Assembly (NCBI GenBank): GCA_026196275.1 | Contig: JAPHTQ010000055.1 | Location: 1 to 51,026, forward strand | Origin: Gammaproteobacteria bacterium | GTDB taxonomy: Bacteria > Pseudomonadota > Gammaproteobacteria > Thiohalomonadales > Thiohalomonadaceae | Length of the DNA: 51,026 nucleotides | Direction: 5' to 3' | Shown: positions 1 to 51,026 of the stretch, piece after piece | Layout: each line of letters starts with the position of its first letter | Position numbering within the stretch: position 1 is the first letter of the stretch | Program-made: the position numbers and the translations under genes | Notes under the pieces: model-generated | What the model saw: only the letters and a program-made list of their open reading frames with translations | Told to the model about the DNA's origin: nothing | The model's database searches: none

Positions 1-945
1 CTGTCAGGTCTGCTCGCCATCACCCTGCTGATTGGCGGTCTGATCGTGCTGGTGCTGGACCTGGGCCGTCCTGAGCGACTCATCGTGGCGATGACCCACT
101 ACAACTTCAAGTCGATCTTCGCCTGGAATATCATCCTTTATAATGGTTTCATCGCGCTGGTTGCGGTTTATCTGTGGACGATGATGGAGAAGCGCATGAA
201 CCGCTACACCCCTGTAGCCGGTTTCTTTGCCTTCATCTGGCGCCTGATCCTCACCACCGGTACCGGTTCCATCTTCGGTTTCCTCGTTGCCCGTCAGGGC
301 TACGATGCAGCCATCATGGCACCGATGTTCGTGGTCATGTCCTTCTCCTTTGGTCTGGCTATCTTCCTGCTGGTGCTGATGGCCACCTATCGGATGACCG
401 AGCGTCCACTGGGCGATGCCCTTCTTAAGCGTCTGAAGAACTTGCTGGGTGTCTTCATTGCCGGGGTACTCTACTTCGTCGCCGCCATGCACCTGACCAA
501 TCTCTACGCCACCGAGCACCATGGCGTCGAGCGCTTTATCCTGATGGACGGTGGTATCTACACCACACTGTTCTGGTTCGGATACTTTGTACTCGGTACC
601 CTGGCGCCGCTGGCCCTGCTCTATCATCCAGCCACCGGTATGAAGCGCGGTGCTATCGCCCTCGCCTCTGCACTGGTGGTTCTCGGCGGTTTTACTCTGG
701 TATACGTCATCGTTATCGGCGGCCAGGCCTATCCGCTGGTAATGTTCCCGGGGTATGAAGTGGTCAGCAGCTTTGAGGGGGCAGTGAACTCCGAGTTCTA
801 TGCCTACAGCCCGACGATCTATGAGTTCCTGCTCGGACTCGCCGGTGTCGCGCTGACCCTGGCCATGACCACGGTCGCGGTGAAGAACCTGCGCTTCCTG
901 CCGGAGAGCCTGGCAGATTCAGAGGTCGATCCGCACAGCAAGTAA
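1..945 (+). CDS. dsrP: DsrP, membrane subunit of the DsrMKJOP complex (5' end outside window)
   Basis: This is the C-terminal 314 residues of an NrfD/PsrC-type polytopic membrane protein. The frame is already open at base 1, so the start lies upstream. About eight hydrophobic segments are visible, separated by short polar loops, with a charged tail ending in HSK. In the dsr system, DsrP is the quinone-interacting membrane subunit of the DsrMKJOP electron-transfer complex, which links cytoplasmic sulfur oxidation to the periplasm and quinone pool. The NrfD family is broad, and the specific DsrP call rests on dsrN and dsrR following on the same strand, as in Allochromatium vinosum (dsrP-dsrN-dsrR). 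A strong terminator follows 27 bases after the stop. Confidence 0.88.
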   Translation: MSGLLAITLLIGGLIVLVLDLGRPERLIVAMTHYNFKSIFAWNIILYNGFIALVAVYLWTMMEKRMNRYTPVAGFFAFIWRLILTTGTGSIFGFLVARQGYDAAIMAPMFVVMSFSFGLAIFLLVLMATYRMTERPLGDALLKRLKNLLGVFIAGVLYFVAAMHLTNLYATEHHGVERFILMDGGIYTTLFWFGYFVLGTLAPLALLYHPATGMKRGAIALASALVVLGGFTLVYVIVIGGQAYPLVMFPGYEVVSSFEGAVNSEFYAYSPTIYEFLLGLAGVALTLAMTTVAVKNLRFLPESLADSEVDPHSK

Positions 946-972
946 GCCCCGCTTACCCCTGCTGTTCAACGC

Positions 973-1011
973 AAACACCGATGCACCGCAAGGGCATCGG
1001 TGTTTTGTTTT
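973..1011 (+). terminator. Rho-independent terminator after dsrP
   Basis: A perfect 12-bp stem (973-984 with 994-1005) closes a 9-nt loop and is followed by TTTTGTTTT. It should end the main dsr transcript at dsrP, so the following small gene, dsrN and dsrR would need their own promoter. Confidence 0.92.
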
Positions 1012-1023
1012 GGGTGTAAATTT

Positions 1024-1151
1024 TCACCATGAAGCACACGAAGATGAAAGATTCAGTATAGATGGAAGCTATGAGCCGGCTGTCTGCTTAATCATTCCAG
1101 GCCAATATGGATAAGCCGGCCCAATTGTTACTTCGTGCTCTTCGTGGTTTC
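1024..1151. repeat. Dispersed inverted-repeat element, CACGAAG subtype (element 1)
   Basis: The left arm near 1024-1050 carries degenerate units (TGAAG, CACGAAG, TGAAAG). The right arm at 1130-1150 carries the complementary CTTCGTG and CTTCGTGG units. About 80 nt of unrelated sequence separates them. It is the most degraded two-armed member of the family. It occupies most of the 310-nt gap between dsrP and the next gene, whose only other visible contents are the dsrP terminator and a possible promoter near 1170-1198. Confidence 0.6.
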
Positions 1152-1169
1152 AGCTTTGATTCAAAACGC

Positions 1170-1198
1170 TTTAAAATGGCGTCTATTGCCCTTATACA
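1170..1198 (+). promoter_or_regulatory. Possible sigma-70 promoter for the small gene, dsrN and dsrR
   Basis: TTTAAA (1170-1175) and TATACA (1193-1198) are separated by 17 nt, each matching four of six consensus positions. The site lies downstream of the dsrP terminator and 58 nt before the next start codon. The match is moderate and A+T-rich sequence can give such matches by chance. Confidence 0.35.
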
Positions 1199-1255
1199 GG
1201 GAGTTTGAACCGCTGCAATGTGCGCGACAGATCAGACAAATTCAGAGGTGGTGGC

Positions 1256-1504
1256 ATGAGCCAGCAAGAACACGCATTCGCACAGTACGTACGCATCCTC
1301 GGCAAGGGCCGCAACGGCTCGCGCGGCCTGGCCGCCGTCTGGCGCGGCGAGAATAGCGATGAGTACGGCGAAGCCGCGGTGATCGGCACTGTCGCCATCG
1401 CCCTCTACACCATGGGCAAGGCCGAGAACCGTGAAGAGGCCGAGGCGCAGGCCCGGACCATGTGGGCCGTGCGCGACAAGGCCCGCTTCGCCAGCGCCGC
1501 CTGA
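1256..1504 (+). CDS. Small 82-aa protein upstream of dsrN, resembling the N-terminal helical domain of TrpD-type phosphoribosyltransferases
   Basis: The start at 1256 follows the purine-rich stretch GAGGTGGTGG. The stop is separated from the dsrN ATG by one base, so the two genes are almost certainly co-translated. The residues FAQYVRILGKGRNGSRGL near the N-terminus recall the opening of TrpD/TrpD2 (YbiB-like) proteins, and the following Ala-rich helix could complete a Glycos_trans_3N-like bundle. No phosphoribosyl-binding or catalytic domain follows, so it would be a free-standing helical domain. This resemblance is from memory, not a search. No signal peptide or membrane segment is visible. 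Its position suggests a role with DsrN in cofactor or sulfur metabolism, but the function is unknown. Confidence 0.72.
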   Translation: MSQQEHAFAQYVRILGKGRNGSRGLAAVWRGENSDEYGEAAVIGTVAIALYTMGKAENREEAEAQARTMWAVRDKARFASAA

Positions 1505-1505
1505 T

Positions 1506-2942
1506 ATGCCCCATCTGCTGTTCAGCGCCGCGCACAAATCCTCCGGCAAGACCACCATTACCCTGGGGCTTTGTGCCGCGCTGGCTCACGCCGGTCTGCG
1601 TGTCCAGTCCTTCAAGAAAGGGCCCGACTACATCGACCCGATGTGGCTCGGCCGCGCCACCGATCGCCCCTGCTACAACCTCGACTTCAACACCATGTCA
1701 CGCCCGGAGATCAGTGACTTCTTCGCCCGGCGCAGCGATCAGAGTGATATCGCCCTGATCGAGGGCAACATGGGCCTGTTCGACAGCCTCGATGTGGAGG
1801 GCAGCCAGAGCAACGCCGAAATGGCCAAGCTGCTGCAGGCGCCGGTGGTGCTGGTGCTCGACGTCAAGGGGGCGACGCGCAGCATCGTGCCCGTGATACA
1901 GGGGTTTCAGCAGTTCGATCCGGAGATGAAGCTCGCCGGCGTGATCCTCAACAAGGTGGCCGGCAAACGCCACGAGTTGCGCCTGCGCGAGGCGATCGGG
2001 TACTACTGCGATATCCCCGTACTGGGGGCTATCCACCGCGACCCGCGGCTCGCGATCGATGAGCGTCACCTGGGCCTCATTCCCAGCAACGAGGCCGAGG
2101 CCGTCAATAGCAAGCTGGATCAGGTTCGCGAGATCGTCGCATCACAGGTCGACCTCGAGGCGCTGCAGCGGATCGCTGCCGATGTCCCGGCCCCACAGGT
2201 AAAAAGCGCTCCAGTCGAGGCTGAGGAGCCCGGGGAGCGGGTACGCATCGCCATCGCCCGCGACAACGTCTTCGGTTTTTACTACCCCGATGACCTGGAG
2301 GCGCTGCAGCGCAACGGTGCCGAACTGGTCCCCTTCGACGCTCTCCACGCTCCCGCCCTGCCCGAGGCCATCGATGGGTTGCTTATCGGCGGCGGTTTTC
2401 CCGAGACCCAACTCAAGGCGCTTGAGGCTAACACCGGCCTGCGCGAGAGCATCCGCGAAGCGATTGAGACCGGCCTCCCCACCTATGCCGAGTGCGGCGG
2501 CCTGATGTACCTCAGCCGCTCCATTACCTGGCAGGGAGAGTGTGCGCAGATGGTCGGTATCGTTCCCGGAGACTGTGTGATGCACGAAAAACCGGTGGGA
2601 CGAGGCTATGCCCGAATCGTCGAAACCGGCCTTGGCCCCTGGCCGCAAAGCCAATCCGGCCGGCGCATGCAGGTACATGAGTTCCACTACTCCAGTCTTG
2701 AAAACCTGCCGGATAATCTCCAGTATGCTTATAAGATGGAGCGTGGCTATGGCATCAAGGACGGCCGGGATGGTTTTATCTACAAAAACCTCTTGGCAAA
2801 TTACGTCCACCTGCGTGATGTGCAGGGCAACCACTGGACCCGACGCTTTATCGACTTTGTACGGGCCTGCCGCGGTCACACCTTGCCCTATGCCGCGCCG
2901 GAACGCACGGGGGATACGACATTTCTTCCCCCCTTTATGTAA
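1506..2942 (+). CDS. dsrN: DsrN, CobB/CbiA-like siroheme amidase
   Basis: This 478-residue protein resembles cobyrinic acid a,c-diamide synthase. An N-terminal ATP-binding domain has a P-loop-like AAHKSSGKTT at residues 8-17 and the KKGPDYIDP segment typical of CbiA. The C-terminal class I glutamine-amidotransferase-like domain has LLIGGGFPE and the nucleophile region YAECGGLMYL. In dsr clusters DsrN is known as the enzyme proposed to amidate siroheme for the dissimilatory sulfite reductase. The start at 1506 was chosen because the family begins directly at the P-loop strand; longer frames run into the preceding gene. It sits 18 bases before dsrR. CobB proper is the alternative, but no cobalamin genes are nearby. 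Confidence 0.88.
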   Translation: MPHLLFSAAHKSSGKTTITLGLCAALAHAGLRVQSFKKGPDYIDPMWLGRATDRPCYNLDFNTMSRPEISDFFARRSDQSDIALIEGNMGLFDSLDVEGSQSNAEMAKLLQAPVVLVLDVKGATRSIVPVIQGFQQFDPEMKLAGVILNKVAGKRHELRLREAIGYYCDIPVLGAIHRDPRLAIDERHLGLIPSNEAEAVNSKLDQVREIVASQVDLEALQRIAADVPAPQVKSAPVEAEEPGERVRIAIARDNVFGFYYPDDLEALQRNGAELVPFDALHAPALPEAIDGLLIGGGFPETQLKALEANTGLRESIREAIETGLPTYAECGGLMYLSRSITWQGECAQMVGIVPGDCVMHEKPVGRGYARIVETGLGPWPQSQSGRRMQVHEFHYSSLENLPDNLQYAYKMERGYGIKDGRDGFIYKNLLANYVHLRDVQGNHWTRRFIDFVRACRGHTLPYAAPERTGDTTFLPPFM

Positions 2943-2960
2943 GGAATTAAAGGTTGCACC

Positions 2961-3314
2961 ATGATTACACTGACCGAAAAAGCAATTGAACAGGTAAAGA
3001 GCGCTGCGGAGCAGAGTGAAGCTGTTGGTCTGGCACTGCGTCTGGCGGCGAAAAAGAACCAGGATGGAAGTATCGAGTATGGCATGGGCTTCGACGAGGC
3101 CAAGGATGATGACCTGCTGTTCAAGTTTGATGATGTGGAGGTGGTATTTAGCGGTGAGTACGGCCCGCTGCTCAACGGCACTACCATCGACTTTGTGGAA
3201 CTGGAGCCTGGAAGCTGGAACTTCATCTTCATGAATCCCAATGACGCCAACTACCACCCCCCGGGAAGCGAGCAGGGCGACTGCGGTTCCGGCGGTTGCA
3301 GCTCCTGTAACTAA
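2961..3314 (+). CDS. dsrR: DsrR, A-type (IscA-like) scaffold-related protein
   Basis: The 117-residue protein has the A-type carrier fold: the opening MITLTEKAIEQVK, the LALRLA strand and a C-terminal FMNPNDANY segment where IscA has its NPN motif. The first IscA ligand cysteine (Cys35 in E. coli) is absent here, and A. vinosum DsrR is known to lack the canonical cysteines. Unusually, the extreme C-terminus carries three cysteines (C108, C113, C116) in a Gly/Ser-rich tail after a PPGSEQG linker. These do not match the IscA CGC spacing. The start has a good ribosome-binding site (AAGGAATTAAAGG region). In A. vinosum dsrS follows dsrR; here it is replaced by a two-component pair. Confidence 0.86.
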   Translation: MITLTEKAIEQVKSAAEQSEAVGLALRLAAKKNQDGSIEYGMGFDEAKDDDLLFKFDDVEVVFSGEYGPLLNGTTIDFVELEPGSWNFIFMNPNDANYHPPGSEQGDCGSGGCSSCN

Positions 3315-3455
3315 TTCATCAGGAGTCTACGGCAACGGTGCCTGGCGTTGCCGCCTATCCATTAAGGACGGGTGGCATACTCAAAATGGGATAGCTCTGT
3401 GTTATCATGGCCGTTCTTAAAAGAGCGGGCTTCTTTAGGGTATCCTTAAGCCACC

Positions 3456-5108
3456 ATGGGCATGATAACCAACACATCTCAGCAAGGCCGTCTTCAGCGG
3501 ATGCTGGATGCACTCACCTCCCTTTTGCTGCTAAGCGGTGAGGGACTGCCAGGCAGACGGCTGCGTTTTTTGTTGATCGGCGTCGGCAATACCTTTGCCC
3601 TGCTGGGACTCAATCTCGCTCTCCTGCTCCACTTTCCCGAATACGAAAATATCCTGCTATTCCTGTTCGGCGTCTTTATCCTCGCCGGCGTAGGCCTTCT
3701 GTTCGCCATCTCCCTCGCCTTTCGCCGCTATCTGCTGCACCCCAGTGAAGAACTCAAGCACTGGTCGGATGAGATCCGCGAAGGCAATCTGGCGATCCGC
3801 CTGAACCCCGAGGAAATGGGTGGACTCACGGAAGTGTCCAAAGACATCAATAATCTGTTGGGGTACCTGCAAAATCTCTCCAGCCATATGGATGATGAGA
3901 TCAAGCGCCAGACCAAGCGTTTCGAGCAGAAAACCAACTCCCTGCAGGTGCTCTATGATGTGGCTGCCAGTCTCAATGCCTCGCGCGACCTCAAGGATCT
4001 GCTGACCCGCTTTTTGCACACCATGCGCGACATCGTCAACGCCAAGGCGGGGACCGTACGACTGCTCACCGAGAACAACATGATGGAGCTGGTGGCCAGT
4101 ATCGGTCTAACGGAGGCGGTGATCGAGGAAGAACGCATGGTTCCGGTACAGCGCTGCCTCTGCGGTAATGCGGTTACCGAGGGTGAGGTCCTGTTCCAGC
4201 AGGATCTGACCCCCTGCACCCAGTGGGTTGGGCAACCCCTGCTCGGGGATACCGGCCTGGAGATGATCGCCGTACCGCTGCAGTATCACGGCAAGAACCT
4301 GGGGGTATATAACCTGTTCGTGGAGAAGGCCGACATCGACTCCCGTGAGGAGGTCAAGGCCCTCTTTACCAGTATCGGTCGCCACCTGGGTATGGCCATC
4401 GAAAAAGCACACCTGGACGACGAGGCCAAGCGTCTCTCCATCATCAAGGAACGGAACGCCCTGGCCCATGAACTGCATGATTCGCTGGCGCAGACCCTGG
4501 CCAGTCTGCGCTTCCAGGTAAGCATGCTGGATGAGGCTATCGACCAGCAGGGGGCGGATGTCACTCATGAGGACATCCAGCAGATCAAGAGCGGGCTGGA
4601 TGAGGCCTATACCGAGCTGCGCGAACTGCTCGCCCACTTCCGCGCGCCGATCAACTCCCGCGGTCTGATCCCCGCCCTGGAGGACCTGATCAGCAACTTC
4701 CGTAAGCAGACCGGGATGCACGTGTTACTGCAAAAGGAGTGGGACTCCACCCGCTTGCCGGCCAACATGGAGATGCAGGTACTACGCATCATCCAGGAGG
4801 CACTGGCGAATGTACGCAAGCACAGTGACGCCCATACGGTGCGTGTCATGCTGCGCTGCGACAGGGACGGGAATTACCATATCCTGGTCGAGGATGATGG
4901 TGTCGGAATGGACAAGCCGGCATTCAGCGGTCACCCCGGAGAGCACCTTGGTCTGTCGATCATGAAGGAACGAGCCCGTTATCTTGGTGGCGAGTTGCGC
5001 ATCGAGAGTGAATCCAGCGAGGGAACAAGGGTACAATTAACCTTCCACAGCTCGGACGGCAGCACCGGTTCAAAGAACAAAGAGCCACAGCACTTCGCCC
5101 TGATTTAA
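3456..5108 (+). CDS. NarX-like sensor histidine kinase lacking the periplasmic sensor domain
   Basis: The 550-residue kinase has two close transmembrane helices (about residues 38-58 and 64-88) joined by only a few residues, so there is no periplasmic nitrate-binding domain. A HAMP region (about 88-140) and coiled coil follow. Next is a GAF-like domain (about 155-305) with cysteines C234, C236 and C254, recalling the cysteine-containing central module of NarX. HisKA_3 has HELHDS with the likely phospho-acceptor H341. HATPase_c shows EDDGVGMD and GLSIMKERA. The signal is therefore probably sensed in the cytoplasm, perhaps redox through the cysteines; that is inference. It overlaps no neighbour and the regulator gene follows 12 bases later. 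Proximity to dsr genes makes sulfur or electron-acceptor control plausible. A second ATG at 3462 is possible. Confidence 0.85.
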   Translation: MGMITNTSQQGRLQRMLDALTSLLLLSGEGLPGRRLRFLLIGVGNTFALLGLNLALLLHFPEYENILLFLFGVFILAGVGLLFAISLAFRRYLLHPSEELKHWSDEIREGNLAIRLNPEEMGGLTEVSKDINNLLGYLQNLSSHMDDEIKRQTKRFEQKTNSLQVLYDVAASLNASRDLKDLLTRFLHTMRDIVNAKAGTVRLLTENNMMELVASIGLTEAVIEEERMVPVQRCLCGNAVTEGEVLFQQDLTPCTQWVGQPLLGDTGLEMIAVPLQYHGKNLGVYNLFVEKADIDSREEVKALFTSIGRHLGMAIEKAHLDDEAKRLSIIKERNALAHELHDSLAQTLASLRFQVSMLDEAIDQQGADVTHEDIQQIKSGLDEAYTELRELLAHFRAPINSRGLIPALEDLISNFRKQTGMHVLLQKEWDSTRLPANMEMQVLRIIQEALANVRKHSDAHTVRVMLRCDRDGNYHILVEDDGVGMDKPAFSGHPGEHLGLSIMKERARYLGGELRIESESSEGTRVQLTFHSSDGSTGSKNKEPQHFALI

Positions 5109-5120
5109 TAACGAGAACGC

Positions 5121-5771
5121 ATGCAAGTATTACTCGTAGACGACCACACCCTTTTCCGCAGCGGCCTTGAAACCCTGCTTGAACGACACGGTATCGAGGT
5201 CATTGCCACAGCCGGAAACGGCCGTGAGGGCTTCCTTATGGCCCGTGAGCTGCAGCCCGATGTCATCCTGCTCGACATGCGGATGCCGGAGATGAGTGGC
5301 CTTGAGGTTCTCTCAGGGCTGCGCGCCGTCGGTTTTCGCAACCCCATCGTCATGCTCACCACCAGTAATGAGGAGCAGGATCTGGTCGAATGCCTGCGCA
5401 ACGGCGCCTCGGGCTACCTGCTCAAGGACATGGAACCGACCGAATTGGTGAACGCCCTGCGGGATATAGTGGGTGGCAAAACCATCGTCGCTCCCGAACT
5501 GGCTGCCGTGCTGGCACGTGTGGTGCAGGGCGATGTCGAGGAGATACTCAACAAGGAGGTCAATCCGTTTGCTGAATTGACGCCGAGGGAACTGGAGATC
5601 CTCTGTCTGCTTGCCGAGGGTCAGAGCAACAAGGTGATCGCCCGCAACCTCGGCATATCGGACGGCACCGTGAAACTACATGTCAAGGCGATCCTGCGCA
5701 AACTCAATGTGCACTCCCGTGTCGAAGCCGCCGTAATGGCCGTGGAACAGAACTTCTGCCATAAGGATTAA
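5121..5771 (+). CDS. NarL/FixJ-family response regulator
   Basis: The 216-residue protein has a receiver domain with acidic pair D7-D8, phospho-acceptor D52 in LLDMRMPEMSG, T80-T81 and K102. A C-terminal LuxR-type helix-turn-helix follows (LTPREL...GQSNKVIARNLGISDGTV). It is the obvious partner of the preceding NarX-like kinase, 12 bases upstream, and resembles NarL throughout. Its target promoters cannot be read from this window. The next gene starts three bases after its stop, so all three are probably one transcript. Confidence 0.92.
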   Translation: MQVLLVDDHTLFRSGLETLLERHGIEVIATAGNGREGFLMARELQPDVILLDMRMPEMSGLEVLSGLRAVGFRNPIVMLTTSNEEQDLVECLRNGASGYLLKDMEPTELVNALRDIVGGKTIVAPELAAVLARVVQGDVEEILNKEVNPFAELTPRELEILCLLAEGQSNKVIARNLGISDGTVKLHVKAILRKLNVHSRVEAAVMAVEQNFCHKD

Positions 5772-5774
5772 GCT

Positions 5775-6551
5775 GTGCTGCTAACACGAAATCCCACCCG
5801 ATCACTTCTCCTTCCCCTCCTCTTCCTGCTCCTCGGCCCACCCGCGCTGGCTGAAGATGAAGAGGCGACGCGCTGGTATGAGGTGGAGGTGCTGCTTTTT
5901 GTGCAGCAGAGCCAGGACTATCGCCGTTCGGAACACTGGCCCATTGACTACACCGAACCACAACTCGAGGGTAGCCGGGAACTGAAAGCTGCCGGTAGTA
6001 GCGCATCCGAACCCGTGGCATTCCGCCGTCTTGGCGACGCTGAACTGCAACTGCAGGCCGATGCCGAACGGATCAACCGCGCCCCGGACCTTGAGCTTCT
6101 GGCACATTTCGGCTGGCTACAACCGGGTATGGAGCCCGAGAAGGCGATCCCTGTTCGCATTAGCGATGAGATGTTTAATCTCTCTCCATCGGGCGCAGCG
6201 GAACAGACACAACCGCGCATCAGCGGAACATTGAAGCTGATGCTTGCACGCTACCTGCATATTGAGGCGGATCTGCTCTATCGAGAGCCGACAGAGGCCG
6301 CCACCACGATGTACCAACCGTACTACAGGGAAAACCGCGAAGGAGCACCTGATGCGAGCGCCACAACGGGTGAGGAGAACCTGTTCCTGCTTGCCCAACA
6401 GGAACAGGCGCAGCAACAACCCCTATACCATGTCTATCAGCTGCAAGAGTCACGTCGTATGCGAAGTGGCGAGCTGCACTATCTGGACCACCCGGTATTC
6501 GGCATGGCAGTGAAGGTCAGGCCGTACATCGTGGAGCAGCAAGTCGAATAG
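5775..6551 (+). CDS. csiV: CsiV-family secreted peptidoglycan-binding protein
   Basis: The 258-residue protein has a signal peptide (hydrophobic LLLPLLFLLLG, likely cleavage after ALA at about residue 26). The mature start, with WYEVEVLLFVQQ, is typical of the CsiV family. The C-terminal half contains a YHVYQLQESRRMRSGELHYLDHPVFGM-like region (quoted in part), with conserved aromatic residues. CsiV of Shewanella and Vibrio type binds peptidoglycan and takes part in envelope stress or D-amino-acid signalling. It usually neighbours mfd; here it follows a NarL-type regulator with a 3-base gap. The start is GTG at 5775, which places the signal peptide correctly. The family call is by recognition of these segments. 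Confidence 0.75.
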   Translation: MLLTRNPTRSLLLPLLFLLLGPPALAEDEEATRWYEVEVLLFVQQSQDYRRSEHWPIDYTEPQLEGSRELKAAGSSASEPVAFRRLGDAELQLQADAERINRAPDLELLAHFGWLQPGMEPEKAIPVRISDEMFNLSPSGAAEQTQPRISGTLKLMLARYLHIEADLLYREPTEAATTMYQPYYRENREGAPDASATTGEENLFLLAQQEQAQQQPLYHVYQLQESRRMRSGELHYLDHPVFGMAVKVRPYIVEQQVE

Positions 6552-6597
6552 TCCGTGAGGGCGAAACAGTTTAAAGTTCAATGGGTTCCGACCCATC

Positions 6598-7341
6598 CTA
6601 CGCCAATCGAGGCACAACCTGCTCCAGCAGGCGCCGCACATCGGCCAGACCACTGCTCAGATGGCGCTCGATCATCTCCATGGTGATCGCCCCATCGCCG
6701 CGTCCCGCGCCCATATTGGCCACCACCGCGACACAGGCATAGCAGAGCTCAAGCTCCCGGGCCAGGGCTGCCTCAGGCATCCCGGTCATCCCCACCAGGT
6801 CACAACCATCCCGCTCCAGCCGATCGATTTCCGCCGCCGTCTCCAGCCGCGGCCCCTGGGTCGCCGCATAGGTGCCGCCGGCGATGACATCCAGCTCGAT
6901 TTCAGCAGCACAGCCCAACATGTCGGCACGCAGTGATTCACAATAGGGATCGGTAAAATCGATATGTGTGACACTGGTCAGCCCCTCTTCGAAATAGGTG
7001 TTGATGCGTGACCAGGTATAATCGATGATCTGGTCCGGTATCACCAACCTGCCCGGCGTCATATCCGCACGGATCCCGCCTACCGCATTGACCGCGATCA
7101 CCTTCTCCGCCCCACTCTCCTTCAGCGCCCACAGGTTGGCACGGTAATTGACCTTGTGTGGGGGGATAGTGTGACCCGCCCCGTGTCGCGGCAGGAACAT
7201 CACCTCCCTGCCCGCCATCTCGCCAAACACCAGCGGTGCAGACGGCTCACCATAAGGGGTATGCATCACCTCGCGGCGAATGATCGCCAGACCCTTGAGC
7301 GAGGTCAGGCCGGTACCGCCAATAATCGCCAGTTTTGCCAT
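6598..7341 (-). CDS. S-methyl-5'-thioinosine phosphorylase (MTAP/PNP family)
   Basis: The 247-residue protein cleaves a methylthio-purine nucleoside with phosphate. It begins with the IIGGTGL phosphate-binding strand and has PRHGAGH, NAVGGIRADMTPG, TQGPRLET and the GMTGMPEA substrate-site segment. The last matches the Pseudomonas PA3004 group, which prefers methylthioinosine, rather than general MTAP. The released hypoxanthine could be salvaged by the hypoxanthine phosphoribosyltransferase encoded just upstream on the same strand. In Pseudomonas this gene lies next to nagZ, which is also nearby here. It converges with csiV. Substrate preference is inferred from the motif and context. Confidence 0.85.
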   Translation of the reverse strand: MAKLAIIGGTGLTSLKGLAIIRREVMHTPYGEPSAPLVFGEMAGREVMFLPRHGAGHTIPPHKVNYRANLWALKESGAEKVIAVNAVGGIRADMTPGRLVIPDQIIDYTWSRINTYFEEGLTSVTHIDFTDPYCESLRADMLGCAAEIELDVIAGGTYAATQGPRLETAAEIDRLERDGCDLVGMTGMPEAALARELELCYACVAVVANMGAGRGDGAITMEMIERHLSSGLADVRRLLEQVVPRLA

Positions 7342-7371
7342 GTTCAGAATCCTTTAATCACAATTCAAAAT

Positions 7372-7531
7372 CTTTCAACGCAAAGACGCGAAGGCGCAAA
7401 GAACACAAAGATATATTATGTGTGTAACACACGAGATACCCTCACTCATGCACACAGTTTACGGCAGGCAATCAATAGCAAAGCTTTTCTTTGCGGCCTT
7501 AGCGTCTTTGCGCCTTTGCGTTCAATTCTTT
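7372..7531. repeat. Dispersed inverted-repeat element, CGCAAAG subtype (element 2)
   Basis: The left arm at 7376-7410 reads as tandem CGCAAAGA, CGCGAAGG, CGCAAAGAA and CACAAAG units. The right arm (about 7487-7525) is the approximate reverse complement, with CTTTGCG and TCTTTGCG units. About 75 nt of A+T-richer sequence forms the loop. It fills the gap between the hypoxanthine phosphoribosyltransferase and methylthioinosine phosphorylase genes. Confidence 0.85.
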
Positions 7532-7535
7532 TCAC

Positions 7536-8087
7536 TTAGCTACCCCGGACGGCGAAGATACCCGGCGCGTTGCGCAGGTACTCCTTGTAGTCCATGCCGT
7601 AGCCGAAGACGTAGCGGTCCTCGACCTCCAGTCCGACGTAGTCGGCCTCGATACCGATATTGCGCTCGTGCCGCTTCTTTACCAGCACGGCACTGTGCAC
7701 CTCGCTGGCACCCTTTTTGCGACACGTATCGATGATCGCCTGCAGGGTGAGCCCTTCATCCAGGATATCGTCAATCACCAGCACACAGCGTCCTTTCAGG
7801 GGAAAACGTGGCGCCACCCGCCATTCAAGCTCCCCCCCTGCGGTGTCACCGCGATATCGGCTGGCGTGGATATAGTCAATCTGCAAGGGAAAGTCCAGAT
7901 GCGTTAACAGCACCCCGGCCGGGATCATCGCGCCGCTCATCACCGCCAGTATCAGAGGATCTTTTTGTGCCAGCTCATCGCTGATCGCCGCAGCCATCTG
8001 CTCAATGGCACGCTCCACCGCTTCACGGCTGAAGAGACAATCGGCCTCCTCATAGATTCGTTGAACCTGTTCAGGAGTGACACTCAT
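7536..8087 (-). CDS. hpt: Hypoxanthine phosphoribosyltransferase
   Basis: The 183-residue type I phosphoribosyltransferase has the PRPP-binding loop VLVIDDILDEGLTL, the flexible-loop and metal region HASRYRGDTAGG, and a C-terminal DYVGLEVEDRYVFGYGMDY segment typical of HPRT. It converts hypoxanthine or guanine to the nucleotide with PRPP, in the cytoplasm. Its ATG overlaps the stop of the MscS-type channel gene by four bases (ATGA), implying translational coupling. The downstream methylthioinosine phosphorylase would supply hypoxanthine. Family members are often annotated as hypoxanthine-guanine enzymes. Confidence 0.93.
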   Translation of the reverse strand: MSVTPEQVQRIYEEADCLFSREAVERAIEQMAAAISDELAQKDPLILAVMSGAMIPAGVLLTHLDFPLQIDYIHASRYRGDTAGGELEWRVAPRFPLKGRCVLVIDDILDEGLTLQAIIDTCRKKGASEVHSAVLVKKRHERNIGIEADYVGLEVEDRYVFGYGMDYKEYLRNAPGIFAVRGS

Positions 8088-9232
8088 CGGCTTGCTATCT
8101 CCGTGGCTACCCTGCCGTCATTGATTGTCTCCCCGCCGGGCCCCCCCAGTCGGATCCCATCGGGCAGGTGCAGTGTCGAGGTCGGGAAGGCGATCTCGGC
8201 ACCGTTGTGTTCGATGATTTCGATGATCTTGAGCAGCACGTCCTGTTTTACCTCGTGGAACCGGATCCAATTGGTGGTATGGGTAAAGACGTAGATAAAG
8301 AAATCGAGCGAAGAGGGCGCAAACTGATTGAAGTTCACGATCAGGGTCTGATTCTGATCGATCTCCGGATGCGCGCTCAGCATCGCTTTCACTTCGTCAA
8401 TAATGGTGCTTATCTTCGGTGCATCCTGATAGCGGATGCCAACCGTTTCGTAGATGCGCCGGTGCGACATGCGCGAGGGGTTTTCTACTGCAATGCTGGT
8501 AAAGGTGGCATTCGGCAGATAGAGCGGACGTTTATCGAAGGTGCGAATACAGGTCAGGCGCCAACCGATCTTCTCCACCGTCCCCTCGATGTTGCGATCC
8601 GGTGAACGGATCCAGTCGCCCACGGCAAAGGGGCGATCCAGGTAGATCATCATGCCGCCAAAGAAGTTGGCCAGCAGATCTTTGGCGGCAAAACCTACGG
8701 CGATGCCGCCAACGCCACCGAAGGCGAGGATCCCCGAGATATTGAACCCCAGCGTCTGCATTCCCACCAGCACCGCGGTGATAATGACCGACAGACGTAA
8801 CAGCTTGCCAATGGCGTCGACCGTGGTCTGGTCAATATGACGTCCTTCCCGCTCGGCGCGGATGAAGATCATCTGCTCCATTCGCTGGATAAAACGGAAG
8901 ACAAACCAGGTGGCGATGGCAATCACCCCAACCTCTCGCAGTGGATTGATCACTTCGAAGATCACCGCATCGGTCTGTTTGCCGACAATATCCGCCGCAA
9001 AACTGATACCCAGCAACCAGATCAGCAGGCTTAATGGCTTTAGTGCGGAGGTATAGAGGGCATCATCCCACAGGATCTTGCTGCCTTCGATCCGTCGATG
9101 AAGACGCTGCAGCACCCGTTTCTGCACAAAGTCGAGCAGCAGTGTGCCAAATACCACCAAAAAAACCTGCACCACCAACATCGTGGTCGGACTTCCCTGG
9201 CTGATCTCCTCAAGCAGCTGTTCGAACTCCAT
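8084..9232 (-). CDS. MscS-family mechanosensitive ion channel
   Basis: The 382-residue inner-membrane protein has about five hydrophobic segments (near residues 17-34, 62-82, 98-116, 135-155 and 160-190). The last contains the Gly/Ala-rich pore helix ILAFGGVGGIAVGFAAKDLL. A beta-domain segment DRPFAVGDWIRSPD and a cytoplasmic vestibule with LYLPNATFTSIAVEN follow. It is longer than E. coli MscS (286 residues) and closer to YnaI/YbdG-type members with extra N-terminal helices. The role is release of solutes under membrane tension. It lies 12 bases after nagZ and overlaps hpt by four bases. Confidence 0.9.
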   Translation of the reverse strand: MEFEQLLEEISQGSPTTMLVVQVFLVVFGTLLLDFVQKRVLQRLHRRIEGSKILWDDALYTSALKPLSLLIWLLGISFAADIVGKQTDAVIFEVINPLREVGVIAIATWFVFRFIQRMEQMIFIRAEREGRHIDQTTVDAIGKLLRLSVIITAVLVGMQTLGFNISGILAFGGVGGIAVGFAAKDLLANFFGGMMIYLDRPFAVGDWIRSPDRNIEGTVEKIGWRLTCIRTFDKRPLYLPNATFTSIAVENPSRMSHRRIYETVGIRYQDAPKISTIIDEVKAMLSAHPEIDQNQTLIVNFNQFAPSSLDFFIYVFTHTTNWIRFHEVKQDVLLKIIEIIEHNGAEIAFPTSTLHLPDGIRLGGPGGETINDGRVATEIASR

Positions 9233-9244
9233 TCTTTCTCCCGT

Positions 9245-10291
9245 TCATAGATTGAGTGATAACGTCGGATCGCCCTCAAGCGCCTCCATCGCACGAATGG
9301 CCTGGCGCCAGGCGGGGTCCTTGTGCAATGCCTCCAGTGTGACCGGATGACGGCCGTGCAGACGGGCAAGGCGCGCATGCAACACCGGATTCGGTACCTG
9401 GTCCAGTCCATCCAGGATGCTGCGGGCTGCCTCCGGATTGTTGCAGATCAGCACCATATCGCAGCCGGCATCCAGTGCCGCACGGGCACGTGCCACATAG
9501 TCACCGGCGACGCTCGCCCCTTCCATGTTCAGATCATCACTGAAGATGATGCCCTGAAAACCGAGGCGTTTGCGCAGCACCTCACGCAGCCAGAAGGAGG
9601 AAAAGCCGGCCGGCTGCTCATCCACCTCGCTGTAGATCACATGCGCCGGCATCACCGCCGCCATGCCATTGGCAATCATTCGCTCATAGGGCACGACATC
9701 CTCGTGCAGGATCGCCTCCACCTCACGTCTGTCCACAGGGATGGCTTCATGGGAGTCGGCCTCCACCGCGCCATGCCCGGGAAAGTGCTTGCCGGTCGCG
9801 GCCATGCCGGCACGCTGCATGCCGAGCATCATCGCCGAGGCCAGCTCCGCCACGACCTGCGGCCGACGGTGGAAGGCGCGATCGCCAATAACCTCGCTGA
9901 TGCCATAGTCCAGGTCCAGCACCGGGGCGAAACTGAAATCGACACCGACGGCACGCAGCTCAGAGGCCATCACCCAGCCGGCCTGTTCGGCCAGTTGTCG
10001 CGCCCGGCGCGGATCATGCTCATGGATTTCACCAAAACGCCGTGCTGCAGGAAGACGGGTGAACCCCTGGCGAAAACGCTGCACCCTGCCCCCTTCATGA
10101 TCCACCGCTACCAGCAGTGGCGGTGTACGCAGGGCATGGATATCCGCGATCAGCGAGGCAAGCTGCTGTGGATCCTTGTAGTTGCGGCTGAAAAGGATGA
10201 TCCCACCTACCAGCGGATGGGTGAGAATTTCACGTTCATTTTCTTCCAGCACCGTCCCCCTGAGGTCCACCATCACGGGTCCCAGCGACAT
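9245..10291 (-). CDS. nagZ: Beta-N-acetylhexosaminidase NagZ
   Basis: The 348-residue cytoplasmic glycoside hydrolase family 3 enzyme removes GlcNAc from anhydro-muropeptides during wall recycling. It shows VAVDHEGGRVQRF, the KHFPGHG signature with the catalytic His/Asp dyad region (GHGAVEADSHEA), and the nucleophile motif IFSDDLNMEGA. Length is close to E. coli NagZ (341). The next upstream gene encodes a YkuD-domain protein, also wall-related. The gap to the downstream channel gene is 12 bases. Confidence 0.96.
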   Translation of the reverse strand: MSLGPVMVDLRGTVLEENEREILTHPLVGGIILFSRNYKDPQQLASLIADIHALRTPPLLVAVDHEGGRVQRFRQGFTRLPAARRFGEIHEHDPRRARQLAEQAGWVMASELRAVGVDFSFAPVLDLDYGISEVIGDRAFHRRPQVVAELASAMMLGMQRAGMAATGKHFPGHGAVEADSHEAIPVDRREVEAILHEDVVPYERMIANGMAAVMPAHVIYSEVDEQPAGFSSFWLREVLRKRLGFQGIIFSDDLNMEGASVAGDYVARARAALDAGCDMVLICNNPEAARSILDGLDQVPNPVLHARLARLHGRHPVTLEALHKDPAWRQAIRAMEALEGDPTLSLNL

Positions 10292-10321
10292 AAATGCTCC
10301 CCTGTGCCCTTGTAAACGGGC

Positions 10322-10810
10322 TTACTCTTCGGTTATCAAAACCTGCGTGCCCACAGGTACCAGATCAAACAGTGCAATGATATCGCTATTGCGCATGCGC
10401 ACACAGCCATGGGAGAGCGGAACCCCCATCGGCTCCTCGTCGGGAGTGCCATGGATATAGATGAAACGGCGCATGCTGTCGCGTGAGCCGAGACGGTTTT
10501 TCCCCGGCTCAAGACCACTCAGCCAGAGGATGCGGCTCAGGATCCAGTCACGCTGTGGCGCCAAGCGACGCAACTCCGGGGTATAGATCTCGCCAGTAGG
10601 ACGACGCGCCACAAACACGCTGTTCTCCGGACAGCCCTCGCCGATCCGGGCCCGTACCACATGCCTGCCGCGCGGAGTACAGCCACTGCCCTGCTCCTCC
10701 CCCGCTCCGTTGCGGGCGGTAGAGACCGCTACATCCATCAACACCGCCTGGTCCGCCAACAAACGCAGGCGCTGTGCGGCGATACTGATGGTGATCAGCC
10801 GCTTACTCAT
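10322..10810 (-). CDS. L,D-transpeptidase (YkuD) domain protein without signal peptide
   Basis: The 162-residue protein is a single YkuD domain. It has the IYIHGTPDEEPMG segment and the catalytic motif SHGCVRM with the nucleophile cysteine. Known L,D-transpeptidases act in the periplasm, but this N-terminus (MSKRLITISIAAQRLRLL) is the first strand of the domain itself and has no recognisable signal peptide. ATG at 10810 overlaps the upstream CYTH gene stop by eight bases; an in-frame GTG at 10822 is possible but adds only four residues. Cytoplasmic action on recycled muropeptides next to nagZ is one possibility, but this is inference. Confidence 0.86.
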   Translation of the reverse strand: MSKRLITISIAAQRLRLLADQAVLMDVAVSTARNGAGEEQGSGCTPRGRHVVRARIGEGCPENSVFVARRPTGEIYTPELRRLAPQRDWILSRILWLSGLEPGKNRLGSRDSMRRFIYIHGTPDEEPMGVPLSHGCVRMRNSDIIALFDLVPVGTQVLITEE

Positions 10811-11279
10811 CCCGCCACTCACTGTAGGGGTGATTCACCAGACAGACGTTGTAGTAGCGGGTGTCGCCGCTCACCTCTTCACCGGCCCACGGCGGCAGGG
10901 AGAAGGTCTCATCCTCATCATCCAGCTCCACCTCTGCGACCACCAGCCCGGCATTCTCGCCGGCAAAGATGTCGATTTCCCAGATGTGCCCCTTAAAGGG
11001 AACCCGATAGCGTATTTTCTCTATCTGCGGCTGCTCACACAGGCTATCGAGCATCTCCTGCGCATCGGCCAGCGGGATCGGATACTCATACTCCTGACGC
11101 CGCACCCCGAGGGTGGCACTCTTGATATTCAGATTGGCCTGCTCCCCCTCGATCCGCACCCGTACCGAGGCCCTCTCTGCACCGACGAGATAGCCCTGAC
11201 GAAAGGGGGTACCGGTATCGGCCGCCTGACGCCACTCATCGCTGGTGACCAGGAACTTACGTTCAATCTCTGTAGCCAT
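10803..11279 (-). CDS. CYTH-domain protein (class IV adenylate cyclase/triphosphatase superfamily)
   Basis: The 158-residue protein opens with the signature EIERKFLV (residues 4-11) and continues with alternating charged strands: VRVRIEG, LNIKSA, EYEYPI, YRVPFKGHIWEIDIFAG, VVAEVELDDEDE. The acidic and basic residues line the triphosphate tunnel in this superfamily. Short stand-alone members are commonly inorganic triphosphatases or thiamine-triphosphatase-like enzymes, and the substrate here cannot be decided. The start at 11279 places the signature at the N-terminus. It begins the leftward gene run through nagZ, hpt and the phosphorylase. Confidence 0.9.
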   Translation of the reverse strand: MATEIERKFLVTSDEWRQAADTGTPFRQGYLVGAERASVRVRIEGEQANLNIKSATLGVRRQEYEYPIPLADAQEMLDSLCEQPQIEKIRYRVPFKGHIWEIDIFAGENAGLVVAEVELDDEDETFSLPPWAGEEVSGDTRYYNVCLVNHPYSEWRDE

Positions 11280-11385
11280 TTGCGTTATAGTACCTTCTCT
11301 GCGACGCCCATGCGGGCATTGTCTCGAACTTTGCATCAATTATAAAATCAAAATCTCCGACCATTGCCTAGCAGGAGCCAGCAAC

Positions 11386-12384
11386 ATGATGAGAGCCGTA
11401 CTCATGCACCAAAGTGGCAGCCCGGACGTCCTGCTCTACAGTCACGAGGTTGAGCCACCACGAATCCACACCGGGCATCAGGTATTGGTCCGGCTCAAGG
11501 CCGCTGGCGTCAACCCCATCGACACCAAGTTGCGCAGCCGTGGCACCTACTACCCCGAACAGATGCCGGCGATCCTCGGCTGCGACGGCGCCGGTGTGGT
11601 CGAGGAGGTGGGCGAGGCGGTTACTCGCTTCAGAACCGGCGACGAGGTTTACTTCTGCCAGGGTGGTATTGGCGGCGAGCAGGGCAACTATGCCGAATTG
11701 AACGTGGTGGATGAGCGCTTTATTGCCAAAAAGCCCCGCAACGTCGATTTTGTCACCGCCGCGGCGGCACCACTGGCGTTGATCACCGCCTGGGAGGCAT
11801 TGCATGACCGTGCCCGTATCGAGGCGGGGCAGAAGGTGCTGGTTCACGCCGGTGCCGGTGGCGTGGGACATGTCGCGATCCAGCTGGCCAAAGCGGCCGG
11901 TTGTCAGGTGATTACCACTGTCAGCTCAAAGGAAAAGGCGGAGTTTGTCCGACAGCTTGGTGCCGATGAAACCCTGATCTATCCCGAGGTCGATGTCGCC
12001 GACACCGTTACCACCTGGAGCGGCGGTGACGGTGTCGATGTCGTGCTCGATGCCGTCGGTGGCAAGGTCTTTGAGCAGAGCTTTGCCGCCACACGTCCCT
12101 ATGGCCACATCGTCAGCCTGCTCCAGCCCGCCGAGGTGGACTGGAAGGTGGCGCGGCTGCGTAATCTGAGCATCAGTCTGGAGTTGATGCTCTCGCCGAT
12201 CTATTTCGGCTGGTTCGCAGCCCAGGAGCACCAGGCGTGGATACTGGAACAGTGCGCCCAGCTTATCGATGAAGCGAAGCTCAGTGTCAGGGTCAGTCAC
12301 ACTCTGCCACTGGAAGAGGCCGCTAATGCCCACGAATTGCTCGAAAGTGGCGGAATGCAGGGCAAGGTGGTGCTTACCATCTGA
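11386..12384 (+). CDS. Medium-chain dehydrogenase/quinone-oxidoreductase-like protein
   Basis: The 332-residue protein has an N-terminal GroES-like domain (residues 1-120, with GVNPIDTKLRSRG and GCDGAGVVEEVG). A Rossmann domain follows with VLVHAGAGGVGHVAIQLAKAAG at about 150-170 (quoted in part) and an AVGG loop. The cysteine/histidine set of zinc alcohol dehydrogenases is not seen, so it belongs with zinc-independent NADPH:quinone oxidoreductases. Two adjacent ATG codons (11386, 11389) follow a CAGGAG ribosome-binding site. The substrate is unknown. It starts a rightward run with the cupin gene and dusC. Confidence 0.87.
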   Translation: MMRAVLMHQSGSPDVLLYSHEVEPPRIHTGHQVLVRLKAAGVNPIDTKLRSRGTYYPEQMPAILGCDGAGVVEEVGEAVTRFRTGDEVYFCQGGIGGEQGNYAELNVVDERFIAKKPRNVDFVTAAAAPLALITAWEALHDRARIEAGQKVLVHAGAGGVGHVAIQLAKAAGCQVITTVSSKEKAEFVRQLGADETLIYPEVDVADTVTTWSGGDGVDVVLDAVGGKVFEQSFAATRPYGHIVSLLQPAEVDWKVARLRNLSISLELMLSPIYFGWFAAQEHQAWILEQCAQLIDEAKLSVRVSHTLPLEEAANAHELLESGGMQGKVVLTI

Positions 12385-12411
12385 AGCGTCTCAAAACAGG
12401 AATTACACCCC

Positions 12412-12774
12412 ATGACCAAAACCCGTTACCGGGAAATCCCAAGCTACACCACCAGAGACGGCTCCGAGATCCGTGAACTGATGCACCCTGCAGTCCACGG
12501 GAATCTCAAGCAGAGCCTGGCGGAGGCGACCGTCGCTCCGGGCAGGACCACGCTGATGCACTGTCACCAACACAGTGAAGAGCTCTACCACATCACCGCC
12601 GGACATGGACTGATGCAGCTGGGTGAGGAGAAGTTCGAAATACGCGTGGGAGACACCATTGCGATCCCCCCCGGAACCGTGCATTCGGTGGAGAATTTTG
12701 GCAGTGAACCGCTAGTCATGCTCTGTTGCAGCTCCCCGCCCTATTCTCACGATGACACTGAGCTTAAGAGTTAG
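12412..12774 (+). CDS. Small cupin-domain protein
   Basis: The 120-residue protein is a single cupin barrel. Metal-site motif 1 is represented by HCHQHSEELYHITAG (two or three histidines and a glutamate) and motif 2 by GDTIAIPPGTVHSVEN. Such proteins bind a divalent metal and may be isomerases, oxygenases or sensors; nothing in the sequence narrows this. The stop at 12774 leaves one base before the dusC start, so it is probably translated with dusC. Confidence 0.85.
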   Translation: MTKTRYREIPSYTTRDGSEIRELMHPAVHGNLKQSLAEATVAPGRTTLMHCHQHSEELYHITAGHGLMQLGEEKFEIRVGDTIAIPPGTVHSVENFGSEPLVMLCCSSPPYSHDDTELKS

Positions 12775-12775
12775 C

Positions 12776-13717
12776 ATGAGAATCCTGCTCGCCCCGATGG
12801 AAGGAGTTGTCGACCCCTACATGCGTGAACTGCTCACCCGCATCGGTGGTTACGATGGCTGCGTGACCGAGTTTCTACGTGTCACCCGCGGCCGTGTGCC
12901 GAGGCGCAACATCCTGCGGATCTGCCCGGAGATCAGCACCGGGGGCAGAACTGCCAGCGGCATCCCGGTGACGGTACAGCTGCTCGGCGGCGATGCCGAG
13001 GCGATGGCACTCAATGCAGGTATCATTGCGGGAATGGGGGCACCCGGCATCGACCTTAATTTCGGCTGTCCGTCGAAGCAGGTCAACGCCAATGACGGCG
13101 GAGCGATCCTGCTCAAGAAGCCCGAGCGCATCTACGCCATTGTTGCCGCGGTGCGCCAGGCGGTTCCCGATACCACCCCCGTCTCCGCCAAGATCCGTCT
13201 CGGTGTCGACGACACCGCCCTGGCACTGGAGAATGCCCATGCAGTCGAAGACGGCGGTGCTGATTTCATTACCGTGCATGCCCGCACCCGCGCCGACGGC
13301 TACCGTGCTCCGGCACGCTGGGAGTGGCTGGCTGCGGTAAACGAGGCCCTCTCCATCCCGGTGACCGCCAACGGCGACATCCGCAGCGTGGAGGAGTACT
13401 GGCGTTGCCGCGAGATGAGCGGCTGTGAGGATGTGATGATCGGTCGCGCCGCGGTGGGCCGCCCCGATCTGGCGCTGCAGATCCGCTATGCGCAACAGCA
13501 ACGGCAGGCAAAGGCACTGCATTGGCAGGAGGTGCGCGACCTGATGCTGCAGTTGGGTGAGCAGATGGCCGAAGGGATGGAGAGCCGCCACGTGGCCACC
13601 AGGCTCAAGCAGTGGCTGACCTATCTCAAGCAGGAGTATCGAGAGGCGGTCGACTGTTTTGAGCAGTTGCGCCGCTTACGCACCTTCGAGGAGATGGTGG
13701 CGGCAATTCGTCCTTGA
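12776..13717 (+). CDS. dusC: tRNA-dihydrouridine(16) synthase DusC
   Basis: The 313-residue FMN enzyme reduces uridine in the tRNA D-loop. It begins LLAPMEGVVDPYMRELLT and has DLNFGCPSKQVN with catalytic cysteine C98, the position used in E. coli DusC. The SAKIRLG, HARTRADGY, TANGDI and GCEDVMIGRAAVG flavin-site segments are also present. The N-terminal GGYDGCVTEFLRV is characteristic of the DusC subfamily rather than DusA or DusB. Starting at ATG 12776, one base after the cupin stop, matches family length. Confidence 0.94.
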   Translation: MRILLAPMEGVVDPYMRELLTRIGGYDGCVTEFLRVTRGRVPRRNILRICPEISTGGRTASGIPVTVQLLGGDAEAMALNAGIIAGMGAPGIDLNFGCPSKQVNANDGGAILLKKPERIYAIVAAVRQAVPDTTPVSAKIRLGVDDTALALENAHAVEDGGADFITVHARTRADGYRAPARWEWLAAVNEALSIPVTANGDIRSVEEYWRCREMSGCEDVMIGRAAVGRPDLALQIRYAQQQRQAKALHWQEVRDLMLQLGEQMAEGMESRHVATRLKQWLTYLKQEYREAVDCFEQLRRLRTFEEMVAAIRP

Positions 13718-13751
13718 ATGGCAACTACTCGCCCCTGTTTGCATTTCTCAT

Positions 13752-13770
13752 GGGCGTGCACGGCACGCCC
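13752..13770. other. Perfect hairpin 3' of dusC
   Basis: GGGCGTGC and GCACGCCC (8 bp, 3-nt loop) lie 34 nt after the dusC stop. No T-tract follows on either strand, so it is not a classical terminator; it may stabilise the 3' end. It lies beside the inverted-repeat element at 13788-13860 in the convergent dusC/rlmD gap. Confidence 0.55.
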
Positions 13771-13787
13771 TATGCCCCTACCCAATA

Positions 13788-13860
13788 CTCTCGCCAAGCC
13801 GCCAAGCCCGCCAAGAAAGGGCTTGTTTCTCTTTGCGCGCTTGGCGGCTCTTGGCGAGAG
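13788..13860. repeat. Dispersed inverted-repeat element, CGCCAAG subtype (element 3)
   Basis: The left arm reads CTCTCGCCAAG, CCGCCAAGC, CCGCCAAGAAAG. The right arm ends with CTTGGCGGCTCTTGGCGAGAG, almost its reverse complement. The spacer is about 10 nt, so a long hairpin is possible. It sits between convergent dusC and rlmD. Confidence 0.88.
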
Positions 13861-13934
13861 GCCCATGGGGTTTTCCCGGATCGCGACATATACGGCCCAT
13901 GGCCGCCGCATTTCACGTGGTCACCTATGCGAGA

Positions 13935-15317
13935 TCAATCCTTGGTGAACAGTGCAATCGATTCGACGTGGGCGGTGTGCGGGAACATATCCATCACCCC
14001 CGCCTTCTCCAGGGTATAGCCGTGATCATGGACCAGCAGACCGGCGTCTCGCGCCAGGGTGGCGGGGTTACAGGAGACATAGACGATCCGTTTGACTCCC
14101 AGTTTGGCGATGTGCGGAAGTGCCTCCATCGCCCCGTCGCGGGCGGGATCGAGCAAGACCTTGTCGAAGCCTTTATCTCCATGGATGGACGACACATCGA
14201 CGTGTCCGGAGGAAACACGCCGATGCGACCACCACGGCAGCAGCTCCACCCCCTTGGCCAGATCCGCAACGTGGAATTCGACGTTATCGATGCCGTTGAG
14301 CGCGGCATTCTCCCGCGCCCGCTGCACCAGGATATCCAACCCCTCGACACCGACGACCTGTTTGGCGCGGCGCGCCAGCGGCAGGGTAAAGTTGCCGATG
14401 CCGCAGAAGAGATCCAGCACACGCTCGTCAGGCTGCACCTCTAACAGGTCGATGGCATACGGAACCATCTTGCGGTTGATATCAGTATTCACCTGAGTAA
14501 AGCCGGTAGGGGTGAAGTTGAACCGGACATCAAATTCGGGCAACGCGTAGCTCAGCTGTGTCTGCGCCGGCCACAGCGGTTCGACACTGTCGGGGCCGCC
14601 CGGCTGGAGGAAAAAACAGATCTCATGTTCCTGTGCGAAAACGCTCATCTTCTCTCTATCGTTGTCGCTTAATGGATCGAGGTTGCGGAACACCAGCGCG
14701 GTTTGCCTATCATCGACCGCCACCTCGATCTGGGCGATGCGGTCGCAAGCATCCAGTGAACCGACCAGCTCACTCAACTCATGCAGGTGCTCACCGACAC
14801 TCGGGTGCAACACCTCGCAGCGCTGCATATCGACGATGTAGGGTTTGCGCTTTTCACGAAAACCGATCAGCACCCGCCCCTTCTTCGGCACATTGCGCAC
14901 CCCCAGGCGCGCCTTGCGCCGGTAACCCCAGTGGGGACCGGTCAGCGGCGGCAGCACCTCACCGGGGCAAACCTTGCCGATGCGCTCGAAGTTCTCCAGC
15001 AGCACCTCCTGCTTGGCCAGGATCTGCGCTCCCGCCTCCATGTGCTGCAACGCACAACCACCACAGACACCAAAGACGGCACACTTCGGTTCTACCCTTT
15101 CGGGCGCAGCATGATGCACCGTCTGCACCGCCCCCACATCGTAGCTGCGTTTTTTCTCCACATAGAGAAAACTCACCTCCTCGCCCTTCAGTGCCCCCTC
15201 GACAAAAACCGTCTTGCCGTCAATATGGGTCACCCCGCGCCCGTCGTGGGAGAGGTCCTCAATCGTCGCCCGAACGGGCTCGGTCGGCAGCTTCGGCCGC
15301 CTGCGTCGTCTTGCCAT
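13935..15317 (-). CDS. rlmD: 23S rRNA (uracil-1939-C5)-methyltransferase RlmD
   Basis: The 460-residue SAM-dependent RNA methyltransferase has a basic N-terminus and a TRAM domain (about residues 12-70). The [4Fe-4S] ligands are C79, C85 and C88 in CAVFGVCGGCALQHM, with a fourth cysteine in MQRCEVL. The SAM domain has VLDLFCGIGNFTLPLA, and the catalytic cysteine lies in VYVSCNPATLARD. E. coli RlmD is 433 residues. The ATG at 15317 precedes MARRRRRPK. Between this gene and the upstream cysM lies an inverted-repeat element. Confidence 0.96.
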   Translation of the reverse strand: MARRRRRPKLPTEPVRATIEDLSHDGRGVTHIDGKTVFVEGALKGEEVSFLYVEKKRSYDVGAVQTVHHAAPERVEPKCAVFGVCGGCALQHMEAGAQILAKQEVLLENFERIGKVCPGEVLPPLTGPHWGYRRKARLGVRNVPKKGRVLIGFREKRKPYIVDMQRCEVLHPSVGEHLHELSELVGSLDACDRIAQIEVAVDDRQTALVFRNLDPLSDNDREKMSVFAQEHEICFFLQPGGPDSVEPLWPAQTQLSYALPEFDVRFNFTPTGFTQVNTDINRKMVPYAIDLLEVQPDERVLDLFCGIGNFTLPLARRAKQVVGVEGLDILVQRARENAALNGIDNVEFHVADLAKGVELLPWWSHRRVSSGHVDVSSIHGDKGFDKVLLDPARDGAMEALPHIAKLGVKRIVYVSCNPATLARDAGLLVHDHGYTLEKAGVMDMFPHTAHVESIALFTKD

Positions 15318-15339
15318 TTTATATCCTGTAAAAATTTCA

Positions 15340-15413
15340 GCCACAGAGGGCGCAGAGAACACAGGGATTATTTTGTTTTACCCTCAGTGACCTCTGTGTT
15401 CTCTGTGGCAAGA
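15340..15413. repeat. Dispersed inverted-repeat element, CACAGAG subtype (element 4)
   Basis: The left arm CCACAGAGGGCGCAGAGAACACAG (from 15341) pairs with the right arm CTCTGTGTTCTCTGTGGC (ending about 15410). A T-rich loop lies between them. Located between cysM and rlmD, both on the - strand. Confidence 0.9.
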
Positions 15414-15420
15414 AAATCAA

Positions 15421-16314
15421 TTAGTCAGCCGGGAAGACCCCGGTGGAGAGGTAGCGATCGCCGCGGTCGCAGATGATGGTGACGATGACCGCATTCTCAA
15501 CCTGCTTCGAGAGTTCCAGTGCAGCGGCCACGGCACCGCCGGAGGAGATCCCGCAGAAGATCCCCTCCTCGGCCGCCAGGCGGCGGGTGATCTCCTCCGC
15601 TGCCTGTTGACCGACATCGATCATCTGATCGACACGGCTGGCTTCGAAGATACTCGGCAGATACTCCTTGGGCCAACGGCGAATGCCAGGGATGCTCGCC
15701 CCCTCCTGGGGCTGAACACCGATGATCCGGATCGCCGGGCTCTTCTCCTTGAGATAGCGCGAGGTCCCCATGATGGTGCCGGTGGTACCCATGGCGCTGA
15801 CGAAGTGGGTCACCAACTGCTTGCTGTCTCGCCAGATCTCCGGACCGGTGGTCTCGTAGTGGGCCAGCGGATTGTCCGGATTGGAGAACTGATCCAGCAC
15901 CTTGCCCTTGCCTTCGGCCTGCATCTGCAGCGCCAGATCACGCGCCCCCTCCATGCTCTGTTCGCGGCTGACCAGAATGATCTCGGCGCCGTAGGCGTAC
16001 ATGGGAGCACGACGTTCCACACTCATGTTATCGGGCATGATCAGAACCATTTTGTAGCCTTTGATCGCCGCCGCCATTGCCAGGGCGATACCGGTGTTGC
16101 CGGAGGTGGCTTCGATCAGGGTATCACCAGGTTGGATCTCACCGCGGGCCTCGGCGTGCTGGATCATTGACAGCGCCGGCCGGTCCTTGACCGAACCGGC
16201 CGGGTTGTTGCCCTCCAGTTTGACCAGAATGGTGTTGCTGCTCTCGCCCGGAATACGCTGCAGGCGAACCAGCGGGGTATTGCCGACAAAGGATTCGATG
16301 GTGGGAAATGTCAT
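15421..16314 (-). CDS. cysM: Cysteine synthase B (O-acetylserine sulfhydrylase)
   Basis: The 297-residue PLP enzyme makes cysteine from O-acetylserine and sulfide or thiosulfate. It shows GNTPLVRL, PLP lysine K43 in GSVKDRPA, EATSGNTGIALA and the phosphate-binding loop GTTGTIMG. The C-terminal CDRGDRYLSTGVF is characteristic of CysM rather than CysK. ATG 16314 gives the usual N-terminus MTFPTIESFVGNTPL. CysM can use thiosulfate, which fits a sulfur-oxidising host. Confidence 0.95.
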   Translation of the reverse strand: MTFPTIESFVGNTPLVRLQRIPGESSNTILVKLEGNNPAGSVKDRPALSMIQHAEARGEIQPGDTLIEATSGNTGIALAMAAAIKGYKMVLIMPDNMSVERRAPMYAYGAEIILVSREQSMEGARDLALQMQAEGKGKVLDQFSNPDNPLAHYETTGPEIWRDSKQLVTHFVSAMGTTGTIMGTSRYLKEKSPAIRIIGVQPQEGASIPGIRRWPKEYLPSIFEASRVDQMIDVGQQAAEEITRRLAAEEGIFCGISSGGAVAAALELSKQVENAVIVTIICDRGDRYLSTGVFPAD

Positions 16315-16440
16315 AGTGCGCCTAATAGTCTGGATAGCCGATAGCGGACAAGTTGTCATTATAAACGGGCTTGTCCTGAATGACGATTACGGCTACTGTT
16401 TGAGTTTCAGAGTCACTGATATTACATGAGGATCACACGG

Positions 16441-16785
16441 ATGAGTGCACCTGAGCATATCGTTGATGCCAATCTGGCGCTTGAGCGGGCGGGGGGCAAT
16501 GCCAATTTGGCACGCGACCTGTACCAAATGTTGCAAAACGAGCTTCCCGTCTATCAACTCAAAATCCGCAGCCTGCATGAGACCGGCGATCTCCCAGCGC
16601 TCATTGAGGCCGTGCACAAGCTCCACGGCTCCGCCACCTACTGTGGTACTCCGGAGCTGAAAAGTGCCGCCGAATCGCTGGAGTTGGCGCTTAAACGCGG
16701 GGGGATGGAGCGCTATCGGGAACAGTTAGACCGCCTGCTCGAAGCAATGAAAGAGGTGATGCAGACTCCCGAACTCCCGCTCTAG
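16441..16785 (+). CDS. Stand-alone Hpt phosphotransfer protein resembling the BarA/GacS Hpt domain
   Basis: The 114-residue helical protein is a single Hpt domain with phospho-acceptor H59 in the motif VHKLHGSATYCGTPEL. BarA has the closely similar IHKLHG...G-P motif in its C-terminal Hpt domain, and the flanking helices (DANLALERAGGN, LARDLYQML) also match that type. A ribosome-binding site (GAGGA) precedes ATG 16441. No kinase or regulator is adjacent; the nearest possible partner in the window is UvrY at 28.9 kb. It likely relays phosphate between a hybrid kinase and a response regulator. Confidence 0.87.
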   Translation: MSAPEHIVDANLALERAGGNANLARDLYQMLQNELPVYQLKIRSLHETGDLPALIEAVHKLHGSATYCGTPELKSAAESLELALKRGGMERYREQLDRLLEAMKEVMQTPELPL

Positions 16786-16812
16786 GGCGACGCATCACCC
16801 CTGTGGACCACT

Positions 16813-17862
16813 TCAGGCGATCTCGATGGCCGGGTCAGCATAAACATCCTGGATCGCATTGAGCAGCTTGATCCCCTCGGCCATCGGCTTCTGGAAGGCC
16901 TTGCGCCCCGAGATAAGGCCCATACCGCCGGCCCGCTTGTTGATCACCGCGGTGCGCACCGCCTGGTGCATATCGTCCTTGCCGGAAGGGCCGCCGGAGT
17001 TGATCATCCCCACCCGCCCCATGTAGCAGTTGGCCACCTGGTAACGCACCAGATCGATCGGGTGTTCACTGGTCAACTCATCGTAGACCTTGGGATGGGT
17101 CTTGCCAAAACCGATCGCGTTATAACCGCCGTTGTTGGTCGCCTGTTTCTGCTTGATGATATCGGCATTGAGGGTTGCCGCCAGATGGTTGCCCTGACCG
17201 GTCAGATCGGCACTGGTGTGGTAATCCGTCCCCTCATGCTTGAAGGCGCTGTTACGCAAGTAGGCCCACAACACGGTCACCATGCCCAGTTCATGGGCAT
17301 AGGCAAAGGCCTCGCTGACCTCCTGGATCTGCCGCCGTGACTCTTCTGAGCCGAAGTAGATAGTGGCACCCACAGCTACGGCACCCATATCGAAGGCCTG
17401 ATCCACCGATGCGAACATCGTCTGATCGTAGAAGTTCGGGTAAGAGAGTATCTCGTTGTGATTGAGCTTGAGAATAAACGGGATGCGGTGGGCATAGCGT
17501 CTGGCCACGGAGCCAAACACCCCCAGCGTGGAAGCCACTGCATTGCAGCCACCTTCAATGGCCATCTCGCAGATGGTACCCGGGTCGAAGAATGCCGGAT
17601 TGGGGGCAAACGATGCCCCGCCGGAGTGCTCCACCCCTTGATCCACCGGCAGGATGGAGAGGTAGCCGCTGCCGCCCAGACGCCCGGTATTATACATCAG
17701 CTGCATGTTGCGCATTACGGCAGGTGATCGATCCTTCTCCGCCATCACCCGGCTGACATAATCCCTTCCCGGCGGGTGCAGCATCGACTTCGGTATGCCC
17801 TGGCATATGTGGTTCAAAAGGTAATCCGCCTCATCACCCAGCATCTCGATGGTCGCGCTCAT
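16813..17862 (-). CDS. fbaB: Class I fructose-bisphosphate aldolase (FbaB/DhnA type)
   Basis: The 349-residue Schiff-base aldolase belongs to the bacterial/archaeal FbaB family. Visible segments are [57 protein letters not shown]-like [15 protein letters not shown] and a phosphate-binding INSGGPSG (longer strings quoted in part). It interconverts fructose 1,6-bisphosphate with the two triose phosphates in glycolysis, gluconeogenesis or the Calvin cycle. It converges with the Hpt gene, 27 bases apart. The upstream gap is very A+T-rich and probably holds its promoter. Confidence 0.94.
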
Positions 17863-17945
17863 AGCTCTCTCCTTATTGTGTTTAAATAATGAAATTCAAT
17901 AAGTTAAACAATATACTTAAATTTATTTCTATTTTATTGAAGTCC
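17863..17945 (-). promoter_or_regulatory. A+T-rich probable promoter region of fbaB
   Basis: About 80 nt upstream of fbaB are strongly A+T-rich, against a GC-rich genome. On the - strand, TATATT and TTCAAT-like hexamers can be found, but spacing (about 19 nt) is not ideal. I cannot place the transcription start. Confidence 0.4.
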
Positions 17946-17986
17946 GGTGAGTTGTTGATTAATCGTAATGACTCACCCCTTAAAAC

Positions 17987-18014
17987 CTCACCGCAAAGGC
18001 GCCTTTGCGGTGAG
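17987..18014. repeat. Perfect 28-bp palindrome with CGCAAAGG cores (short form of the dispersed element)
   Basis: CTCACCGCAAAGGC is followed at once by its exact reverse complement, with no spacer. The CGCAAAGG core is the unit of elements 2 and 9. The remaining gap (18015-18161), between rsmJ and fbaB, shows no gene. Confidence 0.9.
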
Positions 18015-18161
18015 ATCACTTTTTCGGGTGGAGCGAGTAGTCACGGTTTATCTGCACAATGTAGCAGACGGGGCGAAGGGATGCGTCACTCTCCGTTACC
18101 CGGTTCTCCCTGAACCACAGTGGAGAAGTTCAATCCCTCCCATGAACGGGGGCGATGAGCT

Positions 18162-18935
18162 CTAGTGCACTGTCGCCACAACGTAGACATCGAAGCGGTG
18201 TTTCTTGCTGGTAATGCTCATGGTCGGTTTCATCCCGGCCAGGTGCGGGGCGTAGTCCGGCCGCTTCACCACCACCCGCTTGCGGGCGATGCGCAGCGCC
18301 GCCGGCAGCAGGGCGTCGGCATCGGCATCCCCGCCAAGCAGGGCCTGCAGCAGCCGCATCTCCTTCTTCACCAGCGCGCTCTTGCGCCGATGGGGAAACA
18401 TCGGGTCGAGGTAGACCACCTCGGGAAACGCCTCCTCATCCAGGGCCTCCATCCAGCTCACCGCTTCGGCATGCACCAGCTGCAGCCGTTCGCCAATCCA
18501 GGGGCCGATCTCCGCATCCTCCCGGGCGCGGGCCAGGCCATCCTCCAGCAACGCCGCCACCACCGCCGAGCGCTCCACCAGGGTGACGCGACAGCCGAGC
18601 GAGGCCAACACAAAGGCGTCCCGCCCCAGCCCGCCGGTGACATCCACCACTGTGGGGTTGGCGCCGCCCTTGAGTCCCACCGCCTTGGCGATGCTCTGGC
18701 CGCGACCGCCGCCGAAACGGCGCCGGTGCGCCACCGCCCCGGCGACAAAATCGACGAAAACCGGTCCATCCTGCCCGCCCTGCTGCACCAGTTGCAGGTG
18801 TTCAGCGGTCAGCTGCAGCTGAAAGCCGTTGGCAAGAGCCTCCAGCCCCCAACGCTCGGCGATGGCCTGCGCCTCGCCCCCTCTGCTCAGATCGAGGGCG
18901 ACGACAAGCGGACTATTGCTTTCAGTCTGTGTCAT
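18162..18935 (-). CDS. rsmJ: 16S rRNA (guanine-1516-N2)-methyltransferase RsmJ
   Basis: The 257-residue SAM methyltransferase has the SAM-binding segment [19 protein letters not shown], the RVTLVERS strand, the catalytic-type motif [19 protein letters not shown] and a C-terminal [10 protein letters not shown]; together these mark RsmJ (YhiQ). ATG 18935 is seven bases after the stop of the upstream SpmAB gene, implying co-transcription. E. coli RsmJ is 250 residues. Confidence 0.95.
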
Positions 18936-18942
18936 GACAGCT

Positions 18943-20226
18943 TCAAGCGAGGCGGAAGAGGAAGGAGACCGCGACCACGGCGGCGATGATCGCCGCCACA
19001 TCCGCGGTCAGTGCAGTCCACAGGGCGTGGCGGATACGCTTGACCTGCACCGCACCGAAGTAAACCGCCAACACATAGAAGGTGGTCTCGGTGGAACCCT
19101 GCAGGGTAGAGACCAGGTAGCCGGTGTAGCTGTCCGGGCCGATAGCCGGGTCGTTGATCACCGAGGCCACCACCCCGTAGGCACCGGAGCCCGATAGCGG
19201 CCGCAGCAGGGCCATCGGCAACGCCTCGGCCGGCATCCCCAGCGGTTCGCTCCAGCGACCGATGGCGCCCACCAGCATCTCCAGCGCCCCGCTGGCGCGG
19301 AACATCCCCACCGCCACCAGGATCGCCACCAGATAGGGGATGATCCGCAGCGCCACCTGGAAACCGTCCTTGGCCCCCTCGACGAAGACCTCGTAGATCG
19401 CCACCCGCCGCCATACCCCGAAGGCGAGAAAACCGAGCATCAGCCCCGGCAGGATCCACGGCGCGATCACCCGTCCGTAAAGCACCGTCACCGGAATCAT
19501 CGCCACCAGTCCCCCGAGGGCGAGAAACGAGACCCAGAGCGGGTAGGCGCCGTGCTGTGCCACGGCCTCACGCTCCGTCCCGGTAGCGGTCTCCCCCTCC
19601 TCAGCCGCTACCGGCGGCTCAACCAGCGGAAAGAAGCGCCGGTAGAGCAAGGCGGCGATGATCGCCACGATGGTGGAGCAGGCGGTGGCAAAGAGCGTCG
19701 TCGGCAGAATACCCGCCGGATCGGCCGAACCGGCCGAGGCACGCAGGGCGATGATGCCGGTCGGCAGCAGGGTAATACTGGAGGTGTTGATCGCCAAAAA
19801 GAGCACCATCGCATCGCTGGCGGTGCCCTTGTGACGATTGAGGGTGTCGAGCTCCTGCATCGCACGGATGCCAAAGGGTGTGGCGGCATTGCCCAGCCCC
19901 AGGGCGTTGGCCGAGATATTGAGAATCATCGCCCCCATCGCCGGATGCTCGGCGGGGATATCGGGAAACAGGCGCACCATCAGGGGACGGATCAGCCGCG
20001 CCAGGATGGTCAGCATGCCGCCCGCCTCGGCCACCTTCATCAGACCGAGAAACAGGGTCATCACCCCTACCAGTCCGATCGCCAGCTCCACCGCTCCGGT
20101 GGCCGACTCCACCATCGCGCTGGAGAGCGCATGCATCGGCGTCTCTTCGGCGCTCGGCCATCCCAGTTGCTTCCACGCGGCAACGGCAAAGGCGCTCAGG
20201 ACGATGAGGAAGAAGATGACGTTCAA
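18943..20226 (-). CDS. Fused SpmA-SpmB nucleoside-recognition (Gate domain) membrane protein
   Basis: The 427-residue inner-membrane protein has two Gate domains. The SpmA-like first half contains [24 protein letters not shown] (quoted in part); the SpmB-like second half contains [11 protein letters not shown] and the [15 protein letters not shown] segment. About ten hydrophobic segments are present. In Bacillus the halves are separate spore-maturation genes; fused forms occur in non-sporulating proteobacteria with no settled function. The start is TTG at 20226 without a clear ribosome-binding site, chosen because it opens the first hydrophobic segment, so the exact start is uncertain. Confidence 0.9.
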
Positions 20227-20291
20227 GGCACTATCACACGGCTCTCAAGGACAGCAGGCATCGTACCATTATGTCGGAGCGGACGACATAT

Positions 20292-20316
20292 TCAGCGCAA
20301 AGACGCCAAGGGCGGA
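20292..20316. repeat. Single arm of the dispersed repeat (CGCAAAG subtype)
   Basis: CAGCGCAAAGACGCCAAGGGCGG contains two repeat units, but no complementary arm is visible nearby. It lies in the 227-nt divergent gap between SpmAB and nifJ, where I see no other gene. Confidence 0.6.
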
Positions 20317-20453
20317 GATGGATCTATCGCGAAGAAACCACCGACTCCATAGTTTGAAAGAGGAGTTGGCACAACGCCCGCTATCGCGCTATGTTGAGGC
20401 TATAGAGAGGTACGCCTGTTCGAACTACAACCCGAGGCATTAACGGAGCACGC

Positions 20454-24047
<3,594 letters not shown>

Positions 24048-24050
24048 ACC

Positions 24051-25061
24051 GTGGACCTGAGCACCAACTATCTCGGACTACAACTGAAGAATCCCGTGGT
24101 TCCCTCCGCCTCACCGCTAAGCCGTAGTCCCGGCATGGCACGCGCCCTCGAGGATGCCGGTGCCTCGGCGCTGGTGATGTATTCCCTGTTCGAGGAGGAG
24201 CTGCAGGATCAGCAGACCCGACAATTGGCCTTTCTCACGACCCAGGAGCTTGGCCACAGCGAGGCGGAGAGCTATCTGCCCATGCCGGCCGATCCCGGTG
24301 ACGAACTGGACAACTACCTGGAGCAGATCCGCAAGCTCAAGGAGAGCCTCTCCATTCCCGTCATCGCCAGTCTCAATGGCATCTCCAACAGCGGTTGGGT
24401 GGAGAACGGCAAGCTGCTGACGGAGGCCGGTGCCGATGCCCTGGAGCTGAACGTCTACTACGTCGCCGCTGACCTGGAGCTCTCCGCCGAGACGATGGAG
24501 CAGCGCTACCTTGCCCTGCTCAGCGAACTGCGCAAGACAGTAAGCCTGCCCATCACAGTCAAACTCTCTCCCTTCTTCAGTTCACTCGGTCACTTCGTCA
24601 GCAGCCTGGAGGCAGCCGGCGCCAATGGGGTCGCGCTGTTCAATCGCTTCTACCAGCCGGACATCGACGTCGACAGCCTGCGAGTGGCCCCGGCTCTGCA
24701 CCTCTCCCAACCCCACGACAACCTGCTGGCGATGCGCTGGCTGGGGATACTGCACGGCCGGCTCAAACTCTCGCTCGCCGCCACCGGTGGCATCCACAGC
24801 GCAGAAGATGCAATCAAGATGCTGCTCGCCGGCGCCGACATCACACACCTCTGCAGCACCCTGCTATTGCACGGTCCGAAGCAATTGACCCGCATTCTAA
24901 ACGGGATCGAGGTGTGGCTGGAGGAGAGTCCCTATGACTCCATCGAACAGATCAAGGGAGTATTATCCCATCAACAGATGGCCGATCCCGCCGCCTATGA
25001 GCGCGCCAGCTATGTGAAAATGCTGGAGAGTTATGCGGTTAACCGCACGGCGTGGGATTGA
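24051..25061 (+). CDS. Dihydroorotate-dehydrogenase-like protein coupled to nifJ
   Basis: The 336-residue FMN-barrel protein begins DLSTNYLGLQLKNPVVPSASPLS, typical of the DHOD superfamily (string quoted in part). It has ADALELNVYY, ITVKLSPFFSS, GVALFNRFYQPDID and a phosphate-binding AATGGIHSAEDAIK. It is not expected to be the pyrimidine enzyme: these nifJ-linked paralogues form a separate group of unknown reaction found next to nifJ in several phyla. GTG 24051 begins three bases after the nifJ stop, so it is co-translated. A redox partner role with NifJ is inferred from position only. Confidence 0.88.
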   Translation: MDLSTNYLGLQLKNPVVPSASPLSRSPGMARALEDAGASALVMYSLFEEELQDQQTRQLAFLTTQELGHSEAESYLPMPADPGDELDNYLEQIRKLKESLSIPVIASLNGISNSGWVENGKLLTEAGADALELNVYYVAADLELSAETMEQRYLALLSELRKTVSLPITVKLSPFFSSLGHFVSSLEAAGANGVALFNRFYQPDIDVDSLRVAPALHLSQPHDNLLAMRWLGILHGRLKLSLAATGGIHSAEDAIKMLLAGADITHLCSTLLLHGPKQLTRILNGIEVWLEESPYDSIEQIKGVLSHQQMADPAAYERASYVKMLESYAVNRTAWD

Positions 25062-25071
25062 GGTTAAACGA

Positions 25072-25611
25072 TCAGCCGGCGGTCAGCTCATTGAGCAGCC
25101 GCTCGTGGGTCTGCAGCGCGGAAGTACTGTGCAGGACAAGGCGGACATGCTTCACTGTTCGCAGTTGCGGTGCCGCATCGACAAGCGTCCGCAGTGCAAT
25201 ACGGGCTGCCTCAGCCAGCGGGTAGCCGAAGGCACCGGTAGAGATCGCCGGGAAGGCGACACTGTGAATCTTCGCCTCCTCAGCACATCGCAAGGCATTG
25301 CGATAACAGTCGGCCAGAAGTTTATCGGCCGGCTCATCGAGGCCGTAAACCGGCCCCAGGCAGTGAATGACATACTGGTTAGGCAAGGCATGGGCACCGG
25401 TGATCACCGCCTGCCCCGGCTTGAGAGGGGCAAGTGGTGCACACTCCTCCTCCAGCCCTGGCCCCGCGGCACGATGGATCGCCCCGGCCACTCCGCCGCC
25501 ACTTCGCAACTGCGCATTCGCCGCATTGACCACAACATCCATATCGGACTGCGCAACGATATCGTCCTGCCTGCACTCGATCGTCAGGCCGGCAACCGTT
25601 CTGCTACTCAT
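25072..25611 (-). CDS. Macrodomain protein, probable O-acetyl-ADP-ribose deacetylase
   Basis: The 179-residue protein is a single macrodomain. It shows VDVVVNAANAQLRSGGGVAGAIHRAAG-type substrate loop 1 (residues about 25-50) and AFPAISTGAFGYPLAEAA for loop 2. These match MacroD/YmdB-type ADP-ribose hydrolases, which remove acetyl or ADP-ribosyl groups. It converges with the nifJ-linked gene, ten bases apart. The 200-nt upstream region to the tRNA-Leu gene shows no further gene. Confidence 0.93.
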   Translation of the reverse strand: MSSRTVAGLTIECRQDDIVAQSDMDVVVNAANAQLRSGGGVAGAIHRAAGPGLEEECAPLAPLKPGQAVITGAHALPNQYVIHCLGPVYGLDEPADKLLADCYRNALRCAEEAKIHSVAFPAISTGAFGYPLAEAARIALRTLVDAAPQLRTVKHVRLVLHSTSALQTHERLLNELTAG

Positions 25612-25811
25612 CGTGCCAGGTCTCCTTGCGTGGTGGCGGTTCTCCGGAGTGTAGCACTGGCTGACATCCCCACCGTTCTTCTATTTTCTTAACGACGAGA
25701 AATTATCGACCAAGACGAAGAGTAATCACTATTGTTTATCACAAAGGAGAATTTACGGAAGGACAACAGCCAAAGAAACAGCATTGCGTTGTGCGTGGAA
25801 CACTAAGTTGA

Positions 25812-25898
25812 TGGTGCCCGGAGCCGGAATCGAACCGGCACGGTGTTGCCACCGAGGGATTTTAAGTCCCTTGCGTCTACCAATTTCGCCATCCGGGC
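25812..25898 (-). tRNA. tRNA-Leu (anticodon UAA), CCA encoded
   Basis: The - strand shows acceptor GCCCGGA pairing with TCCGGGC, a long variable arm (CGGTGGCAACACCG), the T-arm GGTTCGATTCC and a CTTAAAA anticodon loop (TAA). The 3' CCA is encoded. It is the last of a Gly-Cys-Leu group, as in E. coli glyW-cysT-leuZ. Confidence 0.96.
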
Positions 25899-25991
25899 TG
25901 AGAAAGCAGAGCCGAAATTTTAACTGACTCAACCGTTTATTTCAGCAGTTATCTGCGTTGCTGTGTTCTTTACCGTTTTTCTTTCAGACAC

Positions 25992-26017
25992 AAAAAAAGC
26001 ACTCGATGACGAGTGCT
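25992..26017 (-). terminator. Terminator after tRNA-Cys
   Basis: A perfect 8-bp stem (25998-26005 with 26010-26017), loop ATGA, is followed on the - strand by seven T. A-run and T-run flank both sides, so it could act in both directions. It separates tRNA-Cys from tRNA-Leu, suggesting tRNA-Leu has its own promoter or is reached by read-through. Confidence 0.88.
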
Positions 26018-26025
26018 TTTTTGGA

Positions 26026-26099
26026 TGGAGGTCGGGGCCGGAGTCGAACCGGCCTACGTGGATTTGCAATCCAGTGCATAACCGCTTTGCTACCCGACC
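26026..26099 (-). tRNA. tRNA-Cys (anticodon GCA), CCA encoded
   Basis: Acceptor GGTCGGG pairs with CCGACC, the anticodon stem-loop CTGGATTGCAAATCCAC gives GCA, and the T-arm is GGTTCGACTCC. Discriminator U is followed by encoded CCA. Lies between tRNA-Gly and tRNA-Leu. Confidence 0.96.
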
Positions 26100-26176
26100 G
26101 AAAGCGTTATTCGACGTTGCACCCTGCGGCATCGCCTGTCGGCATCCTGTCACGTGGACGTTTCACAGGTACCTAG

Positions 26177-26210
26177 AAAAAGACCCCGGTCGGATATCGA
26201 ACCGAGGTCT
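26177..26210 (-). terminator. Terminator after tRNA-Gly
   Basis: A 10-bp stem with one mismatch (26181-26190 with 26201-26210) has a 10-nt loop and is followed on the - strand by five T. It should stop transcripts running from uvrC-pgsA-tRNA-Gly before tRNA-Cys. Confidence 0.8.
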
Positions 26211-26218
26211 CTGGAATA

Positions 26219-26294
26219 TGGAGCGGGAAACGAGATTCGAACTCGCGACCCCAACCTTGGCAAGGTTGTGCTCTACCAACTGAGCTATTCCCGC
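26219..26294 (-). tRNA. tRNA-Gly (anticodon GCC), CCA encoded
   Basis: Acceptor GCGGGAA pairs with TTCCCGC, D-arm AGCTCAGTTGGTAGAGC, anticodon loop TTGCCAA (GCC), T-arm GTTCGAATC; CCA encoded. It follows pgsA on the same strand, as glyW does in E. coli. Confidence 0.97.
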
Positions 26295-26357
26295 CTCAAA
26301 AGATGGGCACATTCTAATGTTTTGGCGTTTCTTGTCAAGCGCCTGCAGTGATTTTTT

Positions 26358-26927
26358 TCAGCTCTTGCTCAATACCGGCCAGGCCGCCCTGAGATAGAGT
26401 AGCATCGACCAGAGCGTGAGTACCGCAGCGAGATAGAGCAGCAGCAAACCGACCGTCGCCGTGGGGAAAGGGCCAATCGGGGCTTGGAACAGCAAGAGCA
26501 CCAGGGCCGCCATCTGTGCGGTGGTCTTGATCTTGCCCATCATGCTCACCGAGACGGTGGCGGAGGAGCCGATCTCCGCCATCCATTCGCGCAGCGCAGA
26601 GATCGTGATCTCGCGACCAATAATCACCACCGCCGGGATCGCCAGCCAGAAACCGGCATAGGCTGTCGGGTTGTTATCGACAATGAGCACCAGCGCGGCG
26701 GCAACCATCAGCTTGTCTGCCACCGGGTCGAGGAAGGCGCCGAAGGCGGAGGTCTCTTTCCATTTCCGGGCCAGATAACCGTCGAACCAGTCGGTAACTG
26801 CCGCCAGGGCGAAAATGGCCGTGGTAATGATATTGGCCCCCTCTACCGGCAGGTAGAAGAACAGCACAAACACCGGGATCAGCGCAATGCGCAGCAGTGT
26901 CAGGATGTTGGGAATGTTAAATCGCAT
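26358..26927 (-). CDS. pgsA: CDP-diacylglycerol--glycerol-3-phosphate 3-phosphatidyltransferase
   Basis: The 189-residue inner-membrane enzyme makes phosphatidylglycerol phosphate. The CDP-alcohol phosphotransferase motif D-x2-D-G-x2-A-R-x8-G-x3-D-x3-D is intact in DWFDGYLARKW...GAFLDPVAD. Four or more hydrophobic helices are seen, and the N-terminus NIPNILTLLRI is typical. It starts 12 bases after the uvrC stop. The order uvrC-pgsA-tRNA-Gly is conserved with E. coli. Confidence 0.96.
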   Translation of the reverse strand: MRFNIPNILTLLRIALIPVFVLFFYLPVEGANIITTAIFALAAVTDWFDGYLARKWKETSAFGAFLDPVADKLMVAAALVLIVDNNPTAYAGFWLAIPAVVIIGREITISALREWMAEIGSSATVSVSMMGKIKTTAQMAALVLLLFQAPIGPFPTATVGLLLLYLAAVLTLWSMLLYLRAAWPVLSKS

Positions 26928-26939
26928 TATGGGTTTTTC

Positions 26940-28790
26940 TCATCCTTCGTCGGCATGAAAGGCATCGTAGATGCCTTGCGCCAGTTGGCGGCTGATCCCT
27001 TTGACCTTGCACAGCTCCTCGACCCCGGCACGGGCCACCTCCTGCAGTCCACCGAACTGGCGCAGCAACTGCTGCCGACGCTTGGGCCCGAGTCCCGGGA
27101 TCCCCTCCAGCGGTGAGGAGCGCCGCGCCTTGGCACGACGCTGACGATGGCCGGTGATCGCAAAACGATGCGCCTCATCCCGCACCTGCTGTATCAGGTG
27201 CCGGGCGGGCGAGTCTGCAGGCAGTATAATGGGCGTATCAGAGCCCGACAATATCAGCTGCTCCACTCCCGGCTTGCGGCTCGGCCCCTTGGCCACGCCA
27301 ATCATGATCACACCGATAACCTGCAGCTCCTCCAGCACCTGTTCCGCCTGGCGCAGTTGCCCCTTACCGCCGTCGATCAGCAGGATGTCCGGGTATTTAC
27401 CCTCCCCCTCCTTAAGCCGTTTGAAACGGCGGCTCAGGGCCTGTTGCATCGCGGCATAATCATCTCCTGGGGTGATCCCCTCGATGTTGAAGCGCCGGTA
27501 GTCGCTCTTGAGTGGACCATTGGTGTCGAACACCACGCAGGAGGCCACCGTCGCCTCGCCCATGGTATGGCTGATATCAAAGCACTCGATGCGCTGCGGC
27601 AAATCGTCCAGCTGCAACGCCTCCTGCAGCGCCTCAAAGCGGGCCATGATATTGAGTTTGTTGGCCATGTGGCTGGCCAGAGCATGCTGGGCATTGGTGG
27701 TGGCGAGCTCCAGCCAGCGGGCCCGTTCGCCGCGCAGCCTGGCACTGATGGTCACCTTTTTGCCGGCCTGCTCGGCCAATACCCCCTGCAGCAGCTCCAC
27801 CTCCGGCAGCTCCTGGTTGACGAGGATCCGGGAGGGTATCGGCCGCTCCTGTGCTGAACCACCGAGGTAGTACTGGGGCAGAAAGGCGGTTAGCAGCTCC
27901 GCCGCACTGGAGTCGGCGGTATGGCGCGGGAAATAGGTCTTGTTACCCAGGTTGCGGCCGTTACGGATAAAGAACACCTGCACGCAGCCGACACCGCTCT
28001 GCTCAACCGCGGCGATCACATCCAGGTCAGCACTCCCCTCTCCCATGACATACTGCTTCTCCTGCACCTTGCGCAGGGTGGCGATCTGGTCGCGGTAGCG
28101 GGCCGCCAACTCAAACTCCAGGGCAGCGGAGGCCTGCTCCATGCGCCGCACCAGCTCGTCGATGATCGCGTTGTTCTTGCCCTCAAGGAACATCACCGCG
28201 TGGCGCACGTCCTCCTGGTAGTTCTCCTTGTCGATATAGCCGACACAGGGGGCGCTACAGCGCTTGATCTGGTACTGCAGGCAGGGACGGGAGCGGTTGC
28301 GAAAGAAACTGTCCTCGCACTGGCGCACCGGGAAGAGTTTCTGCAACAGGTTGAGACTCTCGCGTACCGCCGGCGAGCTGGGAAAGGGACCAAAATAGCG
28401 CCCCCTCTTGTGACGCCGGCCACGCTGGAAACCCAGCCGGGGAAAATCGTCAGCCGAGAGATAGATATAGGGGTAGCTCTTGTCGTCGCGCAGCAAGATG
28501 TTATAGCGCGGACGGTGGGCCTTGATCAGGTTATTCTCCAGCAACAAGGCCTCGTTCTCGGTATTGGTTACCGTGACCTCGATGGCCTGGATTTGGGAGA
28601 CCATTACCCGTGTCTTGGGGCTGTTGTCGTGGCGGCTGAAGTAGCTGGATACGCGGCGCCTGAGATTTTTCGCCTTGCCCACGTAGATAATAGTGCCCTC
28701 GGCGTCGAGCATCCGGTAGACGCCGGGCCTGGTGGTCAGTGTGGCGAGAAAGGCCTTGTGATCGAACGTCTTGCTGCTTTCATTACTCAT
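26940..28790 (-). CDS. uvrC: UvrABC excinuclease subunit C
   Basis: The 616-residue nuclease of nucleotide excision repair has an N-terminal GIY-YIG domain (GVYRMLDAEGTIIYVGKAKNL, residues about 19-39, quoted in part). A cysteine-bearing linker, a UVR motif (about 200-235, binding UvrB), the RNase H-like 5' nuclease domain (CFDISHTMGE...CVVF) and C-terminal helix-hairpin-helix repeats (IPGLGPKRRQQLL, VKGISRQLAQGI) follow. Length matches E. coli UvrC (610). The uvrY gene lies upstream on the same strand with a 112-nt gap. Confidence 0.97.
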   Translation of the reverse strand: MSNESSKTFDHKAFLATLTTRPGVYRMLDAEGTIIYVGKAKNLRRRVSSYFSRHDNSPKTRVMVSQIQAIEVTVTNTENEALLLENNLIKAHRPRYNILLRDDKSYPYIYLSADDFPRLGFQRGRRHKRGRYFGPFPSSPAVRESLNLLQKLFPVRQCEDSFFRNRSRPCLQYQIKRCSAPCVGYIDKENYQEDVRHAVMFLEGKNNAIIDELVRRMEQASAALEFELAARYRDQIATLRKVQEKQYVMGEGSADLDVIAAVEQSGVGCVQVFFIRNGRNLGNKTYFPRHTADSSAAELLTAFLPQYYLGGSAQERPIPSRILVNQELPEVELLQGVLAEQAGKKVTISARLRGERARWLELATTNAQHALASHMANKLNIMARFEALQEALQLDDLPQRIECFDISHTMGEATVASCVVFDTNGPLKSDYRRFNIEGITPGDDYAAMQQALSRRFKRLKEGEGKYPDILLIDGGKGQLRQAEQVLEELQVIGVIMIGVAKGPSRKPGVEQLILSGSDTPIILPADSPARHLIQQVRDEAHRFAITGHRQRRAKARRSSPLEGIPGLGPKRRQQLLRQFGGLQEVARAGVEELCKVKGISRQLAQGIYDAFHADEG

Positions 28791-28902
28791 GGTGTGGGGG
28801 AGGTGGCGCTGCCTTTACCTGTCAGAACGAGCCAAAGAATAAATTATATACTTTAAGTATGCATTTCAACTTATTGTTTTTTATTATATTACGACAGCAA
28901 TA

Positions 28903-29541
28903 TCAGGTGTTATCGAGCATCCCGTGCCGCATGGCAAGGCGGGTCAATTCAGCATCATTGCGTACACCGAGTTTCTCGAAAAGGCGGCTGCGATAGGTAC
29001 TGATGGTCTTCGGGCTCAAGTGCAACATACCGGCAATATCCTGCGCTTTCTCTCCCTGCACCAACATCAGCATCACCTGCATCTCACGCTGGGAGAGGTT
29101 ATCAAAGGGCGAACCTGCATTACCGGGAAACAGGGAGAGGGCCAGATTCTGCGCGATTGCCGAGCCGATGTAACGCCCCCCGGCATATACCTCCTTGATC
29201 GCGGCGACGATCTCATCCACCTTGCAGCCCTTGTGCAAATAGCCAGAGGCGCCCGCCTTGAGCAGGCTTGAGGGAAAAGGATCGTCGGTATGGACGGTAA
29301 GGATGATAACCGGCAGCTCGGGGGCGAAGCTGTTGAGCTTGCGGGTCGTTTCAAGTCCACCGATCCCCGGCATGCTCACATCCATCAGAATCACATCGGG
29401 GCGCTTGGCCCGAACCAGTTTGAGCGCCTGCTCGCCACTCTCTGCTTCGGCATAGACATTGATACCGTCGACGTCATCCAGCAAACGTCTTATACCGCTC
29501 CTTACCAACTCATGATCATCAACAAGCAGGACACTAATCAT
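28903..29541 (-). CDS. uvrY: UvrY/GacA response regulator
   Basis: The 212-residue regulator has receiver residues in LLVDDHELVRSGIRRLL, the phospho-acceptor in VILMDVSMPGIGG, and a LuxR-type HTH (LSQREMQVMLMLVQG...AGMLHLSPKTISTYRSRLFEKLG). The pattern and the position directly upstream of uvrC identify UvrY, which is phosphorylated by BarA and drives small RNAs that sequester CsrA. ATG 29541 gives MISVLLVDDHE; four further in-frame residues upstream are less likely. The stand-alone Hpt protein at 16.4 kb is a candidate phosphodonor. Confidence 0.93.
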   Translation of the reverse strand: MISVLLVDDHELVRSGIRRLLDDVDGINVYAEAESGEQALKLVRAKRPDVILMDVSMPGIGGLETTRKLNSFAPELPVIILTVHTDDPFPSSLLKAGASGYLHKGCKVDEIVAAIKEVYAGGRYIGSAIAQNLALSLFPGNAGSPFDNLSQREMQVMLMLVQGEKAQDIAGMLHLSPKTISTYRSRLFEKLGVRNDAELTRLAMRHGMLDNT

Positions 29542-29646
29542 CGCACAAACCAAAAATGCTTAACTGAACTCGACACTAATAGAGTACAGACAAAATGTCC
29601 ATCCATTAAAAATGACCGTCGCGAAGGCCACTTGAATGCCGCGCAA

Positions 29647-30291
29647 TTACACCTGCGCGCTACTCATTCCAGGGTAGAGCTCAGCGGCAAAACGCATAAA
29701 CTCCCTGGATGCCTTACTCCAGGGGACCATCTCAAATACCCCCATCCCCTCGGTAAAGGAGCGACGAAACGCCGTTCGCTGACACAGGCGCTGCTTCAGC
29801 AAGGTAATGCCGTCAAGTTCAGCCAGCGCCTGTTCAGCCTCATCGGACTCGCGAACAGAGTGGTGGGTGTCGGCACGGTTTACAAAGACGAAAACCTGTG
29901 GGGTGTTATTCGCTACAGAGTGCCTGAGCAGAGTGAGGAATCGCTGGGTCGACCAGATATCGGCCTGGCTGGGAGGGACCGGGACAAGCACCCGATCAGC
30001 GATACCCAGTGCACCCGTAACCGCGACCATGTCCGCGGTGCCGACATCGACGATCACCTCTCCGCCTGTCTTGCTGATCGTATCCACCAACTCTACGCCG
30101 CCGTAGTACAAATCAAACGACGGTACCCCCCCCTCCTCGCCCCGCACCTCGGTAACATCGGTCAGGGTACGTTGGGGATCCAAATCAAAGGCAGTGACAG
30201 ACTCATCGTGCATGGCCAGCCAAACGGCCAGATTGAAAGCAACCGTACTCTTGCCCGCTCCCCCCTTGAGATTAGCGACAACTGTGATCAT
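29647..30291 (-). CDS. ParA/MinD-family ATPase
   Basis: The 214-residue protein has the deviant Walker A motif KGGAGKST (residues 9-16, with signature lysine K9), an FDLDPQRT Walker A' segment and VDVGTADM in place of Walker B. Short ParA proteins without an N-terminal DNA-binding domain position cellular cargo such as plasmids, chemoreceptor arrays or carboxysomes. No ParB or McdB-like partner is recognisable beside it, so the cargo is unknown. ATG 30291 was preferred over the preceding TTG. The gene for the secreted GYGPGx protein lies 160 nt upstream on the same strand. Confidence 0.88.
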   Translation of the reverse strand: MITVVANLKGGAGKSTVAFNLAVWLAMHDESVTAFDLDPQRTLTDVTEVRGEEGGVPSFDLYYGGVELVDTISKTGGEVIVDVGTADMVAVTGALGIADRVLVPVPPSQADIWSTQRFLTLLRHSVANNTPQVFVFVNRADTHHSVRESDEAEQALAELDGITLLKQRLCQRTAFRRSFTEGMGVFEMVPWSKASREFMRFAAELYPGMSSAQV

Positions 30292-30335
30292 CAATAGTTA
30301 CCTGAATTCGTAATTACTCACCATTAAAAGCTAAC

Positions 30336-30358
30336 CGCAGAGGCGCCAAGGCGCAAAG
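30336..30358. repeat. Single arm of the dispersed repeat (CGCAAAG/CGCCAAG subtype)
   Basis: CCGCAGAGGCGCCAAGGCGCAAAG carries three units (quoted in part) without a complementary arm. It lies between the ParA-like gene and the GYGPGx gene. Confidence 0.6.
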
Positions 30359-30372
30359 TATTTCGGCATGTT

Positions 30373-30393
30373 ATGCCGGATATTATCCGGCAT
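30373..30393. other. Perfect 21-nt palindrome (10-bp arms)
   Basis: ATGCCGGATA and its exact reverse complement flank a single central T. It lies 59 nt downstream of the GYGPGx gene stop. No T-tract follows on either strand, so it may be an operator or mRNA 3' structure rather than a terminator. Confidence 0.6.
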
Positions 30394-30451
30394 CCATGCC
30401 CTCTTGCGTCTCGTCAGAGAGCGGGGAAAGCATCGGTCCGTACGTGATAAG

Positions 30452-31171
30452 TCAGTTGTTATCCGCGTCGTCGGTCACCGCCGGCGGTTGCGGCTGCTCG
30501 GGAGACCCCGGTCCGTAGCCCTGTCCCGGCCCGTAGCCTGGTCCCGGCCCGTAGCCTGGTCCCGGCCCGTAGCCTGGTCCCGGCCCGTAGCCTTGTCCCG
30601 GCCCGTAGCCCTGACCCGGACCGTAGCCTTGTCCCGGACCGTAGCCCTGACCCGGTCCGTAGCCTGGTCCAGGTCCATAGCCTGGTCCCGGTCCGTAGCC
30701 TGGTCCCGGTCCATAGCCTGGTCCCGGTCCATAGCCTGGTCCCGGTCCATAGCCCTGTCCCGGTCCATAGCCCTGTCCCGGTCCATAGCCCTGTCCCGGC
30801 CCGTAGCCCTGTCCCGGCCCGTAGCCCTGTCCCGGCCCGTAGCCCTGTCCTGGACCGTAGCCCTGTCCTGGGCCGTAACCCTGTCCTGGGCCGTAACCCT
30901 GTCCTGGACCGTAACCCTGTCCCGGTCCGTAGCCCTGACCCGGTCCGTAGCCCTGTCCTGGACCGTAGCCTACCCCAGGTCCGTATCCCCGGCCGGTCTG
31001 TCCCGAACGCATACCCGGACCGTAGCCGGTGCGTCGGCCGGAATCCATCCGATCCTCAGCATCGGACGCTCTGGAACCCGGGCCGCCCCACCAGGCCTGT
31101 GCACTCTGAAGGGGAAACGCCACGGCACCCGCCAATGTCAGTGCCGAAATAGCTTTAATCAACTTGCTCAT
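30452..31171 (-). CDS. Secreted GYGPGx-repeat protein, candidate sulfur-globule envelope protein
   Basis: The 239-residue protein has a clear signal peptide (positively charged MSKLIK, hydrophobic core, likely cleavage after AQA at residue 26). The mature N-terminus is WWGGPG. A short polar region follows, then 27 uninterrupted GYGPGx hexads from residue 62 to 223 (x is Q or P except at the ends), and an acidic tail ending DDADNN. A GAGGAG ribosome-binding site precedes the ATG. Sulfur-globule proteins of purple sulfur bacteria are secreted, Gly-rich and have regularly spaced aromatic residues. With dsr genes in this genome that role is plausible, but no homology can be claimed. Other structural or extracellular-matrix roles remain possible. 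Confidence 0.85.
   Translation of the reverse strand: MSKLIKAISALTLAGAVAFPLQSAQAWWGGPGSRASDAEDRMDSGRRTGYGPGMRSGQTGRGYGPGVGYGPGQGYGPGQGYGPGQGYGPGQGYGPGQGYGPGQGYGPGQGYGPGQGYGPGQGYGPGQGYGPGQGYGPGQGYGPGPGYGPGPGYGPGPGYGPGPGYGPGPGYGPGQGYGPGQGYGPGQGYGPGQGYGPGPGYGPGPGYGPGPGYGPGQGYGPGSPEQPQPPAVTDDADNN
30521..30987. repeat. 18-bp tandem repeat array encoding GYGPGx hexads
   Basis: About 26 copies of an 18-bp unit (CCNGGNCCGTAGCCNTGN-like on the + strand) lie within the secreted-protein gene. Copies differ mainly at third codon positions (CCC/CCT/CCA, GGC/GGT/GGA) and at the CAG/CCA sixth codon, and neighbouring copies form identical blocks. This suggests local duplication under selection for the amino-acid sequence. 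Confidence 0.92.
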
Positions 31172-31339
31172 ATCTCTCGCTCCTCTGATTTACGGCACGA
31201 GGTCCAAGTCAGTCACTCGTCCCAGATAGGAAAAGTGTAGCTCAAGGGCAAAACAAAGGGGGATAGAGAGAGGCAAAATGGATGGAACCAAAGCGACAAC
31301 ATCGCATCAAAAGGTGGGCTATACGAGAGGAAATGAATA

Positions 31340-31430
31340 TGGCGGAGGGTCAGGGATTCGAACCCTGGATGGGCTATTAACCCATGCCGGTTTTCAAGAC
31401 CGGTGCTTTCAACCGCTCAGCCAACCCTCC
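31340..31430 (-). tRNA. tRNA-Ser (anticodon UGA), CCA encoded
   Basis: Acceptor GGAGGGT pairs with ACCCTCC, there is a long variable arm (ATGGGTTAATAGCCCAT), the anticodon loop CTTGAAAA gives TGA, and the T-arm is GGTTCGAATCC; CCA is encoded. The flanking gaps (31172-31339 and 31431-31573) show no further gene. Confidence 0.97.
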
Positions 31431-31573
31431 GAAAGCAGTGCGAATATTAACGGAATTATCAGGCCATTTCCAGCTTGATATTCATGAGTCTGACAGTATG
31501 CTATTGGCCATATTTGTGCCATAGTGGCGTTTAATAATCACGCTCAGCGACGACAACTTATAAGGAGTTTGTA

Positions 31574-32245
31574 ATGAGCAGCTATGAGACGGTAACAGCC
31601 CGTTCACCTGAAGCGGCATTAGCCACCAACAAGCTGATCCGCAACACCTATACTCTGCTTTCCATGACCCTGCTGTTCAGCGCGCTGACAGCCACTGCAT
31701 CGGTATTCATGGAGATGGGGCCGATGACCTATCTGGTCAGCATCGGCGTCGCGATGCTGCTGGCCTTCTTCGTCCTGCCGAAAACCGCCAACTCCGCCTC
31801 CGGCCTCGGCGTAGTTTTCGCCATCACCGGTCTGTTCGGTTTCGCTCTCGGGCCGCTGCTCAACATGTATCTGTCACTCTCCAACGGGCCGCAGATCATT
31901 GGTATGGCGATGGGCGGTACCGGGGTGATCTTCCTCAGCCTCTCCGGCTATGCGCTGACTACCCGCAAAAACTTCAGCTTCATGGGTGGTTTCCTGATCA
32001 CCGGGATGATCGTAGCCCTCATCGCTGCACTGGCCAACATCTTCCTCGCCATTCCGGCGCTGTCGCTGGCCATCTCTGCCGTCGTTATCATGCTGATGAG
32101 CGGCTTCATCCTCTATGACACCAGCCGCATGATTCACGAGCCCCACGGCAACTATCTGATGATGACGGTCAGCCTCTATCTGAGCATTTTCAATCTCTTC
32201 GTGCACCTGTTGCACCTGCTCGGCGCGCTCTCCAACAACGACTGA
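31574..32245 (+). CDS. Bax inhibitor-1/YccA-family membrane protein
   Basis: The 223-residue protein has seven hydrophobic helices and the family features: an N-terminal NKLIRNTYTLLSMTLLFSA, MLMSGFILYDTSRMIHEP near the end (quoted in part) and NLFVHLLHLLGALSNND at the C-terminus. E. coli YccA modulates the FtsH protease, and other members are ion or pH-sensitive calcium leak channels. AAGGAG lies seven bases before the ATG. A strong terminator follows, so it is probably monocistronic. Confidence 0.93.
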   Translation: MSSYETVTARSPEAALATNKLIRNTYTLLSMTLLFSALTATASVFMEMGPMTYLVSIGVAMLLAFFVLPKTANSASGLGVVFAITGLFGFALGPLLNMYLSLSNGPQIIGMAMGGTGVIFLSLSGYALTTRKNFSFMGGFLITGMIVALIAALANIFLAIPALSLAISAVVIMLMSGFILYDTSRMIHEPHGNYLMMTVSLYLSIFNLFVHLLHLLGALSNND

Positions 32246-32268
32246 GCCCAAGCGATAAAGAGACCGCC

Positions 32269-32292
32269 AACCCCGCCCCGCGCGGGGTTTTT
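32269..32292 (+). terminator. Rho-independent terminator after the YccA-like gene
   Basis: An 8-bp GC-rich stem (32269-32276 with 32282-32289) is followed by a run of T ending at 32292, 24 nt after the stop codon. Confidence 0.9.
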
Positions 32293-32397
32293 ATATTCAG
32301 GAGAATACGCTAAACGCGGATTGCATGGAGGCAGAAGCGCAGTGCCTGCTCAGCAGAGACCGATAGAAAATATCAAAATACAACGGAGATAGTCGAG

Positions 32398-32580
32398 ATG
32401 GATTTATGGATGAAGATAGGCTCCGCGCTCCTGATTGGGACCATGCTGGTCATTCTCTGGCCACGGGCCAAGGTGATGTTCAAGGAGAGTCCCAAGGGCA
32501 GTGCCGAGGAGTGGAGAAGCGCCCTCATCCCGCTGCTGTTGGTGGCCGGGTTTGTACTCCTGCTCATCATGGCGTTATGA
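32398..32580 (+). CDS. Small two-helix membrane protein, unknown function
   Basis: The 60-residue protein has two hydrophobic segments (residues 6-20 and 43-59) joined by a charged loop with PRAKVMFKESPKG. A GGAG ribosome-binding site precedes ATG 32398. It lies convergently seven bases from the mltG stop. The amphipathic layout and ribosome-binding site support a real gene, but I do not recognise the family. In E. coli, tmk and holB lie downstream of mltG; they are absent here. Confidence 0.7.
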   Translation: MDLWMKIGSALLIGTMLVILWPRAKVMFKESPKGSAEEWRSALIPLLLVAGFVLLLIMAL

Positions 32581-32587
32581 AGGCGCC

Positions 32588-33628
32588 CTAACGTGCAGGC
32601 GAGGAGGTGTAGTCCCCGCGTCGCTTCTCGATCTGGTACTTGCGTACCGCCCGGTTGTGCTCCGCCAGGGTAGTGGAGAAGTGGTGACTGCCATCACCAC
32701 GGGCAACAAAATAGAGCTTGTCGCTTTTTTCCGGATGCATGACCGCATGCAACGCGTCAGCACCGGGCATGGCGATGGGGGTGGGGGGCAAACCCTCACG
32801 GGTATAGGTGTTGTAGGGGGTATCGGCCAGCAGATCCCGGCGACGGATATTACCGTCATACTCAAGTCCCATGCCATAGATCACCGTCGGGTCGGTCTGC
32901 AGACGCATCCCCTTCTGCAGGCGGCGGATAAAGACGCCGGCGATCGCTGTGCGTTCACTCTCCACACCGGTCTCTTTCTCCACAATCGAGGCCAGAACAA
33001 GTGCCTCATAGGGTGTCTGCAAGGGCAATCCCTCCTCCCGGTTCTCCCACTCATAGGCCAGCCGCTCGCTCATCGACCGGTAGGCCCGGCGCAGAAACTC
33101 CACATCGCTCATACCGCGCGGGAAGTGATAGGTCTCCGGTAAAAAGCGTCCCTCAGGATGCTGATCCGGATAGCCGATCGCCTCCATGATCGCCGTAGCG
33201 GAAAGGCCCTTTAGCCGATGCACAAGATAGGGGTTCTCATTGAGGGTTTGCATCATCTCCCTGAAGTTCCACCCCTCGACAAGGGTAAGGGCATAGTGCC
33301 GTACCTTGCCATCGACCATCCGTTGCAGCAGTTGTTGCGGACTCATGTCCGGCTGCAACAGATACTCTCCGGCCTTGATACGGTGTGCATCCCCGCGCAG
33401 GCGTGCCATCAAACGGAAGAGCCGGTTATCACTGATCACTCCGCCATCCTCAAGCTGACGGGCAACGCTCTGCAACGAGGCACCCGGAGCGACGATCAGG
33501 CTCTCACCCTCTTCATCCACCATCAGCGGCGCCTTGATGAACCCCTGGTACTGAATCCATCCCCAAGCCAGGGCAAAGGTGACAAGCAGCGCAATCCCTG
33601 CAATTATCGTGAATAACCGTTTACGCAT
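32588..33628 (-). CDS. mltG: Endolytic murein transglycosylase MltG
   Basis: The 346-residue inner-membrane lytic transglycosylase cuts nascent glycan strands. It has one N-terminal transmembrane helix (about residues 5-25), a LysM-like region, and the catalytic YceG domain with EALVLASIVEKETG (catalytic glutamate), RTAIAGVFIRRLQKGMRLQTDPT and YNTYTREGLPPTPIAMPG segments (quoted in part). ATG 33628 overlaps the pabC stop by eight bases, giving translational coupling. It is the last gene of the fatty-acid cluster. Confidence 0.96.
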   Translation of the reverse strand: MRKRLFTIIAGIALLVTFALAWGWIQYQGFIKAPLMVDEEGESLIVAPGASLQSVARQLEDGGVISDNRLFRLMARLRGDAHRIKAGEYLLQPDMSPQQLLQRMVDGKVRHYALTLVEGWNFREMMQTLNENPYLVHRLKGLSATAIMEAIGYPDQHPEGRFLPETYHFPRGMSDVEFLRRAYRSMSERLAYEWENREEGLPLQTPYEALVLASIVEKETGVESERTAIAGVFIRRLQKGMRLQTDPTVIYGMGLEYDGNIRRRDLLADTPYNTYTREGLPPTPIAMPGADALHAVMHPEKSDKLYFVARGDGSHHFSTTLAEHNRAVRKYQIEKRRGDYTSSPAR

Positions 33629-34439
33629 ATTCTCTCTCGAGTCTCTCCCGAAGTGCGCTCTGCAGACGCCGGGTAAGAGGGTTGTCATGATATTGAACCG
33701 TTTCAAATCGACTTACCGGACGAATGCCGAGAACGCTATTGGTGATAAAGACCTCATCCGCCGCCTCAACCTCTGCGACAGCGAGGCGAGTCACCCGGAC
33801 GGACAGTAAAAGCGCATCGGCCAATGCCAACACCTGCCTTCGCATCACCCCGGCCACCCCGCACTCACTGAGATCCGGGGTGAGCAATTCACCCGCACGC
33901 ACAACAAACAGGTTGCTCATCGTACCCTCGATAAGGTGGCCTGAGGGGTCACACATCAAACCTTCGCCGATCGACGCCTCGTCCCATTCCTGACGGGCAA
34001 TCACCTGCTCAAGGCGGTTAAGGTGCTTGATTCCTGCAAGTGCCGGATTACAGCTTAACGGCGTTCGGCAAAGACGAAGCGTGATGGGCGCCGCATCATC
34101 GGCATGCGCCGGCCAGGGGTAGCAAAACAGCAGCCGGCTGGGTTGTGCATCAGCCGGTGGCAAGTAGCCACGTCCCCCGCTGCCGCGGGTGATGATGATC
34201 TTCAGTACCGCCCGCCCGGAACCGACACACGCCGCTGCGGCCTCGGCGGCAAGCTGGGCGACATCCGGCAGCGGGATCCCCAGACGATGGCAGCCTTCCA
34301 ACAACCGCTCCATATGTGCCTGCCATAGTTGCGGCCTGCCATTGACGATGGCGATGGTTTCGAACAGACCGTCACCGTAGTGAAGGCCCCGATCGGTTAC
34401 CTCAATCTGCTCCTGCTCTACGCCGTTAACAAGAATCAC
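33621..34439 (-). CDS. pabC: Aminodeoxychorismate lyase
   Basis: The 272-residue PLP enzyme of folate synthesis makes p-aminobenzoate and pyruvate. It opens with VNGVEQEQIEVTDRGLHYGDGLFET (quoted in part), has the PLP lysine in GIKHLNRLEQV, the EGTMSNLFVV phosphate-site segment and a FITNSVLGIRPV C-terminal motif typical of PabC. The start is GTG at 34439. It overlaps mltG by eight bases and is separated from fabF by a terminator, so it may have its own promoter or rely on read-through. Confidence 0.95.
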   Translation of the reverse strand: MILVNGVEQEQIEVTDRGLHYGDGLFETIAIVNGRPQLWQAHMERLLEGCHRLGIPLPDVAQLAAEAAAACVGSGRAVLKIIITRGSGGRGYLPPADAQPSRLLFCYPWPAHADDAAPITLRLCRTPLSCNPALAGIKHLNRLEQVIARQEWDEASIGEGLMCDPSGHLIEGTMSNLFVVRAGELLTPDLSECGVAGVMRRQVLALADALLLSVRVTRLAVAEVEAADEVFITNSVLGIRPVSRFETVQYHDNPLTRRLQSALRERLEREYA

Positions 34440-34542
34440 TGGCTACCCTTTCTGACTGTTTCCGCCACATTTTAGCCCGGGAGCACAAGGAAAGCCCTGA
34501 CTGAAGAGAGGACGTCCCGCCATAGCCTCCCATCCCCGGATA

Positions 34543-34570
34543 CAAAAAGACCGGGCACCAGGCCCGGTCT
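34543..34570 (-). terminator. Terminator between fabF and pabC
   Basis: A perfect 9-bp stem AGACCGGGC/GCCCGGTCT (34548-34556 with 34562-34570), 5-nt loop, is followed on the - strand by a T-tract (34543-34548). It lies 27 nt after the fabF stop. Confidence 0.92.
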
Positions 34571-34596
34571 CTTCGCTTCGCCGTAGAGGTCCGGGA

Positions 34597-35838
34597 CTAC
34601 TTGAGCTTGGCCAGCACCAGTGTGGCGTTGGTACCACCGAAACCAAAGGAGTTGGAGAGCGCATAGTTGATCTCCATCTCACGGGCGGTACCGGCTACAT
34701 AGTCCAGATCACACTCGGGATCAGGATTGTCGATGTTGATGGTCGGCGGCGCCACCTGATCGTGAATCGCCATGGCGGTGAAGATCGCCTCGACACCGCC
34801 GGCCGCACCCAGCAGATGACCGGTCATCGACTTGGTGGAACTCATCGCCAGCTTGTAGGCATGCTCACCAAAGCTGGCCTTTGCCGCATCGGTCTCGGCC
34901 TTATCTCCAGCCGGGGTCGAGGTACCGTGGGCATTGATGTAGTTGACCTGTTCGTGGTTGATACCGGCGTTTTTCAGCGCGTTGTTCATGCAACGGCTGG
35001 CACCCTCACCACCTGCGGCGGGCAGAGTCATGTGATAGGCATCGCCGCTCATGCCGTAGCCGACCACCTCGGCGTAGATCTTCGCGCCGCGGGCCTTGGC
35101 GTGCTCGTACTCCTCCAACACCATGACACCGGCACCGTCACTGAGAACGAAACCGTCACGGTCCTTGTCCCATGGACGACTGGCCGCTTCCGGATCGTCA
35201 TTGCGGGTGGAGAGGGCACGGGCGGAACCGAAGCCCCCCAGGCCACAGGGTGAGGTGGCCATCTCGGCACCGCCGGCAACCATCACATCGGCATCACCAT
35301 ATTCGATCAGGCGTGCAGCATCACCGATGCTATGGGTACCGGTTGCGCAGGCGGTAACCAGCGCGATATTTGGCCCCTTGAGCCCATACATAATCGAGAC
35401 GTGACCGGAGATCATGTTGATAATATTGCTCGGCACGAAGAACGGTGAGATTTTGCGCGGACCGCCCTTCATATAGGCCTCATGGCCCTTCTCGATGCCA
35501 GGCAGGCCACCGATACCGGAACCGACCGCAACACCGATGCGCTCGGCATTCGCTTCAGTCACCTCCAGCCCTGAATCCTTGATCGCCTCCATGGAGGCAG
35601 CGATGCCATAGTGGATAAAGGGGTCCATCTTCTTGGCATCTTTGGGTGACAGATAGTTACTGACATCAAAGTTTTTCACCGAGCCGCCGAAGGTGGTGGA
35701 GAAACCGGTGGTATCGAAATGAGTAATGGGAGCAATACCGCTCTTGCCGGCCAAGATATTTTCCCAGGACTCCTTAACGGAGAGACCCACAGGAGAAACC
35801 ATCCCCATACCAGTGATAACAACACGACGCTTAGCCAA
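34597..35838 (-). CDS. fabF: 3-oxoacyl-ACP synthase II
   Basis: The 413-residue condensing enzyme elongates acyl-ACP with malonyl-ACP. It has [13 protein letters not shown] at the N-terminus, the nucleophile cysteine in [12 protein letters not shown], and two catalytic histidines in [12 protein letters not shown] and [13 protein letters not shown]. The C-terminus is [15 protein letters not shown]. The start codon is TTG at 35838, preceded by GAGGG; no ATG is available near the conserved N-terminus. A hairpin with T-tract lies between acpP and this gene. Confidence 0.97.
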
Positions 35839-35876
35839 GGAACAACCCTCTTTAATTCCTTCAATTCACAGACAAC

Positions 35877-35910
35877 AAAAGGCCGCGGCCACACATGGGT
35901 GGTCGCGGCC
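35877..35910 (-). terminator. Terminator or attenuator between acpP and fabF
   Basis: A 12-bp stem with one G·T pair (35881-35892 with 35899-35910) closes a 6-nt loop and is followed on the - strand by four T. It starts 20 nt after the acpP stop. It probably lowers read-through from the highly expressed acpP to fabF. Confidence 0.8.
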
Positions 35911-35929
35911 CAGGCGATTCGATCAGCGA

Positions 35930-36166
35930 TCAGCCCTGGTGAGCATTGACGTAGTCAATGGCCTGCTGAACGGTGGTGATCTTTTCAGCTTCTTCATCGG
36001 GGATCTCGGTTTCAAACTCTTCTTCCAGAGCCATTACCAGTTCCACGGTGTCGAGTGAATCGGCGCCAAGATCATCAACAAAAGAGGCTGCATTGGTGAC
36101 CTCGTCCTCTTTTGCACCAAGCTGCTCGATAACAATCTTCTTGACGCGCTCTTCAACACTGCTCAT
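35930..36166 (-). CDS. acpP: Acyl carrier protein
   Basis: The 78-residue acidic protein has the phosphopantetheine-attachment serine S37 in the motif [18 protein letters not shown]. It carries growing acyl chains for Fab and PlsX enzymes. A strong GGAGG ribosome-binding site precedes ATG 36166. A 166-nt leader separates it from fabG; it contains a TACAAT hexamer near 36220 on the - strand that could be a separate promoter -10, though no good -35 is evident. Confidence 0.98.
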
Positions 36167-36332
36167 GACGGATATTTCCTCCCAGAGATATAAAAAATCT
36201 TTTTTCTGCTGCGGTATTGTAGTGAAATCCGCAAACAGATGCTAGTGCACTGTTTCACTCTTGGAGGTACGTTCGGAGTCTCCCCGATAGCACCAGAACA
36301 AGACTGTAAGATATTGATTTATTTAGAAACTT

Positions 36333-37076
36333 TTACCCCATATACATCCCGCCATTGACACTAATGGTCTCGCCGGTGATGTAGGCCGCCTCCGCCGAGG
36401 CCAGGAAGGCCACCGCCGAGGCGATCTCCTCGGGTTGCCCCAGGCGCCCCAGCGGGATCTGGTTGAGCAGCAACTGCTTGTGTTCATCGGACAGCGCACG
36501 GGTCATATCGGTATCGATAAAGCCCGGCGCAACGGCATTGACAGTAATACCGCGGGGGCCGACCTCACGTGCCAGCGACTTGGTAAAGCCGATGATCCCC
36601 GCCTTGGCCGCTGCGTAGTTGGTCTGACCGGCATTACCCATCAGCCCGACCACCGAGGCAATGCTGATGATACGCCCCTTTCGCGCCTTGGTCATGGGGC
36701 GCACGCAGGACTTGGACATACGGAAGACCGACTTGAGGTTGGTCTCCATGATCGCATCCCAGTCCGCATCCTTCATTCGCATCAGCAGATTGTCACGGGT
36801 GATGCCGGCGTTGTTGATCAGGATACCGGGAGCGGAAAACTCCTCGACGATCTGCTCCAGTACATGATCAATCTCAGACTGGTGAGTCACATCCAGCTTG
36901 ACCCCTTTGCCGCTAACACCATGCTCTTTCAGATAGGCGCTAATCGCCTCCGCACCGTTGTCGGAGGTTGCGGTACCGATAACAACGGCCCCCTTGGCGC
37001 CCAGCGCCAGAGCAGTGGCCTTGCCGATACCGCGGCTGGCGCCGGTGATCAGTGCGACTTCGTTTTCCAGTGACAT
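36333..37076 (-). CDS. fabG: 3-oxoacyl-ACP reductase
   Basis: The 247-residue NADPH-dependent short-chain reductase has the TGASRGIGKATA cofactor loop, NNAG, the catalytic serine in ISIASVVGLMG, and Tyr/Lys in NYAAAKAG. The GFIDTDMTRAL and GGMYMG C-terminus are typical of FabG. GGAG precedes ATG 37076. A single-arm repeat lies in the 105-nt gap to fabD. Confidence 0.97.
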   Translation of the reverse strand: MSLENEVALITGASRGIGKATALALGAKGAVVIGTATSDNGAEAISAYLKEHGVSGKGVKLDVTHQSEIDHVLEQIVEEFSAPGILINNAGITRDNLLMRMKDADWDAIMETNLKSVFRMSKSCVRPMTKARKGRIISIASVVGLMGNAGQTNYAAAKAGIIGFTKSLAREVGPRGITVNAVAPGFIDTDMTRALSDEHKQLLLNQIPLGRLGQPEEIASAVAFLASAEAAYITGETISVNGGMYMG

Positions 37077-37098
37077 GCTGTACTCCTAATCTATATGC

Positions 37099-37127
37099 AC
37101 CACAGAGCCACAGAGGACACGGAGGTA
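37099..37127. repeat. Single arm of the dispersed repeat (CACAGAG subtype)
   Basis: ACCACAGAGCCACAGAGGACACGGAGG carries three 9-nt units (quoted in part), with no complementary arm nearby. It is inside the fab operon, between fabD and fabG. Confidence 0.7.
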
Positions 37128-37181
37128 CTGAATTGTGCTTTACAGCGCCTGATGACAGCGCTTGTTCTCATTGCCCGCCAT

Positions 37182-38114
37182 TCAGGCTAACTCAGACAAT
37201 GCCTTCTCCAGACCCGCCGGGTCGAACACCGGCATCGCCATCATACCCTTGACAATACGCTTGTTGAGCCCGGTCAGGACCTTGCCCGGACCACACTCGA
37301 TCAGGGTGTCGACGCCCTCGCCCTCCATCGCCTGTACGGTCTCCACCCAGCGTACCGGGCTGTAGAGCTGACGCACCAGCGCATCGCGGATAGCATCGAC
37401 ATCAGTCGCCTTACTCACATCCGCATTGTTGATTACCGGAATTTGTGGCGCGCTAATGCTGATCCCGGCCAGACGCTCGGCCAGCTTGTCCGCAGCCGGT
37501 TTCATCAGTGCGCAGTGTGACGGTACGCTGACCGGCAGTATCACAGCACGCTTGGCGCCGGCCTCTTTGGCAAGACTCACCGCACGCTCAACCGCAGCTA
37601 CCTGACCGGCGATCACCACCTGGCCGTTGGCATTAAAGTTGACCGCGGAAACCACCTCACCGCCGGCGGCCTGCTCGCACACCTGGATGACCCTGGTATC
37701 ATCCAGGCCCAGGATCGCCGCCATGGAACCGGTTCCCGCGGGTACCGCCTCCTGCATCAGCTTGCCGCGCTCGGCAACCAGGGAGATCGCGTCGGCAAAA
37801 CCGAGCGACCCGGCAGCGACCAGGGCGCTGTATTCGCCCAGGCTGTGGCCGGCCATCACTGCCGGGACAGCGCCGCCCTTCTCCTGCCAGATCCGCCATA
37901 CAGCGATCCCGGCACTGAGCATCGCCGGCTGAGTGATATGGGTCTGATTCAGCTCCTCGGCCGGACCTTCCGAGGCGATCTTCCACAGATCATAACCCAG
38001 CGTCTCGGAGGCCTCGGCAAAGGTAGTCTTGACCTGGCTTTCGACCTCGGCCAGCTCGGCGAGCATGCCGACCGCCTGAGAGCCCTGTCCCGGAAATACA
38101 AATGCAAGCGACAC
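37182..38114 (-). CDS. fabD: Malonyl-CoA:ACP transacylase
   Basis: The 310-residue enzyme moves malonyl from CoA to ACP. It has FVFPGQGSQAVGM, the nucleophile serine in AGHSLGEYSALVAAG, the malonyl-binding arginine in VAERGKLMQEAVP, the catalytic histidine in SVPSHCALMKP, and a C-terminal IECGPGKVLTGL. The start codon is GTG at 38114, preceded by AAGGGG. An inverted-repeat element lies in the 179-nt gap to fabH. Confidence 0.97.
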   Translation of the reverse strand: MSLAFVFPGQGSQAVGMLAELAEVESQVKTTFAEASETLGYDLWKIASEGPAEELNQTHITQPAMLSAGIAVWRIWQEKGGAVPAVMAGHSLGEYSALVAAGSLGFADAISLVAERGKLMQEAVPAGTGSMAAILGLDDTRVIQVCEQAAGGEVVSAVNFNANGQVVIAGQVAAVERAVSLAKEAGAKRAVILPVSVPSHCALMKPAADKLAERLAGISISAPQIPVINNADVSKATDVDAIRDALVRQLYSPVRWVETVQAMEGEGVDTLIECGPGKVLTGLNKRIVKGMMAMPVFDPAGLEKALSELA

Positions 38115-38143
38115 GTGTTTTCCCCTTTATATTTGTTAAAAGC

Positions 38144-38295
38144 GATTCACCGCAAAGGCGCAAAGGACGCGAAGAAAATCAATATTTTGTTTTCATTGGT
38201 ATGACGATTGCGCCTGAGCTTTACCAGAGCGCTGTCGCTGTTGGCACCAATTAGAATTACCCTTTGCGAACTTTGCGTCTTTGCGGTGAATAATC
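38144..38295. repeat. Dispersed inverted-repeat element, CGCAAAG subtype (element 9)
   Basis: The left arm GATTCACCGCAAAGGCGCAAAGGACGCGAAG (38144-38174; quoted as units only: CGCAAAGG, CGCAAAGGA, CGCGAAG) pairs with the right arm CTTTGCG...CTTTGCGTCTTTGCGGTGAATAATC ending at 38295. The right arm touches the fabH stop codon (38294-38296). It lies inside the fab operon. Confidence 0.88.
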
Positions 38296-39262
38296 AGTAT
38301 TTAATTAAAGCCGAGCCCCAGGTGAAGCCGCCGCCGAAAGCTTCGAGCAGAATAGTTTCGCCGCGCTGGATGCGACCGTCTCGCACGGCTTCGTCAAGGG
38401 CCAGCGGTACCGAGGCACCGGAGGTGTTGCCATGGCGATCGACGGTAACCACCACGTTATCCAGCGACATACGCAATTTCTTCGCCGTGGCATTGATAAT
38501 ACGGATATTCGCCTGATGCGGCACCAGCCAGTCCACCTCGCTCTTTTCCATACCGTTGGCTTCAAGGGTTTCATCCACGATGCGGCCCAGGGTGTTGACC
38601 GCCATCTTGAATACCTCGTTGCCCTTCATCGACATAAAGGCATTACCATCCAGAACCTTCTGGTAGTCGCTGGAGACACCGGCGTCGACCTTGAGCAGAT
38701 CCTTGTACTGGCCATCGGCATGCAGATGGGTGGAGAGCACACCGGGCTCATCACTGGCCTGCAGCACAACCGCTCCCGCCCCGTCACCGAAGAGGATGCA
38801 GGTGCCGCGGTCACTCCAGTCGGTGACCCGTGACATGGTCTCGGCGCCGACCACCAGGGCGGTTTTGTGTGAGCCGCTCTTGATGAACTTGTCGGCAACC
38901 GCCAGGGCATAGACAAAACCGGTACAGACCGCCTGTACGTCGAAGGCCGGAGCGCCGTGGATGCCGAGCCGCTCCTGCAGCAGGCAGGCGGTGCTGGGAA
39001 AGACCTGATCGGGTGTGGTGGTGGCCACAACGATGAGGTCGATCTCGCTCGCCTCGATACCGGCCATCTCAATGGCGCGTAGCGATGCCTGTTCGGCCAG
39101 ATCGCAGGTGTTCTCACCCTCGGCGGCGATGTGCCGCTCCTTGATCCCGGTCCGTTCGGTGATCCACGCATCCGTGGTATCGACCATCTTCTCCAGATCG
39201 TGATTGGTGAGAACCTTCTCCGGCAGATAACCGCCGGTGCCGATGATGCGTGAATAGATCAA
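38294..39262 (-). CDS. fabH: 3-oxoacyl-ACP synthase III
   Basis: The 322-residue enzyme condenses acetyl-CoA with malonyl-ACP to begin fatty-acid synthesis. It shows [13 protein letters not shown], the nucleophile cysteine in [13 protein letters not shown], the catalytic histidine in [13 protein letters not shown] and asparagine in [13 protein letters not shown]. The start codon is TTG at 39262, preceded by an AGGTGG site; the conserved N-terminus [15 protein letters not shown] fixes it. It begins 14 bases after the plsX stop. Confidence 0.97.
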
Positions 39263-39276
39263 ACCACCTGCCTCTC

Positions 39277-40284
39277 TTACAGTAAGCTGCCCAGTTGTTG
39301 TTGAATTTTTCCGGGCACGTTTTTTTCCACTTCCAACATCGCCTCTTTGATCGCATTCGAATAGGAGAATGCATCGGCACTGCCATGACTCTTGATCACG
39401 ATCCCGCGCAGGCCTACCAGACTGGCGCCATTATAGGCCCGCGGATCGATACGGCGACGGAACGCCCGAAGTACAGGAAGCGCAACCAGTCCCGCCAGCC
39501 GGGTCAGGATGTTGCGCTTGAACTCCTGTTTCATGTAGTAACTGATCATCTTGCCGACACCCTCGCTGGTCTTCAGCGCCACGTTGCCGACAAAACCGTC
39601 GGCCACCACCACATCGACCGTGCCCTTGAATATGTCATCACCCTCTACATAGCCGACATAGTTAAGCCCGTTGCCGCTGAGCATTTTATGCGCCTGTTTA
39701 ACCTGTTCGTTACCCTTGATCTCCTCTTCGCCGACATTGAGCAGCCCGACCGAAGGGGAAACGTTATTGTCTACGGCGCTGGCCAGCACCGAACCCATCA
39801 CTGCAAACTGGTATAACACCTCGGCGGATGAGTCCACATTGGCGCCGAGATCCAGCATGTGGGAGTGGCCGGTCATGGTCGGCAAGGCGGTGATCAGGGC
39901 GGGCCGGTCGATGCCGTCCAGGGTCTTCAACACAAAGCGGGCCGTGGCCATCAGCGCACCGGTGTTACCGGCACTGACACAAGCCTGTGCATCCCCCTGC
40001 TTGACCAGGTTGATCGCTACACGCATGGAGGAGTCCTTCTTGCCGCGCAAGGCGGAGGAAGGGGCCTCATCCATGGCAACAACCTGTGAGGCATGCTGCA
40101 CAATAAGACGCTCTGACGGATCTCCGCCATGACGGCTGAGTTCTGCCTTTAACTGCTCTTCATCACCGACGAGTATCACCTTCAGATTGGGATACTGCTT
40201 CAGGGCCAGGAGAGAGGCTGGGACAGTGACGCCTGGACCGTGGTCGCCGCCCATGGCATCAATGGCGATTACGGTTTGTGTCAT
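39277..40284 (-). CDS. plsX: Phosphate acyltransferase PlsX
   Basis: The 335-residue enzyme makes acyl-phosphate from acyl-ACP for phospholipid synthesis. It has [18 protein letters not shown] at the N-terminus (quoted in part), [38 protein letters not shown] and [17 protein letters not shown] 40284 is preferred to an in-frame TTG four codons upstream. The upstream gap to rpmF holds a hairpin followed by T-rich sequence. Confidence 0.97.
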
Positions 40285-40292
40285 AGGATATC

Positions 40293-40334
40293 CCAAAACG
40301 AAATACCGGCCCGTGACAACAAGTCACGAGCCGG
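40293..40334 (-). terminator. Attenuator-like hairpin between rpmF and plsX
   Basis: A 12-bp stem with one G·T pair (40306-40317 with 40323-40334), 5-nt loop, is followed on the - strand by TATTTCGTTTT. The T-tract is interrupted, so partial termination is more likely than full stop. It would let the ribosomal protein be made in excess over the lipid genes. Confidence 0.65.
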
Positions 40335-40364
40335 CATATAGACGACTATCCTTTGCGGCAAGGC

Positions 40365-40544
40365 TTACTCGCCTTTTACGTTGACCACCTTGCGACCACG
40401 GTAGTAACCGTCGGGGCTGATGTGGTGACGCAGATGGGTCTCGCCGGTGGTCTGCTCAACAGAGAGCGCAGCACCCTTGAGGGCGTCGTGGGAACGACGC
40501 ATACCGCGACGGGAGGGGGACTTTTTGTTTTGCTGTACGGCCAT
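40365..40544 (-). CDS. rpmF: 50S ribosomal protein L32
   Basis: The 59-residue basic protein begins [20 protein letters not shown], the signature N-terminus of L32, and ends VNVKGE. It is a structural protein of the large ribosomal subunit. E. coli L32 is 57 residues. It lies 15 bases after the yceD stop in the usual yceD-rpmF-plsX order. A zinc-binding cysteine set is absent, as in the E. coli form. Confidence 0.97.
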
Positions 40545-40559
40545 TGCTAAAAACCTCGT

Positions 40560-41102
40560 TCAGAGTTTTTGATCAGTCTTCAGTCCGGCGAGGACGGAGA
40601 AGGGGTTATCCTTCTCCTCCTTGCCTCTATCTTCGCGCCCGGTCTCGGCCGGCGCATCCGCATCATCCAGCTTGACGCCGCACTCCTGCTTCGCATGCCT
40701 GGCCACAATCGGCAGGGCAAGGAGCAGTTCATCCTCGATCACATCGCGCAGGAACAGTGGCTTGCCATCCAGCTGCAACGGCTCATAGTGCGATGGCAGG
40801 GCTTCAGCCTCCGTCATGTTACGCACCATACCGAGTGCAAACCCGTTGTCGATGACAAACTCCATCGTATCCAGGCAGCGTTGGCACTCCAGCGACACCG
40901 TCGTGCTCAGATGTCCGCGCATGTAGCGGATCCCCTCTTCGTCAATACCGAACTCAAGGGAAACCTCAACACGCCCGCTGTGATCCATCAATGACTCACC
41001 CAGACGCACCATATCCGCCAGTTCGACATGCCCCTGCAACACCCGGCGTGTCTCTGCCATGCGTAGTGGGTCAATATGTACCGGCAAGCGCTCGTCAAAC
41101 AT
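40560..41102 (-). CDS. yceD: YceD (DUF177) large-ribosomal-RNA accumulation protein
   Basis: The 180-residue protein belongs to the YceD/DUF177 family, linked to 23S rRNA accumulation. It has the conserved SLECQRCLDTMEF cysteine pair, EALPSHYEPLQLDG, DVIEDELLLALPIVARH and the C-terminal NPFSVLAGLK. ATG 41102 gives an N-terminus (MFDERLPVHIDPLR) that aligns with E. coli YceD. No ribosome-binding site precedes it; instead a strong promoter ends nine bases upstream, so the message is probably leaderless. It is the first gene of the fab cluster. Confidence 0.94.
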   Translation of the reverse strand: MFDERLPVHIDPLRMAETRRVLQGHVELADMVRLGESLMDHSGRVEVSLEFGIDEEGIRYMRGHLSTTVSLECQRCLDTMEFVIDNGFALGMVRNMTEAEALPSHYEPLQLDGKPLFLRDVIEDELLLALPIVARHAKQECGVKLDDADAPAETGREDRGKEEKDNPFSVLAGLKTDQKL

Positions 41103-41111
41103 AAGCCGGCA

Positions 41112-41141
41112 ATAATAACCGTGCTTCCCCCGTACTGTCAA
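41112..41141 (-). promoter_or_regulatory. Sigma-70 promoter of the yceD-rpmF-plsX-fab cluster
   Basis: On the - strand, a perfect -35 TTGACA (41141-41136) and a -10 TATTAT (41117-41112, five of six) are separated by 18 nt. The expected transcription start is about 41105, two or three bases before the yceD ATG at 41102. Confidence 0.8.
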
Positions 41142-41315
41142 AGAGAAAATCCTGTAAAAACGGGCTGTTCCGCTCCATCTGCCCTCCGTTCGAGAACGCT
41201 TTCACCATCGTATTACTTGACAAGGGGTTGGGTTAATCTGTAGTTACTGACCCAACCATTTACACAGGCGATGTTCGGGGCCTTTCCGAACCATGCCTCC
41301 AAACGGGCGGGGACC

Positions 41316-42734
<1,419 letters not shown>

Positions 42735-42747
42735 TAAGGATAACCCA

Positions 42748-44571
42748 ATGTCAAAGATCACCATTACCGATACTGTTCTGCGCGATGGCCACCAGTCGCT
42801 GCTCGCCACCCGTATGCGCACCGAGGACATGCTTCCCATCTGTGACAAGCTCGATGCCATCGGCTACTGGTCGCTGGAGGTCTGGGGTGGCGCCACCTTC
42901 GACAGCTGTATCCGTTTCCTCAAAGAGGACCCCTGGGAGCGACTGCGCCAGTTGCGCCGGGCACTACCCAATACCCGTTTGCAGATGCTGCTGCGCGGGC
43001 AGAACCTGGTCGGCTATCGCCACTACTCCGACGATGTGGTGCAATCCTTTGTCGCCAAGGCCAGTGACAACGGCATCGATGTCTTCCGCATCTTTGACGC
43101 GCTTAACGACACTCGCAACCTGCAAACCTCCATCGAGGCGGTCAAGCAGACCGGCAAACACGCCCAGGGGGCACTGAGCTATACCCTCAGTCCGGTGCAC
43201 AGCAGCGAAACCTTTGTCGCCATGGCCCGGGAGCTGGAGGCGATGGGCTGCGACAGTATCGTGGTCAAGGACATGGCCGGACTGTTGACTCCCTACGCGG
43301 CCGCCGAGCTATTCCAGGCGCTCAGCCAGGCCGTTTCGCTGCCGCTGCACCTGCACAGCCACTCCACCTCGGGACTGGCTGAGATGTGTTTTCTCAAGGC
43401 GATCGAGAACGGCTGCAGCGGCATCGACACCGCCATCTCGGCGCTCTCCGGCGGCACCAGCCACCCGGCTACCGAAAGCATGGTCGCCGCCTTCAAGGGG
43501 ACCGACTACGATACCGGCCTGGATCTGGCACAGCTGCAGACCATCGGTTTCTACTTCAACGATGTGCGCAAGAAATACCATCAGTTCGAGAGCGACTACA
43601 CCGGGGTCGACACCCGGGTACAGCTCAACCAGGTACCCGGCGGCATGATCTCCAATCTGGCCAACCAGTTGCGGGAACAGGGGGCACTTAAGCGGATCAA
43701 CGAGGTTCTGGAGGAGATCCCGCGAGTACGCGAGGATCTCGGCTTCCCGCCCCTGGTCACCCCTACCTCGCAGATCGTCGGCACCCAGGCGGTGCTCAAC
43801 GTCCTTACCGGGAGCCGTTACCAGAGCATCACCAACGAGGTGAAATACTATCTGCAGGGTCGTTATGGCCGGGCACCCGGAGAGGTCAATGCACTGGTAC
43901 GGCAGAAGGCGATCGGCAACGAGGAGGTGATCACCGTTCGCCCGGCCGATCTGCTGCCGGCAGAGATGGCGCGTTTAACCCGGGAGATCGGTGAGCTGGC
44001 CCACTCCGAAGAGGACACTCTGACCTACGCCATGTTCCCCGAGGTGGGGCGTGAGTTCCTGCAGCAGCGGGCCGAGGGCAGCCTCAAGCCAGAGCCACTG
44101 GAGCCGCTGCCCAACGAGGAGAGCACCATTGCCGGGACTCCGACCGAGTTCAACGTCACCCTGCACGGCGATACCTATAACATCAAGATCACCGGGAGCG
44201 GCCACAAAAATCAGGCCAGACGCCCCTTATTCGTTACCGTAGACGGCGTCCCTGAAGAGGTCGGTATCGAGGTACTGGAAGAGCTCTACATCGAGCAAGC
44301 CAGCAACGGCACCACCAAGACCATCCCCTCCCAGAGCGAGCGTCCGCGGGCGAGCAGGCAGGGGCATGTTACCACCTCAATGCCTGCTACCGTGGTGGAG
44401 GTGCTTGTTGAGGGGGGCGCCACAGTGGAGGCCGGTGCCTCGTTGCTGATCACCGAGGCGATGAAAATGGAATCCGAGATCCAGGCCCCCATCGCCGGCA
44501 CGGTCAAGGCGGTACACGTCAAGAAGGGTGATCGCGTCAATCCCGACGAAGCGCTGATCGAAATTGAATAA
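42748..44571 (+). CDS. pycB: Pyruvate carboxylase subunit B / oxaloacetate decarboxylase alpha-like, with biotinyl domain
   Basis: The 607-residue protein has a carboxyltransferase barrel with DTVLRDGHQSLLATRMRTEDM near the N-terminus (quoted in part), EVWGGATFD, LRGQNLVGYRHY, RIFDALND, VKDMAGLLTPY and HLHSHSTSG. A conserved PYC/OADA domain follows (about 290-460), and the C-terminal biotinyl domain has the biotin-acceptor lysine in EAMKMESE. No sodium-pump beta or gamma subunit is present, so an ATP-driven pyruvate carboxylase with the preceding gene is more likely than a sodium-pumping decarboxylase. It would feed oxaloacetate from pyruvate. A long nested inverted repeat follows. Confidence 0.92.
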   Translation: MSKITITDTVLRDGHQSLLATRMRTEDMLPICDKLDAIGYWSLEVWGGATFDSCIRFLKEDPWERLRQLRRALPNTRLQMLLRGQNLVGYRHYSDDVVQSFVAKASDNGIDVFRIFDALNDTRNLQTSIEAVKQTGKHAQGALSYTLSPVHSSETFVAMARELEAMGCDSIVVKDMAGLLTPYAAAELFQALSQAVSLPLHLHSHSTSGLAEMCFLKAIENGCSGIDTAISALSGGTSHPATESMVAAFKGTDYDTGLDLAQLQTIGFYFNDVRKKYHQFESDYTGVDTRVQLNQVPGGMISNLANQLREQGALKRINEVLEEIPRVREDLGFPPLVTPTSQIVGTQAVLNVLTGSRYQSITNEVKYYLQGRYGRAPGEVNALVRQKAIGNEEVITVRPADLLPAEMARLTREIGELAHSEEDTLTYAMFPEVGREFLQQRAEGSLKPEPLEPLPNEESTIAGTPTEFNVTLHGDTYNIKITGSGHKNQARRPLFVTVDGVPEEVGIEVLEELYIEQASNGTTKTIPSQSERPRASRQGHVTTSMPATVVEVLVEGGATVEAGASLLITEAMKMESEIQAPIAGTVKAVHVKKGDRVNPDEALIEIE

Positions 44572-44583
44572 TTAATTGAATCT

Positions 44584-44802
44584 TCACCACAGAGACACGG
44601 AGAACACAGAGGGATTTATTAACCACGAAGAACACGAAGGGCACGAAGGGCACGAAGGTGTTGTTATGGTATGCATAAGCAAGTTCTGAATCAGCCACTA
44701 CATCACCATGTGGCCAGAGCTGCATAAAGTCTTTCCTTCGTGTACTTCGTGTACTTCGTGGTAAACAGCTTTTCTCTGTGTTCTCCGTGCCTCTGTGGTG
44801 AA
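44584..44802. repeat. Nested dispersed inverted-repeat element, CACAGAG outside and CACGAAG inside (element 10)
   Basis: Outer arms 44584-44613 and 44774-44802 are CACAGAG-type. Inner arms 44621-44657 and 44735-44762 are CACGAAG-type, the left inner arm having four CACGAAG units at 9-nt spacing. Each left arm pairs with the right arm of its own subtype. The central loop is about 77 nt. It fills the 253-nt gap between the carboxylase operon and maf, with no other gene visible. Confidence 0.93.
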
Positions 44803-44824
44803 CAATCAAAAAAAGGTTTTTTCT

Positions 44825-45403
44825 ATGCCGAAACTGGTACTGGGCTCCACCTCGCCTTTTCGCAAGGAGTTGCTGGAAAAGCTGCAGCTCGATTTCACCA
44901 CCGACAAGCCCGAGATCGACGAGAGCCGCCGGCCCGGCGAGACGCCGGGGCAGCTGGTGGAGCGACTGGCCTGTGAAAAGGCGCAGGCCGTGGCCCCCCG
45001 CCACCCCGACAGCCTGATCATCGGCTCCGATCAGGTGGCAGTGAACGGTGATGAGATCCTGGGAAAACCCGGTAACCATCAGCAGGCGATGGAGCAGCTG
45101 CGGGCCGCCTCGGGCAAGGTGGTCACCTTCCTCACCGGCCTGTGTCTCTATAACAGCGCCAGCGGTGAAGAGCAGGTGGTGGTGGAACCGTTCAGGGTCC
45201 ATTTTCGCCGGCTCAGCGATCAACAGATCGACAACTACCTGCGCGCCGAGCAGCCCTACAACTGCGCCGGGAGCTTCAAGTCAGAGGCGATGGGCATCGC
45301 CCTGTTCGAGCGACTGGAAGGCGACGACCCCAACAGCCTCATCGGCCTGCCGCTGATTCGGCTGATTCGAATGCTTGAAAAGGAAGGCGTCAGGGTGATT
45401 TAA
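44825..45403 (+). CDS. maf: Maf-family nucleoside triphosphate pyrophosphatase (YceF type)
   Basis: The 192-residue house-cleaning pyrophosphatase begins [17 protein letters not shown], has the GSDQVAV segment with the catalytic acid region, and a C-terminal [22 protein letters not shown] (quoted in part). The GSFKSE form is that of the YceF subgroup, which prefers 7-methyl-GTP, not the dTTP/UTP group. ATG 44825 was chosen from this N-terminus. In E. coli and Pseudomonas it lies beside yceD; here the carboxylase operon separates them. Confidence 0.93.
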
Positions 45404-45439
45404 ACCTGCCACTGAAAAGGTGGGACTATTTTTCTTTTA

Positions 45440-45498
45440 CCACAGAGCTCACAGAGTACACGGAGGTAAGCCCTCGGTGCTCTCTGTGAGTTCTGTGG
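45440..45498. repeat. Dispersed inverted-repeat element, CACAGAG subtype, short loop (element 11)
   Basis: Arms of 27 nt (45440-45466 with 45472-45498) match with four mismatches and a 5-nt loop, so a long hairpin can form. It sits between convergent maf and sppA. Confidence 0.93.
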
Positions 45499-45525
45499 CT
45501 ATACAGCTTTAAGTATGCAGTTTCT

Positions 45526-46506
45526 TTAGCGGATGATGCCCGGATTGAGCCCCATCTTTTCGCTGACCACATTGGCCATAGAGGCCCCCATGCGGTCGGC
45601 AAAGCGCTCCAGGAAGTCGGGTTTGTGGGTAAAATCGACCACGTTGTCGACCTTGATCACCTCGCGGGCCACATAGCCTACATCACCTACCTCATCGGCC
45701 AGGCCCAGCTCGATACTCTCTGCGCCACTCCAGAACATTCCGCTGAACAGTTGCGAGTTCTCGGCCAGGCGCTCTCCCCTGCCCGCTTTCACCGCCTCGA
45801 CGAACTCCTGGTGAATCGCACCAAGGACACCCTTGATATGCGCCACATCCTCATCCTTGAGCGGCAGGAAGGGGTCGAGCATGCCCTTGTTCTCGCCGGC
45901 AGTCAGTAAGCGGCGCTCCACACCCAGCTTATCCATGGCATCGACAAAGCCGAAACCGTTCATCAGCACCCCGATGGAGCCGACCACACTTGAGGGATTG
46001 ACGTAGATATTGTCCGCAGCCGAGGCGATGTAATAGGCACCGGAGGCACCCACATCGACGATCACCGCATGCAGCGGGATCTCCGGGTGCTTTCCCTTGA
46101 GACGCATGATCTCGCGATAGACATAATCGGACTGTACCGGACTGCCGCCGGGGCTGTTGATCCGCAACACGATCCCTTTGGTGTTGCGGTTGGCGTAGGC
46201 ATCGCGCAGTCCCTTGATAATATTGTCGGCATTGGCACGACTGGCATCGGAGATCATGCCATTCACTTCCACCACCGCGGTGTGGCCACCGCTTTTGCCC
46301 ACTTTGTCACTCACCTCACGTCCCTGGAAGGCCGTCGCCAGGATCACCAGCAGGTAGGCCAGGTAGGCAAAGGTCAGCAACTTGAAGAAGATACCCCAGC
46401 GCCGGGTCCGGCGCTGCTCGGCCAGTGAGGCAAAACTGAGTCGGTTGAGCAGTTCACGCTCCCAGTTCTCGCCGCCCGCCCCGTTCTCATTGTCGTTGTC
46501 AGCCAT
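45526..46506 (-). CDS. sppA: Signal peptide peptidase SppA, short (36 kDa) type
   Basis: The 326-residue protein has one transmembrane helix (about residues 38-60) and an S49 peptidase domain. Visible motifs are GIVLRINSPGGSPVQSDYVYREIMRLKG (quoted in part) and the nucleophile serine in VDVGASGAYYIASAAD. The VGSIGVLMNGFGF segment also matches. It is half the length of E. coli SppA and acts as a homo-oligomer in related enzymes. Role: degradation of cleaved signal peptides in the inner membrane. The HAD gene lies upstream, 24 bases away. Confidence 0.94.
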   Translation of the reverse strand: MADNDNENGAGGENWERELLNRLSFASLAEQRRTRRWGIFFKLLTFAYLAYLLVILATAFQGREVSDKVGKSGGHTAVVEVNGMISDASRANADNIIKGLRDAYANRNTKGIVLRINSPGGSPVQSDYVYREIMRLKGKHPEIPLHAVIVDVGASGAYYIASAADNIYVNPSSVVGSIGVLMNGFGFVDAMDKLGVERRLLTAGENKGMLDPFLPLKDEDVAHIKGVLGAIHQEFVEAVKAGRGERLAENSQLFSGMFWSGAESIELGLADEVGDVGYVAREVIKVDNVVDFTHKPDFLERFADRMGASMANVVSEKMGLNPGIIR

Positions 46507-46530
46507 CTATCGTCTCCTCGGAGTATAATT

Positions 46531-47211
46531 TTAGCCTGCAGCGGCAGGACGGGCATTCACTTGTTCAAGCCACTGCACCAACTCATCAATGGCATCAATG
46601 CAGTGCAGCGGGTTGTGGTGTAACAGACGCTCCTTCTCATGCACCCCATAGCTCACGGCCAGCGCTGCGGTACGGGCATTGCCCGCCATCTGCATGTCGT
46701 ATTCGGTATCACCGATCATCAGGGTCTCGCCGGGCTCCGTCCCCAACTCATCCATCAACTGCTCAAGCATCAGCGGGTGCGGCTTGGAGAAGGTCTCATC
46801 GGAGCAGCGCGTGGCGTGAAAGTAGCCCCCCAGGCCGGTCTCCTCCAGTACCTTATCCAGCCCCGCGCGTCCCTTGCCGGTGGCAACGGCCAGCAGATAA
46901 CCTGTCTCGGCAAGGGCACTGACGGTCTCCGCCGCCCCGGCAAACAGCTCCGAGGCCGTCGGATTTGCGGTCAGGAAATGATAGCGGTAGCGGTCGGTCA
47001 TCGCCTTGTGCAGGCTGCCGCCACTGCCGGGGTAGAGGGTATTGATCGCCTCGGTCAGCCCCAGACCGATGATATTCTTCAGACTGGCATCATCCCGCGG
47101 CTCCAGTGCCAAATCCTCGATGGCCGCACGCAGGCAGGCGACAATGCGTGCCTCGGAGTCCATCAGGGTACCGTCCCAGTCAAACACCAGCAGGTTGAAT
47201 CGTTGCATCAT
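46531..47211 (-). CDS. HAD-superfamily phosphatase (phosphoglycolate-phosphatase-like)
   Basis: The 226-residue HAD hydrolase has motif I DWDGTLMDSE (nucleophile Asp in residues 10-13), motif II in AVATGKGR, motif III lysine in SKPHPLML and motif IV GDTEYDMQMA, with a helical cap between I and II. Its substrate is unknown; the family includes phosphoglycolate phosphatase. Its ATG overlaps the rluC stop (ATGA). The order rluC-HAD-sppA is shared with Pseudomonas. Confidence 0.92.
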   Translation of the reverse strand: MMQRFNLLVFDWDGTLMDSEARIVACLRAAIEDLALEPRDDASLKNIIGLGLTEAINTLYPGSGGSLHKAMTDRYRYHFLTANPTASELFAGAAETVSALAETGYLLAVATGKGRAGLDKVLEETGLGGYFHATRCSDETFSKPHPLMLEQLMDELGTEPGETLMIGDTEYDMQMAGNARTAALAVSYGVHEKERLLHHNPLHCIDAIDELVQWLEQVNARPAAAG

Positions 47212-48158
47212 TGATCACTATCCAGTTTGTTCAAAACAGCCCGCAGCTCATCATCCAGCGGGGCTTCCACATGAATGGTGGTGCTTTCGGGCAGGGTAAA
47301 ACGCAGCTCCCGGGCATGTAAAAAGAGCCGTCTGAGTCCCCGCTGCGCCATCTGCCGGTTAAAGCCGGCATCCCCGTACTTGTCGTCAGCGGCGATGGGG
47401 TGGCCGGTAAACTGGGCGTGCACCCGCACCTGGTGGGTTCTGCCGGTCACCAGCTTCACCCGCATCAGACTGCAATCCCTGTATAGAGTTTCAGGGGTGA
47501 AGATACTCAGAGAGGGCTTGCCGTCATCACTCACCGTCACAATTCTCTCTCCCGAGCGGAGGGTATTCTTGCGCAACGGCGCATCCACACCGCGCCTGCC
47601 CCCTTCCCAGCGCCCCTTGACCAGGGCCAGATAGGTCTTCTCCATCCCGTCATCGCGCAGCAGCTGTTGAAAGGCACGCAGGGCGCTGCGCTTCTTGGCG
47701 ATCACCAGACAGCCGCTGGTATCCCGGTCCAGGCGATGGGCCAGCTCAAGAAAGTGCGCCTCGGGACGCATCGCCCGCAGCGCCTCAATGACGCCGAAAC
47801 TGATCCCGCTCCCCCCGTGCACGGCCAGCCCCGAGGGTTTATTGAGGACCAGCAGGGCCTTGTCCTCATAGAGGATGCTCTGTTCCAACAGCTGCTGCAG
47901 ACGCTGTCCCGGATTGGCCGCAGCCGGTTTCTCGCTGACGCGAATAGGGGGAATTCTTACAATATCGCCGATTTTAAGGCGATATTCAGGCTTGATCCGC
48001 CCTTTATTGACGCGAACCTCCCCTTTGCGCAGAATACGGTAGATACGACTCTTTGGGACTCCCTTAAGGTGCTTGAGCAGGAAGTTGTCGATACGCTGAC
48101 CACCACTCTCCTCCCCCACCGTCACCTCTCGGACCCTGGATGCTGGATTCTCATTCAT
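47208..48158 (-). CDS. rluC: 23S rRNA pseudouridine(955/2504/2580) synthase RluC
   Basis: The 316-residue RluA-family enzyme has an N-terminal S4 RNA-binding domain (GQRIDNFLLKHLKGVPKSRIYRILRKG, quoted in part) and the catalytic domain with the Asp in AHRLDRDTSGCLVI, LVKGRWEGGRRG and KLVTGRTHQVRVH. RluC rather than RluD is favoured by position divergent to rne, as in E. coli. ATG 48158 was chosen from the conserved N-terminus. It overlaps the HAD gene by four bases. Confidence 0.94.
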   Translation of the reverse strand: MNENPASRVREVTVGEESGGQRIDNFLLKHLKGVPKSRIYRILRKGEVRVNKGRIKPEYRLKIGDIVRIPPIRVSEKPAAANPGQRLQQLLEQSILYEDKALLVLNKPSGLAVHGGSGISFGVIEALRAMRPEAHFLELAHRLDRDTSGCLVIAKKRSALRAFQQLLRDDGMEKTYLALVKGRWEGGRRGVDAPLRKNTLRSGERIVTVSDDGKPSLSIFTPETLYRDCSLMRVKLVTGRTHQVRVHAQFTGHPIAADDKYGDAGFNRQMAQRGLRRLFLHARELRFTLPESTTIHVEAPLDDELRAVLNKLDSDQ

Positions 48159-48553
48159 CCGTGCATCATACCAAGCCAGAGGATTGATGCGCCATCCCAA
48201 CACTGTTATAGTTCAAGGGCTTCTAGAAAGGTCTGGATGATTTTCTGTGTTTTTACTCCATGTACATCGTCCGGACAATAAGCGAGAAAACTGATTTATC
48301 TCACTTGCCGATGGGCGGCAAGTGATGAATGTGAAACCTGTGTCGATGGCGACAAAGGCCGTTGACACCAAAACAATAGCGCTCCCGCATCCGAATAACG
48401 GATCAGCTGGACGGACTTAACAGAGTGAGACTCCGCTGCCCGGCGCTTTACTTACGGGCAGCGATGGATATCGCACACCGCAACAGACGGGTGCCGCTCT
48501 GGCGATCCCGCATCCCGGCAAGGAATGTGGTTGAGCGCCTGTGAGAGAAAAAT
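48159..48553 (+). promoter_or_regulatory. Long rne leader/promoter region with two perfect hairpins
   Basis: This 395-nt gap between divergent rluC and rne holds no recognisable gene. Two perfect inverted repeats stand out: TCACTTGCCG/CGGCAAGTGA (48301-48325, 10-bp stem, 5-nt loop) and GCTGCCCG/CGGGCAGC (48435-48462, 8-bp stem, 12-nt loop containing CTTTACTT). A TTGACA lies at 48363-48368, but no convincing -10 is seen. RNase E of E. coli controls its own message through a structured leader of about 360 nt, so these may serve the same end. Confidence 0.6.
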
Positions 48554-51026
48554 ATGAAGAGAATGCTATTTAACGCAACTCAGCCTGAAGAGTTGCGTGT
48601 TGCGCTGGTCGACGGCCAGCGTCTGTACGATCTGGATATCGAAAGCTCCACTCGGAAGCAGAAAAAATCCAACATCTATAAAGGACGAATTACCCGCATC
48701 GAGCCCAGTCTTGAAGCGGCCTTCGTTGACTATGGCGCCGAACGCCATGGTTTCCTGCCCCTGAAAGAGATCTCCCGCAGCTATTTTGACCCCAAGGTTG
48801 AGGTCTCCGGTCGTGCCAGCATCCAGCAGGTGCTCAAAGAGGGCCAGGAGGTGGTGGTCCAGGTCGACAAGGAGGAGCGCGGCAACAAGGGTGCGGCGCT
48901 GACCACCTTCATCAGCCTGGCCGGTCGCTACCTGGTGCTGATGCCCAACAACCCGCGCGCCGGCGGCGTCTCCCGCCGCATCGAGGGCGAGGATCGCAGC
49001 GAGGTGCGCGACGCCATGAGCCAGCTGGAGATCCCGCAGGATATGGGAGTTATCGTGCGTACTGCCGGGGTCGGCAAGAGCACCGAAGAGCTGCAGTGGG
49101 ATCTCGACTACCTGATGCAGGTGTGGAGCGCCATCGAAGAGGCTGCCGCCACACGCAAGGCACCTTTCCTCATCTACCAGGAAAGCAACGTCGTTATCCG
49201 CGCTATCCGCGACTATCTGCGCACCGACATCAATGAAATCCTCATCGACGACGAAGAGGTCTACACCCACGCGCGCGACTTCATGAGCAAGGTGATGCCG
49301 CACAACCTGAACAAGCTCAAGCTCTATCAGGACCGTGTGCCGCTGTTCACCCGCTATCAGATCGAGTCGCAGATCGAGTCTGCCTTCCAGCGCGAGGTCA
49401 GTCTCCCCTCCGGCGGTTCCATCGTCATCGACCATACCGAGGCGCTGATCTCCATCGACATCAACTCTGCCCGTGCCACCAAGGGCGGCGATATCGAAGA
49501 GACCGCCCTGAACACCAACGTCGAGGCCGCCGATGAGATCGCCCGCCAGCTGCGGCTGCGAGATTTGGGCGGCCTGGTAGTCATCGACTTCATCGATATG
49601 GGACCGGCACGCAACCAGCGCGAGGTAGAAAATCGCCTGCGCGAGGCGCTCAAGCTCGACCGCGCTCGCGTACAGATCGGTCGTATCTCACGGTTCGGCC
49701 TGCTGGAGATGTCGCGCCAGCGCCTGCGCCCCTCCCTCGGCGAATCGAGCCAGATCGTCTGCCCGCGCTGTAACGGCCAGGGTACTATCCGCAGCATCGA
49801 ATCGCTCTCCCTCTCCATCCTGCGCATCATCGAGGAAGAGGCGATGAAGGAGAAGACCGGCCAAATCAAGGCACAACTGCCGGTTGAGGTCGCCACCTTC
49901 CTGCTCAATGAGAAGCGCACAGCGATCAATGAGGTCGAGTCCCGCCAGCAGCTCTCCATTGTGCTGATCCCCAACTCCTACATGCAGACACCGCACTACG
50001 AAATCGAGCGGATCCGGGTCGATGAGCTAGAAACCGAGCAGCCGAGGAGCTACGAACAGGTTACCAAGGTCGAGGAGAGCACCGAATCTGTCAGCGAAAA
50101 AGCCGAAGTCAAGGCCGAAGAGCCTGCAGTTAAAATGGTGACCCACACCACGGCCCCCCGCTCCACAGCAGCTTCAACAGCCTCAGCAGCACCTCAGGTC
50201 ACAGAAACAGCAACTGCGCCAAAGAACCAGACCGGCTTTCTTCGTCGCCTGTTTGGCGCCCTGTTCAGTAATGGTGAAGAAGCCGAAAAGAGTGGCGAGA
50301 GCAAGGAAAAGGAGAAGCCCTCAGGCAAGCGTCCACAACCGGAACAACGGAACAAAGCGGGTTCCCAGGCGCGCGGCGGTTCCGGCCGCCGTCGTCCCCG
50401 TAGCGGTGACAAGGAAGAGAAACAGGAGCGTCGCAAAGGTACCACCGAACCGGCGAAAAAACCCTCTGCCGGCAAAGAGGGGGCACGTGATGGCGATAAC
50501 GATGAGCGCAGTAGCGCTGAGCGTAGTACCCGCAGAGGCAAGCGCGGAGGCCGTCGCCGCGGTGGACGCCGTAACAGTGGGGAACAAGCCGATGCAGCGA
50601 CGGCCCAGCCATCCCCATCAAACAAACAGAAAGAGAGCACTGCAGAAGAAGAGAGCAGCGGCCGTGCTGAGGAAGCGAAAAAACGGGGCAAGGGAGACAA
50701 AGGGCGCGATGATTCACAAAACCGTCGTCGCCAACGCACGAACCGGGATGTCGTAGAGAGCCCGGCCCGCATCGCTGCCCGTAAAGGCGGTGAGCGCCCC
50801 GGTCCGCTGGCGGCTACGTCTGATGATATCTCGGCCAGCGAGGGCGGCAAACCGGCACAGCCGCCTGTTGAGAGCAGGCCGCAGGCGGCCGAACCGGCCC
50901 CGCAGCAACCCGCTGCCGAGGAGAGGCCGAAACCGGCCGAGCCCGCTCCGCAGCAGCCCGCCGCCGAGGAAAAGCCGAAACCGGCCGAGCCCGCTCCGCA
51001 GCAGCCCGCCGCCGAGGAGAAACCGA
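48554..51026 (+). CDS. rne: Ribonuclease E (3' end outside window)
   Basis: The first 824 codons of RNase E are present. The N-terminal S1 domain (about residues 35-125), the 5' sensor region and the DNase I-like catalytic domain are intact, with catalytic aspartates in [14 protein letters not shown] and VVIDFIDMG. The zinc-link is CPRCNGQG. A basic/acidic, low-complexity C-terminal half starts near residue 500, with a helical [10 protein letters not shown] segment near 560 and arginine-rich [14 protein letters not shown] near 660, as expected for membrane and RNA binding in the degradosome scaffold. It ends in Pro/Ala/Glu repeats. ATG 48554 gives the classic [22 protein letters not shown]-terminus (quoted in part). 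Confidence 0.97.
50878..51026 (+). repeat. 48-bp tandem repeat in the rne C-terminal region
   Basis: At least three copies of a 48-bp unit encode [16 protein letters not shown]-like 16-mers. Copies two (50926-50973) and three (50974 onward) are nearly identical, copy one (50878-50925) is diverged. The array runs off the window end. Confidence 0.92.

Follow-up and report, generated by a model that had tools for sequence, protein, structure and literature searches.

A short open reading frame upstream of dsrN as a probable in-frame remnant of a dsr-linked TrpD2-type gene

TrpD2-type proteins and the clade linked to dsr genes

YbiB of Escherichia coli, the defining member of the TrpD2 family, is described in PMC10123104 as a DNA-binding protein and partner of ObgE, for which Arg92 and Arg123 are reported to be important, and as the product of a gene in a LexA-regulated operon with dinG. 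Here we consider an open reading frame of 82 codons that lies directly before dsrN in a stretch of 51,026 nucleotides of gammaproteobacterial DNA (hereafter the window), as well as the full-length TrpD2-type proteins with which both of its ends align. These belong to a dsr-linked clade of NF006564 (PRK09071, annotated as "glycosyl transferase family protein"), which shares with the short frame the slot upstream of dsrN. For the alignment and profile scans, 21 of 23 full-length proteins were used; all 21 match both NF006564 and PF02885, and 20 match PF00591. The model of the 333-residue protein of one relative (G015, row L004; pLDDT 92.6) aligns in VIA, over nearly its whole length, with TrpD (1khd, Z 32.1), YbiB (4muo, Z 31.1) and the YbiB of Salmonella (Z 31.5). 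TrpD, anthranilate phosphoribosyltransferase, is a PRPP-dependent transferase marked by a glycine-rich GTGGD loop; the full-length relatives share its fold but lack this loop, and the whole stretch is deleted in the window. They resemble YbiB both in fold and in the motif at their start (LGKGxxGSR and IGRGKNHAR, respectively), but differ in genomic setting, since ybiB shares its LexA-regulated operon with dinG (PMC10123104), whereas the dsr-linked gene precedes dsrN. By our reading of an alignment, the groove residues Arg92 and Arg123 of YbiB correspond to Lys95, which stands beside the invariant Arg96, and to the invariant Arg127; unlike in YbiB, these positions are deleted in the window.

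In a tree of 64 proteins the 26 dsr-linked ones cluster far beyond chance, with 4 label changes against 20.4 in shuffles, and 25 of them fall into one group of modest support (81/85), only L132 standing outside. The same group holds two rows not seen beside dsrN, one on a 3.6-kb contig (L123) and one in G003 (L099, 2309-3334). The latter gene adjoins dnaE, and no dsrN was found in the genome of this family member. Relocation of the gene at the time of dsr loss is a possibility, although the genome is only 78% complete. Three genomes (G202, G226 and G103) each carry a dsr-linked copy together with another copy. Among the tree rows outside the dsr-linked set, 14 represent PRK09071 TrpD2 genes near yccA, of the FtsH modulator family (loci L100, L101, L106, L108, L112, L114, L117 and seven more); seven of the yccA genes were identified by profile. 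To our knowledge, this association has not been reported. A link between TrpD2 and DsrC/TusE, suggested by the yccA neighbours, was rejected: 8 of the 14 genomes searched contain no DsrC at all, in G099, G362, G301 and G266 it is distant from TrpD2 or on a different contig, and the two occur in one region only in G007 and G053, both of which carry dsr clusters. Among 20 neighbouring genes from 17 of 20 loci, no link with a sirohaem nitrite reductase was seen.

Two ends of one protein in an 82-codon frame

The short frame (1256..1504, plus strand, as are dsrP, dsrN, dsrR, the hairpin and the Shine-Dalgarno-like sequence described below) runs from an ATG to a TGA and is a genuine open reading frame. 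The initial annotation had correctly placed it a single base from dsrN (the frame ends at 1504 and the dsrN ATG is at 1506), and had correctly noticed that its start resembles TrpD2-type proteins and that the window has no catalytic domain after it. Codons 1-25 (1256..1330) encode the TrpD2 N-terminus, comprising the first helix and the LGKGxxGSRxL motif. This N-terminal stretch, FAQYVRILGKGRNGSRGL, matches the start of TrpD2-type proteins; G015 and G006 (rows L004 and L014) share 24 of the 25 residues with the window protein, and the E-value to L004 residues 1-26 is 2.5e-8. Codons 26-82 (1331..1501) correspond to the last three TrpD2 helices, as placed by the full-length model, with 64% identity to L004 residues 278-333; 36 of the 57 residues are identical to those of the G015 protein. 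In alignments with full-length relatives, the protein thus corresponds to residues 1-25 joined directly to the last 57, and the matches of L004 residues 1-26 and 278-333 lie at adjacent places in the window. An NCBIfam search with the 82-residue protein returned a single family, NF006564/PRK09071 (E 2.4e-17), the best stretch covering profile positions 282-332 of 335, that is, the C-terminus; its 62.9 bits lie below the family cut-off of 257 bits, which applies to about 335 positions, and full-length L004 scores 420.6 bits. Homology to NF006564 was found at both ends, in the correct order, and in a slot shared with intact copies. The match to TrpD2 is therefore beyond chance, since each half matches the one family, their order is correct, and relatives have the complete gene in this slot. 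The frame very probably encodes both termini of a larger TrpD2-type protein of about 333 residues whose middle was lost in frame.

The initial annotation had instead likened the product to a free TrpD N-terminal helical domain that could serve DsrN as an adaptor or substrate-binding partner. The 25 N-terminal residues do match TrpD2, but residues 26-82 are its C-terminus and not the remainder of the helical domain. PF02885 spans L004 residues 14-74 and PF00591 residues 103-319, of which the window retains what falls within 1-25 and 278-333; of the 61 residues under PF02885, only some 12 are left, and a Pfam search of the 82-residue protein gave no family at E <= 10, including PF02885 itself, a profile of 63 positions. 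Nor did the predicted structure help: the model of the short protein (mean pLDDT 72.6) had no match in Foldseek at E <= 0.001, and in VIA-align no Z reached 5, the best being 4.1 to an unrelated chain, while the TrpD rows reached at most 3.2 and spanned chain residues of about 195-336, not the N-domain. With values of this order the model is too weak to serve as proof of any fold and was set aside in that capacity. As far as tested, the short protein has neither a structural match nor a second genome, the two outcomes that the initial annotation had itself named as speaking against its proposal. A free N-terminal domain is accordingly exceedingly improbable, the adaptor or substrate-binding role finds no support, and the proposed new adaptor of sulfite reductase can be struck off.

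Gene loss between dsrP and dsrN

The slot was surveyed in 95 relatives, searched with the 82-residue protein and for dsrN. The query matches in 33 of them, in most cases as two pieces of a single open frame of 312-377 codons, residues of about 1-27 at its start and about 24-82 at its end. Apart from the window, frames of other length occur in G013 (61 codons) and G019 (44), both cut by contig ends, and in G077 (236), which by its coordinates extends to the contig end; there are also two weak single matches, in G038 and at a second place in G006. Matches to dsrN at E <= 1e-40 were found in 47 of the 95, and 40 were counted as DsrN, window included: 37 at E <= 1e-100 and the partial or split G012, G064 and G086. 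The seven left out gave only weak matches (31-38% identity), resembling CobB paralogues. A full-length trpD2 lies directly upstream of dsrN in 17 of the 40 (its first codons cut by a contig end in G002), in the order dsrP-[trpD2]-dsrN-dsrR; its C-terminus stands at a contig edge before dsrN in two more (G013 and G019), and dsrP takes its place in 16. Four are without verdict (G093, G051 and G063, where the stretch fetched held no dsrP, and G086), and the short form precedes dsrN in one, the window. Conservation of the gene before dsrN, which the initial annotation had proposed to check, hence applies to the full-length family gene in 17 relatives and not to the short form.

Within the window's own family, 16 of 20 genomes searched gave matches. 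In this family, G005 and G010 have dsrP followed by dsrN with no trpD2 between; their genus-mates G013 (a piece) and G016 (the whole gene) retain it, and the complete loss indicates a slot prone to gene loss. Three-frame translations of the dsrP-dsrN interval, read by eye in 11 genomes without trpD2, contained no remnants of the gene. A sample across the class gave matches in 53 of 369 genomes, and neither among these 369 nor among the 95 relatives was the short form found outside the window's genome (G000). Shorter or cut frames in the class sample are G077, G303, where the match begins at contig base 2, and G323, whose pieces of 290 and 75 codons on different contigs are tentatively read as contig splitting.

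In the window, the deletion junction is a leucine codon, CTG (1328..1330), to which Leu25 and Leu277 of the full-length protein both align. Relative to L004, 252 codons (26-277) are missing in frame, and thus, of some 333 residues in the dsr-linked clade, the short protein lacks most of the helical domain and the alpha/beta core. It is plausible that CTG stood at both ancestral breakpoints, and 8 of 15 relatives have CTG at each site. G013, the nearest relative by DsrN although cut by a contig end, reads ISDL instead of SRGL at the junction point, and therefore does not have the window's junction. A full-length gene of the PRK09071/NF006564 subfamily would once have stood between dsrP and dsrN, and the loss of about 756 bp from its interior, without a shift of frame, would have left the present sequence. 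TrpD2 function has probably been lost in this copy, which retains neither the bulk of the helical domain nor the alpha/beta core nor the YbiB-type arginine positions. In this sense the short frame is a case of ordinary gene decay.

That the deletion belongs to the organism, and not to its assembly, has to be considered, since a contig that misjoins the two ends of an intact gene would look the same, and the short form is indeed confined to one genome, assembled in 88 contigs. However, the deleted middle was not found on any other contig of this assembly, which is 99% complete; the genome contains only the two TrpD2 ends, an ordinary, genuine TrpD gene as a separate gene on contig C59, and one sub-threshold chance match on C37. 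The junction is moreover in frame and inside a 51-kb contig, and loss of this gene from the slot is demonstrated by G005 and G010, where it is wholly absent, so that an assembly or strain artefact is very unlikely. The retained parts, in turn, look well preserved. All 16 residues that are invariant in the 21 full-length proteins and fall within these parts are kept, and the divergence of the C-terminal part matches the expectation set by DsrN (mean residual +0.024, spread 0.065, 17 pairs); since this part has diverged no faster than that, no decay is shown at the sequence level. A recent deletion fits this result, and selection on the short protein would do so too. Fusion of the first helix with the last three could conceivably have yielded a small bundle of helices that has kept or gained a binding role beside dsrN, and the model does contain four helices, with blocks within 41-70 at pLDDT 85-89. 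Against such a selected mini-protein stand the low mean pLDDT, the values of 57-69 over the first 30 residues, the lack of a convincing fold match, and its occurrence in one genome only, owing to which selection on it is not measurable. We consider it very unlikely, and retain the in-frame remnant of a TrpD2-type gene as the reading of the frame.

Translation of dsrN and the wider dsr locus

The window begins within dsrP (1..945), which encodes an NrfD-type membrane protein matching PF03916, and NF045798 (DsrP) below its cut-off. The 310 bases between dsrP and the remnant contain a hairpin followed by a T-rich tract (974..1012; fold z-score -4.53), which resembles a terminator and was missed by the consensus scan because the scan allows loops of up to 8 bases and the loop here has 9. 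By eye, a similar hairpin follows dsrP in G005 and G010. A consensus scan of 900-1600 found no sigma-70 promoter. The remnant is followed by dsrN (1506..2942), a CobB/CbiA-type amidase with the Pfam domains CbiA and GATase_3, and by the IscA-like dsrR (2961..3314), which matches TIGR00049 below cut-off and has homologues after dsrN in relatives. Given the hairpin and its T-rich tail, the remnant, dsrN and dsrR look like a unit apart from dsrP. Upstream of the remnant lies a Shine-Dalgarno-like GAGGTGG (1245..1251; anti-SD duplex -8.2 kcal/mol), and dsrN has no such sequence of its own (+1.2 kcal/mol). The short frame would thus still be translated from its strong Shine-Dalgarno sequence, and ribosomes ending at its stop may re-initiate at dsrN one base later. 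The probable role of the surviving remnant is that of a translational lead-in to dsrN, and dependence of the dsrN start on re-initiation after an upstream frame would account for the persistence of the remnant in frame and for the toleration of an in-frame deletion. In g6 and g8, two close genera, the gap between stop and dsrN is 3-8 bases and the Shine-Dalgarno sequence weak or absent (+1.3 to -2.5); in other relatives the gap is 2-64 bases. A dsrN without Shine-Dalgarno sequence also occurs in several genomes without trpD2 (L071, L075, L077 and L081), and coupling is therefore not the sole route to the dsrN start. In these four, the dsrN ATG is preceded at a distance of a few bases by a TAnACTGC sequence, noticed by eye, which looks like a sign of leaderless transcripts.

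More interesting than the short frame is a by-product of this analysis, the clade of full-length genes, which indicates that many gammaproteobacterial sulfur oxidisers conserve a gene at this place between dsrP and dsrN. In the portions of the literature covered, including PMC5445326, PMC6397845 and PMC11406059, no TrpD2-type or glycosyl-transferase gene is named in dsr clusters. The available part of the dsr table of Thiohalobacter FOKN1 (PMC6934394) gives DsrP as FOKN1_1956 and DsrN as FOKN1_1958, with 1957 absent from the rows between, and we infer that this locus is a dsr-linked TrpD2 gene. As a tentative suggestion, the clade might be an unrecognised accessory of reverse-Dsr sulfur oxidation, acting with DsrN in siroheme amidation or regulating dsr genes via nucleic-acid binding, dispensable and repeatedly lost, with the window remnant still serving dsrN as translational lead-in or mini-protein. 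If the clade has a Dsr role, the natural losses in G005, G010 and the window's genome offer ready comparisons.

Several further features of these loci may be mentioned. A CTTCGTGNNCTTCGTGG-like motif occurs in seven copies where 0.09 are expected, in two clusters of the window (1027-1147 and 44623-44761) that include inverted pairs; the interval from dsrP to the remnant thus contains a repeat element. In L093 (G064, 734-2070), dsrN is split into two parts (residues 1-217 and 227-454), which may reflect a frameshift in the gene or an error of sequencing. After dsrR, the window encodes a histidine kinase and a LuxR-type regulator (3456-5771), named from reading the sequence, and this pair is a possible regulator of dsr genes; the kinase also lies 3' of dsrR in G005, G013, G010 and G019, accompanied by the regulator in G019.
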